A stretch of DNA of 64,000 nt from Qipengyuania spongiae (GTDB lineage Bacteria; Pseudomonadota; Alphaproteobacteria; Sphingomonadales; Sphingomonadaceae): contig NZ_CP092471.1 of the NCBI RefSeq assembly GCF_026168555.1, forward strand, positions 2,366,501 to 2,430,500. Direction: 5' to 3'. Position 1 is the first letter of the stretch. Each line of letters begins with the position of its first letter. The position numbers and the translations under genes are program-made. Positions 1-64,000 of this stretch are shown here, in pieces. The notes under the pieces are model-generated. The model had not been told where the DNA came from and searched no databases. It saw nothing but the letters and a program-made list of their open reading frames with translations.

Positions 1-102
1 AATTTCAAGGCCCTGTTCGAAAGCATGGAGCGTGACCAGATCAAGCGCGGCACTCTCAGCGTCGAGGAAGCAAAGAGCGTCGAAGTGGAGCCCGCGGAGT
101 GA
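1..102 (+). CDS. C-terminal end of an unidentified protein (partial)
   Basis: An open frame runs from base 1 to a TGA at 100-102 and encodes the last 33 residues of a protein whose start lies outside the window. The tail is charged (ESMERDQIKRG, then a Glu/Val-rich end) and shows no recognisable motif. The stop overlaps the GTG start of the next gene by the four bases GTGA, so the two are probably co-translated. The family cannot be named from this fragment. Confidence 0.6.
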   Translation, partial: NFKALFESMERDQIKRGTLSVEEAKSVEVEPAE

Positions 103-668
103 ACCGGCAAACTCATCCCATCAAGCTCGGCGGCGTCCACCACGCGGCCTATCGCTGCAAGGACGCCAAGGAGACGGTCGAGTGGTATCGCGACGTTCTC
201 GGCATGGAATACACCACTGCCTTTGCCGAGGATCACGTGCCGTCCACGGGGGACTACGATCCCTACATGCATGTCTTTCTAGATGCGGGGAACGGTAACA
301 TCCTCGCCTTCTTCGAGCTGCCGACGCAGAAGGGCATGGGGCGGGACGAGAACACCCCCGCCTGGGTTCAGCATCTCGCCTTCAGGGTCGGAAGTGAGGA
401 AGAACTGCTTGCCGCCAAGGAACATGTCGAGAGCCTCGGCATCGATGTCCTCGGCCCAACGCATCACGGCATCTTCAAATCGATCTATTTCTTCGATCCG
501 AACGGGCACCGGGTCGAACTCGCAGCCGATATCGGCACCGACGAACAATATGCCGAGCTGAAGCGCGTCGCGCCGCTGATGCTCGAGGAATGGAGCGAGA
601 CAAAGAAGGCACCGCGCCACGCCGACTGGCTTCACGAGCTCGCCCGCAAGGACCATGCCGAGGTCTGA
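99..668 (+). CDS. VOC (glyoxalase/dioxygenase-fold) family protein
   Basis: A 189-residue protein of the vicinal-oxygen-chelate fold. An N-terminal beta-alpha-beta module contains GGVHHAAYRCKDAKETVEWYRDV and an LDAGNGNILAFFELP strand; a second module contains WVQHLAFRVGS and IYFFDPNGHRVELA. The HH/H/E positions typical of the VOC metal site are present (His near residue 14, His in VQHLAF, Glu in RVELA). Family members include extradiol dioxygenases, glyoxalase I and lactoylglutathione lyase-like enzymes; the substrate here is unknown. The GTG start overlaps the preceding stop, suggesting a shared pathway with the truncated upstream gene. Confidence 0.85.
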   Translation: MNRQTHPIKLGGVHHAAYRCKDAKETVEWYRDVLGMEYTTAFAEDHVPSTGDYDPYMHVFLDAGNGNILAFFELPTQKGMGRDENTPAWVQHLAFRVGSEEELLAAKEHVESLGIDVLGPTHHGIFKSIYFFDPNGHRVELAADIGTDEQYAELKRVAPLMLEEWSETKKAPRHADWLHELARKDHAEV

Positions 669-726
669 CCTTTGGCGGAACTGACCCCTTTACGCCGCGT
701 TGCAGCATAAAGGGAGGCCTGAACTC

Positions 727-1599
727 GTGAATTACATCGGTACGCTGCGCGAGCAATTGCGCGAAATGGGCGTGGGTTTCGTGGCCGCCCTGCCCTCGCT
801 TGCGATCGCGCTCCTGATCGTTTTCCTGACGTGGATCGTGGCTCGCTTCGCCGTGCGCATTTCCGACATGGTGGTCGGGCGGACCGAATTGCGGGCTAGC
901 CTGAAGAATTTGATCGACACGATCGTCAAATTGGCGATCTGGGTGTTCGGCCTGTTCATCGCCGCCGTGGTGGTCATTCCCAGCCTTACGCCAGCCAGCC
1001 TTCTCGCAGGGCTCGGCATAGGTGCCGTCGCGATCGGCTTCGCTTTCCAGGACATCTTCGAGAATTTCCTTGCCGGCGTCCTCATCATGGTACGCGAAAA
1101 GATGCGGATCGGCGACGTGATCGAATGCCAGGACATCACCGGCAAGGTTGAGCACATCTCGCTGCGCGAAACCCATGTCCGGAGGCTCTCCGGCGAATTG
1201 ACGATCGTCCCCAACTCGATCCTGTTCAAGAACCCGGTCGAGATTTTCACCGATCAGGAAGAGCGGCGCCACGAAGTCGTCTGCGGCGTATCCTACGATA
1301 CCAATCTTGACCATGCGGCCGACGTGATCCGGCAGGCCGTCGAGGGGGTCGACGTGGTCCTCGCCAGCAAGGGCGTCGACATCTTCGCGCAGGAGTTCAA
1401 TTCGAGTTCCGTCGATTTCCTTATCCGCTGGTGGGCCGGTTCGACCCCGCGGGACAGCTGGGAGAGCAAGGACAAGGTCGTTCGCGCCGTCAAGGCCGGG
1501 CTGGACGATGCTGGTATCGAAATCCCCTTCCCCTACGTAACGCACACCTTCAAGGAGCGAGTGCCGCTGGGCGAGGAACCCGGCGAGACTGTCAGCTAG
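727..1599 (+). CDS. Small-conductance mechanosensitive ion channel (MscS family)
   Basis: A 290-residue inner-membrane channel expected to open under membrane tension and release solutes during hypo-osmotic shock. It has an N-terminal hydrophobic helix (AALPSLAIALLIVFL), a second helix (VKLAIWVFGLFIAAVVVIP) and the pore-lining MscS TM3 signature (LLAGLGIGAVAIGFAFQDIFENFLAG). The beta domain follows with GDVIECQDITGKVEHISLRET and the VPNS motif (TIVPNSILFKNPV). A GTG start at 727 is preferred over the upstream ATG at 700 because an AGGGAGG ribosome-binding site lies at about 711-717. It is a short MscS-type channel without extra domains. Confidence 0.9.
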   Translation: MNYIGTLREQLREMGVGFVAALPSLAIALLIVFLTWIVARFAVRISDMVVGRTELRASLKNLIDTIVKLAIWVFGLFIAAVVVIPSLTPASLLAGLGIGAVAIGFAFQDIFENFLAGVLIMVREKMRIGDVIECQDITGKVEHISLRETHVRRLSGELTIVPNSILFKNPVEIFTDQEERRHEVVCGVSYDTNLDHAADVIRQAVEGVDVVLASKGVDIFAQEFNSSSVDFLIRWWAGSTPRDSWESKDKVVRAVKAGLDDAGIEIPFPYVTHTFKERVPLGEEPGETVS

Positions 1600-1622
1600 A
1601 GCGAAATATGCCAGCCGCAAGC

Positions 1623-1649
1623 GTTCGGGTCTGGTTCGCCAGGCCGAAC
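1623..1649. terminator. Hairpin between convergent mscS-type gene and copB
   Basis: GTTCGG...CCGAAC arms with an inner TCTGG/CCAGG pairing form a stem with a TTCG loop in the 75-base gap between two convergent genes. There is no clear T-run on either strand, so a role as a bidirectional terminator is only a suggestion. Confidence 0.3.
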
Positions 1650-1674
1650 AGGGGGAAGCGATGGCAATTTCGAC

Positions 1675-2709
1675 TTAGAACCAGAACCTTACACCGAGAA
1701 CATAGTTGGTTACGCTCGGATCCTGCTGACGGGCGCGTGCGTAATCCGCGCCCCGCCCTAATTTCCATTCTTGTTCGATCCCTAAATAGGGCGCGAATTC
1801 GCGGGCGATTTCGTAGCGTAGGTGTAGACCCATCTCGACATTGTTGATTCCCCCACCGATGCCGAGCTCGGGTACGTCCTGCGCCGCTAGCGCGATCTCG
1901 GCACGGGGCTGGACGACCAGGCGCTGGGTCATGCGTTGGTCGAGCTCGACCTCGACCTTGGCGGTGAAATCCCCTTTGTTCGACACGAGGAGATCTCCCT
2001 CGATTTCGAACAAATAGGGGGCAATGCCCTGTATGCCAATGTCCAGATAGGTACGGCTGGGGCCGTTCAAATCCTGGCGCGCACCGGCCTGGAGATCGAA
2101 CCAGGGGGAGATCGCGCGTCCGTAAAGGAGGGCGATGTCGGCATCCCCGACTCCATCTGCGAAACTGCCTTCGCCTTCGGATTCTACCCACACCCGGTTG
2201 ATGTCGCCGCCATACCAGGCATCGCCGTCCCACAAATACCCGTCGTCGCCTTCGCGCGCCCGAAATTCGAAGCGATCGAGGAGGAGGCCTGCGGTCAGCA
2301 TGCCGCCATTCTCCCGCGCCAGTGCGGCGCGGCTGGCGCGCATGGCTTCGGCGCCCCAGATAGCATCGGCAGCGGTCGGCGGCCCGGACCCGACGGCTGC
2401 GGGCGGCGGCGCGATCGGGATCTCAGGGGCTGAGTCTGGATCTGATCCATGGTCCATCTGGCCATGACCTATGCTCGAATGATCCATATCGTCGTGGTCC
2501 ATTTCCACCTGACCGAGCGGAGCCGGATCGTCGGGGGCGCAGCTGTCCTCTGCCGCGGCATGGCCCATGGCGCGATGGCGAGCCGCTTCGGCTTCGCATT
2601 CGTCCTGCGACGATGCGGCGTGCGCCCCGTGGCCGGCATGGGATTGCGCGAGGGCCGGTACGGCAATGGTGACCAGAACGAGCGCAGTGAAGTTTACGGC
2701 GCGGCTCAT
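1675..2709 (-). CDS. copB: Copper resistance protein B (outer-membrane, CopB/PcoB family)
   Basis: A 344-residue protein with a Sec signal peptide ending near VPALAQ. A His/Met/Asp-rich stretch of about 70 residues follows (SHAGHGAHAA, then MDHDDMDH and GHGQMDHGSD), as expected for a periplasmic copper-binding segment. The rest is a CopB/PcoB beta-barrel: GGMLTAGLLLDRFEFR, GEGSFADGVGDADIALLYGR, and a typical outer-membrane C-terminus ending in Phe (YVLGVRFWF). It is thought to sequester or export copper across the outer membrane together with CopA. Its ATG overlaps the copA stop by four bases, so copA-copB is a translationally coupled operon. Confidence 0.92.
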   Translation of the reverse strand: MSRAVNFTALVLVTIAVPALAQSHAGHGAHAASSQDECEAEAARHRAMGHAAAEDSCAPDDPAPLGQVEMDHDDMDHSSIGHGQMDHGSDPDSAPEIPIAPPPAAVGSGPPTAADAIWGAEAMRASRAALARENGGMLTAGLLLDRFEFRAREGDDGYLWDGDAWYGGDINRVWVESEGEGSFADGVGDADIALLYGRAISPWFDLQAGARQDLNGPSRTYLDIGIQGIAPYLFEIEGDLLVSNKGDFTAKVEVELDQRMTQRLVVQPRAEIALAAQDVPELGIGGGINNVEMGLHLRYEIAREFAPYLGIEQEWKLGRGADYARARQQDPSVTNYVLGVRFWF

Positions 2710-4508
2710 CCGGCCGCTCCCGCCGCTCCGCCGGACTGCGCGACGCTGACCACCTGAAACATGCCCGAATGCATGTGATAGAGCAGGTGGCAGTGGAACG
2801 CCCAGTCTCCGGGTTCGTCCGCCGTCAGGTCGAACTGCGCATAGCCGCCCGGCTGCACGATCATGGTGTGCTTCTGCGGCTGGAAACCTTCGGGCGCCCC
2901 GTTCACCAGTTCGAAGAAGTGACCGTGGAGATGGATGGGGTGGGCCATCATGGTATTGTTGACCAGCTTGACCCGGACCCGCTCGTCATAGGCGAAGCGG
3001 ATCGGATGATCGGTGACGGAGGAGTATTTCTCCCCGTCGAACGACCACATGTAGCGCTCCATGTTTCCCGTCAGGTGAATTTCGAGCATGCGCGAGGGCG
3101 TGCGCGGATCATCGTTCCGCTTCAGCGCGACGAGATCCTTGTAGGTCAGGACCCTGTGCGGCACCGTGTCGAGCCCGATACCGGGATCGCCCATCCGGTC
3201 GACCGGGTTCATCGCCACCATGTCGATGCCGGGACCGACCTCCACCGTGGGAGGCAGCCTGGAGGTATCGCGCATGTCCATTCCGCTCATGTCCATGCTC
3301 TCCATAGGCTCGGGCGCGGTAGTCTTCGCGGGCATGGAATGGTCCATTTGCGAATGGTCCATCTCGTCACCCTTTGCGCCGTGATCCATGCCGCCATGGT
3401 TCATCCCCATGTCGGCCATCGTCAGCAGAGGCGGATCGCGCAGGGCTGGCACGGGCGCGCGGGCCCCCGGCCTGCTCGCCAGCGTCGCCACTGCCATGCC
3501 GGACCGGTCCATTGCCTCGGCGACGATCGTCATCGCCTCGCCCCTCGGCTCCACCACGATGTCGTAAGTCTCCGCCGTGCCGATCTGGAATTCCTGCACC
3601 GGTACCGGGCGAACGTTCAGCCCATCGGCGGCGACCACTTGGATCTTCGCACCCGGAATGCGGACATTGAAGAAGCTCATCGCACTGCCATTGATGACGC
3701 GGATGCGCACCCGTTCGCCAGGATTGAATAGGTATTCCAGCCCTTCTTGCGGGCCGTGCCCGTTGGCAAGGTAGGTGTATGTGGAACCCGTCACATCCAG
3801 GATGTCGGTCGCCATCATCCGCATCCGGCCCCACATCCGCCGTTGCCCGGCCTCCAGCGGATAGTCGTCGGTGAAGCTGGTCTGCTGGTAGTTGAAGTAG
3901 CCCTCGCCCTTCTTCAGCTTGTCCATGATCGCGTGCGGATGCATCGGTGTGAATTCGCTTAGCAGCATCACGTAGTCGCGGTCCGCCTGCACCGGATCGG
4001 GTTCGATAGGATCGACCACGATCGGGCCGTAATGCCCCGCCTGTTCCTGCAGGTTCGAATGAGAATGCCACCAATAGGTGCCAGCCTGGCGTACCGGGAA
4101 TTCGGCGGTGAAACTCGCGCCTGGCGAAATGCCGGGGAAACTGACGCCCGGCACTCCATCCAGATGGAACGGAACGAGCAGGCCGTGCCAATGGATGGAG
4201 GTATCCTCGGTCAGCGCGTTGTGGACATTGAGCCGGACCGTGGTGCCCTCCTTCAGTCGCAGTAGCGGGCCAGGGACGCTCCCGTTGACGGCGACCGTGT
4301 GCCCGCGGCGGCCTTCGACCACGCGCATTCCCTCACTCACGGTCAGGTCGATGTGGGTGCCCGACACTTCGTCGAACCCGGTGCGGACCGCGCCGCCGTG
4401 TTGGGTCAGCGAAGCGCCGCGAGCCCAGGCGGGCATCGCGCCGAATACGCCCGCGCCAACTATTCCGGCGCCCATCAGCCGGCGGCGGGAAAGCATCATT
4501 TTCGGCAT
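2706..4508 (-). CDS. copA: Copper resistance multicopper oxidase CopA/PcoA
   Basis: A periplasmic multicopper oxidase of 600 residues that probably oxidises Cu(I) to the less toxic Cu(II). A twin-arginine signal (SRRRLMGAGIVGAGVFG) implies folded export. The first cupredoxin domain carries IHWHG and YWWHSH, and the C-terminal domain carries HPIHLHGHFFEL and HCHLLYHMHSGM; together these supply the type 1, 2 and 3 copper ligands. A Met/His-rich insert in the middle (MGMNHGGMDHG, then MDHSQMDHSM and MDMSGMDM) is typical of PcoA. The start at 4508 is chosen because AAGGAG lies ten bases upstream; an upstream in-frame codon at 4550 would overlap the operator region. Confidence 0.93.
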   Translation of the reverse strand: MPKMMLSRRRLMGAGIVGAGVFGAMPAWARGASLTQHGGAVRTGFDEVSGTHIDLTVSEGMRVVEGRRGHTVAVNGSVPGPLLRLKEGTTVRLNVHNALTEDTSIHWHGLLVPFHLDGVPGVSFPGISPGASFTAEFPVRQAGTYWWHSHSNLQEQAGHYGPIVVDPIEPDPVQADRDYVMLLSEFTPMHPHAIMDKLKKGEGYFNYQQTSFTDDYPLEAGQRRMWGRMRMMATDILDVTGSTYTYLANGHGPQEGLEYLFNPGERVRIRVINGSAMSFFNVRIPGAKIQVVAADGLNVRPVPVQEFQIGTAETYDIVVEPRGEAMTIVAEAMDRSGMAVATLASRPGARAPVPALRDPPLLTMADMGMNHGGMDHGAKGDEMDHSQMDHSMPAKTTAPEPMESMDMSGMDMRDTSRLPPTVEVGPGIDMVAMNPVDRMGDPGIGLDTVPHRVLTYKDLVALKRNDDPRTPSRMLEIHLTGNMERYMWSFDGEKYSSVTDHPIRFAYDERVRVKLVNNTMMAHPIHLHGHFFELVNGAPEGFQPQKHTMIVQPGGYAQFDLTADEPGDWAFHCHLLYHMHSGMFQVVSVAQSGGAAGAAG

Positions 4509-4540
4509 GGGTATTGCAACTCCTTCGCAAGGGTCGATAT

Positions 4541-4580
4541 ATACCCCCATGGAGTATTACAAGATACCCGGAAGGGTATC
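4541..4580. promoter_or_regulatory. Two CsoR-type operator palindromes between copA and csoR
   Basis: A perfect palindrome GATACCCGGAAGGGTATC lies at 4563-4580. A related imperfect one, ATACCCCCATGGAGTAT, lies at 4541-4557, with centres about 22 bases apart. Both resemble the TACCC...GGGTA operators of copper-sensing CsoR proteins. They sit between the divergent copA and csoR starts, so CsoR binding would repress both transcripts until copper releases it. Confidence 0.6.
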
Positions 4581-4602
4581 AGAAAGAAGGAGTGTGGAGC
4601 AG

Positions 4603-4878
4603 GTGTCGACTGACCAGTCCAATCGGATCGTCAACCGCCTCCGTCGGATCGAAGGGCAAGTTCGCGGGGTCGCTCAGATGGTGGAGGACGACCGCTACTG
4701 CATCGACATCCTTACCCAGATGCAGGCGGTCAAAGCCGCGCTGGATCGTGCGGAAAGCGCGATCCTGAAGCGCCACGCTGCATGCTGCGTCGCCGAAGCC
4801 ATTGCGAGCGGCGACGAGGAAGAACAGCGCAAGAAATTCGGCGAACTGGTCGACCTGTTCGAGAAGGCCAAACGATGA
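4603..4878 (+). CDS. csoR: Copper-sensing CsoR-family transcriptional repressor
   Basis: A 91-residue all-helical repressor of the CsoR/RcnR/FrmR family, with NRLRRIEGQVRG as the family hallmark. Metal ligands fit the copper-type C-H-C pattern: Cys33 in DDRYCIDIL, His58 and Cys62 in KRHAACCV, with the same His-x3-Cys spacing as in CsoR. The formaldehyde sensor FrmR and nickel sensor RcnR use other residues. The GTG start at 4603 is preferred because AAGGAG lies at 4587-4592; a longer reading from ATG 4549 would translate through the operator. It lies divergent to copAB and probably controls it. Confidence 0.85.
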   Translation: MSTDQSNRIVNRLRRIEGQVRGVAQMVEDDRYCIDILTQMQAVKAALDRAESAILKRHAACCVAEAIASGDEEEQRKKFGELVDLFEKAKR

Positions 4879-4919
4879 ACCCCGCCGGTTCCCTCCACTC
4901 TGGAAAAAGGATTCGTTCC

Positions 4920-5222
4920 ATGTCAGCACTGAGCTGCCCCGCCATCGCCCACCGTTCCCTTGCCGGAGTGCTCGCTCCTGGAGGGACGCTGACCGCTTGC
5001 GCTGCACAGGCAACGGACGTCACAATGTATCGCGAGCCCTATCGCGGGCTTCGGCGCGTCTGGACCGAGCGGCCGGCAGGCGCGGAGGGTCTCGCCGTAC
5101 CAGGAATCCCGAAGGGTTCGTCGGCCATCAAGCATCGCGATCATTTTGAGACGTTCGACGCCATTTCCGTCGGGACGAATGGTCTCAGCGTCCGGTCCAG
5201 TCGTCCCGGGAACGTCTCATGA
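4920..5222 (+). pseudogene. Decayed DUF411-like periplasmic metal-binding protein
   Basis: An open frame of 100 codons with an AAGGA site eight bases upstream whose stop overlaps the next start (ATGA). Its N-terminal half reads like a DUF411 protein: a hydrophobic leader, then ATDVTMYREPYRG where intact relatives have a CGCC metal-binding motif after the Pro. Here the cysteines are missing, and a short recognisable stretch (VWTER, AIKH) gives way to unrelated sequence with no DUF411 C-terminus. I read it as a truncated, frameshifted remnant. It could instead be a short unrelated gene; the identification rests on a brief match recalled from memory. Confidence 0.45.
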
Positions 5223-5974
5223 GCGCAAGGACCGCGACCGTGTACCGGATGGTCATGCCAAAGCATGTCTGCCCCTATGGCCTCAAGACGATCGACTTGC
5301 TTGAACGCGAGGGTTTCGCGATCGAGGACCATCACCTCGAGACGCGCGAGGAAACCGACGCCTTCAAGGAAAAGCACGGGGTCAAGACCACGCCGCAGAC
5401 CTTTATCGAAGGCAAGCGGATTGGCGGCTACGATGATCTGCGAAAGCATTTCGGCAAGTCTGTCCAGAAGGACGGGGGGACCAGCTATCAGCCGGTGATC
5501 GCCATCTTCGGCGTGGCCTTCCTGCTCGGCCTTGCGATCAGCTGGTATGTGTTCGATACGGTCTTCACCGTTCAGGCGATCGAATGGTTCGTCAGCCTGT
5601 CGATGGCGCTGCTCGCGATCCAGAAGCTGCAGGACATCCGCAGCTTCTCGACCATGTTCCTCAATTACGACCTGCTGGCGCGGCGCTGGGTTCGCTACGG
5701 TTATATCTACCCCTTCGGCGAGGCGCTGGCAGGTATCCTGATGGTCGCGCACGCTCTTCCGATCGTCTCGGTGCCGGTATCGCTGTTCATCGGCACCGTC
5801 GGCGCTGTCAGCGTGTTCAAGGCGGTCTATGTCGACAAACGGGAGCTCAAATGCGCCTGCGTCGGCGGCGGCAGTAATGTTCCGCTGGGCTTCGTCTCGC
5901 TGACCGAGAACCTGTTCATGATCGGCATGGGCCTGTGGATGGGCGCCAAAGCGCTTGGCTGGGTGGAGCTGTAA
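5219..5974 (+). CDS. Glutaredoxin-MauE (DoxX-like) membrane fusion protein
   Basis: A 251-residue fusion. Residues 1-85 form a glutaredoxin-like domain with VCPYGLKTIDLL and a TTPQTFIEGKRIGGYDDL cis-proline region. Residues 95-251 form a four-helix MauE-type domain with AIFGVAFLLGLAISWYVF, a YPFGEALAGILM helix, a CACVGG cysteine pair near 212-214 and a VPLGFVSLTEN signature. MauE proteins relate to DsbB/VKOR-like membrane thiol carriers, so this may handle thiol redox during copper stress. The glutaredoxin site is C-P-Y-G, lacking the second cysteine. It sits behind csoR and probably belongs to the copper regulon. Confidence 0.8.
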   Translation: MSARTATVYRMVMPKHVCPYGLKTIDLLEREGFAIEDHHLETREETDAFKEKHGVKTTPQTFIEGKRIGGYDDLRKHFGKSVQKDGGTSYQPVIAIFGVAFLLGLAISWYVFDTVFTVQAIEWFVSLSMALLAIQKLQDIRSFSTMFLNYDLLARRWVRYGYIYPFGEALAGILMVAHALPIVSVPVSLFIGTVGAVSVFKAVYVDKRELKCACVGGGSNVPLGFVSLTENLFMIGMGLWMGAKALGWVEL

Positions 5975-5988
5975 GAAAGAAGACAATA

Positions 5989-6343
5989 ATGGACCGATCT
6001 TCCGGATATTCAGACGGCGGCAGCTCCTATTGACGCTTCATGGCGATGGTCGCGACTTCGACCGCGGTCATGTTCGGCCTCATGTGGCCGAACACTCTTG
6101 AGCTGAACCACGTGTTCTGGAGCGGGACGCGGTTTTGGATGGCTTTCATGATGGACGACGCAATGATGATCGTCGCTGCTATTCATGTGAAGCATGTATC
6201 GCGACAGAGACAAGAACATCATCATCCTAAGTGTCGGAGCGCTGGTGTTCGCGGTTACCCTCTGGCTTGTCCGCAGCCAGGCGACCGTCGACGACCAAGA
6301 ATATGTGTCGGCGATGATCCCGCATCACTCGACCGCATCATGA
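5989..6343 (+). pseudogene. Disrupted DUF305-type membrane protein gene
   Basis: Reading from ATG 5989 gives MDRSSGYSDGGSSY, then a TGA at 6031. The same frame continues with RFMAMVATSTAVMFGLM and TRFWMAFMMD. From ATG 6194 the match moves to another frame: MYRDRDKNIIILSVGALVF, then WLVRSQATVDDQEYVSAMIPHHS before a stop at 6341. In intact relatives these parts form one protein with three membrane helices and the DUF305 IPHHS copper-binding region. So there is one nonsense change, one frameshift near 6185 and loss of the C-terminal domain. A 108-residue frame at 6040-6366 spans part of it but is chimeric. Confidence 0.75.
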
Positions 6344-6352
6344 GCACAGATG

Positions 6353-7675
6353 TCACTGCCCCGTGAGCAGAACCAAAGGAATGCGGAGCGACGTTCGCAG
6401 ATCGGCCGCGTCTTCCGTTGCTCCGACCTCCACTGACCAGTTCACGCTGACCCGCTCTGTCGCCCGGTAGGTCACGCCGAAGAGCAGGCGACCGATCTGG
6501 AGGTCGCGCGAGGTGGTCTCACGCATTTCGGACCAGTTCTGGTTTTCTTCCAGCAAGCGTGTGCGAGTCAGCGTTCCGAAGGCCCAACTATGGGCATAGC
6601 CCAGATTGAGCGTGGTGCGCTGATTGAACGAGATGCCGATGCCGGCAGAGGCGGAAAGGGCATCGCCGGGGTCGACATAGGTGATGTTGACCGGCGGGAT
6701 CGTGGTGTCGACATCCTTGCCGAAATTGAAGGTGTACCCAAGTGTGCCGAACAGCACGACCGGGTCACTGGGCAGGATCGCGGTGAGACTGGGCGAAAGA
6801 CCGTAAAAGCCTGCCCCCGTCGTGGCGCGGCTGGGCCGGCCCAAATCGTCGCGGGACACGCTGAAGGGCTCCGATCCGGTCGGTATGACGCCTTGCAGAT
6901 TGGCGATGACATACGGGTTGCCGCGGCTTCCGTCGATGAGCTGGTAGCGGGCCGTCAGTTCCAGATCGCCGATACCCGAACCATCCACCGAACTGTCGAT
7001 CGTCGCGGCCGCATCGTTCTGCGTGCTGCCCGCGATCGGTGCAACGATGGAAGTATCGTTGCGATAGATGAGCGGAAGGCGTGCGCCTATCTCCAGGCGA
7101 TCGGTCAGCCCGTAGCGCAAGGCAAAGGACTCGGTGAGAATATCCTGCCGGCTCTCGTTGATGTCGAACACGCCGACCAGCACGGCCTCGACCAGTTCCA
7201 CTCCGCGAAAGACCGCCCGGCTGCGGTCTGCGCGAGTATAGTCCAGCTGCACCTCGCCTGTCAGTTGGCCTTTGCGCGTGACCACGCTTCCCTGATTGTC
7301 GAGAACGGCGAGTTCGATCGGTCTGTCGCTGTCCTCCGGCGCCTGCCCGACACGTTCCAAGGGTATCGGAGCCTGCTGGATCGAGCCCGGATCACCCGGA
7401 GCGCCGGGAGCGCTGCCTTGCGCCGCTGCAATCGCCGGCGCAGCCGGAGAGGGCACGGGGCCGCTGGCTATGTCTCCGGTCATCTGTTGCCGCAACTCGG
7501 CGATCTCCTGCGCCTGGCGGTCGAGTTGCTGTTGCTGGCGACCGATCTGTTCGAGCGCCTGTTCCAGACGATCCTCGAGCGTCGCCTCCGCGGAGCCGGT
7601 CGTCCTATCCTGAGCAGCCAGAGGTCCCGCGAGGAACAGCGTGCTCGCGAAACATCCCGATAGAATTCTTTTCAT
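6353..7675 (-). CDS. FapF-like outer-membrane barrel with N-terminal coiled coil
   Basis: A 440-residue exported protein with a signal peptide ending near LAGPLAAQ. Residues about 30-68 form a Gln/Glu-rich coiled coil (EDRLEQALEQIGRQQQQLD and following), then a Pro/Ala-rich linker. The remaining ~300 residues show alternating beta strands of an outer-membrane transporter (GEVQLDYTRADRSRAVF, SFALRYGLTDRLEIGARLP, LFGTLGYTFNFG). Signal, coiled coil, linker and barrel in this order match FapF, the trimeric channel that exports amyloid subunits in Pseudomonas. It is the last gene of the cluster, as fapF is. Identity is by architecture and gene order; the generic description is phenol-degradation meta-pathway-type transporter. 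Confidence 0.7.
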   Translation of the reverse strand: MKRILSGCFASTLFLAGPLAAQDRTTGSAEATLEDRLEQALEQIGRQQQQLDRQAQEIAELRQQMTGDIASGPVPSPAAPAIAAAQGSAPGAPGDPGSIQQAPIPLERVGQAPEDSDRPIELAVLDNQGSVVTRKGQLTGEVQLDYTRADRSRAVFRGVELVEAVLVGVFDINESRQDILTESFALRYGLTDRLEIGARLPLIYRNDTSIVAPIAGSTQNDAAATIDSSVDGSGIGDLELTARYQLIDGSRGNPYVIANLQGVIPTGSEPFSVSRDDLGRPSRATTGAGFYGLSPSLTAILPSDPVVLFGTLGYTFNFGKDVDTTIPPVNITYVDPGDALSASAGIGISFNQRTTLNLGYAHSWAFGTLTRTRLLEENQNWSEMRETTSRDLQIGRLLFGVTYRATERVSVNWSVEVGATEDAADLRTSLRIPLVLLTGQ

Positions 7676-7697
7676 GCACACCCCCTGATCCCTGTGG

Positions 7698-8390
7698 TCA
7701 AAAACGAGTCGTCATCGCTTCTATTGTGACGTTCTCGACGCGGAAGATGGTCGACCCCAGGACGTCTGGCCCCGCATTGCGCAGGTCGATGGACAGAGCG
7801 GTCTGGGTATCTATCGCGCGATTGTCGGCGCTGTTCGCAATGGCGGAGCCGAACGCGCTCCCGGTCAGGTGGATCACACGCAGGTCCGGGGAAACAAGTT
7901 CTACCCCCTGAATTCCCGAAGTCCCGAATGTGCTGACCGATCCGTTGTCCGTCGCCACCGGCATCGAGCCATCGACGATCCGTAGCCCTTCCGGAAGAGT
8001 AAGTGCCACGGCACTGGGGCCGTAGCCGACCGCTGCGGAAAGCGGCGCACCGGATGTGGTCACCTGAAGACCCGAGGTCCTGTTGTAGCTGACCACCGCT
8101 TGCATTCCAGGAATCGTCTGGGACGAGCCGGACGGGATAGCGATCGTTTCGCCGGTCTTCGGCACATAGATCTGGATGACCGGCGGGCCCTGATCGATCG
8201 TGACCACCGTCTGCAGAATGACATTGCCGTCGATGGCGGTCCGGGTCTGAATGCTCAGATTCGCGTCGATGCCGTTTGGCAGGCGCAACCCGCCGCGTTG
8301 TTCCGCCAGCACTGGTTCGGTCAGAGGCGTATCGTCGTAGAGAGCGCCGGGTGTGGCGGAAGCGGCGAGTGCCAGAACGGCTCCGATCAT
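7698..8390 (-). CDS. Exported protein of the Fap-like cluster (FapE position)
   Basis: A 230-residue protein with a short hydrophobic leader (MIGAVLALAASATPG). Residues 23-34 read LTEPVLAEQRGG, which fits a double-glycine leader motif, so cleavage after Gly34 by the neighbouring C39 peptidase is plausible. The rest is beta-rich and polar (LPNGIDANLSIQTRTAIDG, VVTIDQGPPVIQIYVP), with no cysteine. Its start overlaps the peptidase stop by four bases. It occupies the place of fapE between the peptidase and the barrel, but I do not claim sequence homology to FapE. Function unknown; a minor fibre or chaperone component is one possibility. Confidence 0.65.
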   Translation of the reverse strand: MIGAVLALAASATPGALYDDTPLTEPVLAEQRGGLRLPNGIDANLSIQTRTAIDGNVILQTVVTIDQGPPVIQIYVPKTGETIAIPSGSSQTIPGMQAVVSYNRTSGLQVTTSGAPLSAAVGYGPSAVALTLPEGLRIVDGSMPVATDNGSVSTFGTSGIQGVELVSPDLRVIHLTGSAFGSAIANSADNRAIDTQTALSIDLRNAGPDVLGSTIFRVENVTIEAMTTRF

Positions 8391-9106
8391 GAGATGTCTC
8401 CATAGAAGGGCGCTGACAGCATGAGCGTCTGCTGGCTGACGGGGTCGGAGAATTCTCCGCCGATCGGGGCGCGGGTGTAGGATGCCCATTGCGCGTCGGT
8501 CCCGAATGCGGCTCGTGCTCTCTCACGATCATCGGTCAGGACGAAATAGATCCCGTTCCAGGCTTCCGCGAATTCCTCGCGCCCCATCGTCGTGATCCCA
8601 ACGGAGGGGTCGCCGAGAAGCACCTCGTTCCCCCTGAAGCCTTTGACGACCACGAAGTGCTTGTAGTTCTTGACCGAAATCAGAGCGATCCCCGGCAATC
8701 CGGTTTCCGCTACCTGCTCCAGCCCGACCTTGTAACCCTCGGCCTTGATCCCCCGGCTACCGAGCCAGCGCTTCATGTCCAGAAGCGAGAAGCCGACACG
8801 CCGTATCTGCTCCCGATCGCCTTCCGCCCACATGCCGCGAAAGGCGATCTCTTCCCGAACCGCGTAGTCATAATGGTAGCGAAGCAGCGTCGCGAGCGCT
8901 GCCGAGCCGCAACTGAAATCGTATTTTTGTCGGACGACGCCGGCAAATCTGCCTTCGTCGAGGCTTCGAACCGGTATGCCGAACTCACCGACCGGATTTC
9001 CCGGCCCCACGAAGGTCGAGATGCCGCTGACATCCTGCGCGCATCCGGCACACAAAGCCGTGCCTGCCAGCGACGCAAGCAGCCAGGGAACGTGGATACG
9101 GCTCAC
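8387..9106 (-). CDS. C39-family cysteine peptidase (FapD-like)
   Basis: A 239-residue stand-alone peptidase without an ABC transporter. A hydrophobic leader ends in CAGC (Cys22), so it may be a lipoprotein, although the lipobox is not ideal. C39 catalytic residues are present with expected spacing: Gln60 (oxyanion), Cys66 in DFSCGSAALATLL, His149 in NYKHFVVVKGF and Asp165 in LLGDPSVG. C39 enzymes cut after double-glycine leaders. FapD, the Fap-cluster member of this family, is needed for amyloid export. The GTG start overlaps the upstream stop (GTGA). Likely targets are the co-encoded proteins with GG-like motifs. Confidence 0.85.
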   Translation of the reverse strand: MSRIHVPWLLASLAGTALCAGCAQDVSGISTFVGPGNPVGEFGIPVRSLDEGRFAGVVRQKYDFSCGSAALATLLRYHYDYAVREEIAFRGMWAEGDREQIRRVGFSLLDMKRWLGSRGIKAEGYKVGLEQVAETGLPGIALISVKNYKHFVVVKGFRGNEVLLGDPSVGITTMGREEFAEAWNGIYFVLTDDRERARAAFGTDAQWASYTRAPIGGEFSDPVSQQTLMLSAPFYGDIS

Positions 9107-9540
9107 GGGTTCGGCGAGATCGATACGTTGACGTTCATCGCCGCGTTGATCGCCACGTTGTTTCCGGTGTTCACATTCAGGATCGAGAGGCCCGACATGT
9201 TCTGGAATGCCTGCCCGCTGATCTCCGCGGTACCGGTGGTGACATGATCACCCACCGAATTGCTCGAGACGCCGGCGGTCTGGACGGCATATGACGCCTG
9301 ACTGGTATCTTCCCGTCCGGCGATCTTGCGCAACTGAGTTTCGCTGACGGTCTCCGCTGAGCCGAAGAGAGAGGCCTCGTTCCCTCGTGGTTGCGCGCCT
9401 TGCTCCGAAGTTTCGTCCGGAGACCCTTCCACTTCGGCTGGTGCCGGCGCTATCTGCACCCCTTCGATCTGCTGCGCTTGCAGCGGAAGAGCGAATACGA
9501 GCGCTAGAAATCCTCCCGACACTATTTTCCCGTGGCCCAT
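9103..9540 (-). CDS. Small exported fibre-like protein (FapB-like minor subunit)
   Basis: A 145-residue protein with a signal peptide to about ALPLQAQ. Residues 65-76 read VSETQLRKIAGR, a double-glycine-like motif with the second Gly replaced by Arg. The mature C-terminus (AFQNMSGLSILNVNTG, then alternating Asn/Val strands) closely matches the C-terminus of the large repeat protein encoded just upstream. This two-size pair sharing a C-terminal module recalls FapB (nucleator) and FapC (major subunit). The start at 9540 is chosen because GAGGAG lies seven bases upstream; the stop overlaps the peptidase start. Confidence 0.65.
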   Translation of the reverse strand: MGHGKIVSGGFLALVFALPLQAQQIEGVQIAPAPAEVEGSPDETSEQGAQPRGNEASLFGSAETVSETQLRKIAGREDTSQASYAVQTAGVSSNSVGDHVTTGTAEISGQAFQNMSGLSILNVNTGNNVAINAAMNVNVSISPNP

Positions 9541-9565
9541 CGGCCCTCTCCTCGCCTTGGAAAGC

Positions 9566-9595
9566 ATCGGCCCGTCGCAGAAACGACGGGCCGAT
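9566..9595 (-). terminator. Perfect 12-bp stem-loop after the large subunit gene
   Basis: Arms ATCGGCCCGTCG (9566-9577) and CGACGGGCCGAT (9584-9595) are perfectly complementary with a six-base loop. On the minus strand the stem follows the repeat-protein stop and is trailed only by GCTTTCC, so it is a weak terminator or a 3'-end stabiliser. It would raise the amount of the major subunit relative to the export genes downstream. Confidence 0.6.
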
Positions 9596-9604
9596 CTTCA
9601 GAGG

Positions 9605-11311
9605 TTAGAACGAAACGTCGCCGGTCGAGACCGCCACGCTGACATTGGCGTTCTGGGAAGCGCCCACTCCAGTATTCTGGTTGAGAGCCTGCATCCCAGC
9701 GAAGTTCTGGAATGCGTTGTCCCCGTTGGACAGGCTGTTGTCCGGCTGTGCACCGCCGCTGTAGCTGGCCTGATCGTAGGTCACGCTCACACCGGTCACG
9801 TAGCTCGACAGAGTCGCGCTCGCCACGATCGCGCCGTCGCCGAACACGTTGTCGGAGGCAGCAGAACCGGTCATGTAGCTCGAGCTGTTGTAGCTGTCGG
9901 TTACGTAGACCGAGTTGTCCGAACGATCGCTGTTGTCCGAATTGTCATTGTAACTGTCGCTAACCGAGTTGTCGTTGCCGCTGTCCGCGACCGCGACTTC
10001 GTAGGTGGTGACCGAATTGTCAGAATTGTCGCTGTTGTCGGAATTGTCGCTGTTATCCGAATAATCGGTCACCGTGCTTCCGTTATTTGCCGCGAACCGG
10101 CCGCCGGAAGCTGAGCTGTTATCCGAATTGTCGGTCGTCGAATTGTCCGAATTGTCCGAATTGTCGGAGTAATCGGTAACCGTGCTTCCGTTGTTGGCAG
10201 CGAACCGACCACCCGAGGCGGCACTGTCGGTCGAATTGTCGTTGTTGGAATCTTCCCAGTTCATCGAGTTGTCGTTTCCGGAATCGGCGATGCGAACGGA
10301 GTTGTCGTTCCCGCTGTCGTGGGTGGAATTGTCGTTCCCGCTGTCGGCAATCGCGATGTCGGTGTCGGTCGAGTTGTCGTTGTTCGAATCCGCCCAGTTC
10401 ATCGAATTGTCGCTGTTGTCGGTGACGTTGCTGCCGTTGTTCGCAGCGAAACGGCCAGCGGATGCGGACGAATTCGTCGAGTTGTCATTCCCGCTGTCGG
10501 AGGTCGAGTTGTCGTTCCCGCTGTCCGATATCGCGAGATCGTAGGTCGTGGTCGAATTATCGGAGCTGTCGTTGAAGCTGTCGTGGGTCGAGCTGTCATT
10601 GCCGCTGTCCGATACTGCAACTTCGACCGGGTTCGATGAGTTGTCCGAATTGTCGGTTACGTAGCTGCCATTGTTGGCGGCAACCCGACCGGCGGAAGCC
10701 GACGTATTGGTGGAATTGTCGGTCATCGAGTTGTCGTTGCCGGAATCGGCAATGCTGGTGGAACGGTCCGAATAATCGTTGTTCAGGTTCTCGCGAGTCG
10801 AGTTGTCATTCCCCGAATCCGCAATGCTGGTGGAACGGTCCGAATTGTCATTGCCGGAATCGGCAATACTGGTCGAACGATCCGAGTAATCGTTGTCCAG
10901 ATTTTCGCGCGTGGAATTGTCGTTCCCCGAATCCGCAATGCTGGTGGAACGGTCGGAGTAGTCGTTGTTCTGATTCGAGTTGTCGCGGGCAGAATTGTCG
11001 TTGCCGGAGTCTGCGACGTCCGTGTCGTATCCATGGGTCGAGTAATCGTTACCCTGGTTGGAATTGTCCGAATAGTCGTTCCCTTGGTTCGACGCACTCG
11101 AATTGTCATTGCCCGAGTCGGAGACCGAAATCGAATTGTCGCTGTTCTGCGCGCTGTTGTCAGTACCGGCATACGAGCCGTTATTGGCCGACGTCTGACC
11201 AGCACCGGCGCTGCTGTTGTCGGAGCCGCTCGAGTCCTGCGCCGTAACCACGGTCGACATCCCCAGTAGCAATGCAGCCGCGGAACAGGTGTGCAATAGT
11301 GAGATTTTCAT
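9605..11311 (-). CDS. Large Asp/Asn/Ser-repeat exported protein, putative amyloid/surface fibre subunit
   Basis: A 568-residue protein with a clean signal peptide (MKISLLHTCSAAALLLGMS to VVTAQ). From about residue 25 to 475 it is almost entirely Asp, Asn, Ser, Thr and Gly: about 13 copies of DSGND[NS]S, several NDYSDRSTSIAD units and four larger modules with GR[FV]AANNGS followed by VTD. The C-terminal ~90 residues are ordinary, and the last 37 (AFQNFAGMQALNQNTG and on) match the small protein encoded next. No cysteine occurs after the leader. The start at 11311 has AGGAAG upstream. A Fap-type major fibre subunit is the best guess; an acidic calcium-binding surface protein is the alternative. 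Confidence 0.7.
   Translation of the reverse strand: MKISLLHTCSAAALLLGMSTVVTAQDSSGSDNSSAGAGQTSANNGSYAGTDNSAQNSDNSISVSDSGNDNSSASNQGNDYSDNSNQGNDYSTHGYDTDVADSGNDNSARDNSNQNNDYSDRSTSIADSGNDNSTRENLDNDYSDRSTSIADSGNDNSDRSTSIADSGNDNSTRENLNNDYSDRSTSIADSGNDNSMTDNSTNTSASAGRVAANNGSYVTDNSDNSSNPVEVAVSDSGNDSSTHDSFNDSSDNSTTTYDLAISDSGNDNSTSDSGNDNSTNSSASAGRFAANNGSNVTDNSDNSMNWADSNNDNSTDTDIAIADSGNDNSTHDSGNDNSVRIADSGNDNSMNWEDSNNDNSTDSAASGGRFAANNGSTVTDYSDNSDNSDNSTTDNSDNSSASGGRFAANNGSTVTDYSDNSDNSDNSDNSDNSVTTYEVAVADSGNDNSVSDSYNDNSDNSDRSDNSVYVTDSYNSSSYMTGSAASDNVFGDGAIVASATLSSYVTGVSVTYDQASYSGGAQPDNSLSNGDNAFQNFAGMQALNQNTGVGASQNANVSVAVSTGDVSF
9905..11160 (-). repeat. Degenerate tandem repeat array inside the D/N/S-rich gene
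   Basis: A roughly 1.2-kb stretch of short in-frame repeats built from units such as GACAACTC and TCGGGCAACGACAA. The units vary at codon third positions, so protein repeats are better conserved than DNA repeats, consistent with selection on the protein. Higher-order modules of about 60-130 bases recur (two near-identical copies around 10030-10100 and 10125-10205). Unit number could vary by slippage. Confidence 0.85.
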
Positions 11312-11447
11312 GATGCCTGACTTCCTCTTCGAAAGTTGATCATCCGCCCGCCCAAGGTTGACGAATGCAGCGCCACATCGCGCGGCCCCATGCGCTACAT
11401 GCGCGCTCGAACCCTCCAATGCTGCCCCCAAAGACGGTGCTATCGCC

Positions 11448-11463
11448 CCCCCCATTTGGGGGG
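11448..11463. promoter_or_regulatory. C6-N4-G6 palindrome upstream of the repeat-protein gene
   Basis: Six C, ATTT, six G (extended by two more C on one side) lies in the 186-base gap between the LuxR-type regulator and the repeat-protein start, about 137 bases before that ATG. It is a symmetrical site of a size suited to a dimeric regulator, and the neighbouring LuxR-type protein is the obvious candidate. No clear -35/-10 pair was recognised. Confidence 0.45.
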
Positions 11464-11497
11464 ATTAGCGCGCGATAACGGGCTGAAATAAAAGAAT

Positions 11498-12637
11498 TTA
11501 CGAGAATGCGCAGATTTTCCGGAACGTCGCCATCCGGATGGAGCTGCGAAGCAGAAGCTGGACAAGTTCCGCCTGTCTGTTCGTTTCCGTTTTCGCAAAA
11601 ATCTGTTTCAGATAGGAACGTGCCGTCTGCTCGCGGATCGAAATGCTCTTCGCGACATCGCACAGGGGCCGCCCCTCGACCAATCCGCAGGTCAGGCGTG
11701 TTTCATTGGGGGAGAGACCGTAGAACCTGCATACAGGTTCAATGATATCGCTCAGATTTTGCTCCGGATCGAAGACATAGGCGATAGCCATAGTATCGAC
11801 AGGTATGAGTTCGCCGGCCCGCGGCGCCTGAACCAATCCAATTAGCAGCGGACGGCGCCCGGGGCGTTTTATAGCAATCACGGGGCTGGGTTCGGCACCT
11901 TCGCGATCCCCATCGACAAGGTGTTGAACGGCTGATTGGAGACGCAGCGTGTCGCCAATCCCAGCACTCGCAAGTTTTCCGTGAATCTGACGGATACCGT
12001 CTCGTTCCGACATGATAAGCTCGGCTGCCTTGTTGGCGAATGCAATTCTGCATTCCTGATCCAGGATCAGCGTCGCAACGTCGCTGTGCTGAATCGCGGC
12101 AGCGAATCCATGGTTGCGAGCCTTCAGACGGGTTCTTTCCGAGACCGTACGGAACAGGATCGAAAGCAATGGAAGCATTTCCGAAAACCGCTTTCTGCTC
12201 CGCTCGGCGGCCAGGCTCCCCCTTCTTCCAATCCAGTTGGTGAGGACGAACCGCCCGGATTCGACAGGGAAATCTGCTTCCACCAAACAGTCGTCGCGGG
12301 ACGAGCCAACGGATTTCGGATGGACTTCGGCAGACGCGTCGGTCGCGCTGCACCACGCATCCTCGGAGCCGGCGGGACGCGCACGATATTGGGCGCACCC
12401 GAATTCGGCGACAACGTGGGAACCGGCGTGGTGGGGGTCGATCCATTCGACCAACGTTCCTTCGAATCCGCAGTACTGTGCCAGTTCACCTGCGATGCTT
12501 TCCAAAGCATCGCCGCCGTGACGGTCCCTGTTGTCAGACACCGAAACCACCGCGGCCAGGGGCCAGTGAGACGGTCTCGCAACGTTTTCGGGAGTTACTG
12601 CCGAACGGGTCATGTCCTCTCCAAGAAGAAGCGCCAT
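11498..12637 (-). CDS. LuxR-family (helix-turn-helix) transcriptional regulator
   Basis: A protein of about 379 residues with a C-terminal LuxR-type DNA-binding domain: FYGLSPNETRLTCGLVEGRPLCDVAKSISIREQTARSYLKQIFAKT fits the GerE pattern of four helices. The middle part (HSDVATLILDQECRIAFANKAAEL) resembles a PAS-type sensor fold. No receiver domain is seen. Starts are possible at 12682, 12637 (GGAG eight bases upstream, used here) and 12613 (GGAGAGG upstream). It lies just upstream of the repeat-protein gene in the same direction and is the likely local regulator of the fibre cluster. Confidence 0.8.
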   Translation of the reverse strand: MALLLGEDMTRSAVTPENVARPSHWPLAAVVSVSDNRDRHGGDALESIAGELAQYCGFEGTLVEWIDPHHAGSHVVAEFGCAQYRARPAGSEDAWCSATDASAEVHPKSVGSSRDDCLVEADFPVESGRFVLTNWIGRRGSLAAERSRKRFSEMLPLLSILFRTVSERTRLKARNHGFAAAIQHSDVATLILDQECRIAFANKAAELIMSERDGIRQIHGKLASAGIGDTLRLQSAVQHLVDGDREGAEPSPVIAIKRPGRRPLLIGLVQAPRAGELIPVDTMAIAYVFDPEQNLSDIIEPVCRFYGLSPNETRLTCGLVEGRPLCDVAKSISIREQTARSYLKQIFAKTETNRQAELVQLLLRSSIRMATFRKICAFS

Positions 12638-12855
12638 TGTTCGAACTCCGCGCCGCGAAGCCATACTAACGGCCGTTTTCACTTGACCCGACTTTTCTAA
12701 GGAACCTGTTCAAGCACCTGTTTATAGAAAAATTTTTTTCAAGCGCCGGATTCGCAGTCCATCTACCATACCCGGCGGCAACGAAAAATTAACCTAGTTT
12801 GGAAGTATCATAAAGAAACAGCGGTCTTGATCCAAGAGAATGACCGGCTACTTTC

Positions 12856-13158
12856 CTACGCTTGCAGCCCAGCGTCGCGAACGGCTGCGGCGATGAGTTC
12901 CGCGCCTTGGAAACCCCACCAAACATCCATTTCGAGACGAAGAACGCGACCGGTCGACACTTCGTCTGCGACCCTCACCGCGTCGACGATTTCCTCGGTG
13001 TTGGCTTCGGTAAGTATCCACGAGCGACCGCCGGCTATATTCGCAAGCTCTTCGTCCGACACCGGATCGAAAACTTGGAAAGGAGCTGAATGATCTCGTG
13101 CGGCTGAAGGCGCGGCAACTAGAACGGCAACCGCCGCAAATAAAGCGGGCATCTTCAT
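12856..13158 (-). CDS. Small exported protein with a double-glycine motif
   Basis: A 100-residue protein with signal peptide MKMPALFAAVAVLVAAPSAA. Residues 33-44 read VSDEELANIAGG, matching the classic double-glycine leader consensus (LSxxELxxIxGG), here behind a Sec signal rather than at the N-terminus. The predicted product after Gly44 has 56 residues with acidic and hydrophobic stretches (VWWGFQGAELIAAAV). GGAG lies seven bases before the ATG. It precedes the LuxR-type gene and may be the first gene of the fibre cluster, at the place of fapA. Its function is unknown; signal, substrate or chaperone roles are open. Confidence 0.6.
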   Translation of the reverse strand: MKMPALFAAVAVLVAAPSAARDHSAPFQVFDPVSDEELANIAGGRSWILTEANTEEIVDAVRVADEVSTGRVLRLEMDVWWGFQGAELIAAAVRDAGLQA

Positions 13159-13400
13159 AGCTAATCTCCGTTAACCATTGTACCATCCGCCAAGGATATG
13201 GTTCCCGGAGCTTTGATCGACACAGCCGGCGACCTGAACGAACTAAGAAAAGGTAAATTTGGTTTCCGAGAGAGAAACGGGACTTGCCACATTCTGTTGC
13301 TCGAGACGGATCGACTTTCCCAAGGTCCGCGCTAGCAGAAAAGCGGCGCCCGCCCCGGCCTACAATCACGATGGAGAGGGTCGCAACATCGAATAGAACA

Positions 13401-13477
13401 TGGTGCGCCCGACAGGATTCGAACCTGTGGCCTCCAGATTAGGAATCTGATGCTCTATCCTGCTGAGCTACGGGCGC
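13401..13477 (-). tRNA. tRNA-Arg, anticodon CCT
   Basis: The minus strand folds into a complete cloverleaf: acceptor GCGCCCG/CGGGCGC, D-stem GCTC/GAGC, anticodon stem TCAGA/TCTGG with loop TTCCTAA (anticodon CCT, reading AGG), and T-stem ACAGG/CCTGT around TTCGAAT. The CCA end is encoded in the gene. Confidence 0.97.
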
Positions 13478-13513
13478 GCCTACCCTCTTTAGCAAAGCCC
13501 AGGGCACTTTCAA

Positions 13514-13981
13514 TCAGTTGATCTCTTCGGGCGGCGCAACCGGGACCAAGAGGGGCGCAACGGCGATCCCTTCCTCCACCAGGCTTTCCGCCTCGTCGCG
13601 CGTGGCCTGCCCGTGGATGGGGGCCTCGTCCTTCTCGCCGTAATGCATCGAGCGCGCTTCCTCGGCAAACTTTCCGCCGACCCAACGACTGTTTTTCAAG
13701 GCCTTGGCCTGCGCTTTTACCAGTATGTCGAAAGCCTTGCGAACCTCCGGCGGAATCGGGGAATTGGCGACCGAATGGGTCTCGTCCGCTCCTCTTTTGG
13801 TCGGAGCAGCATTGGATTTGGCGGGAACGGCCGGAGCCATCGGCGCCTTTTCGACCTCCGCGCTGCCGCATGCGGGACAGGACAGCAGGCCGCATTCGCG
13901 CTGGTTGTCAAAGTCGACCGAGGAGCGGAACCAGCCTTCGAAACGATGGGAATTATCGCAGCAGAGGTCGTAGACGATCAT
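13514..13981 (-). CDS. DUF1178 family protein
   Basis: A 155-residue soluble protein of a family common in alpha- and beta-proteobacteria. It begins with MIVYDLCCDNSHRFEGWF and has a CPACGS cysteine pair near residue 35, together suggesting a zinc-ribbon-like N-terminal site. After a variable Ala/Pro-rich linker comes the conserved C-terminal block RWVGGKFAEEARSMHYGE, then PIHGQATRDEAESLVEEGI. The biochemical role is unknown. It is followed on the same strand by an amidase and grxC in the usual order reversed, all probably one operon. Confidence 0.9.
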   Translation of the reverse strand: MIVYDLCCDNSHRFEGWFRSSVDFDNQRECGLLSCPACGSAEVEKAPMAPAVPAKSNAAPTKRGADETHSVANSPIPPEVRKAFDILVKAQAKALKNSRWVGGKFAEEARSMHYGEKDEAPIHGQATRDEAESLVEEGIAVAPLLVPVAPPEEIN

Positions 13982-13990
13982 GGTGGCCGC

Positions 13991-14806
13991 CTAAATGGCG
14001 ATTTTCCGCCGGTTGGCAAGGCTTGGCACCTGCCGGCGCACCTCTGCTATCCGGGCGAGGTCGATTTCGGCAAAGCCCAGCCCGGCCTCCTCGCCGCTCA
14101 TGTCGAGCAGGACTTCGCCCCAGGGATCGACGACCATGCTGTGGCCGTAGGTGGCGCGCCCGTCCTCGTGCACGCCCACCTGAGCGGCGGCCACGACGAA
14201 GGCGCTCGCCTCGATCGCCCGGGCGCGGACCAGGGTGTGCCAGTGAGCCGCCCCCGTCGGCCGGGTAAAGGCCGCCGGTATGGCAATGCAGTCGCATTTC
14301 CGCTGTCCGAGCGCTTCGAACAGGGCGGGAAAGCGGATGTCGTAGCAGATCGTCAGACCAAGCCGACCGACTGGCGTATCGTCGATCGTGACCACGGTCT
14401 CGCCTGCACGATAGGCGCTGGATTCCCGCCAGCTCTCCCCGTCGGCCAGAGTCACGTCGAACATGTGCATTTTGTCGTAGGCCGTCGGCGCACGGCCGGA
14501 GGAGGCGAACAGCCATTGACGGTTGGCGAGGCGATCTTCGGGCAGGCGAACCGGTGCGCCTACCGTCAGCCAGACACCAGTTTCCTCCACCGCCTTCTGA
14601 AAACGTCCGACGAATGGCGAGGCATATTCGCTGACGATATGCGATGCCGCTCGGGCCCTGTCGCGATCGAGCAGCAGGCTCATTTCCGGGGTGAACAGCA
14701 TTTGCGCTCCGCGCTCGCCCGCTTCGCCCAGCGCATCGACTATTGTACGAAAATTGGCCTCCGGATCGACGCCGGAAGTCATCTGAAGAACGGCAATACG
14801 AGCCAT
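13991..14806 (-). CDS. Carbon-nitrogen hydrolase (nitrilase superfamily, Nit1/deaminated-glutathione amidase type)
   Basis: A 271-residue nitrilase-fold enzyme with the Glu-Lys-Cys triad visible: Glu in LFTPEMSLL, Lys in YDKMHMFDV and Cys in GLTICYDIRFP. The length and the DVTLADGESWRESSAYRAG region match the Nit1 group, which hydrolyses deaminated glutathione formed by side reactions of transaminases. Other omega-amidase-type substrates remain possible. It abuts grxC (one base between grxC stop and this start), so the pair is co-transcribed and both fit glutathione-linked metabolism. Confidence 0.88.
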   Translation of the reverse strand: MARIAVLQMTSGVDPEANFRTIVDALGEAGERGAQMLFTPEMSLLLDRDRARAASHIVSEYASPFVGRFQKAVEETGVWLTVGAPVRLPEDRLANRQWLFASSGRAPTAYDKMHMFDVTLADGESWRESSAYRAGETVVTIDDTPVGRLGLTICYDIRFPALFEALGQRKCDCIAIPAAFTRPTGAAHWHTLVRARAIEASAFVVAAAQVGVHEDGRATYGHSMVVDPWGEVLLDMSGEEAGLGFAEIDLARIAEVRRQVPSLANRRKIAI

Positions 14807-15070
14807 TCAGTTCGCCAACATACCGTCTAGCCTGCCCTGACGTTCGAGCGCGGCGAGTTCGTCCGACCCGCCAACATGCGTGTCGCCGATGAATATCTGC
14901 GGCACGGTCCGCGCGTCGGGCGCGCGTTCGAGCATCTCGGCGCGCTTTGGCCCGCCCATCGTGATATCGTGTTCGGTGTATTCGGCGCCTTTTTCATCGA
15001 GCAGCTTCTTGGCGCGATAGCAGTAGCCGCAGCCGAACTTGGTATAGATGGTAATGTCAGGCTGGCTCAT
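14807..15070 (-). CDS. grxC: Glutaredoxin 3
   Basis: An 87-residue dithiol glutaredoxin. The active site is CGYC in YTKFGCGYCYRAKKLL, followed by the cis-proline TVPQIFIGD and the GSDELAALE glutathione-binding end. It reduces disulfides and mixed glutathione disulfides using reduced glutathione. It heads the minus-strand run with the amidase and DUF1178 genes and is divergent from hsp20. Confidence 0.95.
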   Translation of the reverse strand: MSQPDITIYTKFGCGYCYRAKKLLDEKGAEYTEHDITMGGPKRAEMLERAPDARTVPQIFIGDTHVGGSDELAALERQGRLDGMLAN

Positions 15071-15171
15071 AAATCTGTTCCCATGCGATCGGAGCAGGTC
15101 TTGAACCGCCCTGCTCCGATCTTATTTCTGCGAAGTCCATTGCCGCCAAACGGGGCAGCGGACGACCGTCA

Positions 15172-15234
15172 GGAAATGCCGGATAGTCCGGGTTTCCGTT
15201 ACATATCAAATTGCTCAACCGAGGATTTGTTTCG
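15172..15234 (+). promoter_or_regulatory. ROSE-like RNA thermometer in the hsp20 leader
   Basis: The 3'-most hairpin pairs AAATTGCTC (15208-15216) with GAGGATTT (15221-15228) around an AACC loop and includes the ribosome-binding site GAGGA. TTGCT lies opposite AGGAT with U-U, U-A, G-G, C-G and U-A pairs, which is the hallmark of ROSE elements in alphaproteobacterial small heat-shock genes. A further hairpin, GGAAA..CCGGA-TAG-TCCGG..TTTCC, lies at 15172-15197. Melting at high temperature would free the ribosome-binding site nine bases before the ATG. Confidence 0.6.
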
Positions 15235-15708
15235 ATGAACCGTCTTGATTTAACGCCTTATCGCCGCACCACCGTCGGTTTCGACCGCTTGTTCGACCTG
15301 CTGGAAAATCAGGTTCGCAATGGCGGCGACAATTATCCGCCCTTCAATATCGAACGCCGCGACGAGGATGCCTATCGCATTACGCTGGCGGTCGCGGGCT
15401 TCCGTTCGCAGGATCTCGACATCACCGCGCAGCAAAATTTGCTGGTGGTGCAGGGGCGCAAGCGTGACGAGGATGGCGACGGCGAGATGCTCCATGTCGG
15501 CATTGCCAATCGCGGTTTCGAGCGCAAGTTCGAGCTCGCCGACTTCGTCCGGGTCGAGAATGCCGATTTGGCCGACGGCCTGCTGGTGATCGACCTCGTC
15601 CGCGAGGTTCCGGATGCGATGAAGCCGAAGAAAATCTCCATCGGCGGCCAGAAGCTGGAGATCGTCCACTCCGACGACGAGCGCAAGGGCGACAGCGAAG
15701 CGGCCTAA
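15235..15708 (+). CDS. Small heat-shock protein, Hsp20/IbpA type
   Basis: A 157-residue ATP-independent holdase chaperone. The N-terminus (LTPYRRTTVGFDRLFDLLE) is that of class A rhizobial/IbpA-like small heat-shock proteins. The alpha-crystallin domain runs from about residue 38 (YPPFNIERRDEDAYRITLAVAGF) to 135, with the conserved Ala-x3-Gly-Leu motif as ADLADGLLVIDL. A short charged tail follows. ATG 15235 is chosen because of the ribosome-binding site inside the thermometer hairpin; an upstream TTG at 15211 lies within that hairpin. It is monocistronic, with a terminator behind it. Confidence 0.93.
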   Translation: MNRLDLTPYRRTTVGFDRLFDLLENQVRNGGDNYPPFNIERRDEDAYRITLAVAGFRSQDLDITAQQNLLVVQGRKRDEDGDGEMLHVGIANRGFERKFELADFVRVENADLADGLLVIDLVREVPDAMKPKKISIGGQKLEIVHSDDERKGDSEAA

Positions 15709-15735
15709 GCCGGCGCGATTTTGGTGTAACTGCCG

Positions 15736-15770
15736 GGTGGGTGGGGCTTTTGTCCTGCCCGCCTTTTGCT
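15736..15770 (+). terminator. Rho-independent terminator of hsp20
   Basis: A 12-bp stem with several G-U pairs (15736-15747 with 15752-15763), a TTTT loop and a trailing TTTTGCTTT stretch, 28 bases after the hsp20 stop. Confidence 0.7.
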
Positions 15771-16068
15771 TTCAGGGATGGTTGTCTGTCGTCCGGTAGT
15801 TGATCGGTAGAGGGCGGAATCGAGATTCCGCCCTCCGCGACGCGAACGCCGCCGAGCCCCGATATCGACCGTCCGGGTCGCAGAAGACAGCCGTCATCGA
15901 GGCAAGCTTCACACTTTGCTTCGATCAGGATGCAGACCGCGCGACCACGATCTGAATCATCTAACGAGCTTTTAAGCGGCAAACTAACAAAAGATAAAGC
16001 TGTTTTGACGCGTCCCGTTTTCTTTGACCTGCCGTGTCAACGTCTTCCGCTACGTCAATACGGGATAG
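15771..16068. other. Non-coding gap between hsp20 and pyrG
   Basis: About 300 bases between convergent genes with no credible reading frame. It holds a perfect 10-bp inverted repeat, AGGGCGGAAT-CGAG-ATTCCGCCCT (15811-15834), without a T-run, and an AT-rich patch near 15960-16000. The repeat could act as a terminator for pyrG read from the other side; nothing else was recognised. Confidence 0.5.
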
Positions 16069-17703
<1,635 letters not shown>

Positions 17704-17801
17704 GGGAGCCGGGCCTTAGGGATAGGTGGGGATTCGTGGCAAGCGCAAAGCGCCGTCGATGCGCCGAAACGTGGCGCAATCCACAGTTGTCGTCTTGAGG
17801 T

Positions 17802-18185
17802 TTACTGCGCGAGCGGGTCTTCGGCCGGCGCTTCGCCCGCAGGCGCGGCCGGATCAGGAGCGGTCGTCGGACCGCCGAGCACGCCGCCGCCGAGCGGATC
17901 GCTTTCCGCAGGCGTCACCGAACGGTCGAGCGTCGATTCGATTGTCGCCGAGCCGGTTTCCGCAGCCATCGCGGCGAGAAGGATCGACAGCACCACGAAG
18001 AGGATCGCCAGCCACCGCGTCGAACGGGTCAGGAAATCCGCCGCACCGCGCGCGCTCAGCATTCCGGTGGGACTGCCGCCGATGCCGAGGCCGCCGCCTT
18101 CCGATCGCTGCATCAGGATTACGCCGACCAGAGCGGCGGCGACGATGGCCTGGACGACGGTGAGGAAGAGAAACATTCGGTTCAT
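17802..18185 (-). CDS. secG: Preprotein translocase subunit SecG
   Basis: A 127-residue small subunit of the SecYEG channel. It has two membrane helices (FLFLTVVQAIVAAALVGVIL and WLAILFVVLSILLAAMAA) joined by the conserved QRSEGGGLGIGGSPTGMLSARGAADFLTRST loop. A Pro/Ala/Glu-rich tail of about 45 residues follows, as is common in alphaproteobacteria. It lies between tpiA and pyrG, the usual neighbours in this group. Confidence 0.95.
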   Translation of the reverse strand: MNRMFLFLTVVQAIVAAALVGVILMQRSEGGGLGIGGSPTGMLSARGAADFLTRSTRWLAILFVVLSILLAAMAAETGSATIESTLDRSVTPAESDPLGGGVLGGPTTAPDPAAPAGEAPAEDPLAQ

Positions 18186-18240
18186 TCCGTTTCGATGGGA
18201 TCGAAGGACAATCTAGGGTCGGCCGGTCAAGGCCGCAAGT

Positions 18241-19002
18241 TCACTCGGCGTTGGCTTCCGAGGCGGCATTGACGATGCCGAGGAAACTTTCCGCCGAAAG
18301 GCTCGCTCCGCCGACCAGCGCGCCGCCGACATTCTCGAGCGACAGGATCTCGCCTGCGTTGTCCGGCTTCACCGATCCGCCATAGAGGATGCGGATCGTG
18401 TTCGCGGCATCCTCGCCATAGGTTTCGCCGAGCAGTTCGCGGATCGCGCCATGCATCTGGAGGATGTCCTCGGCCCCGGCGGTGCGGCCAGTGCCGATCG
18501 CCCAGATCGGTTCGTAGGCAATGGTCAGGCGTTCGCCCGCATCGGCGATGTCGGGCAGTGCCGCCTTGAGCTGGCCGAGCACGAAATTCTCGGCCTCGCC
18601 CGCATCGCGGGTTTCCAGGCTCTCTCCGCAGCACAGGATAATGCGAAGCCCGGCGTCGATCGCAGCGTCGATCTTGCGCGCGATCAGCTCGTCGCTTTCG
18701 CCATGATCGCCGCGACGCTCGCTGTGTCCGAGGACCACGAACTTGGCGCCGGAATCGGCGATCATCGGGGCCGAGATGTCCCCGGTATGCGCCCCGCCCT
18801 CGCCCGGATGGCAATCCTGCGCGCCGACACCGATCTGCTCGGCTTCCTTGTGGACGGCGTGGATCAGCGTGAAGGGCGGCGCGATGGCCACCTCGACCTT
18901 CATGTAGCGCTGAGCCCCGCGGTCGATCGCGCGCGCTTCGGAAAGCATCGCGCGGGTGCCGTTCATCTTCCAGTTTCCGACGATGTAGGGCCGTTCGGCC
19001 AT
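18241..19002 (-). CDS. tpiA: Triosephosphate isomerase
   Basis: A 253-residue TIM-barrel glycolytic enzyme interconverting dihydroxyacetone phosphate and glyceraldehyde 3-phosphate. Catalytic residues are visible: Asn/Lys in VGNWKMNG, His in VLGHSERR and Glu in AYEPIWAIGTG. The phosphate-binding GGSVK and GGALVGGASL motifs are intact. It is divergent from ppiD across a 209-base gap that must hold both promoters. Confidence 0.97.
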   Translation of the reverse strand: MAERPYIVGNWKMNGTRAMLSEARAIDRGAQRYMKVEVAIAPPFTLIHAVHKEAEQIGVGAQDCHPGEGGAHTGDISAPMIADSGAKFVVLGHSERRGDHGESDELIARKIDAAIDAGLRIILCCGESLETRDAGEAENFVLGQLKAALPDIADAGERLTIAYEPIWAIGTGRTAGAEDILQMHGAIRELLGETYGEDAANTIRILYGGSVKPDNAGEILSLENVGGALVGGASLSAESFLGIVNAASEANAE

Positions 19003-19211
19003 ATCTTCTTGTCCTGCCTCTTGGGAATGGTCCGGAGCGCCATGCGCCTTGCCGGGCGGCGTCCGCTAGCCGAGCTTGGCGCGAAGGTCAAAACCCTTCG
19101 CGACCTGTTGCGGGCGCGCCATAGGGAGGATAAGGCGCGAGGCATGTAAAGACAGTCATGCGGGCCCTAACGGACCGCAGCGCCGCATCAACACCGGATC
19201 GATCTTCCCAC

Positions 19212-21161
19212 ATGCTCACCGTTTTCCGCAATTTCTTCAAGTCGAAGATCGGCCTCGGTCTGACTCTCGGCTTCCTGGCGCTAATCGCCTTCGCCTTCGC
19301 CAGCTCCGATGTCGCAAACACCGGAACGTTCGGCGGGGTCGCCGGGGGCGAACGGGTCGCGGTGGTCGGGGATTCGAAGATCGGCACGGCCGACCTCAAC
19401 CTTTCGGCCAACCAGGCGCTCGATCGGGTGCGGCAGGACAACCCGACCCTGTCGATGCCGGCCTTCATCGCGCAGGGCGGGCTCGACGAGGTGCTGGACC
19501 AGCTGATCGACCGCTACGCGATCAACGAATTCGGCAGCAGCCTCGGCATCCGGGCGGGCGACAATCTCATCAACAGCGAAATTCGCCAGCTCGGCGCGTT
19601 CCGCGGGGCGGACGGAAATTTCAGCCAGGACGTCTACAATCAGGCGCTCGCCCAGCAGGGCTTGTCCGATGCGATGGTGCGGGACGACATCCGCACGGGC
19701 CTGATCGCGCAGCAAGTGCTCCTTCCGGCCAGCTTCGGCACCTCCATGCCCGCCTCGATCGCGCGGCGTTATGCGCGGCTGTTCAAGGAACGGCGGAGCG
19801 GCGGGATCGCCCTGCTGCCTTCTGCGCTCTACGCCCCCGCCGGCGATCCGAGCGATGCGACTCTGAACACCTTCTACCGGAACAATCGCGACCGTTTCAT
19901 CCGGCCCGAGCGCCGCGTGATCCGCTATGCGAGTTTCGACAACAGCGCGGTCGCGGATTCGATCGAGCCGACCGAGGCCGAGATCCGCCAGCGCTATCAG
20001 CGTGACGGCGCGCAATACGCCGCAAGCGAGACCCGCAACTTCGAACAGCTGATCGTCCCGACCGAAGCCGCTGCGCGCTCGATCCGCCAGCGCGTGTCCG
20101 CCGGCGCCTCGCTGCAGTCGGTTGCGCGCGAGGCCGGGTTCTCGGTGGTCGAGATCGAGGATGTGATCCGCGCCTCGGTCCGCACCGACAGTTCGGAAGC
20201 GGTCGCCGCGGCCTATTTCGCCGCTCAGCGCGGTTCGATCACGCAGCCGGCACAGAGCCCCCTCGGCTGGCACGTGGCGCAGGTCACCGGCGTGACCGGA
20301 ACGCCCGCCCGCTCGCTCGCACAGGCGCGTGACGAGATTGCCACCGCCATCCGCGAAGAAAAGCGAGTGCGCGCGCTCGGCGACCTCGCCGCCCAGATCG
20401 AGGAGCAGATCGACGGTGGCGCCACGCTGACCGAGATCGCGAGGCAGTTCGGTCTCGACCTTCAGACGACCCGCCCAATAACGGCCAATGGCCGCTTCTA
20501 TGGAGGTGCGAACGAGGAGGTGCCCGAAGTGCTCGCTCCGACCATCGCGACCGCCTTCCAGATGGAAACCAGCGAGCCGCAGGTGGGCGAGGTCGAGCGC
20601 GGCGAGACCTATGTCGCCTTCGAAGTGTCCGATATCACCCAATCAGCCGCCGCGCCGCTCGCGGAAATCCGGGACGACGTGATCGCCGCATGGAAGCTTG
20701 CCGAAGGATCGAAGGCAGCCCGTGCGGCTGCAGAGCGCATCATCGGCCGCCTCGGCAACGAAACTTCGCTTGCCAGCGCCGTTCAGGCCGAGCGCAAGAA
20801 CCTGCCCGCCGTTCAACAGGTCTCTCTCAGCCGCGAAGAGCTGGCCGCTCAGCGCGATCGCCGTATCCCGCCGCCCCTCGCACTGATGTTCAGCATGGCA
20901 CAGGGCACGGCCAAGCGGCTCGAGGCCACCGGCAATGGCGGTTGGTATGTCGTCGATCTCGACCGGATCGAACTCGGCCAGATCGCTGCCGACGATCCGC
21001 TGATTGCGCAGGCCCGCCAGCAGTTCAATCGCGAGCTCGGCGAGGAGTACAGCCAGCAGATGATCGCGGCGATGCGCGCCGAAGTCGGTGTCGAGCGCAA
21101 CGCCACCGCCATCGACGCCGTGCGCGCGCAGCTGGTCGGCACCGCGCCGGCCGGGCTCTGA
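19212..21161 (+). CDS. ppiD: Peptidylprolyl isomerase PpiD-like (SurA N-domain, membrane-anchored)
   Basis: A 649-residue periplasmic folding factor. One N-terminal membrane anchor (FFKSKIGLGLTLGFLALIAFAFA) is followed by a SurA-like chaperone domain (GGLDEVLDQLIDRYAINEFG, then INSEIRQLGAFRG). A parvulin-type PPIase-like region (ETRNFEQLIVPTEAAARSI to about residue 370) and a long C-terminal chaperone part complete it. The start at 19212 (MLTVFRNFFKSKIG) fits the family and avoids a soluble 18-residue extension. It is directly upstream of trpE, 23 bases apart, an arrangement usual in Sphingomonadales. Confidence 0.9.
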   Translation: MLTVFRNFFKSKIGLGLTLGFLALIAFAFASSDVANTGTFGGVAGGERVAVVGDSKIGTADLNLSANQALDRVRQDNPTLSMPAFIAQGGLDEVLDQLIDRYAINEFGSSLGIRAGDNLINSEIRQLGAFRGADGNFSQDVYNQALAQQGLSDAMVRDDIRTGLIAQQVLLPASFGTSMPASIARRYARLFKERRSGGIALLPSALYAPAGDPSDATLNTFYRNNRDRFIRPERRVIRYASFDNSAVADSIEPTEAEIRQRYQRDGAQYAASETRNFEQLIVPTEAAARSIRQRVSAGASLQSVAREAGFSVVEIEDVIRASVRTDSSEAVAAAYFAAQRGSITQPAQSPLGWHVAQVTGVTGTPARSLAQARDEIATAIREEKRVRALGDLAAQIEEQIDGGATLTEIARQFGLDLQTTRPITANGRFYGGANEEVPEVLAPTIATAFQMETSEPQVGEVERGETYVAFEVSDITQSAAAPLAEIRDDVIAAWKLAEGSKAARAAAERIIGRLGNETSLASAVQAERKNLPAVQQVSLSREELAAQRDRRIPPPLALMFSMAQGTAKRLEATGNGGWYVVDLDRIELGQIAADDPLIAQARQQFNRELGEEYSQQMIAAMRAEVGVERNATAIDAVRAQLVGTAPAGL

Positions 21162-21184
21162 GCGCGACGATCAGGGAGGCCGTT

Positions 21185-22693
21185 CTGAGCCGTTTGTCAG
21201 GCGCAGCGGCAGCGCGGGAGGCGCTGGCCGACAGCAAGCCGACGCTGGTGTGGCGCAAGCTCGTCGCCGATACCGAAACCCCGGTCGGTGCCGCGCTCAA
21301 ACTGATCGAGCCGGGCCGCGGGGATTTCCTTCTCGAATCGGTCGAAGGCGGAGAAGTGCGCGGGCGATACTCCCTGCTCGGCATCGATCCCGATCTGGTG
21401 TTCCGCGCCGAAGGGGAGCGCGCCAGCATCAACCGCTGCTGGGCGCAGGACCGCGATGCGTTCGCGCCGTGCGGGGACGACACGCTCGCGGCCATGCGCG
21501 CCCTGCTCGCGGAATGCCGGATCGAAGTACCCGAAGCGCTGCCCCCCGCGCTCGCCTGTGTGGTAGGCTATTTCGGCTACGAGACGATCGGCCTGGTCGA
21601 GGACGTGCCGCGCGCTGGACCGTCCGAACTCGACCTTCCCGACATGCTGCTGGTGCGCCCGCGGGTGCTGCTCGTGTTCGACGGATTGGGCGAAGAGTTG
21701 TTCTGCATCGCGCCGGTATGGCCTGGTAGCGATCCCGACCGCTCGATCGAGGATGCGGATGAGCGGATCGAAGCAGCGTTGCGCAGGCTGGCCGAACCCG
21801 TGCCGCAGGACGCGCCCGCAGAGCTGGCGGTCGAAGCTCCCGCCCTTCACCCGGAAATGGCGGCTGAGGATTACGGCGCGCTGGTCGAGCGGGCCAAGGA
21901 ATACATCACTGCCGGGGACATCTTCCAGGTCGTGCTGGCGCAGCGCTTCACCTGCCCCTTCCCGCTCCCGCCGATCGCGCTCTACCGCGCATTGCGCCGG
22001 GTGAACCCTTCCCCCTTCCTCTATTTCCTCGACCTTCCCGGCTTTGCCATTGTCGGATCGAGCCCGGAAATCCTGGTTCGCGTGCGCGGCGGCGAGGTCA
22101 CCGTCCGCCCGATCGCCGGTACCCGCCCCCGGGGCGCGACGCCGGCCGAGGATCGCGCGGCCGAGCAATCGCTGCTGGCCGACCCCAAGGAGCGCGCCGA
22201 GCATCTCATGCTGCTCGATCTGGGGCGCAACGATGTCGGCCGGATGGCGACGCGCGGCAGCGTCGAGGTGACCGACAGCTTCGCCATCGAACGCTACAGC
22301 CATGTCATGCACATCGTCAGCAATGTCATAGGCACCCTGCGCCCCCAATCCGACGCGCTCGACGCGCTATTCGCCGGCTTTCCCGCCGGCACGGTCAGTG
22401 GCGCGCCCAAGATTCGAGCCTGCGAGGTAATCGCGGAACTGGAAAGCGAGGCACGAGGTCCCTATGCCGGGGGCGTGGGTTATTTCGCGCCAGACGGATC
22501 GATCGACAGCTGCATCGTGCTGCGTACCGCCGTGGTGAAGGACGGGACCATGCACGTGCAGGCGGGCGCGGGGATCGTCGCCGACAGCGATCCGGATTAC
22601 GAATTGCGCGAATGCAAGGCGAAGGCGGGGGCGCTGCTCGCGGCCGCCGCCGAGGCCTTTCGCGTCGCGGGCGAAGTGGAACACGACCAGTGA
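21185..22693 (+). CDS. trpE: Anthranilate synthase component I
   Basis: A 502-residue chorismate-using enzyme that makes anthranilate with TrpG, the first step of tryptophan synthesis. The feedback-binding LLES motif (DFLLESVEGGE) is near residue 50. The catalytic half carries GDIFQVVLAQRF, IVGSSPEILVR, RPIAGTRPRG, LGRNDVGRM and AGTVSGAPKIRA. No ATG or GTG is available at the right place; a CTG at 21185 with AGGGAGG five bases upstream gives the family-typical start (SRLSGAAAA). TTG at 21194 is the alternative. Its stop overlaps the next GTG start. Confidence 0.93.
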   Translation: MSRLSGAAAAREALADSKPTLVWRKLVADTETPVGAALKLIEPGRGDFLLESVEGGEVRGRYSLLGIDPDLVFRAEGERASINRCWAQDRDAFAPCGDDTLAAMRALLAECRIEVPEALPPALACVVGYFGYETIGLVEDVPRAGPSELDLPDMLLVRPRVLLVFDGLGEELFCIAPVWPGSDPDRSIEDADERIEAALRRLAEPVPQDAPAELAVEAPALHPEMAAEDYGALVERAKEYITAGDIFQVVLAQRFTCPFPLPPIALYRALRRVNPSPFLYFLDLPGFAIVGSSPEILVRVRGGEVTVRPIAGTRPRGATPAEDRAAEQSLLADPKERAEHLMLLDLGRNDVGRMATRGSVEVTDSFAIERYSHVMHIVSNVIGTLRPQSDALDALFAGFPAGTVSGAPKIRACEVIAELESEARGPYAGGVGYFAPDGSIDSCIVLRTAVVKDGTMHVQAGAGIVADSDPDYELRECKAKAGALLAAAAEAFRVAGEVEHDQ

Positions 22694-23529
22694 AACAATT
22701 GCTCCTTCCCCTTCTTGTGATCCTCGCCGTCGGGTGCGACCAGCAACCTGCCGGCGAGCCTGTGACCCGAACCCGGATTGACGGGCAGGAGGGCCCTGCG
22801 ACGCCCGCACCCGATCCGTCGGCCACCGTCACCAGCCAGGTGGAAAGCGCCTGCCGCTCGGTGATCTTCGAGAACACCCCGCTAACCCATTGCCTCGCGA
22901 TTCCCGCGCGCCACACGATCGACACCGCTCTCGCTGGCTCCGATGGTGCGAATTACCGCAGCCTTCAGGCGCTGTCGGGCGGGCGCGATGCCGGAACGAT
23001 CGCTTTCGCCATGAATGGCGGAATGTTCGACGACGCGGGCGATCCAATCGGCTATTTCGTGGAAGACAGCGAACGGTTGCACGCTCTCAACACGGCGGAT
23101 GGAGAGGGTAATTTCCACATGAACCCGAACGGCGTGTTCTACGGCACCGGGGAAAGCTGGGAAATCCGCACGACCGACGACTTCCTCGCCCACGTCACTG
23201 ACCGCCCCGAATTCGGCACGCAGTCGGGGCCCATGCTGGTGATCGACGGCAAGCTGCATCCTGAAATCACGCAGGACGGCCCCTCGCGCTATGTCCGCAA
23301 CGCTGTCGGGATCGACGATCGGGGGCGGGCCCATTTCGTGATTTCGAACGCGCCGATCTCCTTCGGCAAGCTGGCGCGGTTCTATCGCGACGAGCTCAAG
23401 ACACCCAACGCCCTTTATCTCGATGGCAACGTTTCCGCGCTCTGGAACCCGGCGACCGACCGTCTCGACAGCGGAGCACCGCTCGGGCCCTTGATCGTGG
23501 TGACGAAACGCGCCACCGCGACCGAATGA
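22690..23529 (+). CDS. Phosphodiester glycosidase (NAGPA-domain) family lipoprotein
   Basis: A 279-residue exported protein with a lipobox (LLPLLVILAVGC, Cys17). After a low-complexity linker it contains a NAGPA/DUF2233 domain: FAMNGGMFDDAGDPIGYFVE, then MNPNGVFYG, SGPMLVIDGKLHP and NALYLDGNVSALW. Relatives remove N-acetylglucosamine from phosphodiester-linked glycans; the substrate here is unknown. It overlaps trpE (GTGA) and pip (ATGA) and so is embedded in the trp operon despite having no link to tryptophan synthesis. Confidence 0.85.
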   Translation: MKQLLLPLLVILAVGCDQQPAGEPVTRTRIDGQEGPATPAPDPSATVTSQVESACRSVIFENTPLTHCLAIPARHTIDTALAGSDGANYRSLQALSGGRDAGTIAFAMNGGMFDDAGDPIGYFVEDSERLHALNTADGEGNFHMNPNGVFYGTGESWEIRTTDDFLAHVTDRPEFGTQSGPMLVIDGKLHPEITQDGPSRYVRNAVGIDDRGRAHFVISNAPISFGKLARFYRDELKTPNALYLDGNVSALWNPATDRLDSGAPLGPLIVVTKRATATE

Positions 23530-24488
23530 CCCATTACGAACGCACGCTTTACCCCGAGATCGAGCCCTATGAGTCGGGCATGTTCGATGTCGGCGAGGGC
23601 CATTCGCTCTACTACGAACGCGTCGGCACGCCGGGCGCCAAGCCTGCGGTGTTCCTGCATGGCGGACCCGGCGGTGGCATGTCGCCCGCCCATCGCCGCC
23701 AGTGGGACCCCGAGCTTTACGACGTGCTGCTGTTCGACCAGCGCGGCTGCGGCAAATCGCTGCCCTTCGCCGAGATCGAGCACAACGACACCTGGCGCAT
23801 CGTCGAGGACATGGAGCGGCTGCGCGAAATGTGCGGCCACGATGCGTGGCAGGTCCTCGGCGGCAGCTGGGGTGCGACGCTCGCCCTCGCCTATGCGCAG
23901 AAATATCCCGAGCGCACCACGGAACTCGTCCTGCGCGGCGTGTTTCTCGCCAGGCAGAAGGAAAAGGACTGGCTCTATTCCTACGGCGCGAGCGAGATCA
24001 TGGCCGAGCAGTGGGACGAGTTCACCGGCCTCATCCCCGAAGACGAGCGCGACAACCTCGTCGCCGCCTATCACGCGCGTCTGACCAGCGAGGACGAGGA
24101 GACACGCCTTGCCGCCGCCAAGCAATGGTCGCTGTGGGAGGGCAATGTCGCGACCCTGCTGCCGAACGAGGAACTGCTCGGCAGCTTCGCCGATCCGGCC
24201 AAGGCGGTGCCCTTCGCCCGCATCTGCGCGCGCTTCTTCCTCGCGGACTTCTTCCTCGAAGAGGCGCAGCTGCTGACCAATGCCGACAGGCTGAAGGGCA
24301 TTCCGAGCATCATCGTCCAGGGGCGCCACGATATCTGCACGCCGCCGACTTCGGCCTGGGCGCTGAAGAAGGCCTGGCCCGAAGTCGATTTGCGGATCGT
24401 CCACGATGCAGGCCATTCGGCGGGCGAGCCGGGGATCATCGACGGCCTCGTCCGCGCGACGGACGAACTCGCCGGAAAGGCCGACTGA
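23526..24488 (+). CDS. pip: Prolyl iminopeptidase
   Basis: A 320-residue alpha/beta-hydrolase that removes N-terminal proline from peptides. It shows the oxyanion segment [21 protein letters not shown], the nucleophile elbow [14 protein letters not shown] (Ser), and the acid and base in GRHDICTPP and [11 protein letters not shown]. Length and motifs are those of Pip (peptidase family S33). It is cytoplasmic, with no signal sequence. The ATG overlaps the upstream stop, and trpG follows 10 bases after the end. Confidence 0.93.
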
Positions 24489-24498
24489 CACGCGCGCC

Positions 24499-25104
24499 AT
24501 GGCCGGCATTCTCGTCATCGACAATTACGACAGCTTCACCTTCAACCTGGTCCATTACCTGATGGAACTGGGCGCCGAGGTTCGGGTCGAACGCAACGAC
24601 GCCCTCACTGCCGCCGAGGCGGTGGGCAGCGGTGTGGCCGGGGTTCTGATCTCGCCCGGCCCTTGCACGCCGAACGAGGCGGGGATCAGCCTCGATCTCG
24701 TTGCCGCCTGCGCCGACAAGGCCTTGCCGTTGCTCGGCGTCTGTCTCGGCCATCAGGCGATCGGCCAGCATTTCGGCGGACGCGTGGTGCGCGGCGGATT
24801 GATGCACGGCAAGACAAGTCCGGTTGATCACGACGGCAGCGGGGTCTTCGCCGGTCTGCCCTCCCCCTACCTCGCTACCCGCTACCACTCCCTGGTAGTT
24901 GAAGACCTGCCGGACGCATTGCAGGTCAATGCGACCAGCGAGACTCCGGGTCTCGACGGGACCGCGATCATGGGCTTCCGCCATCGCGAACTGCCGATCC
25001 ACGGCGTGCAGTTCCATCCCGAAAGCATCGCGACCGAACATGGTCACGCATTGCTTGCCAACTTCCTTCGCATCTGCGGGATCGACGCCGAGGAACCTGC
25101 ATGA
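24499..25104 (+). CDS. trpG: Anthranilate synthase component II (glutamine amidotransferase)
   Basis: A 201-residue class I glutamine amidotransferase that feeds ammonia to TrpE. It begins [18 protein letters not shown], has the nucleophile Cys in [17 protein letters not shown], and the His/Glu of the triad in [14 protein letters not shown]. In many bacteria this subunit also serves aminodeoxychorismate synthase (PabA); the trp context favours TrpG with possible dual use. The stop overlaps the trpD start by four bases. Confidence 0.95.
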
Positions 25105-26093
25105 CCACCCTTCCCGACGCATCGCTCCATCTCGGCGAGGCGGAGGCCGAACAGGTCTTCGGCGCCATTCTGGACGGCGAGATCGACGAGGAGGCGATCG
25201 GCGCCTTTCTCACCGAAATGTCCCGTCGCAGCGAGACTTCGGACGAGATCGCGGGCGCGGCGCGGGCCTTGCGCGAACGCATGCTTCCGATCGACAGCCC
25301 GGAAGGCGCGGTCGATTGCTGCGGCACGGGCGGAGACGGGCACCATACGCTCAATGTCTCGACCGCCGTCAGTCTGGTGGTTGCCGCCTGCGGCGTTCCG
25401 GTCGCCAAGCACGGCAACCGCGCAGCGAGCAGCAAGTCGGGCGCCGCCGATACGCTCGAAGCGCTCGGCCTCGACATGGAAGCGGCGGGAAGAACCGCCG
25501 AGAAGACATTGAACGATTTGGGAATTTGCTTCCTGTTCGCCAAGAACCACCATCCGGCGATGGCGCGTATTCAGCCCATTCGCCAACGGCTCGGCATCCG
25601 CACGATCTTCAACCTCATGGGGCCACTGGCGAACCCCGCAGGGGTCGAGCGCCAGCTGATCGGCATCGCGCGTCCCGCCTATGTCCCGATTTACGCCGCA
25701 GCCAAGGCCAAGCTCGGCACGGAGCGAACCTTCATCGTCTCGGGCGATGAGGGTCTGGACGAACTGAGTCTCGCCGCCGGCAACGAACTGGCCGACGTGC
25801 AGGGCAACGACTTCGAGATGCGGCGGGTCGTCGCTGTCCAGGCCGACCTCCCGCACGCTCCGGTCGAGGCGATCCGTGGCGGCGATGCCCGCCACAACGC
25901 CAAGGCGCTCGAAGCGCTGCTGATGGGCGCTCCCGGGCCGTACCGCGACGCTGTCCTGCTCAACGCTGCCGCCACGCTCATCGTCGCGGGCAAGACCTCC
26001 GACTGGGTCGAAGGCGCGGACATGGCACGCGCCGCGATCGATTCCGACCGCGCGCTCGATCTGTTGAAAAGCTGGATCGCGATGGCGCAGTGA
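25101..26093 (+). CDS. trpD: Anthranilate phosphoribosyltransferase
   Basis: A 330-residue enzyme joining anthranilate to phosphoribosyl pyrophosphate. The diagnostic motifs are [42 protein letters not shown] and [11 protein letters not shown]. The N-terminal helical domain and the alpha/beta domain are complete. Co-translated with trpG; trpC follows after 10 bases. Confidence 0.96.
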
Positions 26094-26103
26094 GGCACCG
26101 GTC

Positions 26104-26892
26104 ATGAACAAGCTCGAGGAAATCTGCGCGGCCAAGCGGGTCGAGATCCATCGCCGCAAGCAGGACCGATCGCTGGCCGATCTGCGAAGCGCCGCCGCGG
26201 CGCAGGACGCTCCGCGCGGGTTTCGCGCCGCGCTCGAGCACAAACAGGCGAAGGGATTCGGCCTGATCGCCGAGATCAAGCGAGCTTCGCCCTCTAAGGG
26301 CTTGATCCGCGAGGATTTCCATCCGGCGGCCCATGCGCGGGACTACGAAGCGGGCGGCGCGGCGTGCCTTTCCGTGCTGACCGACGTTCCCTATTTTCAG
26401 GGGCACGACGATTTCCTCATCGCCGCGCGGCAGGCCTGTGACCTGCCTGTTCTGCGGAAGGATTTCATGGTCGACCCGTGGCAGGTGGTCGAGGCCCGCG
26501 CGCTCGGGGCGGACGCGATCCTGATCATCGTCGCCGCGCTCGACGATCTGACCATGCAGGAAATCGAGGCGAGCGCGCTCGATCTCGGCATGGACGTCCT
26601 GGTCGAAGTGCATGACGAAACCGAACTCGAACGCGCCGCCACGCATCTGCGCTCGCGGCTGATCGGCGTGAACAACCGGGATCTCAAGACCTTCTCGACC
26701 GACCTTGCCACGACCGAGAGACTGGTATCGCGGATGCCGGACGGTGCGCTTGTCGTCGGGGAAAGCGGGATCGCCACCAACGCCGATTGCCGCCGCCTTG
26801 CGGAAAGCGGCGTGCGCAGCTTCCTGGTTGGCGAGAGTCTGATGCGGCAGAGCGATCTCGCGGCGGCGACCCGCGATCTGCTCTGCGGCTGA
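26104..26892 (+). CDS. trpC: Indole-3-glycerol-phosphate synthase
   Basis: A 262-residue TIM-barrel enzyme forming indole-3-glycerol phosphate. The N-terminal helix ([16 protein letters not shown]) is followed by [62 protein letters not shown] and ESGIAT, which place the catalytic Lys and Glu residues. It is a single-function protein, not fused to TrpF. It ends the trp part of the operon; trpF, trpB and trpA are not in the window. Confidence 0.96.
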
Positions 26893-27046
26893 GACTGTCC
26901 TACAGCCCTTCTTTCTGGCACAGGGCGGGCATGACGCCTCCAATATTCACGCCGCATCGCCTTTTCCCGAGCTGCCGCCCAGGGGCGGGAATTTCCCTAT
27001 CTGAACCGTGTAACACCCGGTCCATGTCCAACAGCGGAGCGACGTC

Positions 27047-27520
27047 ATAAGCGACCTCACTCATCTCGACGAACATGGGGCGGCCCGCATGGTCGATGTC
27101 GGCGCCAAGCCGTCGACGGCCCGCCGCGCCGTCGCCTCCGGCAGGATCCGCATGACGGATCAGGCACTCGAGGCATTGACGCAAGGTTCCGGCCCGAAAG
27201 GCGACGCCCTCGCCGCCGCCCGCATCGCCGGGATCATGGCGGCGAAGCGCACGGGCGACCTGATCCCCCTGTGCCACCCGCTCTCGCTCGACGCGGTGAC
27301 AGTGGATCTGACGGTCGAGGGGGACGCCATTCGTGCCACCGCGACCGCTTCCCTTACCGGACGCACCGGCGTCGAGATGGAGGCCATGACCGCTGTGTCG
27401 GTCGCGCTGCTGACGCTCTACGACATGGGCAAGGCGGTCGACCGCGCGATGGTGATCGAGGACGTCCGCCTGATCGCCAAGAGTGGCGGCAAGTCGGGCG
27501 ACTGGCGCGAGCAACCATGA
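27047..27520 (+). CDS. moaC: Cyclic pyranopterin monophosphate synthase
   Basis: A molybdenum-cofactor enzyme of about 157 residues, with [18 protein letters not shown] and [19 protein letters not shown] as family motifs. The first ATG in frame is at 27089, but the family N-terminus ([20 protein letters not shown]) is encoded upstream of it. The codon at the expected start is ATA at 27047, with GGAG seven bases before it, and there is no other start codon before an in-frame TAA at 27011. Either ATA is used as a rare start or the read contains an error. It overlaps moeA by four bases. Confidence 0.85.
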
Positions 27521-28704
27521 CGGCGCCGATCCCCCTAGAAGAGGCATGGACGCGGCTGCTCGCCATGATCACGCCGTTAGAGAGCGAAATGGTCGCGGTG
27601 GACGATGCGGTCGGCCGGGTCCTCGCGGAACCGTTGGTCGCGCGGCGGACGCAGCCATGGGCGGATCTGTCGGCGATGGACGGCTTTGCCTGCGCCGGCG
27701 AAGGGCCCTGGCGGATCACCGGGGAGTCGCGTGCCGGCCAGGCGTTCGATGGCGTCGTGACGTCAGGGGAAGCGGTGCGCATCTCCACCGGAGCGGCGGT
27801 ACCGGAGGGCGCGGATCGCATTCTGGTGGTCGAGGAGGCGCTGGTCGAAGGGCACGAACTCGCAGCCACCGAAGCACCCGAACCCGGCCGCCACATCCGC
27901 CGCCGCGGCTTCGACTTCGCCTCGGGCGACATCCTGATGGAGGCCGGGCAGCGGGTCTCGCCGGCGGGTCTCGCGCTTGCCCGCGCCTCGGGCAACGGCA
28001 CTCTCACGGCGCTCCGCGCGCCGAGAGTCACGCTGATCGAATGCGGGGATGAGTTGGTGGCCGATCCGCTTGAATGTCCAGACGATCGGCTCCCCGCCTC
28101 CAACGGCGCCATGCTCGGAGCGATGGCAAGCCAGGCTGGCGCGATCGTCCAGCGCATCGGACCCGTCGCCGATCGGAAGTCGGCCTTGCGCGAGGCCTTC
28201 GAAACCGCACGCGGAAACGATCTGATCGTGACGATGGGCGGCGCCTCGGTCGGAGACCACGATCTGGTAAAACCCGTGCTTGAAGAGCTCGGCGCGGAAC
28301 TGACCTTCTGGCGTGTCGCCATCCGCCCCGGCAAGCCGCTTCTGGTCGCGCGGTGGGAGGGGACGCTCATCCTCGGCCTGCCCGGAAATCCCGTCTCCAG
28401 CTTCGTGACGGGCAAGCTCTTCATGCTGCCGACGATCGGCGTCCTCTCCGGCGAGGCGCGGCCCCTCCCGGTGCCCATCCCCATCCCCTTGCGCGGATCG
28501 CTGCCCGAAGGTGGTCCGCGACGCGAGTTCCGCCGCGCCCGACTGGTTGATGGCGAAGCCTGTCCTATCGAGCAGCGCGACAGCAGCGCGTTACGTGCTT
28601 TGGCGCAGGCCGACCTGCTCATCGACCGCCCCGCACACGCCGGTGAGGCCAAAGCCGGAACGCCTGTTCCATGTTACTGGATCGCGAATGGCGCAAACGC
28701 TTGA
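27517..28704 (+). CDS. moeA: Molybdopterin molybdenumtransferase
   Basis: A 395-residue enzyme inserting molybdenum into molybdopterin. It shows [58 protein letters not shown] and [19 protein letters not shown], spanning the four MoeA domains. The start overlaps the moaC stop (ATGA). The moaC-moeA pair follows trpC in the same direction, with 154 bases between trpC and moaC that could hold an internal promoter. Confidence 0.95.
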
Positions 28705-28743
28705 CTGCAGCCACGTTGTTGCTTAATTGTTCCACATTCGTTC
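28701..28743 (+). promoter_or_regulatory. lexA promoter with SOS box
   Basis: TTGACT at 28701-28706 and TTAATT at 28723-28728 form a sigma-70-like -35/-10 pair with a 16-base spacer. GTTC-N7-GTTC, the alphaproteobacterial LexA box, lies at 28729-28743, over the expected transcription start. LexA would therefore repress its own gene. Confidence 0.75.
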
Positions 28744-28789
28744 ACAGCCCTGTCCACAGGGAAGAACCGGCGAGTGAGGAGCCCGCGCC

Positions 28790-29491
28790 ATGTTGACTGC
28801 CAAGCAGCACGAACTCATCCGATTTATCCAGACCCGTCTGGAAGCGACTGGAATTTCGCCTTCTTTCGAGGAAATGAAGGAAGCGCTCGATCTCAAGAGC
28901 AAATCAGGCGTGCACCGACTGATCTCCGCACTGGAGGAACGAGGCTTCATCCGTCGTCTTCCCAATCGCGCTCGTGCGCTCGAGATCGTCAAGCTGCCGG
29001 AAGATGCAGTCACCATGCCCCGGTCCAAGGCCGCCCCTCCTGTCGTGGCCAATGACAGAACTGCTCCGGCTACCATGACGAAAGCCGTCGCGCCCGAACC
29101 TGCCAACGACGTGATCGACATTCCGCTTCATGGACGGATCGCGGCCGGCGCCCCGATCGAGGCGATAGAGGGGCAGTCGAGCCTTCCCGTGCCTGCCGCA
29201 TTGCTAGGCCCGGGCGAGCATTTCGCTCTCGAAGTCTCTGGTGACTCGATGATCGAGGCCGGCATCTTCGACGGCGACTTCGCGCTCATCCGTCGTACGG
29301 ACACGGCGCGCGATGGCGAGATCGTCGTGGCTTTGGTAGAAAACGAGGAGGCAACGCTCAAATATCTGCGCCGTAATGGCGGTTCGGTGACCCTCGATCC
29401 CGCAAACTCATCCTATTCGCCGCAGGTCTACCGGTCCGAGCAGGTCCAGGTGCAGGGCAAGCTGGCCGGTCTGCTCCGACGGTACCACTAA
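28790..29491 (+). CDS. lexA: LexA repressor
   Basis: A 233-residue SOS repressor. The N-terminal winged helix-turn-helix begins [32 protein letters not shown] and carries [20 protein letters not shown]. The C-terminal S24 peptidase-like domain has the self-cleavage site Ala-Gly in [10 protein letters not shown], the catalytic Ser in [15 protein letters not shown] and the Lys in [13 protein letters not shown]. RecA-stimulated autocleavage releases SOS genes. It is autoregulated through the upstream box and convergent with comEC. Confidence 0.97.
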
Positions 29492-29520
29492 ATTCGGGGA
29501 AGTGAACGGCGGGACGGCGG

Positions 29521-31689
29521 TCAGCGGTTCGGTTCGCGCCACCAGCCATGCTCTCCTTGTGTCTCTGCGACACTGACGAGGCGTGGCTCGTCCAGATAGA
29601 TCGATAGGCCACCCTCGCGCGCCAGAAAGCGCCTGTCCGCTTTCAACCATCGCGGACGGCAACTGCGCGGCAAGAAGCGGTCGGCGACGACGATATCGAC
29701 TTGGTCGCACGCGGCGGCCAGTGCGCGTTCCTCGATGAGATTGTTGCTGCGTGCCATCAAAAGGGTCCAGGTCCGTTTGCCGCGTTCCAGAAGAATGACG
29801 CAGAAATCGGGCGAACACCGCGCCCCCGGCCATTCGCTCATGAGCACCGGATCGGTCTCGACGCCCGCCAGTTCGTGAAGATTGTCACGCGCATAGGTGC
29901 TCCGGCTGTAACGCAAGGTCAGAAGTCCGCCGTCTTCCCTGACGATGCCGACATGGCGCCCATCGCGCGTTACCAGAACATCCGGCGTCGGCGTCGCTGC
30001 TAGAAAGAGGGCAGCTATGCTCACCGGGACCGCTCCCCAGAGACGCGCCCTGCCCCGCCACAGAGCGAGCCAGAGCGCACCGCCGATATACAGCATAACG
30101 GTCCCCATGCCCATCTGGGGGACGAGCTTGACCGCCCCCGGCTGACCGGCCGTAAAATGTGCGATTCCAAGCAGCAGATCGAGCGACAATCCAGCCAGCC
30201 ACCAAGCCGGCGCCCCCAGCCCGGCAAGGTCGAACATCAGGGCCAGAGCGATCAGCGGCATGGACAGGAAAGTCACCAGCGGAATCGCGATGACATTGGC
30301 AAAAGCCCCGTACAGTCCGGCCCGGTGGAAGTGAAACAGCACAATCGGCGTCAGCGCGATCTCGATCAGCAATCCGGTCAGGAAGAGCATCAGCGACCGG
30401 CGCCCGAACCAGCGGAACGCGCTTTCTTCTCGAGGCGCAAGAAAAGCGCGAACCGGCCCGGCATTGCGGAGAGCGATGATCGCGATCACGGCGGCGAAGC
30501 TCATCTGGAAGCTCGGGCCGACAAGCGACTCCGGCCAGAGCAGCAAGACGACCATCGCCGCGACCGCCACCATCCGCATCGACAATGGCTCGCGCCCCAA
30601 CGCCAGCGCCAGAAGCACGAGCACTGCTCCGACACAGCTCCTCACGGTCGGAACCTCCGCCCCGGTCAGCAGGGTGTAGCCGATACCTGCAAGCGCTCCG
30701 ACCGCAGCGGCCACCAGCGGCAGACGCACCCGCAAGGTCAGCCATGGCCACAACGCCAGCAGCCTCATTGCCAGGAAATAGGCACCGGCGATGACCGCGC
30801 TCACATGCAGTCCGCTGATCGAGAGCAGATGCGTCAGCCCCGCATCGCGCATCGCTTCCTCGTCGCGCTGTGTGATGGCGCCGCGATCCCCGCTAGCGAA
30901 GGCAGCGGCGATCGTCCCCGCGGAACCGTCGAGCCGTTCGCGCACATGGCGCGAAAGGAAACGCTGGGTCTCGCCAATCGTGTTGTCGGCTGCGGTCGGC
31001 TGGACATTTTCGATAGAGCCGAGAAGCGTGCCCGTAGCCGCGAGGCCATCGAACCAGGCATGGCGGGCGAAATCGTAGGCGCCGGGAAGGATCGGCGGCG
31101 CCGGCGGCATGAGGCGCGCGCGCAACCGGATCACGGCGCCCGGTTGCAGACTTGCGGAGTCCTTTTCGCCTGGAATATTGACGCGCACTTTGAGCGCGCG
31201 CGCCGTTTCCGGGTCCCTGAAGGCTAGGGTAAGCCGAACGCGCTCTTCCGCGGGGCGCTCTTCGCGTTCGAGAATGCGTGCCTCGAACCTTTCGACCCGC
31301 GCATATTCTATAGGTTCGGCTCCAATCATCGCGGAGCGCGCCCATATCGTCGAAAGCGCGCCAGCCATCGCCAGCGAGAGCGCGAGCGTCGCCAGCAAGA
31401 GGTTCGCCCGTTCGTCGCGTCCTCGCCACGCGGCCATGCCAGCTAAGGCCGTGAGCAAACCTGCAACGATGGCCTCGGCCCATGTCCATACGTTGGGCAA
31501 CCAGAACCACGCCCCGATCCCCGCCCCGAACGCTACAGTCAACCAGGGGCCACGGTCGGTTCCCGATGCGGCCAATCCGCGTTCGAGAAAGGTGGCGATA
31601 CTGGACAAGGTCGATCGCATGCGCCAAGAGCGCTGCACTGCAACATCGAGGGTACCGTCCCCCTCCCCCAAGGGCACATGCGTTGCCAT
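29521..31689 (-). CDS. comEC: ComEC/Rec2-family DNA-uptake membrane protein
   Basis: A protein of about 722 residues with an N-terminal soluble DUF4131-like region and the Competence domain. Motifs include [47 protein letters not shown] and many hydrophobic helices between residues ~260 and 520. The C-terminal part ([22 protein letters not shown]) is a short DUF4131/hydrolase-like end lacking the full metallo-beta-lactamase domain. ComEC forms the inner-membrane channel for transforming DNA. The ATG at 31689 lies only 28 bases from the divergent gltX start; ATG 31620 is an alternative. Confidence 0.88.
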
Positions 31690-31717
31690 GCGACGGTTAG
31701 GAAGGAAGCGCGCGGGA

Positions 31718-33157
31718 ATGGCAAGTACGGGAGTAACAAGCGGTTCGATTTCTACAGGTCAGGTCGTCACCCGCTTCGCTCCATCGCCCACCGGTTTTCT
31801 TCACATCGGCGGCGCGCGGACCGCGCTATTCAATTGGCTGTTCGCCCGCCATCACGGCGGCAAAGCGCTGCTCCGGATCGAGGATACCGACCAGAAGCGC
31901 TCCACCCAGGAAGCGATCGACAAGATTATTGATGGACTCGACTGGCTCGGCCTCGATTACGACGCGCCGCCCGTGTTCCAGTCGGAACGCGCGGACCGCC
32001 ATCGCGAGGTCGCGCTCGAACTGCTCGAGCGGGGTCATGCTTACAAATGTTACGCCACGCCCGAAGAACTGGAGGCGATGCGCGCCGAACAGCGTGCCAA
32101 CAAACAGCCGCTGCGTTACGATGGGCGCTGGCGCGATCGCGATCCTGCCGAGGCGCCGGAAGGCACGCCCTTCACTATTCGCCTGAAGACGCCGACAGAA
32201 GGCGAGACGGTGATCGAGGATGCGGTTCAGGGCCGCGTGACGGTTCGCAATTCCGAGATCGACGACTACATCATTCTGCGCGCCGACGGCACGCCGACCT
32301 ACATGTTGGCAGTCGTGGTCGACGATCACGACATGGGTTGCACGCATGTCATCCGCGGCGACGATCACCTCAACAACGCGTTCCGACAGCTTCCGGTCAT
32401 CAAGGCGATGGGCTGGGACGAGCCGGTCTATGCTCATATTCCGCTGATTCACGGCGCCGATGGTGCGAAGCTGTCGAAGCGCCACGGAGCGGTCGGAGTG
32501 GAAGCCTATCGCGACGAGGAAGGCATCCTTCCCGAGGCAATGTTCAATTACCTTCTGCGCCTCGGCTGGGGGCATGGCGACCGCGAGGAGATCACGCGGG
32601 AGGAAGCCATTGAGCTGTTCGACCTCGGCGGGGTCGGCAAGAGCCCCTCGCGCTTCGACACGAAAAAGCTGCAGAACCTCAACGGCCACTACATCCGCGA
32701 GGCGGACGACGCACGGCTTGCGACGCTGGTCGCCGAGCGGATCGGATCGGAGGTCGACGCTTCTTTGCTGGAAAAGGCCATGCCCGTGTTGAAGCCGCGT
32801 GCGAGATCCGTCGACGAACTCGTTGAAGGATCACGGTTTCTTTTCCTTACCCGTCCGCTGGCGCTGACGGACAAAGCGGCCGCTCTGCTTGACGAGGAAG
32901 GAAAGGCGCGTCTGGCCAAGCTTTACAGCCGTCTGACCAAGGAAAACGACTGGACAATCGAGGCGCTGGAAGCCACTACCAAAGCCCTCGCCGAGGAGCT
33001 GGAAATCGGTCTTGGCAAGCTGGCGCAGCCGATGCGTGCGGCGCTGACCGGGACGACCACGTCCCCCGGAATTTTCGACGTGCTGGTCCTTCTCGGGAAG
33101 GATGAGTCGCTCGCGCGGATTGGAGCGCAGGCGGCCGGCACGGGCGACACGATCTAG
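31718..33157 (+). CDS. gltX: Glutamyl-tRNA synthetase
   Basis: A 479-residue class I aminoacyl-tRNA synthetase. The HIGH-type motif is in [22 protein letters not shown] and the KMSKS-type motif in [12 protein letters not shown]. The C-terminal anticodon-binding domain is present ([29 protein letters not shown]). The start at 31718 has GGAAGGAAG about ten bases upstream. gltA follows 19 bases after the stop, suggesting co-transcription. A possible non-discriminating role was not assessed. Confidence 0.96.
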
Positions 33158-33176
33158 ATTTATCAAGGAGAAGCCC

Positions 33177-34463
33177 ATGGCTGACAAGCAGGCCAAACTC
33201 GAAGTAGGCGGCAATTCCCTCGACCTTCCGGTGCTCGAAGGTAGCGTGGGTCCCCAAGTCATCGATATTCGCAAGCTCTACGGCCAGACCGGAGCCTTCA
33301 CCTACGATCCCGGGTACAAGTCCACCGCGAGCTGCGAGAGCGCGCTGACCTATATCGATGGCGAGGAAGGCGTCCTTCTCCATCGCGGTTACCCGATCGG
33401 CCAGCTGGCCGAGAAGTCCAGCTTTATGGAAGTCGCCTACCTGCTGCTCAACAACGAGCTGCCCTCGCAGGAGGAAATGGACGATTTCGAATACACGATC
33501 ACGCGGCACACCATGCTGCACGATCAGCTGCGCCAGTTCTATCAGGGTTTCCGTCGCGATGCGCACCCGATGGCCATCATGTGCGGCGTGGTCGGTGCCC
33601 TGTCGGCGTTCTATCACGACAGCACCGACATCTCCGATCCCGAACATCGCAAGATCTCGAGCCATCGCCTGATCGCAAAGATGCCCACGATCGCAGCCTG
33701 GGCCTACAAGTATTCCGTCGGCCAGCCCTTCATGCAGCCGCAGAACGATCTCAGCTACACCGGCAATTTCCTGCGGATGACCTTTGGCGTTCCGGCCGAG
33801 GAATACGAGATCCACCCCGCGATCGAACGCGCGATGGACCGGATCTTCATCCTCCACGCCGATCACGAGCAGAACGCTTCGACCTCGACCGTGCGCCTGG
33901 CCGGTTCCTCGGGCGCCAACCCGTTCGCCTGTATCGCGGCCGGCATCGCCTGTCTCTGGGGCCCGGCCCATGGCGGCGCGAACGAAGCGGCGCTCAACAT
34001 GCTCCAAGAGATCGGTTCGCCCGATCGCATCCCGCACTACATCGAGCGGGCCAAGGACAAGAACGACCCGTTCCGCCTGATGGGCTTCGGTCACCGAGTC
34101 TACAAGAACTACGATCCGCGTGCGACGGTCATGCAGCAGACGCTGCGCGAAGTGTTCGAAGCGCTCAACGTCAACGACCCGGTATTCGAGACCGCGCTGA
34201 AGCTTGAAGAAATCGCGCTGAACGACGATTACTTCAAGGAAAAGAAGCTCTTCCCGAACGTCGATTTCTACTCGGGGATCATTCTCAACGCGATCGGTTT
34301 CCCGACCACCATGTTCACCGCGCTGTTCGCCCTTGCCCGCACCGTAGGCTGGGTGGCGCAGTGGAACGAGATGATTTCCGATCCTGCTCAGGTCATCGGC
34401 CGGCCGCGCCAGCTCTACACCGGCCCGACCGAACGCGATTACGTTCCGATCGGCCAGCGCTGA
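33177..34463 (+). CDS. gltA: Citrate synthase (type II)
   Basis: A 428-residue hexameric-type citrate synthase, the entry enzyme of the TCA cycle. It has the N-terminal beta domain typical of Gram-negative enzymes ([21 protein letters not shown]) and the catalytic residues: His in [14 protein letters not shown], His in [16 protein letters not shown] and Asp in NVDFYSG. AAGGAG lies before the ATG. It is followed by a strong terminator. Confidence 0.97.
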
Positions 34464-34479
34464 TTTTCGTTCTTCAGGC

Positions 34480-34510
34480 GGCGCCGTCCTCTCCGGACGG
34501 CGCCGTTTTT
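34480..34510 (+). terminator. Rho-independent terminator of gltX-gltA
   Basis: A perfect 10-bp GC stem GGCGCCGTCC/GGACGGCGCC (34480-34489 and 34495-34504) with a five-base loop, followed by GTTTTT. It separates gltA from the convergent kinase-like gene. Confidence 0.92.
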
Positions 34511-34522
34511 CGTTAAAGCGCC

Positions 34523-35923
34523 CTAGCGAGGCTCGGACCGCAGATCTTCCGCGGCGGGCACGGAGAGCGTGAAGCGCGCGCCCTGCCCCGGAGCGCTTTC
34601 GACAGTAAGATCTCCATCCATCGCCCGCGCGATGCGGCGCGAAATGTAGAGGCCAAGGCCAGAACCGCCGTCGCCGCTGCGACCGAGGCGTTCGAACTTG
34701 TCGAACACCCGCTCCTGCTGCTCGGGTGCGAGACCCTGACCCTGATCGGCAACGCAGATGATCGCCCGGTTGCCGATCCGGTCGAGCCGCACCCATATTT
34801 GGCTGCCGCTCGGCGAATAACGCACGGCGTTTCCGATCAGATTGATCAGTATCTGAAGCACGCGGCGAAATTCGGCGATGGCCAGCTGGCTTTCCCCTGC
34901 CATGGGTGGGGCGAGCTGTATGCCCTTCTCCCGCGCACGCACACTCAGAATGCCACAGGCTTGCCGAGCGACGTCGGCCAGTTCGATCCGGTCGGGGGCC
35001 GTCACGAAATCGTCGGACTCGACCACTTCGAGATCTGACAAATCGTCGATAAGCGACAGAAGATGTTGCCCGGCCGCAGCGATGTCCGCCGCGTAATCGC
35101 TGTATTCGGCTGCGAGCGGGCCAGCCAGTTTCGTTCGGATCGTCTCGGCATTGGCAATGATCCGGTTGATCGGCTGACGCAATACGGGGGACAGATCACG
35201 GCCCAGCGAGGGCACCTCCTCCGGCCCGCGCGCTTCGCCCAGAGGGCTTTCGGGCAGCGACCGTTCGGAGGACAAGCTCAGGAGAAACCCGCCTGAACCG
35301 GGCTCGCCATTGCCGAGGGGATCCAGATGTGCTCGCCAGCGGCGTTTGCTGCCTTCGATCGTGCATTCGGCGCCGTCAAGCAAACGCCAGTGAAGCGGCT
35401 GTTCGTGAGAATTGCCGGGAAAGTTGACGAAATCGGTCCACGGTCGACCGACCCCCGCCTCCATGGCCAAACCAGCGCGCGTGAGATCGGGCGCGTCGAC
35501 CTCAACAGACAGCAGGCGCTGCTGCGGATCGAGACGCGCGGTCAGGTCGGAAAGCTCCCGGCGCACGTTCCTGCGCAGCAGGCGGATCGCCGCGTCATCT
35601 TCCGGGTCATAATCCTCGGCCTGCCAACTGCTAAGGCTAAGATCGACGAAGCCGAGCGCGCCTTCAACCTCCATGCGTGGCTCCAATTCCGCCCAGGCGG
35701 TGATGCGCCTCTCGCCGTCGACCGCCTCGAAGGGTCTGGCAAGGCGCAGACCGAACTCCCGCGCCTTGGCGATCAGACCGATCAGCGCCGGGATCGCAAG
35801 CGGATCGCCGAGATCGCCTCCGCACGCGCGTTGCAACTCCAGCAGCGGACCATCGGCTGCCACCAAACGACCCTCGGCATCGACCCTGCCTGTCGCAATG
35901 TGATCGTTGCTGGCCCTCGTCAT
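34523..35923 (-). CDS. Histidine-kinase-like protein lacking the phospho-accepting histidine
   Basis: A 466-residue soluble protein. Residues 1-240 hold two weak PAS-like regions. The dimerisation helix begins SPVLRQPINRIIANAETI (245-262): Pro246 stands where SHELRTPL-type kinases have the His. The ATPase domain is intact, with the N-box NLIGNAVRYSP (Asn365), G1 DQGQGLAP (393-400), the F-box DKFERLG and G2 GGSGLGLYISRRI (419-431). It may bind ATP and regulate other kinases, like the histidine-less DivL of Caulobacter. The start at 35923 overlaps the upstream stop (ATGA). No membrane segment is seen. Confidence 0.8.
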   Translation of the reverse strand: MTRASNDHIATGRVDAEGRLVAADGPLLELQRACGGDLGDPLAIPALIGLIAKAREFGLRLARPFEAVDGERRITAWAELEPRMEVEGALGFVDLSLSSWQAEDYDPEDDAAIRLLRRNVRRELSDLTARLDPQQRLLSVEVDAPDLTRAGLAMEAGVGRPWTDFVNFPGNSHEQPLHWRLLDGAECTIEGSKRRWRAHLDPLGNGEPGSGGFLLSLSSERSLPESPLGEARGPEEVPSLGRDLSPVLRQPINRIIANAETIRTKLAGPLAAEYSDYAADIAAAGQHLLSLIDDLSDLEVVESDDFVTAPDRIELADVARQACGILSVRAREKGIQLAPPMAGESQLAIAEFRRVLQILINLIGNAVRYSPSGSQIWVRLDRIGNRAIICVADQGQGLAPEQQERVFDKFERLGRSGDGGSGLGLYISRRIARAMDGDLTVESAPGQGARFTLSVPAAEDLRSEPR

Positions 35924-36879
35924 CTGGCAATCCCCCCGGCGGTGGAAAGCCATTTCGAGGCTTCGCGCGTACCGAGATCGTCGAGCTCGGTCGCGTGGGT
36001 CATGTCGGGGTGGATCGAAAGAAGCTGGAGATCAACCTCGCCGGCCTTGAGGCCCGCTGCGCGCAGACCGAGCGCCAGACGCACGAGTTGCCCGGCATTC
36101 GTCGAGCGGGCGACCAGCGTCCTTGGCTGATTGCTCCGAATCGCCAGAGCGCTGAGAAACAGAGCCGCCCCCGCCGCCTGGATGTTCAGCGCTTCGACAC
36201 TGCGAGGTCCCAGCGCCGCAACAAGGCGCGCGAGCATTGCCAGTCTGCCCTCCCCCTCGTCGTAGCTGGCGCGCAGCCGTCCCTCGGCTCGCGTCAGAGC
36301 GTCCGAACCTTCTTCGCCACCATAGGCCCGCCATAGCCGCAAGGCCGTATGAAAACATTCGGCGTCGAGTTCCGTCAAGGGCAGAGCCATGCGCCGCTGC
36401 TGGCGGACGAAGCGGGTCTGCGCGGCCAATGCTGCCATCGCGGAACTCGCGACCTCCGGGTCCCTGTCGCCGATCCTCTGCTGGATCAGCGGCGAGAGAA
36501 CCTGATCGACCCCGAACCGGGTTTCGAGGTCTAGACCCAGCTGCCATTCCAGAGCCAGCGCATGGCAATGGGCGACGAGGACCGGAGTCGCGAAAAGCCG
36601 TTCTGCCAAAGCGCCGCAATGGCTTTCCGCGAAGTGCTCGCGGGCCTTTTCTCCGGTCGCTTCGGCCTGAACCCGAAGCATCTGGCGCGCCAGATCGATC
36701 AGCATCCCGCGCACACGGGCGACAAGAAAATCGCTGAAAAGCGATTGGTCACGCGCCGACAGAAGGTGTTCAAGCACAGGCGAGACATGGTCGAGCTGGG
36801 CATCGGCACGCTCAAGTGCTGCGCGCAGCGCGGCAGGTTCCGGCCAACCAGCATCAGCCAAGGCGAAAGCCCTCGTCAC
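35920..36879 (-). CDS. Uncharacterised helical protein coupled to the kinase-like gene
   Basis: A 319-residue, Ala/Leu/Arg-rich soluble protein, predicted mostly helical, resembling HEAT-like or DUF2336-type proteins in texture (VSPVLEHLLSARDQSLFSDFL, then SSAMAALAAQTRFV and LTELDAECFHTAL). No catalytic motif was recognised. The GTG start has AGGA seven bases upstream. It overlaps the kinase-like gene by four bases, so the two products probably act together. DUF2336 proteins often accompany two-component proteins in alphaproteobacteria, which supports but does not prove a signalling role. Confidence 0.6.
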   Translation of the reverse strand: MTRAFALADAGWPEPAALRAALERADAQLDHVSPVLEHLLSARDQSLFSDFLVARVRGMLIDLARQMLRVQAEATGEKAREHFAESHCGALAERLFATPVLVAHCHALALEWQLGLDLETRFGVDQVLSPLIQQRIGDRDPEVASSAMAALAAQTRFVRQQRRMALPLTELDAECFHTALRLWRAYGGEEGSDALTRAEGRLRASYDEGEGRLAMLARLVAALGPRSVEALNIQAAGAALFLSALAIRSNQPRTLVARSTNAGQLVRLALGLRAAGLKAGEVDLQLLSIHPDMTHATELDDLGTREASKWLSTAGGIAR

Positions 36880-36903
36880 CTGAGATTCCTAACATCGTTT
36901 TGG

Positions 36904-38088
36904 TTAATCCGCCGTTATCCGTCTGGCCATCGTTGCCAGAAGAACCAGGACCGCCAGCCCGGCGGCCAATGGCAACAGGATCCCGGTTATCGCCCCAAAA
37001 ACGAGAATGGCAAGCAGGACGATGCGATCGGCGCACAGCAACCGGATTGCAGGAGGTGCGAAGCGCGCGCCGTTATGCAAGGCGAGGATAAGCACGACAG
37101 GGACGAAGAGGCGCAGCCATGCAAAAGCTCCCACCGGCGGCAGTGCCAAGGCGACAAGAGCGATGATCAGGAAATCGGCCGCTACCATCAGAATTCGCAG
37201 CCCGGTCGGCAAGGCGCCTTCGGTTTTGCCGAGCAAGCTCACCTTCTCGATGACTGCAGCGATCGGAATAGTGAACATCATCGGCAATGCCAACGCCAAG
37301 CCGACAATGGGCTTTCCAAGAATGGCCGCCAGGCCAGACAGCAAGCCAAAGCAAAGCGCGGCCACCATCGGCGCGCGTTCCCCGCGCCTTCCAATAATGT
37401 CGCGCGCAAGGCGAAGACCGATCCGCTCGGCGACCGCGTTTCCCGGAGCAGCGAAACCGGCAGGCGTCACCTGCCGCCCGATCCAGGCTTGCTCGCGCGC
37501 TGCGAGGCCATCCTCGCGGACCGTCGCGCCCCACTGCCCTCGCGTCAGGATCGCTGAATCCAGTGGTATTGTCGCTGCTCCCGATTGCAGCGCGATACGG
37601 ACGAGCGCGGAGGCCGCGTCGGCATCGGGCGGCAGTTGCGTGAGCGTCTCCAGCTTGTCGCCGCCGACCACCAGCACGCCGGCCCATGCCCTGTCGGCGT
37701 CGAGCCGCTCGAATCCCAAGCCCGCGACGTTGTCGATCGGGAATGTCAGGACCGTCTCGTCATCATCGAGTTCTTCGGCAAGAATGTCAGGATCGACCAG
37801 CAGCCCGTCGGCCAGGGCTATCACCTTGTCATCGGGGCGGACGAGCTTGGCCAGCGAATGCGTGCTGCCGACCGTCTGGAAGCGAGCACCGGCCCTTTCG
37901 GCGCGGTGCTGGCAATTGACGATATCCTGCCCCACCCCGTCGACCAGACAGTAGATCGAGGTGCAGCCAAGCGCGATTGCGCAATCGATCTGATGGGACA
38001 GGACGCTGCGCCCCAGAAACCGTCGCATCGCATGGCGACGGTCGGTCTCATGGGATCTGGCCATGGCCGTCAGCAGGGCAATTCGCAA
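36904..38088 (-). CDS. Nucleotidyltransferase-like membrane protein of unknown function
   Basis: About 394 residues. The first ~230 have the texture of an NTP-transferase fold (RRFLGRSVLSHQIDCAIALGC, then DDKVIALADGLLVDPDIL, like the metal-binding Asp region of sugar-nucleotidyltransferases). The C-terminal ~170 form about five hydrophobic helices (MVAALCFGLLSGLAAILG, LALALPMMFTIPIAAVI and others). The arrangement recalls IPCT-DIPPS-type fusions for inositol phosphate lipids, but the CDP-alcohol phosphatidyltransferase motif (DGxxAR) is absent. A TTG at 38088 with GGAG six bases upstream is the preferred start; 38112 and ATG 38064 are alternatives. Confidence 0.55.
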   Translation of the reverse strand: MRIALLTAMARSHETDRRHAMRRFLGRSVLSHQIDCAIALGCTSIYCLVDGVGQDIVNCQHRAERAGARFQTVGSTHSLAKLVRPDDKVIALADGLLVDPDILAEELDDDETVLTFPIDNVAGLGFERLDADRAWAGVLVVGGDKLETLTQLPPDADAASALVRIALQSGAATIPLDSAILTRGQWGATVREDGLAAREQAWIGRQVTPAGFAAPGNAVAERIGLRLARDIIGRRGERAPMVAALCFGLLSGLAAILGKPIVGLALALPMMFTIPIAAVIEKVSLLGKTEGALPTGLRILMVAADFLIIALVALALPPVGAFAWLRLFVPVVLILALHNGARFAPPAIRLLCADRIVLLAILVFGAITGILLPLAAGLAVLVLLATMARRITAD

Positions 38089-38164
38089 TTCACGCTCCGG
38101 TCGGCGCCTCAAGGCGATTGCAAGCCTCTTAGATATTTAGCGCTCCAAGACCAACCATTGTGGT

Positions 38165-38488
38165 TTAATCCGTCGCGCGACGTCCGAGCTTTTCGAGATA
38201 ACCGCCGATCTCGCTGATAACCGTCGGTTCGCCGGGGGCCGCGGTACGCGCTGCATCCGCCATGCCCATAAGTGCGACGTCATGGAAGCCGGCAGCAAGG
38301 CTGCGAAGGCGGGATGCGGCCATGACCCAGTTGGCGTCGCAGCGCGAACGGGTGAGGAGATCGAGCTGCTGGGCGATGCTCATGGCGTAACCCTGCCGCA
38401 ATTCGCGCATTAGCCCGACATCGTCGCCGGCCGCCGCGGCGAGAGTCGTATCGAAGGATGCCGTTTCGAATGCCATGGGGTTTATCAT
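38165..38488 (-). CDS. Hpt-like four-helix protein lacking the histidine
   Basis: A small helical protein of about 107 residues. The segment ASRLRSLAAGFHDVALMGMADAA aligns with the Hpt signature (A-H-x-L-K-G-x-A), but the phospho-accepting His is Ser59 here. It lies 76 bases upstream of the nucleotidyltransferase-like gene, in one direction with the histidine-less kinase. Start codon uncertain: ATG 38488 is used, with TTG 38497 and ATG 38476 possible. If not an Hpt relative it is simply a small helical protein. Confidence 0.55.
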   Translation of the reverse strand: MINPMAFETASFDTTLAAAAGDDVGLMRELRQGYAMSIAQQLDLLTRSRCDANWVMAASRLRSLAAGFHDVALMGMADAARTAAPGEPTVISEIGGYLEKLGRRATD

Positions 38489-38545
38489 GTCGGACAAAGG
38501 TTAAAACCGGTTCAACCAAGCGCAAACTGTGATAGCTCAGCGACC

Positions 38546-41086
38546 ATGGGGAACGGCAATCACATTCGCGCGGTCGACGAACACGAAATCGAGGGGGCGC
38601 AGGAGCGACCTTCCAGCGAGGAAACGCGTCCCCGGGATGGGGATCCAAACGAAGCCGAGCATTCCGACGAATTCTTCGTCGAGCACATCGCTACCCAAGC
38701 CTCGCGCAAATGGATGCTTCCGGCAGCCATGATAGTGCTGATTACGGCATGGACTGCGCTGTTCGGCTGGACGATCCATCGCGAAGTACTGGGCGGAGCG
38801 TCTCTCGATCGCTGGATCGCTTGGGCCGGGGCGTGGAGTCTGCCGGTGATCCTTATCCTGGCAATCTGGCTCCTTATTCTGCGTACGTCGACACGCGAGG
38901 CGGCACGTTTCGGCGATGCGGCCGCTGCGCTGGCGCGGGAATCCGATCATCTCGAAGCACGCCTTCTGGTCGTGAACCGGGAGCTGAGCCTCGCGCGGGA
39001 GTTTCTCGCATCGGAGACCAGAGCTCTCGAGACCCTCGGCAGGACTGCGGCGGGTCGTCTTTCCGAGCATGCCGAACGCTTGAACGACCTGGTCGTCGAC
39101 AATGGCGAGCGCCTCGAAGCAATAGCCGGCGTCAGTTCAATCGCACGGGACAACATGGAAAGGCTGCGGAACGATCTCCCAGTCATCGCCAATTCGGCAA
39201 AGGACGTGGCCAACCAGATCGCCAGTGTCGGCGACCGCGCGAATGAAAGTCTGGAAGCACTCGCCGTAGGATTCGACAGATTGGACGCCGCTGGCAGGGC
39301 GAGCGACGAGCGCACCAGCCATGTGCGTTCGGTAATCGACGAAACTTTGGCCGAATATCAGTTGACGACCGAACGTTTGAGCGAGCTCGCCGAAGCGCGT
39401 TTCACCGCCTTGCGCGAAAACGGCGCCGGGTTTCGCGCCGAGCTCGATGCGCACGAGGTGGAAGTTCTGGCAGCGCAGGAACGACGGTTCGCCAAGATGC
39501 GCGACGAAGCGGCCGCGAACTCGGCGCAGATCCGTGCGGGCGAAGAAGAGGCGATTTCCGCATGGGAGGGACAGGTGGAGGCGATGCACGAGCGCCTTGC
39601 CTCTGCGGTTGCGGAAATTGCGAGGATCGACGAGCAGGCGCTGGATGCTTCGAACGACAAGCTCGCCGCGCTCGTGTCCGAAGCGGAGCAAGTCGACCGG
39701 ACGTTGGCCGAGCGCGATCGGCAGTTCGCCGAGAAGCTAGACGAGCGGCAGACGCGGCTCGAGGAGATTTCCCAAGCTGCGATGGCTCGCCTCGAGACAT
39801 GGATGACCGAGTTCGACGAATTGCTCGAACTGCGGCGCAATTCCCAAATTGCCCATGTCGAGGCGATCGAAGGGTCCGGTGCCGGCCTGCGCAGCGAATT
39901 CGAACGGATCGGCGAAACGATCGGCGCCATTGCAAATCAGACCCGAGACGCGGAAAACGGCATCGCGAGGTCGAGCGAGCAATTTGCGGCCGCGCTTAGC
40001 AGCAATCGCGAACCTCTTGAGCAAGCCGCGCATACTCTGTCCGAACTCACCGACATGTCCGTTCGCCTGCTCGAACTCATTCGTGCAAGTGCAAAGCATG
40101 GGCGCGAGGATATTCCCCCCGCCATCGGGGATCTGGAAGTCCGCCTCGCAATGGCAAAAGACCGGGTCGATGATCTTCGTGACCGAATGCAGGATACGAG
40201 TGCCTCAGGCGAACGCCTGGCCGAGACCGTCGAGTCCGCGACGGCAATGTCTCGCGATGCCGGTGAAAAGCTGGACGAATTGACCGGCCGGATCGTGGAA
40301 TCGACCGATCGTCAGAGCGAGACTCTGGCCGGACTGCGCGAACTGCTCGCCACGTTCGATCGCGAGAATCGGGTGGCGGCGGACACGATGCGAGATGAGC
40401 TCGGGGCCGCTCTTACGGAAGTAGCAGACCGCGCGAGGGCCGCGCTCTCGGAAATCGAGAGCGAGCAGGACGTGCGACTGCGCACGCTGGCGGACGGGAT
40501 CGCCTCGCGTAGCGGAGAGGCGATCGATCGCGCGCTCGACCGGAAACTGGACGAGGTCATGTCCGGTTTCGAGGAAGGAGCACGTCGCGCCGCTGAGGCC
40601 TCGCATGAAGCAGCGGTCCAGATGCGCGATCAGCTGACCCGAGTGAACGAACTCACCAGCAACCTCGAAAGCCGCATCGCGCACGCTCGCGCGCAAGCTC
40701 AGGAGCAGACGGACAACGACTTTTCACGGCGTGTGGCGCTAATCAGCGAAAGCCTCAACTCCAACGCCATTGACATCGGCAAGGCCTTGTCGACCGAAGT
40801 CACCGACACCGCCTGGACATCGTACCTGCGCGGTGATCGGGGAATCTTCACCCGCCGCGCGGTACGACTGATCGACAATACGGAACTGCGCGAAATCGCC
40901 GACCTGTTCGATGCCGATCCCGATTTCCGCGAACATGTCAGCCGTTACATTCACGACTTCGAAGCGATGCTCCGAACCCTGCTGTCGACCCGTGACGGCA
41001 ATGTTCTCGGTGTGACCGTGCTGAGTTCCGACATGGGCAAGCTCTACGTGGTGCTGGCCCAGGCTATTCAGCGTTTGCGCGAGTAG
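38546..41086 (+). CDS. Long coiled-coil inner-membrane protein
   Basis: An 846-residue protein with an acidic cytoplasmic head (residues 1-55), two membrane helices (WMLPAAMIVLITAWTALFGW and AWSLPVILILAIWLLIL), then about 600 residues of almost continuous coiled coil rich in Glu, Arg and Ala. The final ~120 residues (SLNSNAIDIGKALSTEVTDTAWTSYLRGDRGIFTRRAVRLID) look globular. The C-terminal part lies on the same side as the head. No Walker motif was seen although relatives are sometimes labelled ATPase. A structural, chemoreceptor-like or cell-pole role is possible; function unknown. Divergent from the Hpt-like gene. Confidence 0.8.
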   Translation: MGNGNHIRAVDEHEIEGAQERPSSEETRPRDGDPNEAEHSDEFFVEHIATQASRKWMLPAAMIVLITAWTALFGWTIHREVLGGASLDRWIAWAGAWSLPVILILAIWLLILRTSTREAARFGDAAAALARESDHLEARLLVVNRELSLAREFLASETRALETLGRTAAGRLSEHAERLNDLVVDNGERLEAIAGVSSIARDNMERLRNDLPVIANSAKDVANQIASVGDRANESLEALAVGFDRLDAAGRASDERTSHVRSVIDETLAEYQLTTERLSELAEARFTALRENGAGFRAELDAHEVEVLAAQERRFAKMRDEAAANSAQIRAGEEEAISAWEGQVEAMHERLASAVAEIARIDEQALDASNDKLAALVSEAEQVDRTLAERDRQFAEKLDERQTRLEEISQAAMARLETWMTEFDELLELRRNSQIAHVEAIEGSGAGLRSEFERIGETIGAIANQTRDAENGIARSSEQFAAALSSNREPLEQAAHTLSELTDMSVRLLELIRASAKHGREDIPPAIGDLEVRLAMAKDRVDDLRDRMQDTSASGERLAETVESATAMSRDAGEKLDELTGRIVESTDRQSETLAGLRELLATFDRENRVAADTMRDELGAALTEVADRARAALSEIESEQDVRLRTLADGIASRSGEAIDRALDRKLDEVMSGFEEGARRAAEASHEAAVQMRDQLTRVNELTSNLESRIAHARAQAQEQTDNDFSRRVALISESLNSNAIDIGKALSTEVTDTAWTSYLRGDRGIFTRRAVRLIDNTELREIADLFDADPDFREHVSRYIHDFEAMLRTLLSTRDGNVLGVTVLSSDMGKLYVVLAQAIQRLRE

Positions 41087-41088
41087 TC

Positions 41089-41361
41089 TCAGTCACGGAA
41101 CAGACGACTGATGTCGAACATCTCGACGCCGATCCAACCGTAGACGAAGTTCGCCACGAAGAGTGCGGTCAGGATCGCTGCCAGAATCGTGGCTCTCAGG
41201 ACCACGACACGCGGCCGGAAATTGGCGGGGGCACTGTCCGCCTGCCCACGGACCTTTTCCACGCCGAGTTCGTCATGCGTTTTCACACCGAAAGGCAGCA
41301 GGAAGAAGGCGCAGGTGACCCAGAACAGGAAATAGATCGCAAGGACGGAAGTCCACTGCAT
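41089..41361 (-). CDS. DUF1467 family small membrane protein
   Basis: A 90-residue protein with two membrane helices (SVLAIYFLFWVTCAFFLLPFGV and TILAAILTALFVANFVYGWIGV) around a hydrophilic loop containing the family motif FGVKTHDELG. DUF1467 proteins are common in alphaproteobacteria, usually near the nuo-birA-coaX-rnj genes as here. Function unknown. It starts five bases after the RNase J stop. Confidence 0.88.
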   Translation of the reverse strand: MQWTSVLAIYFLFWVTCAFFLLPFGVKTHDELGVEKVRGQADSAPANFRPRVVVLRATILAAILTALFVANFVYGWIGVEMFDISRLFRD

Positions 41362-41365
41362 CGCA

Positions 41366-43015
41366 TCAACGCTCCATCAGAACGACGCGCACCTGCGGAC
41401 GTTTGCCCGACCACCGCGTCGCAGCGCGCCGCGTCGCAAGCCGTGCGGCCTCCTTGATCTGAGCGGCATCATTGCGTGCCTGACCTTTCAGCCGCCCGAT
41501 CGACTTTTCTATATCGTCCCTCGCTTCGGCGAGGAAATCCGCCATGTCTTCATCGAGTGGAAGCCCGATCGCCTCGACATGAGGACGGTGATCAGCAGCA
41601 AGAGTGACAATCACCATCCCTTCACGGGCAAGTCTGCGGCGCATGACGACCGCTTCGCCATCGGCGGGCGCGATGATATCGCCATCGAGTACGAGCCGTC
41701 CGGCACGAACCTGCGCGATAGTGCCTGGTGATCCCGGAGCGAGACGCACGATATCGCCGTTCTGCTGGACGACCGTGTGGGCAATCCCGTTCGCGCGGCC
41801 GAGTTGCGCTTGCTCCATCATGTGACGCATCTCGCCATGGACGGGCACCAGCACCTCGGGACGCAACCATCCATAAAGTGTTTCGAGTTCCGGTCGTCCG
41901 GGATGGCCCGAAACGTGGATCATGCTCTGGCGATCGGTGACCATGGTCACCCCCTTGGCAGCAAGACGATTCTGCACCGCGCCGATCGAGATCTCGTTTC
42001 CAGGGATCTGGCGGCTCGAGAACAGGACGACGTCGCCCGACGACAATTCGATCGGATGATTGTCCTCCGATATGCGCGACAAGGCCGCGCGCGGTTCGCC
42101 CTGCCCGCCCGTCGCCAGGATCAAAACGTCCCCACGCGGAAGGCGCATGGCGGTATCGAAATCCACGGTCTCGGGGAAATCCTGCAGGTAGCCATTGTCC
42201 TGCGAGACCTCGATGATCCGATCCAGCGAACGGCCGGCGACGCAGACCTGGCGTCCGGTTTCCCGCGCCACGTCGCCAAGCGTCTGCAGGCGCGCGACAT
42301 TGCTGGCGAAGGTCGTCACCAGAACACGCTTGCCGCGATGGCGCTGCACCTCCTCGAGCAAGCCCTTGTAGACCGCTCCTTCCGAACCGCTGGGCGCGGG
42401 ATTGAAGACGTTCGTACTGTCGCAGACCAAGGCGAGCACGCCTTCGTCGCCGATCGCGGTCAATTCCTCCTCGGTGGTGGGCTCTCCGATTATTGGATCC
42501 TCGTCGAGCTTCCAGTCCCCCGTATGGAATATCCGCCCATGCGGTGTATCGATCATGAGCGCGTTGCCCTCGGCGATGGAATGCGCGAGCGGCAAGTAGG
42601 TGATCTCGAACGAACCGACCGAGAAACGTCCGTGGTCGTCCGGGATCACGTTCAGCTCGACTTCGCCGGTTATGCCCGCCTCGTCCAGCTTTCGCCGAAC
42701 AAGATCGGCGGTAAACGGTGTGGCATAGATGGGCACGCCTAGATCGGCCGCGAAATATGGAACGGCACCGATATGGTCCTCATGCGCGTGTGTCAGCACG
42801 ATCGCCTCGAGATCGGCAGCACGCTCCTCGATGAATTCGAGGTCGGCGAAAACCAGATCGATCCCGGGATACTGATCGCCGGAGAACGTCATCCCTAGAT
42901 CGACCATCAGCCATTTGCCTTGGCATCCGTAGAGATTGACATTCATACCGATCTCCCCGGACCCGCCAAGCGCCAGGAAAAGCAGTTCGTCTTCGGGTGC
43001 GAAGTTCTTCTTCAC
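41366..43015 (-). CDS. rnj: Ribonuclease J
   Basis: A 549-residue metallo-beta-lactamase/beta-CASP ribonuclease with 5'-3' exo- and endonuclease activity on RNA. The metal-binding motif is [15 protein letters not shown], with [13 protein letters not shown] upstream; beta-CASP motifs include [21 protein letters not shown] and the C-terminal [33 protein letters not shown]. It is soluble and cytoplasmic. The ATG overlaps the coaX stop, so coaX-rnj are co-translated. Confidence 0.95.
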
Positions 43016-43788
43016 GCGACCGCCCGTCCCGCGAGAATCGCGAGGCCACGCAGCGTAAGATCGCTGTCTACCGCATCGAACAGGTCGGTATGCTCGTCGA
43101 ACAGCAAAGCCAGTCCGCCGGTCGCGACCACCTTCGCAGGGCGTCCGATCTCATCCTTCATTCGGGATACCAGTCCTTCCATCATGGCAACATAGCCCCA
43201 GAACACGCCGATCAGCATCTGATCTTCGGTGTTGCGACCGATGACGCTGTCGGTTGCGGGCTTCTCGATTGCAATCCGCGGGAGCTTGGCAGTGTTCCCG
43301 ACCAGCGCATCGAGCGAAAGATTAATCCCCGGTGCAATGATGCCGCCCTTGTAGGCACCGGTGAAATCGACTGCGTCGAACGTGGTCGCCGTGCCGAAAT
43401 CGACCACCACGAGATCGCCCTCGTAAGAGTCATGGGCGGCGATCGCGTTCAACGCCCGGTCCGCGCCGAGCGAATTGGGCTGATCGACATCGATCGCGAT
43501 TCGCCAGGCAGCGCTGCCCTGCCCTGCGACAATCGGCTCGACATCGAAATATTTGCGCGAGAAGACCGAAAGGTTGTGGATCGCGCGGGGGACCACCGAC
43601 CCGATGATGAAAGCGTCGATATCCTCGCGCGCAAATCCCTCGATCTGAAGCAGTTGCAGCAGCCAGACCGCATATTCGTCGCCAGTCCGCCTCGGATCGG
43701 TCGCAATGCGCCAACGGGTCTTGATCGTAAGACCGTCGAACAGAGCAAACACGACATTGGTGTTGCCGACGTCAGCGGCGAGCAGCAT
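43012..43788 (-). CDS. coaX: Type III pantothenate kinase
   Basis: A 258-residue kinase starting coenzyme A synthesis by phosphorylating pantothenate. It has ASKHA-fold motifs: [18 protein letters not shown] (phosphate 1), [29 protein letters not shown] (phosphate 2) and [15 protein letters not shown]. Type III enzymes need a monovalent cation and are not feedback-inhibited by CoA. It follows birA directly. Confidence 0.95.
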
Positions 43789-44499
43789 CTATCGTTCTCC
43801 GTCGATCAGCATCACGTCGCCCGCGTGAATGGCACGGATGGTTCCGTCCGCCAAGCGAAGCCGCAGCGCGCCGTTGGGTTCAAGCCCCGCAAAATAGCCT
43901 CGCATCTCTTGTTCGCCGGGAGGCGAAACGGTGAGCGGGGTTCCGACCGGATGAGCAGCCGCTTGCCATCTGCGAAGAATGAGTTCGACCCCGAAACTGC
44001 GCCAGCGCTCGAGTTCGGTCGCCAGCGAAGCTGCAAGCCGTTCGGCGAAGAGGTCGCGCGGAACGGCCGGACCGGTCTCGGACAGGGCAATCGTCGGCCG
44101 GTCGGTCAGCTCGGGAGCCTGGGCGAGGTTGACGCCAAAACCCATGACGATGGTCTCACCGGATCGCTCGAGCAGGATGCCGGCTAGTTTCGCGCCTTCC
44201 AGCAGAAGATCGTTCGGCCATTTGAGCGTGAGAGTGCCTGGGGTGGGCAGGAACGGAAGCACCGCCTCGTAAAGCGCAAGGCCGGCCACGAAGGACAGCG
44301 TCTCTGCCGTTGGACCGCCGTCTCCAAGCGAGACAACGGTCGAACCCATGAAATTGCCCGCACCGTCGGACCATGCGCGCCCTTGCCGCCCCCGCCCCGC
44401 AACCTGCCGGTCGGCCAGCAGCCAGTCGCCTTCCATGGCGCGCTGGCCTTCTGCAAGAGCCGCAAGCAGGTCGGCGTTGGTCGAGCCCGTTTCGGCCAA
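43789..44499 (-). CDS. birA: Biotin--[acetyl-CoA-carboxylase] ligase
   Basis: A 236-residue biotin protein ligase without an N-terminal DNA-binding domain. Motifs are AETGSTNADLLA, ADRQVAGRGRQGRAW (biotinyl-AMP binding GRGRxGR), LTLKWPNDLLLEGAKLAGILLE and VMGFGVNLAQ. It attaches biotin to carboxylase carrier domains. No ATG is available before the ETGSTN motif; the frame is open back to the nuoN stop 40 bases upstream, and TTG at 44499 is the only plausible start. Relatives begin about three residues earlier. Confidence 0.9.
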   Translation of the reverse strand: MAETGSTNADLLAALAEGQRAMEGDWLLADRQVAGRGRQGRAWSDGAGNFMGSTVVSLGDGGPTAETLSFVAGLALYEAVLPFLPTPGTLTLKWPNDLLLEGAKLAGILLERSGETIVMGFGVNLAQAPELTDRPTIALSETGPAVPRDLFAERLAASLATELERWRSFGVELILRRWQAAAHPVGTPLTVSPPGEQEMRGYFAGLEPNGALRLRLADGTIRAIHAGDVMLIDGER

Positions 44500-44538
44500 G
44501 ACCCTGATCGTCGGCGCGGGGATCGCGTTTCCTGCCGA

Positions 44539-46002
44539 TCAGATCGCGAAGAAGAGCGAACTTGCCGCCCGATCAGCGACATTATCGAGCATCGGGGTCA
44601 GCAGATAGCCAAGCGGCGACATCAGCACAGTACTGATCGCGAGCACAGCCCAGTGCGAGACCGGGCTGCTGTCCTCGATCTGCCCTTCGGGTTCGTCGAA
44701 GAACATCACCTTGATGAACTTCAGGTAGTAGAACGCGCCGATGACGCTGGCCGCGATTCCGATAGCCGCCAGCGCGACCATGTCGGCCTGAACGGCCGCC
44801 TGGAAGACGACGAACTTGCCCCAGAAACCGAACAGCGGCGGGATGCCGGCCAGGCTGAACATCAGGAAGAGAACGCACCAGGCAAGCGCCGGGCGACGCG
44901 TCGAAAGGCCGCGAATGTCGTCAAAGGTATCGAGCATCTCGCCGGCCGGGGAACGGAGCATCAGCAAAGCGGCGAAGCTGCCGATCGTCATGGGCACGTA
45001 GATCGCGAGGTAGACGAGCGTGGCGCTCGCACCCGCCGGCGTCGCGGTGGCTAGGCCGATGAGAATGAAGCCGACATTGTTGATCGAGGAATAAGCGAGG
45101 ACGCGCTTCAGATTGTTCTGTCCGATCGCACCGAGAGCGCCGACCACGATCGAAGCGAGCGCGGCGAAGATGACGATCTGTTGCCAGGAATCGCTCTGGC
45201 TGCCGAACGGATCGAGCGCCATGCGCACGAGCATGGCCACGGCCGCGACTTTCGGCGCGCTGGCGAAGAACGCTGTGACCGGCGTCGGTGCGCCCTCGTA
45301 GACGTCGGGCGTCCACATGTGGAACGGAACCGCCGCGATCTTGAATGCCAGTCCGGCGAGCACGAATACCACGCCGAACAGCGCGCCAGTGGGAAAATCC
45401 GCCGCGAACACGATCCGGATGCGCTCGTACTGAGTGGAGCCTGCAAAGCCGTAGACGAGGCTCATCCCGTAGAGAATAATACCGGACGCCAGGGCTCCGA
45501 GAATGAAATATTTAAGCCCAGCCTCGCTCGAGCGCGTGTCGTTCCTGAGAAAGCTGGCCAGCACGTATGAGGCAAGGCTGGACATCTCCAGACCGATATA
45601 GAGCGTCATCAGGTCGACGGCCGAAACCATCATGCTCATGCCCACGGCGTTGAACAGCATGAGAATCGGATATTCGCCGCGATACTGCCCGCGCGCATCG
45701 AAGAAACGCGGCGTGACGACCAGCACGGCGATCGTCGCCAGATAGATCAGCAGCTTGGCGAAATTGGCGAAGCCGTCCATCCGGTAGAGCCCGCCGAACG
45801 CGTCCCCCCCGAGAGCGAACGACTGGCCGAGGAGCAGATGTCCGGCCCAGAAGGCTGCTCCGAACAGCGCCACGACCGCAGCGATGGTGACTGCCCGCGC
45901 CGACCGGTCGCCGGTCCAGGCAACGATGAGAAGAAGGATCAGACCTGCAAGCGACAGCGCGATCTCGGCACCGGTGAAATAGAAGGAAGCCGCGTAGTCC
46001 AT
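44539..46002 (-). CDS. nuoN: NADH-quinone oxidoreductase subunit N
   Basis: A 487-residue antiporter-like proton-pumping subunit of complex I with about 14 helices. It contains the conserved LKYFILGALASGIILYGMSL lysine/helix segment and the FHMWTPDVYEGAPTPVTAFFA loop typical of NuoN. The final gene of the nuo operon; its ATG overlaps the nuoM stop by one base (TGATG). Confidence 0.96.
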   Translation of the reverse strand: MDYAASFYFTGAEIALSLAGLILLLIVAWTGDRSARAVTIAAVVALFGAAFWAGHLLLGQSFALGGDAFGGLYRMDGFANFAKLLIYLATIAVLVVTPRFFDARGQYRGEYPILMLFNAVGMSMMVSAVDLMTLYIGLEMSSLASYVLASFLRNDTRSSEAGLKYFILGALASGIILYGMSLVYGFAGSTQYERIRIVFAADFPTGALFGVVFVLAGLAFKIAAVPFHMWTPDVYEGAPTPVTAFFASAPKVAAVAMLVRMALDPFGSQSDSWQQIVIFAALASIVVGALGAIGQNNLKRVLAYSSINNVGFILIGLATATPAGASATLVYLAIYVPMTIGSFAALLMLRSPAGEMLDTFDDIRGLSTRRPALAWCVLFLMFSLAGIPPLFGFWGKFVVFQAAVQADMVALAAIGIAASVIGAFYYLKFIKVMFFDEPEGQIEDSSPVSHWAVLAISTVLMSPLGYLLTPMLDNVADRAASSLFFAI

Positions 46003-47561
46003 CAGTGCGCCTCCCCTTCCCCGGCCGGCGATCCGGCGTGGTCATTGCCGACGAAATTGGCGGCATGCGCTGCGGGGGTTCCGATCTGGGGACGGGAATC
46101 GCCTTCCGGCGCGGCGCGCGCAAGGCGCGCATCCAGCGCGGCGATATCCTGCCGCATCGGAGCCATGAAGCTTTCCGGATAAATCCCCATCCACAGCACG
46201 GCAGCGGTGATCGGCACAAGCATGATCCATTCGCGCGCGGTGAGATCGGGCATCCGTGCCGCGTCCTCGTTCTTCTGCACGCCGAAAGCGACGCGGCGGT
46301 AGAGATAGAGCATATAGGCAGCGCCCAGAATGATGCCGGTGGTCAGCACGAGCGTCGCCCAGGTCGAGACCTGATAGACGCCGGCAAGGCTGACGAACTC
46401 CGCGACGAAGCCGCTGGTACCGGGAAGGCCGATGCTGGCCATGGTGAAGAACAGGAAGAACAGCGCGTATCGCGGCATGTTGATCGCAAGCCCGCCGTAA
46501 CGGTCGATCTCACGGGTGTGCAGCCGGTCGTAAATGACGCCGACACATAGGAACAGCGCACCCGATACGAGCCCGTGGCTCAGCATCATGATCATCGCAC
46601 CTTCGAGACCTTGCACGTTGAAAGCGAACAGCCCGCCCGTCACGATCGCCATGTGCGCGACCGAGGAATAGGCAATGAGCTTCTTCATATCAGCCTGCAC
46701 CAGCGCGATCAGCGAGGTATAGATGACGGCGACCATCGACAGGCCGAGAACCAGCCACACGAACTGCGCGCTCGCTTCCGGGAACATCGGCAGGCTGAAG
46801 CGGATGAAACCATAGCCGCCCAGCTTCAGCAGCACGCCCGCCAGGATGACCGAACCGGCCGTGGGCGCCTGAACGTGCGCATCGGGCAACCAGGTGTGCA
46901 CCGGCCACATTGGCATCTTGACCGCGAAGCTCGCGAAGAAGGCCAGCCACAGCCAGGTCTGGGCCTGCGGCGGGAAATCGTACTGCATCAGCGTCGGGAT
47001 GTCGGTGGTCCCGGCCGCATTCACCATCCAGAACATCGCGATCAGCATCACGACCGAGCCGAGCAGCGTGTACAGAAAGAACTTGTAGCTGGCGTAGATG
47101 CGGTTGTCTCCGCCCCAGACGCCGATGATGAGGTACATCGGGATGAGGCCGGCTTCGAAGAAGATGTAGAACAAGAACAGGTCCTGCGCCATGAACACGC
47201 CGAGCATCAGCACTTCCATCAGGAGGAAGGCCGCCATGTACTCGCCGACGCGGCGATCGATGCTGTCCCAGCTCGCGAGGATGCAGACCGGCATCAGGAA
47301 CACGCTCAGCATGATGAGCATCAGCGCTATACCGTCGATACCCAGCGCATAGGAGAAGCCGGCAAAGAGGTCGGCCCGCTCGGTGAACTGCCATTGGGCA
47401 CCGCCGATGTCGTAATTCGCCCACAGCACGATACCGAGCGCGAGATCCACAAGCGTGGCGAGAAGCGCGACCATGCGCGCCGTCTTCCCGTCGAGGAACA
47501 GGCAGGCGATCGATGCCACCAGCGGCACCAGGAGCATCAGGGAAAGGATCGGAAAGCCCAT
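46002..47561 (-). CDS. nuoM: NADH-quinone oxidoreductase subunit M
   Basis: A 519-residue antiporter-like proton-pumping subunit. Markers include LLMEVLMLGVFMAQDLFLFYIFFE, the conserved Lys/His helices MPMWPVHTWLPDAHVQAPTAGSVILAGVLLKLGGYG, and VQADMKKLIAYSSVAHM. The start at 47561 ([13 protein letters not shown]) overlaps the nuoL stop as TGATG and fits the family better than the upstream codon at 47576. The C-terminus ends in a Gly/Ala/Asp-rich tail of about 40 residues. Confidence 0.96.
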   Translation of the reverse strand: MGFPILSLMLLVPLVASIACLFLDGKTARMVALLATLVDLALGIVLWANYDIGGAQWQFTERADLFAGFSYALGIDGIALMLIMLSVFLMPVCILASWDSIDRRVGEYMAAFLLMEVLMLGVFMAQDLFLFYIFFEAGLIPMYLIIGVWGGDNRIYASYKFFLYTLLGSVVMLIAMFWMVNAAGTTDIPTLMQYDFPPQAQTWLWLAFFASFAVKMPMWPVHTWLPDAHVQAPTAGSVILAGVLLKLGGYGFIRFSLPMFPEASAQFVWLVLGLSMVAVIYTSLIALVQADMKKLIAYSSVAHMAIVTGGLFAFNVQGLEGAMIMMLSHGLVSGALFLCVGVIYDRLHTREIDRYGGLAINMPRYALFFLFFTMASIGLPGTSGFVAEFVSLAGVYQVSTWATLVLTTGIILGAAYMLYLYRRVAFGVQKNEDAARMPDLTAREWIMLVPITAAVLWMGIYPESFMAPMRQDIAALDARLARAAPEGDSRPQIGTPAAHAANFVGNDHAGSPAGEGEAH

Positions 47562-49621
47562 CAGAACAGCACCCAAGTGACAGCCGCCACGAGGCCGAGC
47601 AGCATCACCAACGCATAGCTATAGACGTAGCCCGACTGGACCTTCGAAGCGAGAGCGGAAGCTTGCTGGACTACCCACGCCGCACCATTCGGGCCGAAGC
47701 GGTCGATCGTCCCTTCGTCGCCTCGCTTCCAGAACAGGCGTCCGATCCAGAAGGCGGGCCGCACGAACAGGAAGTTGTAGAGCTCATCGAAATACCACTT
47801 GTTGTAGACGAAGCGGTAGATCGGGCCGAGCTGTCCAGCAGCCTTCTCGGGTCGCGAGGTATCCCTGATGTAGAACAGCCAGGCGAACAGCAGACCGATC
47901 AGCATCACGATCGTAGCCGCGAGTTTCACCAGCAGCGGAACCCCGTGCATCTCGTGAATGAGCGCCTCGTTATAAAAGATCGAATTGCCCCAGAATTCGG
48001 GATCGTCGAGGAAGGCGTGGCTGAACACCCAGCCCGCAAACACCGCGCCCAAGCTCAGCACGCCGAGCGGAATGAGCATGGCAACCGGGCTTTCATGCGG
48101 ATGATAGCCGGCCGTACCATCATGCTCTTCCGGCGAGGGGACGTGATGCGTGACGTCGTGGCCCGCGTCTTCCTGGATCGGCGGATTGTGCTCGTCCGGC
48201 GCGTCGTGCCCATGATGGACAGCGTGCTGGATATGCTCGCTGTCACCCCAGCGTGGCTTGCCCCAGAACGTCAGGAACATCAGGCGCCAGCTGTAGAAGC
48301 TGGTCAGCAGCGCGGCGAAGGTGCCCATCCAGAAGGCAAAATTCCCCGTTTCGGTTCCACGCGCGAACGCGACTTCGAGAATGGCGTCCTTCGAATGGAA
48401 GCCGGCAAAGCCCGCGTGAAGCCAGTAGATGCCGACGCCTGTAATCGCGAGCGTGCCGGCCATCATTGCCCAGAAGGTCAGCGGGATGTGCTTACGCAGG
48501 GCGCCATAATAACGCATGTCCTGCTCGTGATGCATCGCGTGAATAACGCTGCCGGCGCCAAGGAACAGCAGCGCCTTGAAGAAAGCGTGGGTGAACAGGT
48601 GGAACATCGCTGCGCCATAGGCGCCAACGCCGGCAGCGAAGAACATGTAGCCGAGCTGCGAACAGGTCGAATAGGCGATGACCCGCTTGATGTCCCACTG
48701 CGTCGTGCCGACCGTTGCCGCGAAAATGCAGGTGGCGGCGCCGATGAAGGTGACGAGGCCGAGCGCGACCGGCGCCGTCTCGAATATGGGCGAGAGGCGG
48801 CAGACCATGAAGACGCCGGCGGTAACCATGGTCGCGGCATGGATCAGCGCGGAGACGGGCGTCGGCCCCTCCATCGCATCGGGCAACCAGGTGTGCAGGC
48901 CGAGCTGCGCCGACTTGCCCATAGCCCCGATGAACAGGAGAATGCACAGCACGTCCATTGTCTGGACGCGGTAGCCGAGGAACCCGATGCTGGCCCCGCT
49001 CATCGCGGGCGCAGCAGCGAGGATTTCGGGGATCGAGGAGGTGCCGAACACCACGAAGGTGCCGAAGATGCCGAGCATGAAGCCGAGATCGCCCACGCGA
49101 TTGACCACGAAGGCCTTGATCGCGGCCGCATTCGCGCTTGGCTTGCGGAACCAGAAGCCGATCAGCAGATAGCTCGCCAGGCCCACGCCTTCCCATCCGA
49201 AGAACATCTGGACGAGATTGTCGGCCGTCACGAGCATCAGCATCGCGAAGGTGAACAGGCTGAGATAGGCGAAGAAGCGGGGCTGGTCAGGATCCTCGTC
49301 CATGTAGCCCCAGCTGTAGAGGTGGACGAGCGCCGAGACGGTGGTGATGACCACCAGCATGATCGCGGTCAGCGTGTCGACCCGCAGCGCCCAGTCGAAG
49401 CTGAGATCGCCCGACTGCACCCATTGCAGCACCGGAACGACGCTCGCCGTCGCGTCTCCGGCAACGAAACCGAGGAAGATCGGCCAGCTGAGCGCGCAGG
49501 AGATGAACAGCGCACCGGTGGTGATCGACTTGACCACGACATTGCCGAGCGCACGATTGCCGAGCCCGCCGACGATCGCGGCCAGCAGCGGCAGGAAAAC
49601 AATGATGAGGATCGACTGCAC
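47561..49621 (-). CDS. nuoL: NADH-quinone oxidoreductase subunit L
   Basis: A 686-residue distal antiporter-like subunit with the long lateral helix at its C-terminus. Markers include [51 protein letters not shown] and [18 protein letters not shown] His- and Asp-rich loop ([14 protein letters not shown], then [15 protein letters not shown]) lies between late helices at about 48091-48240. The GTG start at 49621 follows the nuoK stop by seven bases; the longer frame to 49678 runs into nuoK. Confidence 0.95.
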
Positions 49622-49628
49622 TTGCCGC

Positions 49629-49934
49629 TTACCCCTTGAGCCGGTCGACGCTGTCGACCGCGATGGTGCCGCGGCCACGGAAATAGATGACGAGAATGGC
49701 GAGCCCGATGGCTGCCTCGCCCGCTGCCACGGTCAGCACGAACATGGCGAACACCTGTCCGACCAGATCGCCGAGGAATGCACTGAACGCGACGAGATTG
49801 AGATTCACGCTGAGCAGGATCAACTCGATCGACATCAGGATGACGATGATGTTCTTGCGATTGGCAAAGATGCCCAGAACGCCCAGCACGAACAGGATCG
49901 AACTGACGATGATGTAATGCTCGATGCCGATCAC
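49629..49934 (-). CDS. nuoK: NADH-quinone oxidoreductase subunit K
   Basis: A 101-residue three-helix membrane subunit: [20 protein letters not shown], the [18 protein letters not shown] helix with its key Glu, and [17 protein letters not shown] with the second Glu. The GTG start overlaps the nuoJ stop (GTGA). Confidence 0.96.
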
Positions 49935-50551
49935 AGCTCGACCCCCTCGCCTACGGTGGGACGTTTCATCACGGTGGCGGCGTTGGGGTCGCGGCGGACC
50001 TGCTTGCCGATGTTCTGATGCCCGCGCACCGTCTTGGGCGGGCGGTGCGTCAGCACGATCGCGCCGACCATCGCCACTAGCAGGATTAGACCTGCCGCCT
50101 CGAACAGGAAGAGATAATCGGAATACAGCAGCGCGCCGATGCTCGCCGTGTTGCTCGCGCCGAGCACGACCGCGTTCTCGCCGGTCGCGATGCCGAGATC
50201 GATGGTTCCTGCGCGATACGCGCCGATGCCGAGCACGAGTTCGGCGAGCAAGATCAGAGCGATCACCAGACCGAGCGGCGCGTTCTTGATGAACCCGGCG
50301 CGCAGTTCGGCAAAGTCGATGTCGAGCATCATGACTACGAACAGGAACAGCACCGCGACCGCACCCACATAGACGATGACGAGAAGCATCGCGATGAACT
50401 CCGCCCCGACAAGCACCATCAGCCCCGCCGCGTTGAAGAAGGCGACGATCAGCCACAGCACGCTGTGCACCGGATTGCGCGCGGTCACGACCATGACCGC
50501 CGAAGCGATCATGAGCACCGCGAACAGGTAGAAGGCGATTGTCTGGATCAT
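49931..50551 (-). CDS. nuoJ: NADH-quinone oxidoreductase subunit J
   Basis: A 206-residue five-helix membrane subunit. The family core is [52 protein letters not shown]. The C-terminal tail ([21 protein letters not shown]) is typical. It starts 40 bases after nuoI ends, the only notable gap in the distal operon. Confidence 0.96.
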
Positions 50552-50591
50552 GCGTTAAATCGGAAAGCCCCCGGAATCGGTTGCGCGGCGG

Positions 50592-51077
50592 TTAGCGATA
50601 GGGTGCGTCGGCTTCAAGGTTCGCGGCGATCGCCCGCTCCCACTTGTCACCATTCGCGAGCAGCTTGGCCTTGTCGTAGAGCAGCTCCTCGCGCGTTTCG
50701 GTCGCGTATTCGAAGTTCGGACCTTCGACCACCGCATCGACTGGGCAGGCTTCCTGGCAGAAACCGCAATAGATGCACTTGGTCATGTCGATATCGTAGC
50801 GCGTGGTGCGGCGGCTGCCATCCTCGCGCGGCTCGCTCTCGATCGTAATCGCCTGCGCCGGGCATACCGCCTCACAGAGCTTGCACGCAATGCAGCGTTC
50901 CTCGCCATTGGGATAGCGACGCAGGGCATGTTCGCCGCGAAAACGCGGGCTGAGCGGATTCTTCTCGAACGGATAGTTCACCGTCACCTTGGGCTTGAAG
51001 AAATACTTCAGCGTAAGGGCGTGCGCCTTGACGAACTCCCACAGGGTGAAGGCCTTGATGGTCGATGCGATGGTCAT
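50592..51077 (-). CDS. nuoI: NADH-quinone oxidoreductase subunit I (2x 4Fe-4S)
   Basis: A 161-residue ferredoxin-like subunit carrying clusters N6a and N6b: [12 protein letters not shown] and [12 protein letters not shown], each followed by the remote Cys-Pro. The N-terminal amphipathic helix ([18 protein letters not shown]) contacts the membrane arm. The ATG overlaps the nuoH stop. Confidence 0.97.
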
Positions 51078-52126
51078 GAGAAATGTCCCGTGGCCATGAG
51101 CCACCCGGAAATGAGGACGACGAAAAGCAGGCTGAGCGGCAGGAACACCTTCCAACCGAGCCGCATCAGCTGGTCGTAACGATAGCGCGGCACGGTCGCC
51201 ATGACCCAGCTGAACATGAAGAAGAAGAAGAACGTCTTCAGCAGGAACCAGACGATGCCCGGAATGTCGAACCAGGGGATCAAATCGATATTCAGCGGCG
51301 GCAGCCATCCCCCGAAGAACAGCAGCGTGTTGAGGCTGCACATTAGCAGGATGTTGGCATACTCGCCCAGCCAGAAAAGCGCGAAGCTCATCGAGCTGTA
51401 TTCGGTTTGATAGCCCGCGACGAGTTCGCTTTCCGCTTCGGTCAGATCGAACGGCACGCGCTGCGTTTCGGCGAGCGAGCTGATGAAGAACATCACCCAC
51501 ATTGGGAAGAGCAGCAGGTTGAAAGCGTAAGCGTTGACGATGCCGAAGCCATGCCCGAGCTGGCTCATCACGATCGCGTTCAGATTGAAGGTGCCGGCGT
51601 AAAGCACCACGCAAACGAGAATGAACCCGATCGAGACCTCATAGCTGATCATCTGTGCGGCGGCGCGCATCGCCGAGAAGAACGGGTATTTCGAGTTTGA
51701 CGCCCAACCCGCCATCACCACGCCGTAAACGCTCAGCGAACTGACCGCGAGGATGTAGAGCAGGCCGACATTGATGTTCGCCAAGACGGCACCCGAGCTG
51801 AACGGAATCACCGCCCATGCGGCCAGCGCCACGGTAAAGGTGATGATCGGCGCGAGGAGGAAAATGCCCTTGTTCGCCGCGCTCGGGATGATGGTTTCTT
51901 GGAGAAAAACCTTCAGTCCGTCGGCAAAGCTCTGGAGCAGGCCGAACGGCCCGACCACGTTGGGGCCGCGCCGCAGATTGATCGCCGCCCAGACCTTGCG
52001 GTCGACATAGATGATCATCGCCACGGCCAGCATCAGCGGCAGGGCGATCAGCAGGATGCCGGCAATGGTCGCGATGCCCCACGACCATCCGTAGTTCATC
52101 CCGAGCGACTGGAAGAATGCGGTCAT
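51074..52126 (-). CDS. nuoH: NADH-quinone oxidoreductase subunit H
   Basis: A 350-residue, eight-helix subunit forming most of the quinone channel. Markers include [31 protein letters not shown] and [25 protein letters not shown] with its conserved acidic residues. The start at 52126 overlaps the upstream small gene's stop by four bases; a longer frame to 52198 is rejected. Confidence 0.96.
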
Positions 52127-52302
52127 TTGCGCACCTCGTCCTTCGCGCGTTTCGTGTCCTTCGCCTTCTCGGACTTGGAGAAAGCTTCGTTGCGCCAACC
52201 ATTATGCGAACCGGCCCGATGCGAGCGATCGTCCCGGAAGGCGCGATAGACCGCGTAGGAGGCAAAGCCGACAAAGGCCAGCGGGATTACGGGAACGGCC
52301 AT
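52123..52302 (-). CDS. Small membrane protein between nuoG and nuoH
   Basis: A 59-residue protein with one hydrophobic segment ([17 protein letters not shown]) and a basic, charged tail ([19 protein letters not shown], then Lys/Asp-rich). Its ATG overlaps the nuoG stop (TAATG) and its stop overlaps the nuoH start (ATGA), so it is translated within the operon. Not a known core subunit; role unknown. Confidence 0.65.
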
Positions 52303-54290
52303 TATTCCGCTGCCTCCAGCATGTCCGCCCCGTGCAGCAATTCGGCCGAGCACTGCTGCATCACCGCGCTTGCACGAGAGATGGGATTGGTCAGGTAGAA
52401 ATCCTTGATCGGATAAGCGCCGATCGAACCTTCGGCTTTGGCTTCGGTGTCCGCTTCGGGAAGCGCTCCGTAATCCGCCAGCCCTTCCTCGCCGAGGGCG
52501 GGGACTTCGCGGATCATCGCGTCTTGCAACTCGGCGAAGGAATTGAAACCCACGTCGACCTTCAGCGCATCGGCGAGCGCCCGCAGGATGGTCCAGTCCT
52601 CGCGCGCATCACCCGGTGCAAACACTGCCTTCTCGGCGAACTGCACCCGGCCCTCGGTGTTGACGTAGGTCCCGTCCTTTTCCGCAAAGCTGGCAGCTGG
52701 CAGAATGATGTCCGCCGCGTGCGCAGCCTTGTCACCGTGATGGCCGATATAGACCTTCAAGGCATCGGCGAAGGGTTCGTAATCCATCTCGTCAGCGCCA
52801 AGGCTGATCAGCACGCGCGGCTTGGCCGAAACGATATCCGCCATGCCGCCTTTCTGCGCGAAACCGAGCATCAGCCCGCCCATCCGCGCCGCCGACATGT
52901 GGAGGACGTTGAACGCCGCATTCCACCCAGAGGCGAGCGCGAGGGCCTTGGCATGCGCGCCCTTCAGGCCTGCTCCACCCACGATCACCGCGGGCTTTTC
53001 CGCCTTGGCGAAGGCCTCGCCCACCGCTTCGGGCAGGTCGTTGAGCACGGCGAGATCGGTGCCGAGGAACTCGGCCGGATAGGTCGTGTCCCAGTGCGGC
53101 CCGACGATGAAGATCTTCGCGCCGCGCTTGGCCGCCTTGCGCAGGCGCACATTCACCAGCGGCGCTTCCCAGCGGACGTGACTGCCGACGATCAGGATCG
53201 CGTCGGCGTTCTCGATGCCCGCCAGCGTCGAATTGAAATTAACGGCTGCAAGGTTCGAGACGTCGTAATCCATCCCGGTCTGCCGTCCTTCGAGAAGGTC
53301 GGAACCGCAGGCCTTCAGCAGCGCCTTGGCCGCGAACATCGTCTCGCAATCGACGAGATCGCCGGCGATGGCCGCGATGTCCTTGCCCGCTTTGGCGCGG
53401 GCGATGGCACGGAACGCCTCGTCCCAGCTTGCCTTTTCGAGCTTGCCCCCACGCCGCATCCACACCTGGTCGAGGCGACGGCGGGTCAGCCCGTCGACTT
53501 GATAGCGGGCCTTGTCCGAGATCCACTCCTCGTTGACCTCGTCATTGATGCGCGGCAGCGCCCGCATCACCTCGCGGCCGCGGCTGTCGAGCCGTATATT
53601 CGCGCCGACCGCATCGGAGACATCGACGCTCAGCGTCTTCTTGAGCTCCCACGGACGCGCCTCGAAAGCATAGGGGCGGCTGGTGAGCGCACCCACGGGG
53701 CACAGATCGATCACGTTCGCCGACAACTCGTGCTCGGCCGCCTGCTCGAGATAGGTCGTGATCTGCATGTCCTCGCCGCGACCGATCGCACCGATCTCGT
53801 CTACCCCCGCGATCTCCTCGCTGAAGCGCACGCAGCGGGTGCAGTGGATGCAGCGGGTCATGATCGTCTTGATCAGGGGGCCCATGTACTTCTCGGTCAC
53901 CGCCCGCTTGTTCATGCGATAGCGCGTGGCGCCGCGACCGTAGGTCATCGACTGGTCCTGAAGGTCGCACTCGCCGCCTTGGTCGCAGATCGGGCAGTCG
54001 AGCGGGTGGTTGATGAGCAGGAACTCCATCACCCCCTCGCGCGCGGTCTTGACCATCTGGCTGTCGGTGCGGATCTCCTGCCCGTCAGTGGCAGGAAGCG
54101 CGCAGCTCGCCTGCGGCTTGGGCGGACCCGGCTTCACCTCGACCAGGCACATGCGGCAATTGCCAGCGATGCTCAGCCGCTCGTGATAGCAGAAGCGCGG
54201 GATTTCCTTGCCCGCCATCTCGCAGGCCTGAAGGACAGTCGCGCCCTCCGGAACCTCGATTTCCTGTCCGTCTACGGTAACTTTAGGCAT
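52302..54290 (-). CDS. nuoG: NADH-quinone oxidoreductase subunit G
   Basis: A 662-residue iron-sulfur subunit. The N-terminal 2Fe-2S region has CYHERLSIAGNCRMCLVEV and a later Cys. The His-Cys 4Fe-4S motif follows in HPLDCPICDQGGECDLQD, then two further ferredoxin-type clusters (TRCIHCTRCVRF and NVIDLCPVGALTS). A molybdopterin-oxidoreductase-like domain lacking cofactor makes up the rest. The start at 54290 ([21 protein letters not shown]) fits the family; it overlaps the upstream gene by eight bases. Confidence 0.96.
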   Translation of the reverse strand: MPKVTVDGQEIEVPEGATVLQACEMAGKEIPRFCYHERLSIAGNCRMCLVEVKPGPPKPQASCALPATDGQEIRTDSQMVKTAREGVMEFLLINHPLDCPICDQGGECDLQDQSMTYGRGATRYRMNKRAVTEKYMGPLIKTIMTRCIHCTRCVRFSEEIAGVDEIGAIGRGEDMQITTYLEQAAEHELSANVIDLCPVGALTSRPYAFEARPWELKKTLSVDVSDAVGANIRLDSRGREVMRALPRINDEVNEEWISDKARYQVDGLTRRRLDQVWMRRGGKLEKASWDEAFRAIARAKAGKDIAAIAGDLVDCETMFAAKALLKACGSDLLEGRQTGMDYDVSNLAAVNFNSTLAGIENADAILIVGSHVRWEAPLVNVRLRKAAKRGAKIFIVGPHWDTTYPAEFLGTDLAVLNDLPEAVGEAFAKAEKPAVIVGGAGLKGAHAKALALASGWNAAFNVLHMSAARMGGLMLGFAQKGGMADIVSAKPRVLISLGADEMDYEPFADALKVYIGHHGDKAAHAADIILPAASFAEKDGTYVNTEGRVQFAEKAVFAPGDAREDWTILRALADALKVDVGFNSFAELQDAMIREVPALGEEGLADYGALPEADTEAKAEGSIGAYPIKDFYLTNPISRASAVMQQCSAELLHGADMLEAAE

Positions 54291-54888
54291 TGCTCTCGCC
54301 CTGCTGTTCGTGAGCCGCAACGACGCGGTACGCCGCGGTTGCGAGCATATATCGAAAATCGCGGATTTTGCCCTCGACCCCATGATCGAGCGCACACTTT
54401 CCGACCGTTTCGCTCAAAGCATTGATTGCAACAGCTTCCGCCTCTGAGCCGATGGATGTCCCGAATACTGATGCGGCCAATTCTGGACGTGAACGCACGA
54501 CGCAATTTGCCATGGCGTCGGTCGGCGAAAAGACCGGCGGGCCTGCATCTTTTGCCTGGCGAATTCGAACGGTCACATCCGTCGAGCCGCTTTCAAGCAA
54601 ACCTTCCGCCATAGCGCCGGCAAACTGCACGCCGTAAGCGCCCCTTAGCCCGCTCCCCTTCCAGCAACTCGTGTTATCTTTTCCCAGTCGGATCAGGCCA
54701 TCGTGAAAGCTTTTCGACGTGAAATCAGATTGCAGCAGGGTTGCGGCTTTCTCCGGGCTTTTCTCGATCACGCAGAGAGCGACATCCATCAGCGCCTCGC
54801 GGCTGTCCCGAGAAACGCCGGATTCTGATGATTGAGCAACCGCAGGAGAGCTGAAGACTGCAAGGGCCGCAAGCGCAATGGACCTCAT
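54283..54888 (-). CDS. Exported protein of unknown function inside the nuo operon
   Basis: A 201-residue protein with a signal peptide ([19 protein letters not shown]). The mature part holds four cysteines ([30 protein letters not shown]), evenly spaced and suited to two disulfides in the periplasm. No family was recognised. The ATG overlaps the nuoF stop (ATGA) and the end overlaps the nuoG start, so it must be translated with complex I genes although it is exported. Confidence 0.65.
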
Positions 54889-56177
54889 TCCGCCGCCTCC
54901 GCAAACTGCGCGTTGTGTTCTTCGATCCGGCGCTCCAGCTCGGGTCGGAAATGGCGAATGAGGCCCTGGATCGGCCAGGCCGCGGCATCGCCGAGAGCAC
55001 AGATGGTGTGGCCTTCCACCTGCTTGGTGACCTGCTGGAGCATGTCGATCTCCTCGACCGCGGCGTCGCCCGTGCGCAGGCGTTCCATCATGCGCCACAT
55101 CCAGCCCGTGCCTTCGCGGCAGGGCGTGCACTGGCCGCAGCTCTCATGCTTGTAGAAATAACTGATGCGCGAAATGGCACGGACGATGTCGGTCGACTTG
55201 TCCATCACGATGACGGCAGCCGTGCCGAGACCCGACCCGACCGCTTTGAGGCCGTCGAAATCCATCGGGCAATCCAAGATCTGCTCGGCCGGAACCAGCG
55301 GAACGGACGAGCCGCCCGGGATCACCGCAAGCAGGTTGTCCCACCCGCCGGTGACGCCACCACAATGCTTCTCGATCAGTTCGCGGAACGGAATGCTCAT
55401 CGCTTCCTCGACCACGCAGGGCTGTTCGACATGGCCGCTGATCTGGAACAGCTTGGTGCCGGCATTCCCCTCGCGCCCGAAGCTCGAGAACCACGAGGCG
55501 CCGCGCCGCAGGATCGTAGGGACGACCGCGATGCTTTCGACATTGTTGACCGTAGTCGGGCAGCCATAGAGCCCCGCACCCGCCGGGAATGGCGGCTTGA
55601 GACGGGGCTGGCCCTTCTTGCCCTCGAGGCTCTCGATCATCGCGGTTTCTTCGCCGCAGATATAGGCGCCGGCGCCGCGATGCAGGAACACGTCGAAATC
55701 GTAGCCGCTGTCGCTGGCGTTCCTGCCGATCAGCTTCGCGTCGTAGGCTTCGTCGATCGCCGCCTGCAACGTCTCGGCCTCGCGGATATATTCGCCGCGG
55801 ATGTAGATATAGGCGGCCCTGGCGCGCATGGCGAACCCGGCGACCAGCGCGCCTTCGATCAGCTTGTGCGGATCGTGGCGGATGATCTCACGGTCCTTGC
55901 ACGATCCGGGTTCGGATTCGTCGGCATTTATGACCAGAAAGCTTGGCCGGCCATCCTTGCTTTCCTTCGGCATGAAGGACCATTTGAGCCCGGTCGGGAA
56001 GCCCGCCCCACCCCGCCCGCGCAGGCCGCTCGCCTTCATCTCCTCGATGATTGAATCCTGACCGCGCCCGATGAGCGCCTTGGTATCGTCCCAATCGCCG
56101 CGCTCGCGAGCGGCCTTGAGGCCCCAGTCCTGGAAGCCGTAGAGATTGGTGAAGATGCGATCCTTGTCGGCGAGCAT
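54885..56177 (-). CDS. nuoF: NADH-quinone oxidoreductase subunit F
   Basis: A 430-residue flavoprotein carrying FMN, the NADH site and one 4Fe-4S cluster (N3). Motifs: [20 protein letters not shown] (FMN/NADH), [32 protein letters not shown], and the cluster ligands [15 protein letters not shown] with a later Cys in [13 protein letters not shown]. The start overlaps the preceding 46-residue gene's stop (TGATG). Confidence 0.97.
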
Positions 56178-56317
56178 CAGAACGCGTTCCCTTGAGAAAT
56201 AAACCAGATCGCCGCGACCACGATCAGCGCGATCGCGCCAAACTTGACCAGGCCCATCAGGACCTTCCAGGCGATGAACACGAGCACGAGCGCGACGAGA
56301 ATGGTAACGATATCCAT
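56177..56317 (-). CDS. 46-residue hydrophobic protein before nuoF
   Basis: A short frame from ATG 56317 encodes a 46-residue protein that is almost all membrane helix: [17 protein letters not shown] and [15 protein letters not shown]. Its start overlaps the previous small gene's stop and its stop overlaps the nuoF start, both as TGATG. These overlaps and the clean hydrophobic pattern argue for a real gene despite the size. Confidence 0.6.
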
Positions 56318-56490
56318 CACTTGCGCCTCAGGCTCTGGTCGGATTTAGGCGAACGCCGTCCGGCCACGAGCGCAAGGATGGCGCCCGCCACGAGGATCGC
56401 CGTCCCGATCACGTCGCGGGTCGTGAAGATATCGATCAGCACGCCCACGACGAACAGCGCGATCCCCAGCCAGACGAGCGGACGCTTCAC
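56317..56490 (-). CDS. 57-residue two-helix membrane protein after nuoE
   Basis: A GTG at 56490 overlaps the nuoE stop (GTGA) and opens a 57-residue frame with two hydrophobic segments ([18 protein letters not shown] and [18 protein letters not shown]) and a basic tail ([14 protein letters not shown]). The stop overlaps the next small gene. It is not a known complex I subunit; assembly or stability roles are conceivable. Confidence 0.6.
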
Positions 56491-57155
56491 CAGCTGCCCC
56501 GGTAATCGTGGTTGGCATCGACCATTTCCTTAAGGGTGGTCGGCCCGCCTGCCGGCTCGCTCGTATGGCGTCCCGGCTCCTGCGTCCCAGGCTTCGGCTG
56601 CTCGCCAGCGGCAAGCGCGTCGAGCACCGCGTCGAGCCGTTCGGGCGTCAAATCCTCGTAATTGTCGTCGTTGATCTGGACCATCGGCGCGGTAGCGCAG
56701 TTGCCCATGCATTCGACTTCGGTGAGGGTCCAAAGGCCGTCTTCCGAGACATGACCCTTTTTCATGCCGCGCGCCTTGCAAGTTTCAAACAGCGCGTCCG
56801 AGCCCCGCAGCATGCATGGCGTCGTACCGCAAACCTGGACGTGGAATTTACCCACCGGTTGCATGTTGTACATGAAATAGAAGGTCGCGACCTCGAGCAC
56901 GCGGATCACCGGCATGTCGAGATAGTCGGCAACATATTCGATCACCGGCAGCGGCAGCCAGCCCTGCGTATCGGTTTCCTCGCCGACCTGACGCTGCGCC
57001 AGGTCGAGGAGGGGCATCACCGCCGAGCGCTGCCGCCCCTCAGGATAGCGGGCGATTGCCTTGTCGGCCTTCGCGCGGAAGGCATCGTTGAACTCGAAGG
57101 CGCCCCAGCGCTCGCGCAGCCCGGGGGTGTCGTGTGCGGGGGAGCGGTCAGCCAT
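56487..57155 (-). CDS. nuoE: NADH-quinone oxidoreductase subunit E
   Basis: A 222-residue 2Fe-2S subunit (cluster N1a). Ligands are in QVCGTTPCMLRGSD and ECMGNCATAPMVQIND. The thioredoxin-like fold core VIEYVADYLDMPVIRVLEVATFYFMYNMQPVGKF is present. A C-terminal extension of about 40 residues beyond the fold (LAAGEQPKPGTQEPGRHTS) is usual for alphaproteobacteria. The start overlaps the upstream small gene by eight bases. Confidence 0.96.
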   Translation of the reverse strand: MADRSPAHDTPGLRERWGAFEFNDAFRAKADKAIARYPEGRQRSAVMPLLDLAQRQVGEETDTQGWLPLPVIEYVADYLDMPVIRVLEVATFYFMYNMQPVGKFHVQVCGTTPCMLRGSDALFETCKARGMKKGHVSEDGLWTLTEVECMGNCATAPMVQINDDNYEDLTPERLDAVLDALAAGEQPKPGTQEPGRHTSEPAGGPTTLKEMVDANHDYRGSW

Positions 57156-57357
57156 GCTTTTGGCCTCCGAATGACCGGGGCAGCTTCGCGGCGACCCAGA
57201 AATATAAGATAAGGATCGGGATCAAACCAGTGAGAGAAGCCACGTCGAACCCCAACCGATCACCGAAAGCCTCGACCGCGGTGTACTGGGCCATCTTCGC
57301 AAACCCAACCATCAGCAGGATGACTGGCAGGGCAATAAGGACTTTAATCGCTCTCAC
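57148..57357 (-). CDS. 69-residue membrane protein between nuoD and nuoE
   Basis: A GTG at 57357 overlapping the nuoD stop (GTGA) starts a 69-residue protein with two hydrophobic segments ([15 protein letters not shown] and [16 protein letters not shown]) and a basic end ([12 protein letters not shown]). It ends eight bases inside nuoE. Conserved position within a tightly coupled operon supports it; function unknown. Confidence 0.62.
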
Positions 57358-58571
57358 CGATCGCACTCCCCGAACACCACGTCGATCGCGCCCAGAATGG
57401 CGGTTGCGTCGGGTAGCATGTGGCCCCTGCACATGAAATCCATTGCCTGGAGATGGCTGAACGCGGTCGGGCGGATCTTGCAGCGGTAGGGCTTGTTCGA
57501 TCCGTCGCTGACCAGATAGACGCCGAACTCGCCCTTGGGGCTTTCGGTCGCGACATAGACCTCGCCGGCAGGCACATGGAAACCCTCGGTGTAGAGCTTG
57601 AAGTGATGGATCAGCGCTTCCATCGACTGCTTCATCTCGGCGCGCTTGGGCGGAGCGACCTTTCGGTCATCGCTCGCGATCGGTCCCTGCGGGATTTCCG
57701 CAAGGCACTGCTTGATGATCTTCCGGCTCTCATAGACTTCCTTCACGCGAACCATGAAGCGGTCGTAGCAATCCGAATTGGTGCCGACAGGGATGTCGAA
57801 TTCCATCCGGTCGTAGACGTCGTAAGGCTGGCTCTTGCGCAGATCCCAAGGAATGCCGGCGGCACGGATCATCGGGCCAGAGAAGCCCCAGGCGAGCGCG
57901 TCTTCCTTGCTGACCACGGCAATGTCGACATTGCGCTGCTTGAATATGCGGTTGTCCATGACGAGGCTCATCGCGTCACCGAACAGTTCGGGCATCCGGT
58001 TGTCGAGCCATTCGCCGATGTCGACCAGCAGCTTCTCCGGCACGTCCTGGTGGACACCGCCCGGCCGCAGATAGGCGTGGTGCATACGCGCGCCGCTCAT
58101 CCGCTCGAAGAAGTTCATGCAATCTTCGCGCAGTTCGAACACCCACAGGTTCGGCGTCATGGCACCGACATCCATGACATGCGCGCCGATATTGAGCAGG
58201 TGATTGCAGATGCGTGTCAGTTCGGCGAACAGAACGCGCAGATACTGCGCCCGTTCGGGCACCTCCACGTTCAGCAGCTTCTCGATCGCCAAGACGTAGC
58301 TATGCTCCATGCACAGCGGCGAACAGTAATCGAGCCGGTCGAAATAGGGCAGCGCCTGCAGGTAGGTCTTGTGCTCGATCAGTTTCTCGGTGCCGCGATG
58401 GAGCAGGCCCACATGGGGATCGATCCGTTCGATGATCTCACCATCGAGCTCCATCACCATGCGCAGCACGCCGTGCGCGGCCGGATGCTGGGGGCCGAAA
58501 TTGATCGTGTAATTCGTGATCGTCTCGTCGCCGGTGGTCGGCGATTTCTCGATCTGCATGGCGGAACTCAT
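57354..58571 (-). CDS. nuoD: NADH-quinone oxidoreductase subunit D
   Basis: A 405-residue subunit forming the quinone-reducing site with NuoB. Core motifs are [56 protein letters not shown] and the C-terminal DVVFGECDR. It is separate from nuoC, unlike the fused NuoCD of enterics. The start at 58571 overlaps the upstream lipoprotein stop (ATGA). Confidence 0.97.
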
Positions 58572-59077
58572 GTACAGGCCCACTTTCCGGCGATGGTGCG
58601 GTTATCGCCTTGTTGGTCGGTAATCGTCAGGCGCGCATCGCTACCCCCGGCGCGGGTCAGCTTCGCCGAGAAGCCCTCGCCGCGGAAGGTAGTGCCGCCG
58701 CGAACCTCGTCGAGGCCGCCGGGCTGCGCGTCGAGCACCTGCATGCGACCCGCCACCTGAACGGCCGCCTTGCCCGGCAGGGTCGGCTCGTCCGGAGCCG
58801 CCGCAACGAGAAGCTGCTCGCCACCCGCGGAAAAGGTGCAGTTTCCGTCGCTGATGCCGAGATCGACCTTGCCGACATCGCCGAGCCGCTGGAGCTGGCG
58901 CGCATCGCCGGCCGCATTGGCGACCTGCGCTTCTGCCGGAGCGGCGGTCGCGCCCTCGGTGACCGAGCCGCTCGTGCCCACTCGGGCGGCGAAATCCTCG
59001 GCGGATTGCGCATCGGCAGCGGGCTGCGATCCGCAGGCGCCAAGCATCGCCACCGGAAGGAGCACGGCCAGCCTCAT
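58568..59077 (-). CDS. Lipoprotein of unknown function between nuoC and nuoD
   Basis: A 169-residue protein with a lipobox ([10 protein letters not shown], Cys15) and an Ala/Gln/Asp-rich linker. The C-terminal part reads like a compact beta domain with two cysteines ([15 protein letters not shown] and a terminal GKWACT). It overlaps nuoC (ATGA) on one side and nuoD (ATGA) on the other. No family was recognised and it is not a known complex I part. Confidence 0.65.
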
Positions 59078-59916
59078 TCCTTCACCTCGGTGGCCTCGCC
59101 CGTATCGGTGGTCTTACCCTTGCGCGCAGGGCGGTCGGCGCGATCCTCGGTCGGTTCCGGCGCGGGCGCAGGGTCTTCGCCCGCGGCTTCCTCCGCGGGA
59201 GAACCGGAACTCACCTTCTTGGCAGCCTGCTCATCGGTTTTCTTGCCGGCCCCGGTATCGGAGGGCTTTTCCGTGACCTTGGGCTCGGAGACCGGCGGCG
59301 TGTCCGCCTTCTCGTCGCCCGGAAGGATGTAGTCCGCACCCTCCCAGGGGCTCATGAAATCGAACTGACGAAGGTCCTGCGGAAGGTCGACCGGCTCGTA
59401 TACCACCCGCTTCTGATCCTCGGAATAGCGCAGCTCTACATAGCCGGTAAGCGGGAAATCCTTGCGGAAGGGATGCCCTTCGAAGCCGTAATCAGTGAGG
59501 ATGCGGCGAAGATCCGTGTTCCCGTCGAACAGCACACCGTACATGTCGAAGACTTCGCGTTCCAGCCAACCGGCATTGGGCCAGACCGTTGTCACGGTCG
59601 GCACCGGCGTATCCTCGCTCGCGGTCACCTTGACCATGATTCGGTTATTTTTCGTGACCGAGAGCAGCATGTAGACCACCTCGAACCGCTCGGCGCGGCC
59701 GGGGTAATCGACACCCGCGATTTCCATCAGTTGCTGATAGGAATGCTGGTCGCGAAGAAGGCGCAGGACCGTTTCGACGCTGTCGCGCCGGACGGTGAAC
59801 ATGAGCTCGCCATGCTCGTCATGCGCTTCCACGAGATCGTCGCCGATTGCGGCAGAGAGCGTGTCTTTCAGCCCGTCGATCTGGGTGAAGCGCGGTGCGG
59901 AATGCAGGACAGCCAT
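59074..59916 (-). CDS. nuoC: NADH-quinone oxidoreductase subunit C
   Basis: A 280-residue peripheral-arm subunit. The conserved core is [27 protein letters not shown] and [48 protein letters not shown]. After the core, about 75 residues of Pro/Ala/Glu/Lys-rich low-complexity sequence (residues ~205-280) form an unusually long C-terminal tail. The stop overlaps the lipoprotein start. Confidence 0.95.
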
Positions 59917-59917
59917 A

Positions 59918-60535
59918 TCAGCGCTCGATCGTTCCGACGCGGCGGATCTTCCGCTGCAACTGCATCACGCCGTAAAGAAGCGCTTCGGCGGTCGGCGGGC
60001 AACCAGGCACGTAGATGTCGACCGGCACGATGCGGTCGCATCCGCGCACCACGGAATAGCTGTAGTGATAGTAGCCGCCGCCATTGGCGCAGCTGCCCAT
60101 GCTGATGACGTATTTCGGCTCCGACATCTGGTCGTAGACCTTGCGCAGCGCGGGCGCCATCTTGTTGCAGAGCGTGCCGGCAACGATCATCACGTCGCTC
60201 TGGCGCGGAGACGCGCGCGGTGCGACGCCGAAGCGTTCCATATCGTAGCGCGGCATGTTCACGTGGATCATCTCGACCGCGCAGCAGGCAAGGCCGAACG
60301 TCATCCACCACAGCGAGCCGGTGCGAGCCCACTGGAACAGCTCTTCCGTGCTGGTGACGAGGAAACCTTTGTCGTTCACCTCGCCCGACAGGGAATCGTA
60401 GAAATCCTGGTCGGGCTGACGAAGCTCTCCCGCCCGCGCGGTCGGCGCGTCGTGCAACGCCTGGTTGTGGTCCGCAGTCAGCGGGCGGTAGTGATCGACC
60501 CGCGGCTGATTGTCGATGGTGCGATCTACTCCCAT
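59918..60535 (-). CDS. nuoB: NADH-quinone oxidoreductase subunit B
   Basis: A 205-residue subunit holding the terminal 4Fe-4S cluster N2. Ligands lie in [11 protein letters not shown] (tandem Cys), [23 protein letters not shown] and [15 protein letters not shown]. The first ~60 residues are a variable polar extension. ATG 60535 lies inside the last ten bases of nuoA. Confidence 0.96.
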
Positions 60536-60900
60536 TCCAGGGCTCCAACTTTCCATGCGTAGGCGAAGCCGATGATGAGTTCGCCAAGGAAAACCATCAT
60601 CGTGATCCAGCCGGGCCAGCCTGTCAGATCGAGACTTACCGCCCAGGGAAACAGGAAGGCCGCTTCCAGATCGAAGATGATGAACAGGATCGCCACGAGA
60701 TAGAAGCGCACGTCGAACTGGCTGCGCGGCTCTTCGAATGCCGGAAAGCCGCATTCGTATTCGCTATATTTCTCCGCCGTGGGATTGTGCGTGCCGGTCA
60801 ACCGCGAAACACCCATCGGGAGAAACACGAAAGCGGCCGACAACGCGACGGCGATGAACAGGAAAATTAAAATGGGAAGGTATTGCGAAAGATCGACCAC
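60526..60900 (-). CDS. nuoA: NADH-quinone oxidoreductase subunit A
   Basis: A subunit of about 124 residues with three helices: [21 protein letters not shown], the conserved loop [43 protein letters not shown], and [20 protein letters not shown]. First gene of the nuo operon. GTG at 60900 (then VDLSQYLPI) fits the family best; TTG at 60912 is an alternative. The operon promoter must lie in the 116 bases before it. Confidence 0.95.
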
Positions 60901-60983
60901 GTGGGAATCCAAGCCTAGGGCGGGTTTGGTTGCGCTCTAGGCCCCTCGCCGGGCAGGTGCAAGGGCAGGACGGGTGCAAAGCG

Positions 60984-61000
60984 CGAAGCATTCCATGCTT
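60984..61000. promoter_or_regulatory. Inverted repeat between the aldehyde dehydrogenase stop and nuoA
   Basis: GAAGCAT-TCC-ATGCTTC is a perfect 7-bp palindrome with a 3-base centre, placed about 85 bases upstream of the nuoA start and just past the end of the aldehyde dehydrogenase gene. It could be a nuo operator. No matching promoter was recognised. Confidence 0.3.
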
Positions 61001-61016
61001 CTAGGTCAAGCGCCGC

Positions 61017-62447
61017 CTACTTCATCTGGCTGCGAACCGCCTTGTCGGTCTTGCTGCCATAGGGCGGCTTGAACCCGGCGAGCTTGGCGACGTCGATCTT
61101 CGGCTGCGTGTAGACACTGCGAGCGTGGCTGAATTCGCGGAAGCCCTCTACACCATGATAGCTGCCCATCCCGCTCGCGCCCACGCCTCCGAATGGAAGG
61201 TCGTCCATCGAGACGTGGAAGATCACGTCGTTAACGGTGACACCGCCCGAAATGGTCTTCTCGAGGACCCGCTGTTCCTCCCGGCTGTCGCCACCGAAAT
61301 AATAGAGTCCGAGCGGACGGTCGTGCCGGTTCACGTACCCGATCGCCTCGTCTATGTGCGCGTAGGTCTTGACCGGGAGGACCGGTCCGAAAATTTCCTC
61401 CTGCATGGCCTGCATGTCATCGGTGACGTTGCGAAGGATGGTCAGCGGCATCTTTCGCGAATTGGTACCGGAGAAATTCTCGTCGCCGGGATTGACCTCG
61501 ATCACTTCGGCACCCTTGTCGCGCGCGTCCTGCACCATGGATTGAAGGCGGTCGAAATGGCGATCGGTCACGATGCTGGCATAGTCGTCGTTGGCGAGCA
61601 GTGAGGGATACATCTGCGCGGCCCCCTGCCAAACACCATGCACCGCCTCGTCAACTTTGTTTTCGGGAACGTAGAGGTAATCGGGCGCAAGACAGATCTG
61701 GCCCGCATTCATCATTTTGCCCATCGCGATCCGCTCGCCAGCCTTGGCGAAGTCCGCACTCTCGCCCAGGAACACCGGAGACTTTCCGCCGAGCTCGAGC
61801 GTAACGGGGACGAGGTTTCTGGAAGCGGCCTCCATCACCTTGCGACCCGTCGCGGTCGAACCCGTGAAGACCAGGTGATTGAACGGCAGTTCCGAGAAGG
61901 CGGCAGCGATGTCCGGCCCACCGGTGAAGACCGCACACTCGTCCGCACCGAAATTCGCCTCGACGAGATCCTGCATCAGCGCGCTGGTCTTCTCGGTGAA
62001 CTCGCTCGGCTTGATCATCGCGCGGTTGCCCGCGGCGAACACCTGCATCAGCGGCCCGAAGGTGAGATTGACCGGAAAATTCCACGGCGAAAGGATGCCG
62101 ATCACCCCCTTCGGCTCGTAGCGAAGTTCGGCCCTCGCGCCGAGAAGCCCCAGCGGGAATTGCACGTGGCGCTTCTCCGCTTTCGCCCATCGATCCATGT
62201 GCTTGAGGCAGTATTTGCCGAAATTCACCGTCCCGACGATGTCCGTCATCATGGACTGGCGCGGTGAGCGGTTGCCGAAATCCGCGCTCATCGCTGCGCA
62301 CAGTTCGTCGGCATTCTCCTTGAGGAGCCTGATAGCGCGTTCGATACGGTTCTTGCGCAGGCCCATGGGTTCGGGCCGCATCGCTTCGTGCGCTGTCCGT
62401 TGATCGCGCAGCACAGCCTCCATAGCGCTCGTCCCGTCGTCGGCCAT
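61017..62447 (-). CDS. Aldehyde dehydrogenase (coniferyl-aldehyde dehydrogenase type)
   Basis: A 476-residue NAD(P)-dependent aldehyde dehydrogenase. The cofactor and catalytic motifs are GILSPWNFPVNLTFGPL, KPSEFTEKTSALM, VFTGSTATGRKVM, VTLELGGKSPVF (Glu) and NAGQICLAPDYLYV (nucleophile Cys). The C-terminal SYHGVEGFREFSHARSVY is characteristic of the coniferyl-aldehyde group, whose members also use fatty and aromatic aldehydes; the true substrate is unknown. ATG 62447 is chosen because GGAG lies just upstream; earlier ATGs exist at 62459 and 62492. Divergent from the thiolase gene. Confidence 0.9.
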   Translation of the reverse strand: MADDGTSAMEAVLRDQRTAHEAMRPEPMGLRKNRIERAIRLLKENADELCAAMSADFGNRSPRQSMMTDIVGTVNFGKYCLKHMDRWAKAEKRHVQFPLGLLGARAELRYEPKGVIGILSPWNFPVNLTFGPLMQVFAAGNRAMIKPSEFTEKTSALMQDLVEANFGADECAVFTGGPDIAAAFSELPFNHLVFTGSTATGRKVMEAASRNLVPVTLELGGKSPVFLGESADFAKAGERIAMGKMMNAGQICLAPDYLYVPENKVDEAVHGVWQGAAQMYPSLLANDDYASIVTDRHFDRLQSMVQDARDKGAEVIEVNPGDENFSGTNSRKMPLTILRNVTDDMQAMQEEIFGPVLPVKTYAHIDEAIGYVNRHDRPLGLYYFGGDSREEQRVLEKTISGGVTVNDVIFHVSMDDLPFGGVGASGMGSYHGVEGFREFSHARSVYTQPKIDVAKLAGFKPPYGSKTDKAVRSQMK

Positions 62448-62532
62448 AGTGCTCTCCATTTGCCATTGCTGCGGCGCAACACTAAGTCGCATCCAGCCAC
62501 CGATATTTCAGAACCGAAAGGCCAGCACAAGC

Positions 62533-63729
62533 ATGACCCAGTTCAGCGCCTCCGATCCCGTCGTAATCCTCTCCTACGCCCGCACGCCGATGGGTGGTAT
62601 GCAGGGTGCCCTTGCGGATGTCTCGGCGACCGATCTCGGCGCCACCGCCGTCAAAGCGGCGGTGGAGCGTTCGGGTGTCGCGGGCGAGAAGTTCGACCGT
62701 GCCTATATGGGCTGCGTGCTTCCCGCCGGGCTGGGCCAGGCGCCGGCGCGTCAGGCGATGATCAAAGCCGGCCTCCCAAGGTCCGTGCAGGCGACCACCG
62801 TCAACAAGGTCTGCGGCAGCGGCATGCAGACAGTCATCATGGGCGCCGAGGCACTGGCCAGCGGCTCGGTTGACTATGTCGTTGCCGGGGGGATGGAGAG
62901 CATGACCAATGCGCCCTACCTCCTGAAGAAGCATCGCGGCGGTGCGCGGCTCGGGCACGACACGGCCTATGACCACATGTTCCTCGATGGGCTGGAAGAC
63001 GCCTACGAGGAAGGCCGCGCCATGGGCACCTTCGCGCAGGACACCGCCAACGAGTACCAGATGACGCGCGAGGAGATGGACGAATACTCTATCGAGAGCC
63101 TGCGCCGTGCGAACGCCGCGATCGAGAGCGGCGCCTTCGCCGACGAAGTCGTCCCGGTCACCTTCACCAATCGCGCCGGCGAGCAGACGGTCGAGCATGA
63201 CGAACAGCCCGGCAAGGGCAAGCCCGACAAAATCCCGACGCTACGCCCCGCCTTCGCCAAGGACGGCACGATCACCGCGGCAACATCGTCCTCGATCTCG
63301 GACGGGGCGGCTGCCGTCGTGCTCAGCCGCGAAAGCGTGGCGAAGGGCGCTGGCCAGACGCCAGTTGCGAAGATCGTCGCCATGTCGGCCCATGCGCAGG
63401 AGCCTGCCGAATTCACCGTCGCGCCCATCGGTGCGATCGAGAAGGTCCTCGAAAAGGCCGAATGGTCCGCAGACGAGGTCGACCTGTGGGAAGTGAACGA
63501 GGCCTTCGCCTGCGTGGCAATGTTCGCCATGCGCGACATCGGCATCCCGCACGATAAGATCAACGTGAACGGCGGCGGCACCGCGCTCGGCCATCCGATC
63601 GGTGCGAGCGGCACGCGGATCATCGTGACGTTGCTCAATGCGCTGAAGCAGCAGGGCAAGAAGCGCGGTATCGCTTCGCTCTGCATTGGCGGCGGCGAAG
63701 CGACGGCGGTCGCGGTGGAGATGGTCTGA
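62533..63729 (+). CDS. Acetyl-CoA C-acetyltransferase (thiolase)
   Basis: A 398-residue biosynthetic-type thiolase condensing two acetyl-CoA, or cleaving 3-ketoacyl-CoA. The nucleophile Cys lies in VNKVCGSGMQTVIMGAEAL, the active-site His in GGGTALGHPIGASGTRI, and the second Cys in IASLCIGGGEATAVAVE; VNEAFACVAM is present. The start at 62533 fits the family N-terminus (DPVVILSYARTPMGGMQG). It may feed ketone-body, isoprenoid or polyhydroxybutyrate routes. No partner genes adjoin it. Confidence 0.94.
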   Translation: MTQFSASDPVVILSYARTPMGGMQGALADVSATDLGATAVKAAVERSGVAGEKFDRAYMGCVLPAGLGQAPARQAMIKAGLPRSVQATTVNKVCGSGMQTVIMGAEALASGSVDYVVAGGMESMTNAPYLLKKHRGGARLGHDTAYDHMFLDGLEDAYEEGRAMGTFAQDTANEYQMTREEMDEYSIESLRRANAAIESGAFADEVVPVTFTNRAGEQTVEHDEQPGKGKPDKIPTLRPAFAKDGTITAATSSSISDGAAAVVLSRESVAKGAGQTPVAKIVAMSAHAQEPAEFTVAPIGAIEKVLEKAEWSADEVDLWEVNEAFACVAMFAMRDIGIPHDKINVNGGGTALGHPIGASGTRIIVTLLNALKQQGKKRGIASLCIGGGEATAVAVEMV

Positions 63730-63785
63730 AAGCCGGTGGCACTTCCTTGATCACGGCGCGTTGGTGCCGCGAAAGGGGAAGTGTT

Positions 63786-64000
63786 ATGAGAAGCCTGATA
63801 CTTGTCACCGCGAGCTGCTCGCTGCTCGCCGCCTGCGGGAATCCTGCCGAGGAAGCCGACGATCCGATCGTGGCGGAAACGCCGGTCGCGCCCACGAATG
63901 CCGTCGACGGAATGGCGGGGACTTACGAAGTGGTGATGGCGGATGGAACGGTCGTCTCCCAGACCCTTCGCGCGGATGGCACCTACAGCGACGTCGCCGA
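63786..64000 (+). CDS. Lipoprotein, N-terminal part (runs off the window)
   Basis: An ATG at 63786 opens a frame to the window end (71 residues). It starts with a lipoprotein signal (MRSLILVTASCSLLAAC, Cys17) and an acidic, Pro/Ala-rich linker. The start of a beta domain follows (GMAGTYEVVMADGTVVSQTL, then RADGTYSDV). An AAAGGGGAAG ribosome-binding site lies upstream. The family is not identifiable from this part. Confidence 0.75.
   Translation, partial: MRSLILVTASCSLLAACGNPAEEADDPIVAETPVAPTNAVDGMAGTYEVVMADGTVVSQTLRADGTYSDVA

Follow-up and report, generated by a model that had tools for sequence, protein, structure and literature searches.

A leader behind Sec-like signals in proteins encoded beside FapD-like C39 peptidases, and its predicted role as their recognition and cleavage site

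FapD and other C39 peptidases

Among the closest described relatives of the locus analysed here, which lies in a 64,000-nucleotide window of the Qipengyuania spongiae genome, is the Fap system of Pseudomonas (FapA-F); in both, a single operon encodes a standalone periplasmic C39 peptidase (FapD), a barrel (FapF), and Sec-exported subunits. FapD is reported to be essential for secretion of the biofilm amyloid, with its substrate and site unproven (PMC5557850): Cys38 is needed, and a Cys38Ala mutant loses secretion (PMC5557850). What does FapD cut? Rouse et al. (2017) describe the target as unclear and the Fap proteins as lacking a canonical C39 site (PMC5557850), and in a December 2025 review FapD is merely thought to process FapE and FapF (PMC12822426). 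In the published mass spectrometry, FapE is the sole Fap protein with complete N-terminal processing, its mature N-terminal peptides being missing (PMC5557850); the missing peptides cover about the first 70 residues (PMC5557850). The FapF linker is likewise bare of peptides (PMC5557850), which makes FapF a second candidate target.

Peptidase-containing ABC transporters (PCAT/AMS) read double-glycine leaders, which are of a related kind. The PCAT leader rule specifies hydrophobic residues at -12, -7, and -4 and a G-G/A/S ending (PMC7018657), and C39 domains bind leader positions -4, -7, and -12 (PMC7018657, PMC6363468); the same three positions recur in leaders of the window type. The window shares with these systems a C39 protein that matches solved protease domains and the leader positions -12, -8, -7, -4, and -2; it differs from PCAT in that it has no ABC protein, its enzyme and substrates are predicted to be periplasmic, and K, R, M, and Q are also allowed at -1. 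Two further systems are related. The Nap island of Neisseria gonorrhoeae encodes NapP (a C39 peptidase), NapF, and GG peptides, for which the authors propose periplasmic cleavage (PMC11798529); by its published description, it resembles the window in combining a C39 peptidase, a FapF homologue, and GG-motif cargo, but the cargo consists of small cationic peptides, and a holin-like protein is suggested for inner-membrane passage (PMC11798529). The putative Fil pilus has a related C39 peptidase (FilB) and FilC; the window C39 scores 113 bits against the FilB model and the barrel 58.7 bits against the FilC model, far under the NCBIfam cut-offs of 475 and 630 bits.

The C39 locus of Q. spongiae

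All window genes described here lie on the minus strand. The product of the protease gene (8387..9106) is a C39 cysteine peptidase, standalone and FapD-like, which scores 74.6 bits against PF03412 (curated cut-off 22), matches the LahT protease 6mpz (E 7e-11), and begins with a signal or an imperfect lipoprotein signal (CAGC). Its catalytic set, Gln60, Cys66, His150, and Asp166, shows no substitution in any of 123 aligned relatives; the preliminary description had correctly placed this gene and its Cys66 beside the motif proteins. Unlike FapD of the Fap system, the enzyme stays below the cut-off of the NCBIfam C39_FapD equivalog (NF058616; 148.1 versus 330 bits). The same holds for the FapF-like outer-membrane barrel (6353..7681), which matches FapF over 405 residues at 124.5 bits, below the curated equivalog cut-off of 700 (NF058560), and PF13557 at 39.5 bits; by eye, it has a Pro/Ala-rich linker and a coiled-coil-like N-terminal stretch. 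The preliminary reading of the locus recognised neither this Fap-like system, to which the C39 (148 bits) and the barrel (124.5 bits) both point, nor that FapE has the tag as well.

Three proteins carry the leader. Protein D (7698..8390), a predicted substrate, has a candidate start at 8390, an ATG that overlaps the C39 stop in an ATGA; it has a hydrophobic N-terminus, the leader LTEPVLAEQRGG (8289..8324; residues 23-34 if the start is the ATG at 8390), and a 196-residue mature domain. It has no Pfam or NCBIfam match and, unlike FapE, does not match the FapE equivalog NF058559 (cut-off 250 bits). The other predicted substrate in the operon, the small subunit U (9103..9540), is joined to the C39 start by a GTGA overlap and consists of a Sec-like signal, the leader VSETQLRKIAGR (9313..9348; residues 65-76 if the start is the ATG at 9540), and a C-terminal NTGNN segment. 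The third protein, a 100-residue orphan (12856..13158), has a Sec-like signal and the leader VSDEELANIAGG (13027..13062; residues 33-44) and is encoded outside the tight operon.

Between the orphan and U lie a regulator gene (11498..12682), whose PAS (PF13188, E 0.056) and LuxR-type HTH (PF00196, E 0.067) matches are weak and both below cut-off, and an SGNDNS-repeat protein with a tail (9605..11311), likely the major subunit. The leader is absent from the first 140 residues of the repeat protein, for which the Pfam search returned no match and the NCBIfam search nothing credible. Its resemblance to the FapB/C repeats is weak: the tails align with them in register, at only 5 and 19 percent probability in two comparisons that both used repeat-protein tails. 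By eye, the tail of the repeat protein looks like that of U. Scans gave 7 promoter-like sites where 2.0 were expected, and 4 terminator-like sites where 6.9 were expected; no conclusion was drawn from them.

Could the leaders be ordinary cytoplasmic double-glycine leaders, read by a C39 ABC exporter encoded elsewhere in the genome? The orphan leader comes near to bacteriocin leaders (bacteriocin_sig, TIGR01847; 13.9 bits, below the cut-off of 15.7), but a hydrophobic signal-like stretch lies ahead of all three leaders. The whole genome contains two PF03412 domains, in short standalone frames of 286 and 251 residues with signal-like N-termini, and none in an ABC-sized frame; cytoplasmic ABC export is thus rejected as scarcely credible. 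Since both domains are standalone, the genome lacks a C39 ABC exporter, in line with the preliminary description, which had placed the motif outside an ABC transporter context; a C39 domain fused to an ABC exporter, the PCAT criterion, was found nowhere in the genome. The second C39 gene, too, has leader-bearing genes at its flanks, with the leaders LTESELAEARGG and LGATELETERGR.

Leader conservation and linkage to C39 genes

The preliminary description had proposed a pattern, V/L-S/T-x3-L-x4-G-G/R, with the same spacing in the three proteins, and all three 12-mers are present as described. Its term "double glycine" suits two of them; the U motif ends in GR. The full PCAT rule is obeyed by the orphan leader only, the D leader having Q at -4 and the U leader R at -1. 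The proposed position behind Sec signals also holds in part. Signals were judged by eye or with a home-made hydrophobicity rule, and a hydrophobic signal-like stretch precedes all three motifs; a stricter rule, requiring a basic residue ahead of the hydrophobic core, called U and the orphan and left out D. With this strict rule, the leader of D went undetected at many loci, that of the window among them; the locus counts reported here come from regular-expression and profile scans.

The general consensus has a hydrophobic residue at -12, a mostly acidic one at -10, Leu at -7, Gly at -2, and mostly Gly, Lys, or Arg at -1; D-type proteins usually have an aromatic residue at +1. At -1, many leaders depart from the PCAT G-G/A/S rule with K, R, M, or Q, above all in U proteins. 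Scored with a general profile, for which 25 leaders were taken from other families, the D motif reaches 23.5 bits, the orphan motif 17.3, and the U motif 1.3. For comparison, 450 kb of this genome, made up of 20 stretches of 20 kb and window positions 14001-64000, contained 483 ORFs whose N-terminus is hydrophobic, and one of them reached 10 bits. With so low a score, the case for the U motif rests on its homologues. For the conservation counts of D and U, homologues were fetched regardless of motif. Among 102 aligned D homologues, 97 cover the leader, and L-7, R-3, G-2, and G-1 are invariant in all 97. In 119 of the 308 U homologues, which make up the alignment, position -12 is V, I, L, or M (119/119), -10 is D or E (117/119), and L-7 (119/119), G-2 (119/119), and R-1 (118/119) are retained; the mature part of U is better conserved than its leader (3.00 versus 2.49 bits), so that how well U is conserved carries less weight by itself.

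The leader is also linked to the protease gene. D homologues occur in 19 of 249 genomes of the bacterial family, all 19 of them C39-positive, and U homologues in 20 of the 249, 19 of them C39-positive. The gene after C39 bears a leader in 41 of 41 loci of the family (38 by regular expression; L035, L051, and L058 by other scans). When other families supply the training set, a profile detects the leader at 84 of 102 deduplicated loci as opposed to 9 of 1121 control positions. In the phylum sample, the downstream gene lacked a regular-expression match at 12 of 42 C39 sites; seven of these (L136-L142) have a C39 subtype without a convincing leader-bearing neighbour.

Short, low-information motifs may resemble each other by chance, and the loose regular expression does hit unrelated proteins, and the U motif by itself earns only 1.3 bits. 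Conservation among homologues and enrichment at the loci nevertheless speak against chance, which is rejected for D and U; overall, we regard it as highly improbable. These arguments do not extend to the orphan, which was the only protein found at E 0.01 among 5.8 billion. An orthologue in Croceibacterium mercuriale, encoded near the regulator, keeps the spacing with a G-R ending; in a second homologue, which is unlinked, the glycine pair is gone. The preliminary description had made orthologue conservation a test of its proposal: the D and U homologues keep the motif, and the orphan motif is poorly conserved. The orphan is a possible third substrate of the C39 peptidase; with poor leader conservation and one of two homologues without the glycine pair, it was not accepted as a proven one.

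Fap itself carries the leader. In all eight loci with a FapD above the NCBIfam cut-off, the gene after fapD has one of the same kind as in the window (29-31 bits, ending RGR or RGK), no other scanned ORF exceeds 10.8 bits, and FapB and FapC in scanned fap loci are without it; both of the two leader proteins that were scanned are FapE above cut-off. Fap has the leader on one protein, whereas the window has it on two operon proteins. A leader at the FapE N-terminus fits the published mass spectrometry. The published peptide gap reaches somewhat past the leader (PMC5557850). A FapE-trained profile (28 leaders, -12 to -2) in turn picks out the D gene at 60 of the 88 other loci compared with 9 of 799 controls; it misses the U leader of the window.

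Predicted route and cargo

In our preferred reading, the leader is very probably the site that periplasmic C39 peptidases of the FapD type recognise and cleave; the reading draws on the conservation, spacing, and linkage of the leader, the largely unrelated mature domains that follow it, the intact catalytic residues, the FapE leader, and a genome with no other type of PF03412 protein. Proteins predicted to cross the outer membrane would carry, directly behind the export signal, a tag resembling the cut site of the adjacent protease, and its reader would be the periplasmic enzyme, not a cytoplasmic ABC exporter. Judging by the signals, the proteins would (i) pass the inner membrane through Sec, losing the signal peptide; (ii) dock on the C39 peptidase, with the leader, now N-terminal, in its hydrophobic groove, and be cut after the -1 residue; and (iii), given the FapF-like barrel in the operon, pass trimmed through the barrel and join or anchor a surface fibre. 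The route from Sec through periplasmic C39 cleavage to outer-membrane passage had been suggested in the preliminary description; it suits D, FapE-type proteins, and probably U, and the case for the orphan is thin.

If the leader is a docking site, must it be cut? The C39 protein might mainly serve the barrel as its chaperone or gate: -1 is often K, R, M, or Q, and some type I systems are reported to have C39-like domains that act as non-catalytic chaperones (PMC5557850). Against this stand the catalytic Gln, Cys, His, and Asp, identical in all 123 aligned relatives, and the loss of secretion in FapD Cys38Ala together with the missing N-terminal FapE peptides (PMC5557850); docking without cleavage is unlikely. 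More doubtful still is a sorting role, in which the motif would address the FapF-like barrel or a periplasmic chaperone and the nearby C39 gene would reflect mere operon linkage. The barrel gene does lie in the same operon of the window, and the lost FapE N-terminus has been suggested to target FapF (PMC5557850), but the motif agrees with known C39 leaders position by position, and FapB and FapC, motif-less in the scanned loci, are reported to pass the same barrel (PMC5557850).

As a recognition and cleavage site, the leader would name one protein and one bond for FapD, predicts point mutations that should block secretion, and offers a tag for finding the cargo of many FapD/FapF-like loci. It is conceivable, and we propose it tentatively, that the leader is the general address code of a secretion class of its own in Pseudomonadota (Sec, periplasmic C39, FapF-type barrel), which would give the FapD cleavage site and would serve cargo from several unrelated families (FapE, D proteins, small U subunits, and orphan peptides like the 12856 protein) through two enzyme branches that differ in cutting after RGG or after RGK/RGR. 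The -1 residue visibly tracks C39 positions 62, 68, and 171 near the active site, a link that proves nothing because the sets of C39 sequences have the look of separate clades as well. As for the cargo, the mature D proteins form two groups, and 11 of 12 between-group profile comparisons give at most 2 percent probability, which suggests little detectable kinship between the mature domains of the two groups behind the leader; the comparison of mature clade-A D with FapE is borderline, at 55 percent probability (E 1.2e-4).

Gene order and the C39 peptidase

The locus lies on the minus strand and opens, in transcription order, with the orphan, a 100-residue protein (12856-13158). Next come a regulator whose PAS and LuxR-type matches are weak (11498-12682) and an SGNDNS-repeat protein (9605-11311). 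A tight four-gene group closes the locus and encodes the small protein U (9103-9540), a standalone C39 peptidase (8387-9106), protein D (7698-8390) and, last, a FapF-like barrel (6353-7681). The U and C39 genes overlap by GTGA, the C39 and D genes by ATGA. Against their NCBIfam models, FapD and FapF, the peptidase reaches 148.1 bits and the barrel 124.5, each under the equivalog cut-off, and profile searches of Pfam and NCBIfam returned no credible family for D or U. Given starts at 8390, 9540 and 13158, the preliminary description gave correctly the 12-residue V/L-S/T-x3-L-x4-G-G/R element of D, U and the orphan (hereafter the leader; -12 to -1 before the predicted cut), including its residue numbers. 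Elsewhere in the window, at 1675-4879, a copper-type cluster is visible by eye: it comprises proteins resembling multicopper oxidase and CopB, which contain His/Met-rich stretches, plus a small regulator-like ORF.

The leader was said to lie outside an ABC transporter context, and this holds genome-wide: in the 2.93-Mb genome, whose completeness is rated 100 percent, PF03412 domains occur twice, in open frames 286 and 251 residues long. The second domain, at C1:194081, has a neighborhood that resembles the window locus, with flanking genes carrying LTESELAEARGG and LGATELETERGR; this region (G000:C1:186000-202700, locus L052) is a paralogue of the window's Fap-like locus and has C39, D, U and barrel-like genes of its own. 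Of 249 family genomes, 41 contain C39 matches; these lie at 43 places, two of them within frames as long as an ABC exporter (744 and 843 residues). The locus is patchy, because none of the four congeners listed in this sample (G078, G146, G198, G239) has a C39 match.

The double-glycine protease LahT (6mpz) can be aligned to the window C39, whose Gln60, Cys66, His150 and Asp166 are identical in 123/123 aligned relatives (the set with D leaders that end in G, K or R, counting near-duplicates). A loose pattern, which also admits doubtful cases, finds lipoprotein boxes in 31 of 41 family-sample C39 proteins (the window box is an imperfect CAGC), so many of these enzymes may be membrane-anchored.

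Linkage and conservation of the leader

How tightly does the leader follow the peptidase? In the family, 40 of the 43 C39 places were fetched, the rest being the window and two ABC-sized frames; adding the window gives 41 loci, drawn from 39 genomes. Directly after the C39 gene, a leader-bearing gene follows at 41/41 loci: 38 of the leaders are matched by a regular expression, and the others are ANNAELEQQRGG (L051), ASDSELADMRGK (L058) and VPDEDLAEMRGG (L035). D homologues occur in 19/249 genomes, all 19 C39-positive, and U homologues in 20/249, 19 of them C39-positive; in the one remaining genome, G244, the match is weak and lies inside a 993-residue frame.

A general profile, built from 25 leaders of a phylum-wide sample, was tried on 121 further loci: the 41 family loci and the best 80 of 587 relatives from a genome-contig scan, these 80 all being named and coming from Alpha-, Beta- and Gammaproteobacteria plus one Geotalea. 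Removing 19 loci that were duplicates or related to the training set left 102. In the 600 nt behind the C39 stop, the profile scores at least 12 bits at 84/102 loci and at least 10 bits at 89/102, vs 9/1121 and 25/1121 controls (positions behind other long ORFs of the same stretches). At 12 of the 18 loci missed at 12 bits, a similar sequence is still visible by eye, e.g., ANNAELEQQRGG and VAAESLDGYRGG; one of the 18, L164, sits at a contig edge.

Absence of the motif from orthologues had been named as what would count against it; in homologues gathered by sequence rather than by motif (103 for D; the first 120 of 308 for U), it is conserved in both proteins. In D, the site is covered in 97 of 102 aligned homologues, with Leu-7, Arg-3, Gly-2 and Gly-1 invariant in these 97 and Asp or Glu at -10 in 94. 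In U (119 aligned from those first 120 of 308), Leu-7 and Gly-2 are invariant, -12 is V/I/L/M in 119/119 and Arg-1 is present in 118/119. Mean information across the motif is 2.83 bits in D and 2.49 in U, compared to 1.40 and 0.95 in the 25 preceding residues and 2.13 and 3.00 behind it; therefore, the leader stands out from the preceding linker in both proteins, but from the mature part in D only. An aromatic residue is also frequent at -17/-18 (Phe in 116/119 U and 55/97 D homologues); lying 17-18 residues ahead of the predicted cut, it would be in line with a longer docking helix. PCAT substrates are described as bound via -4, -7, -12 and -15 and ending in GG, GA or GS (PMC7018657).

A related leader in FapE

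In the Pseudomonas biofilm amyloid system, FapA-F, Rouse et al. showed Cys38 of FapD to be required for secretion, and stated that the FapD target is still unclear and that Fap proteins have no canonical C39 sites (PMC5557850). At eight loci above the FapD cut-off, the gene after fapD encodes L-K-D-x-E-L/M-A-x-L-R-G-R/K (VPEHELAEMRGR at L110). Counted from the farthest upstream start available, this element begins 29 to 67 residues in, and the residue right behind it is Y or F. Two of these downstream proteins were scanned, and both are FapE above the NCBIfam cut-off (345 and 337 bits vs 250). This leader departs from a canonical C39 site mainly in R or K at -1, and as a predicted element agrees with the published FapE result, mass spectrometry that missed mature N-terminal peptides in FapE alone. 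Rouse et al. found the FapF linker also bare, so they retained FapF as a second candidate, and noted GG and GA motifs in FapE (PMC5557850). In a scan of the eight regions (longest non-overlapping ORFs of 80 codons or more, a choice that at L110 may omit fapA or fapB), nothing except the gene after fapD exceeded 10.8 bits, the next best hit having no glycine pair. One paper names FapC, not FapE, as the protein modified by FapD (PMC10638192).

A FapE-type profile (28 leaders, -1 omitted), tested on the 88 loci left after removing 14 family FapE-type loci, scores at least 10 bits at 60/88 D positions (controls, 9/799) and 22/88 U positions (14/799); it does not recover the window's own U leader.

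Parts of this picture have precedents. GG or GA motifs had already been noted in FapE and FapF and FapE already suspected as a substrate, fapD and fapF pairs have been seen in five additional phyla (PMC6173800), and the Nap island likewise combines a C39 peptidase, a FapF homologue and GG peptides, for which its authors proposed periplasmic cleavage by C39 (PMC11798529). A leader common to FapE and other Sec-exported proteins was not reported in the literature searched, mostly open-access text without figures or supplements, and within that scope it would be new.

In the window's own family, loci L058-L071 encode NIGVN-AAG-NQQ-like repeats and FapE-like proteins, with FapE-model scores of 57 and 71 bits for the two scanned; by contrast, a 2013 survey reportedly restricted Fap to Beta-, Gamma- and Deltaproteobacteria.

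Predicted cargo, the orphan and loci across the phylum

Profile comparison of the mature domains (the part after the leader, using D proteins whose leader scores at least 9) separates two groups, A, B, N and H vs the FapE-like C, Ps and G2. Eleven of 12 between-group comparisons are at or under 2 percent probability, A vs Ps (55 percent) being the sole borderline case; inside the first group, A-H (29 percent) and N-H (56 percent) are weak as well. A shared leader ahead of domains that are largely unrelated is the pattern expected of a processing signal.

The orphan found no homologue except itself in a protein search. A direct search yielded one, in Croceibacterium mercuriale, upstream of the regulator and carrying VARDVLAHSHGR; the two proteins share a tail around MDVWWG. 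A genome search matched 10/249 genomes at E 0.01; of the eight further matches, those in G055, G044, G154 and G231 were read (G102, G162, G179 and G211 were left out), and that in G055 alone looks homologous. It lies ~675 kb from the C39 locus and carries LADADLAGVTST. Of the proposed leader, the spacing is kept in both homologues but the glycines are gone in G055, and the orphan is no more than a possible third substrate.

In the phylum sample, the NCBIfam FapD model matches 41/398 genomes (53 places listed), with eight genomes above the curated cut-off. The 40 regions fetched hold 42 of these places; another four were in the set beforehand, and seven with lower scores, four of them in frames of 771-1036 residues, were omitted. 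The downstream gene has a leader-like regular-expression match at 30/42 sites. Among the other 12, L124, L126, L127 and L135 have a leader-like sequence in the upstream gene and L134 does not, while L136-L142 (seven sites) have no convincing leader-bearing neighbor in the fetched regions and form an additional subtype of standalone C39 that lacks a clear cleavable signal. C39 proteins next to RGK/RGR leaders (FapE-type; L058-L071, L103-L120) differ from those next to RGG-type leaders at positions 62, 68 and 171 (window numbering), which adjoin catalytic residues, a difference confounded with phylogeny. At L122 (G382), the U-C39-D unit is tandemly duplicated on one contig.
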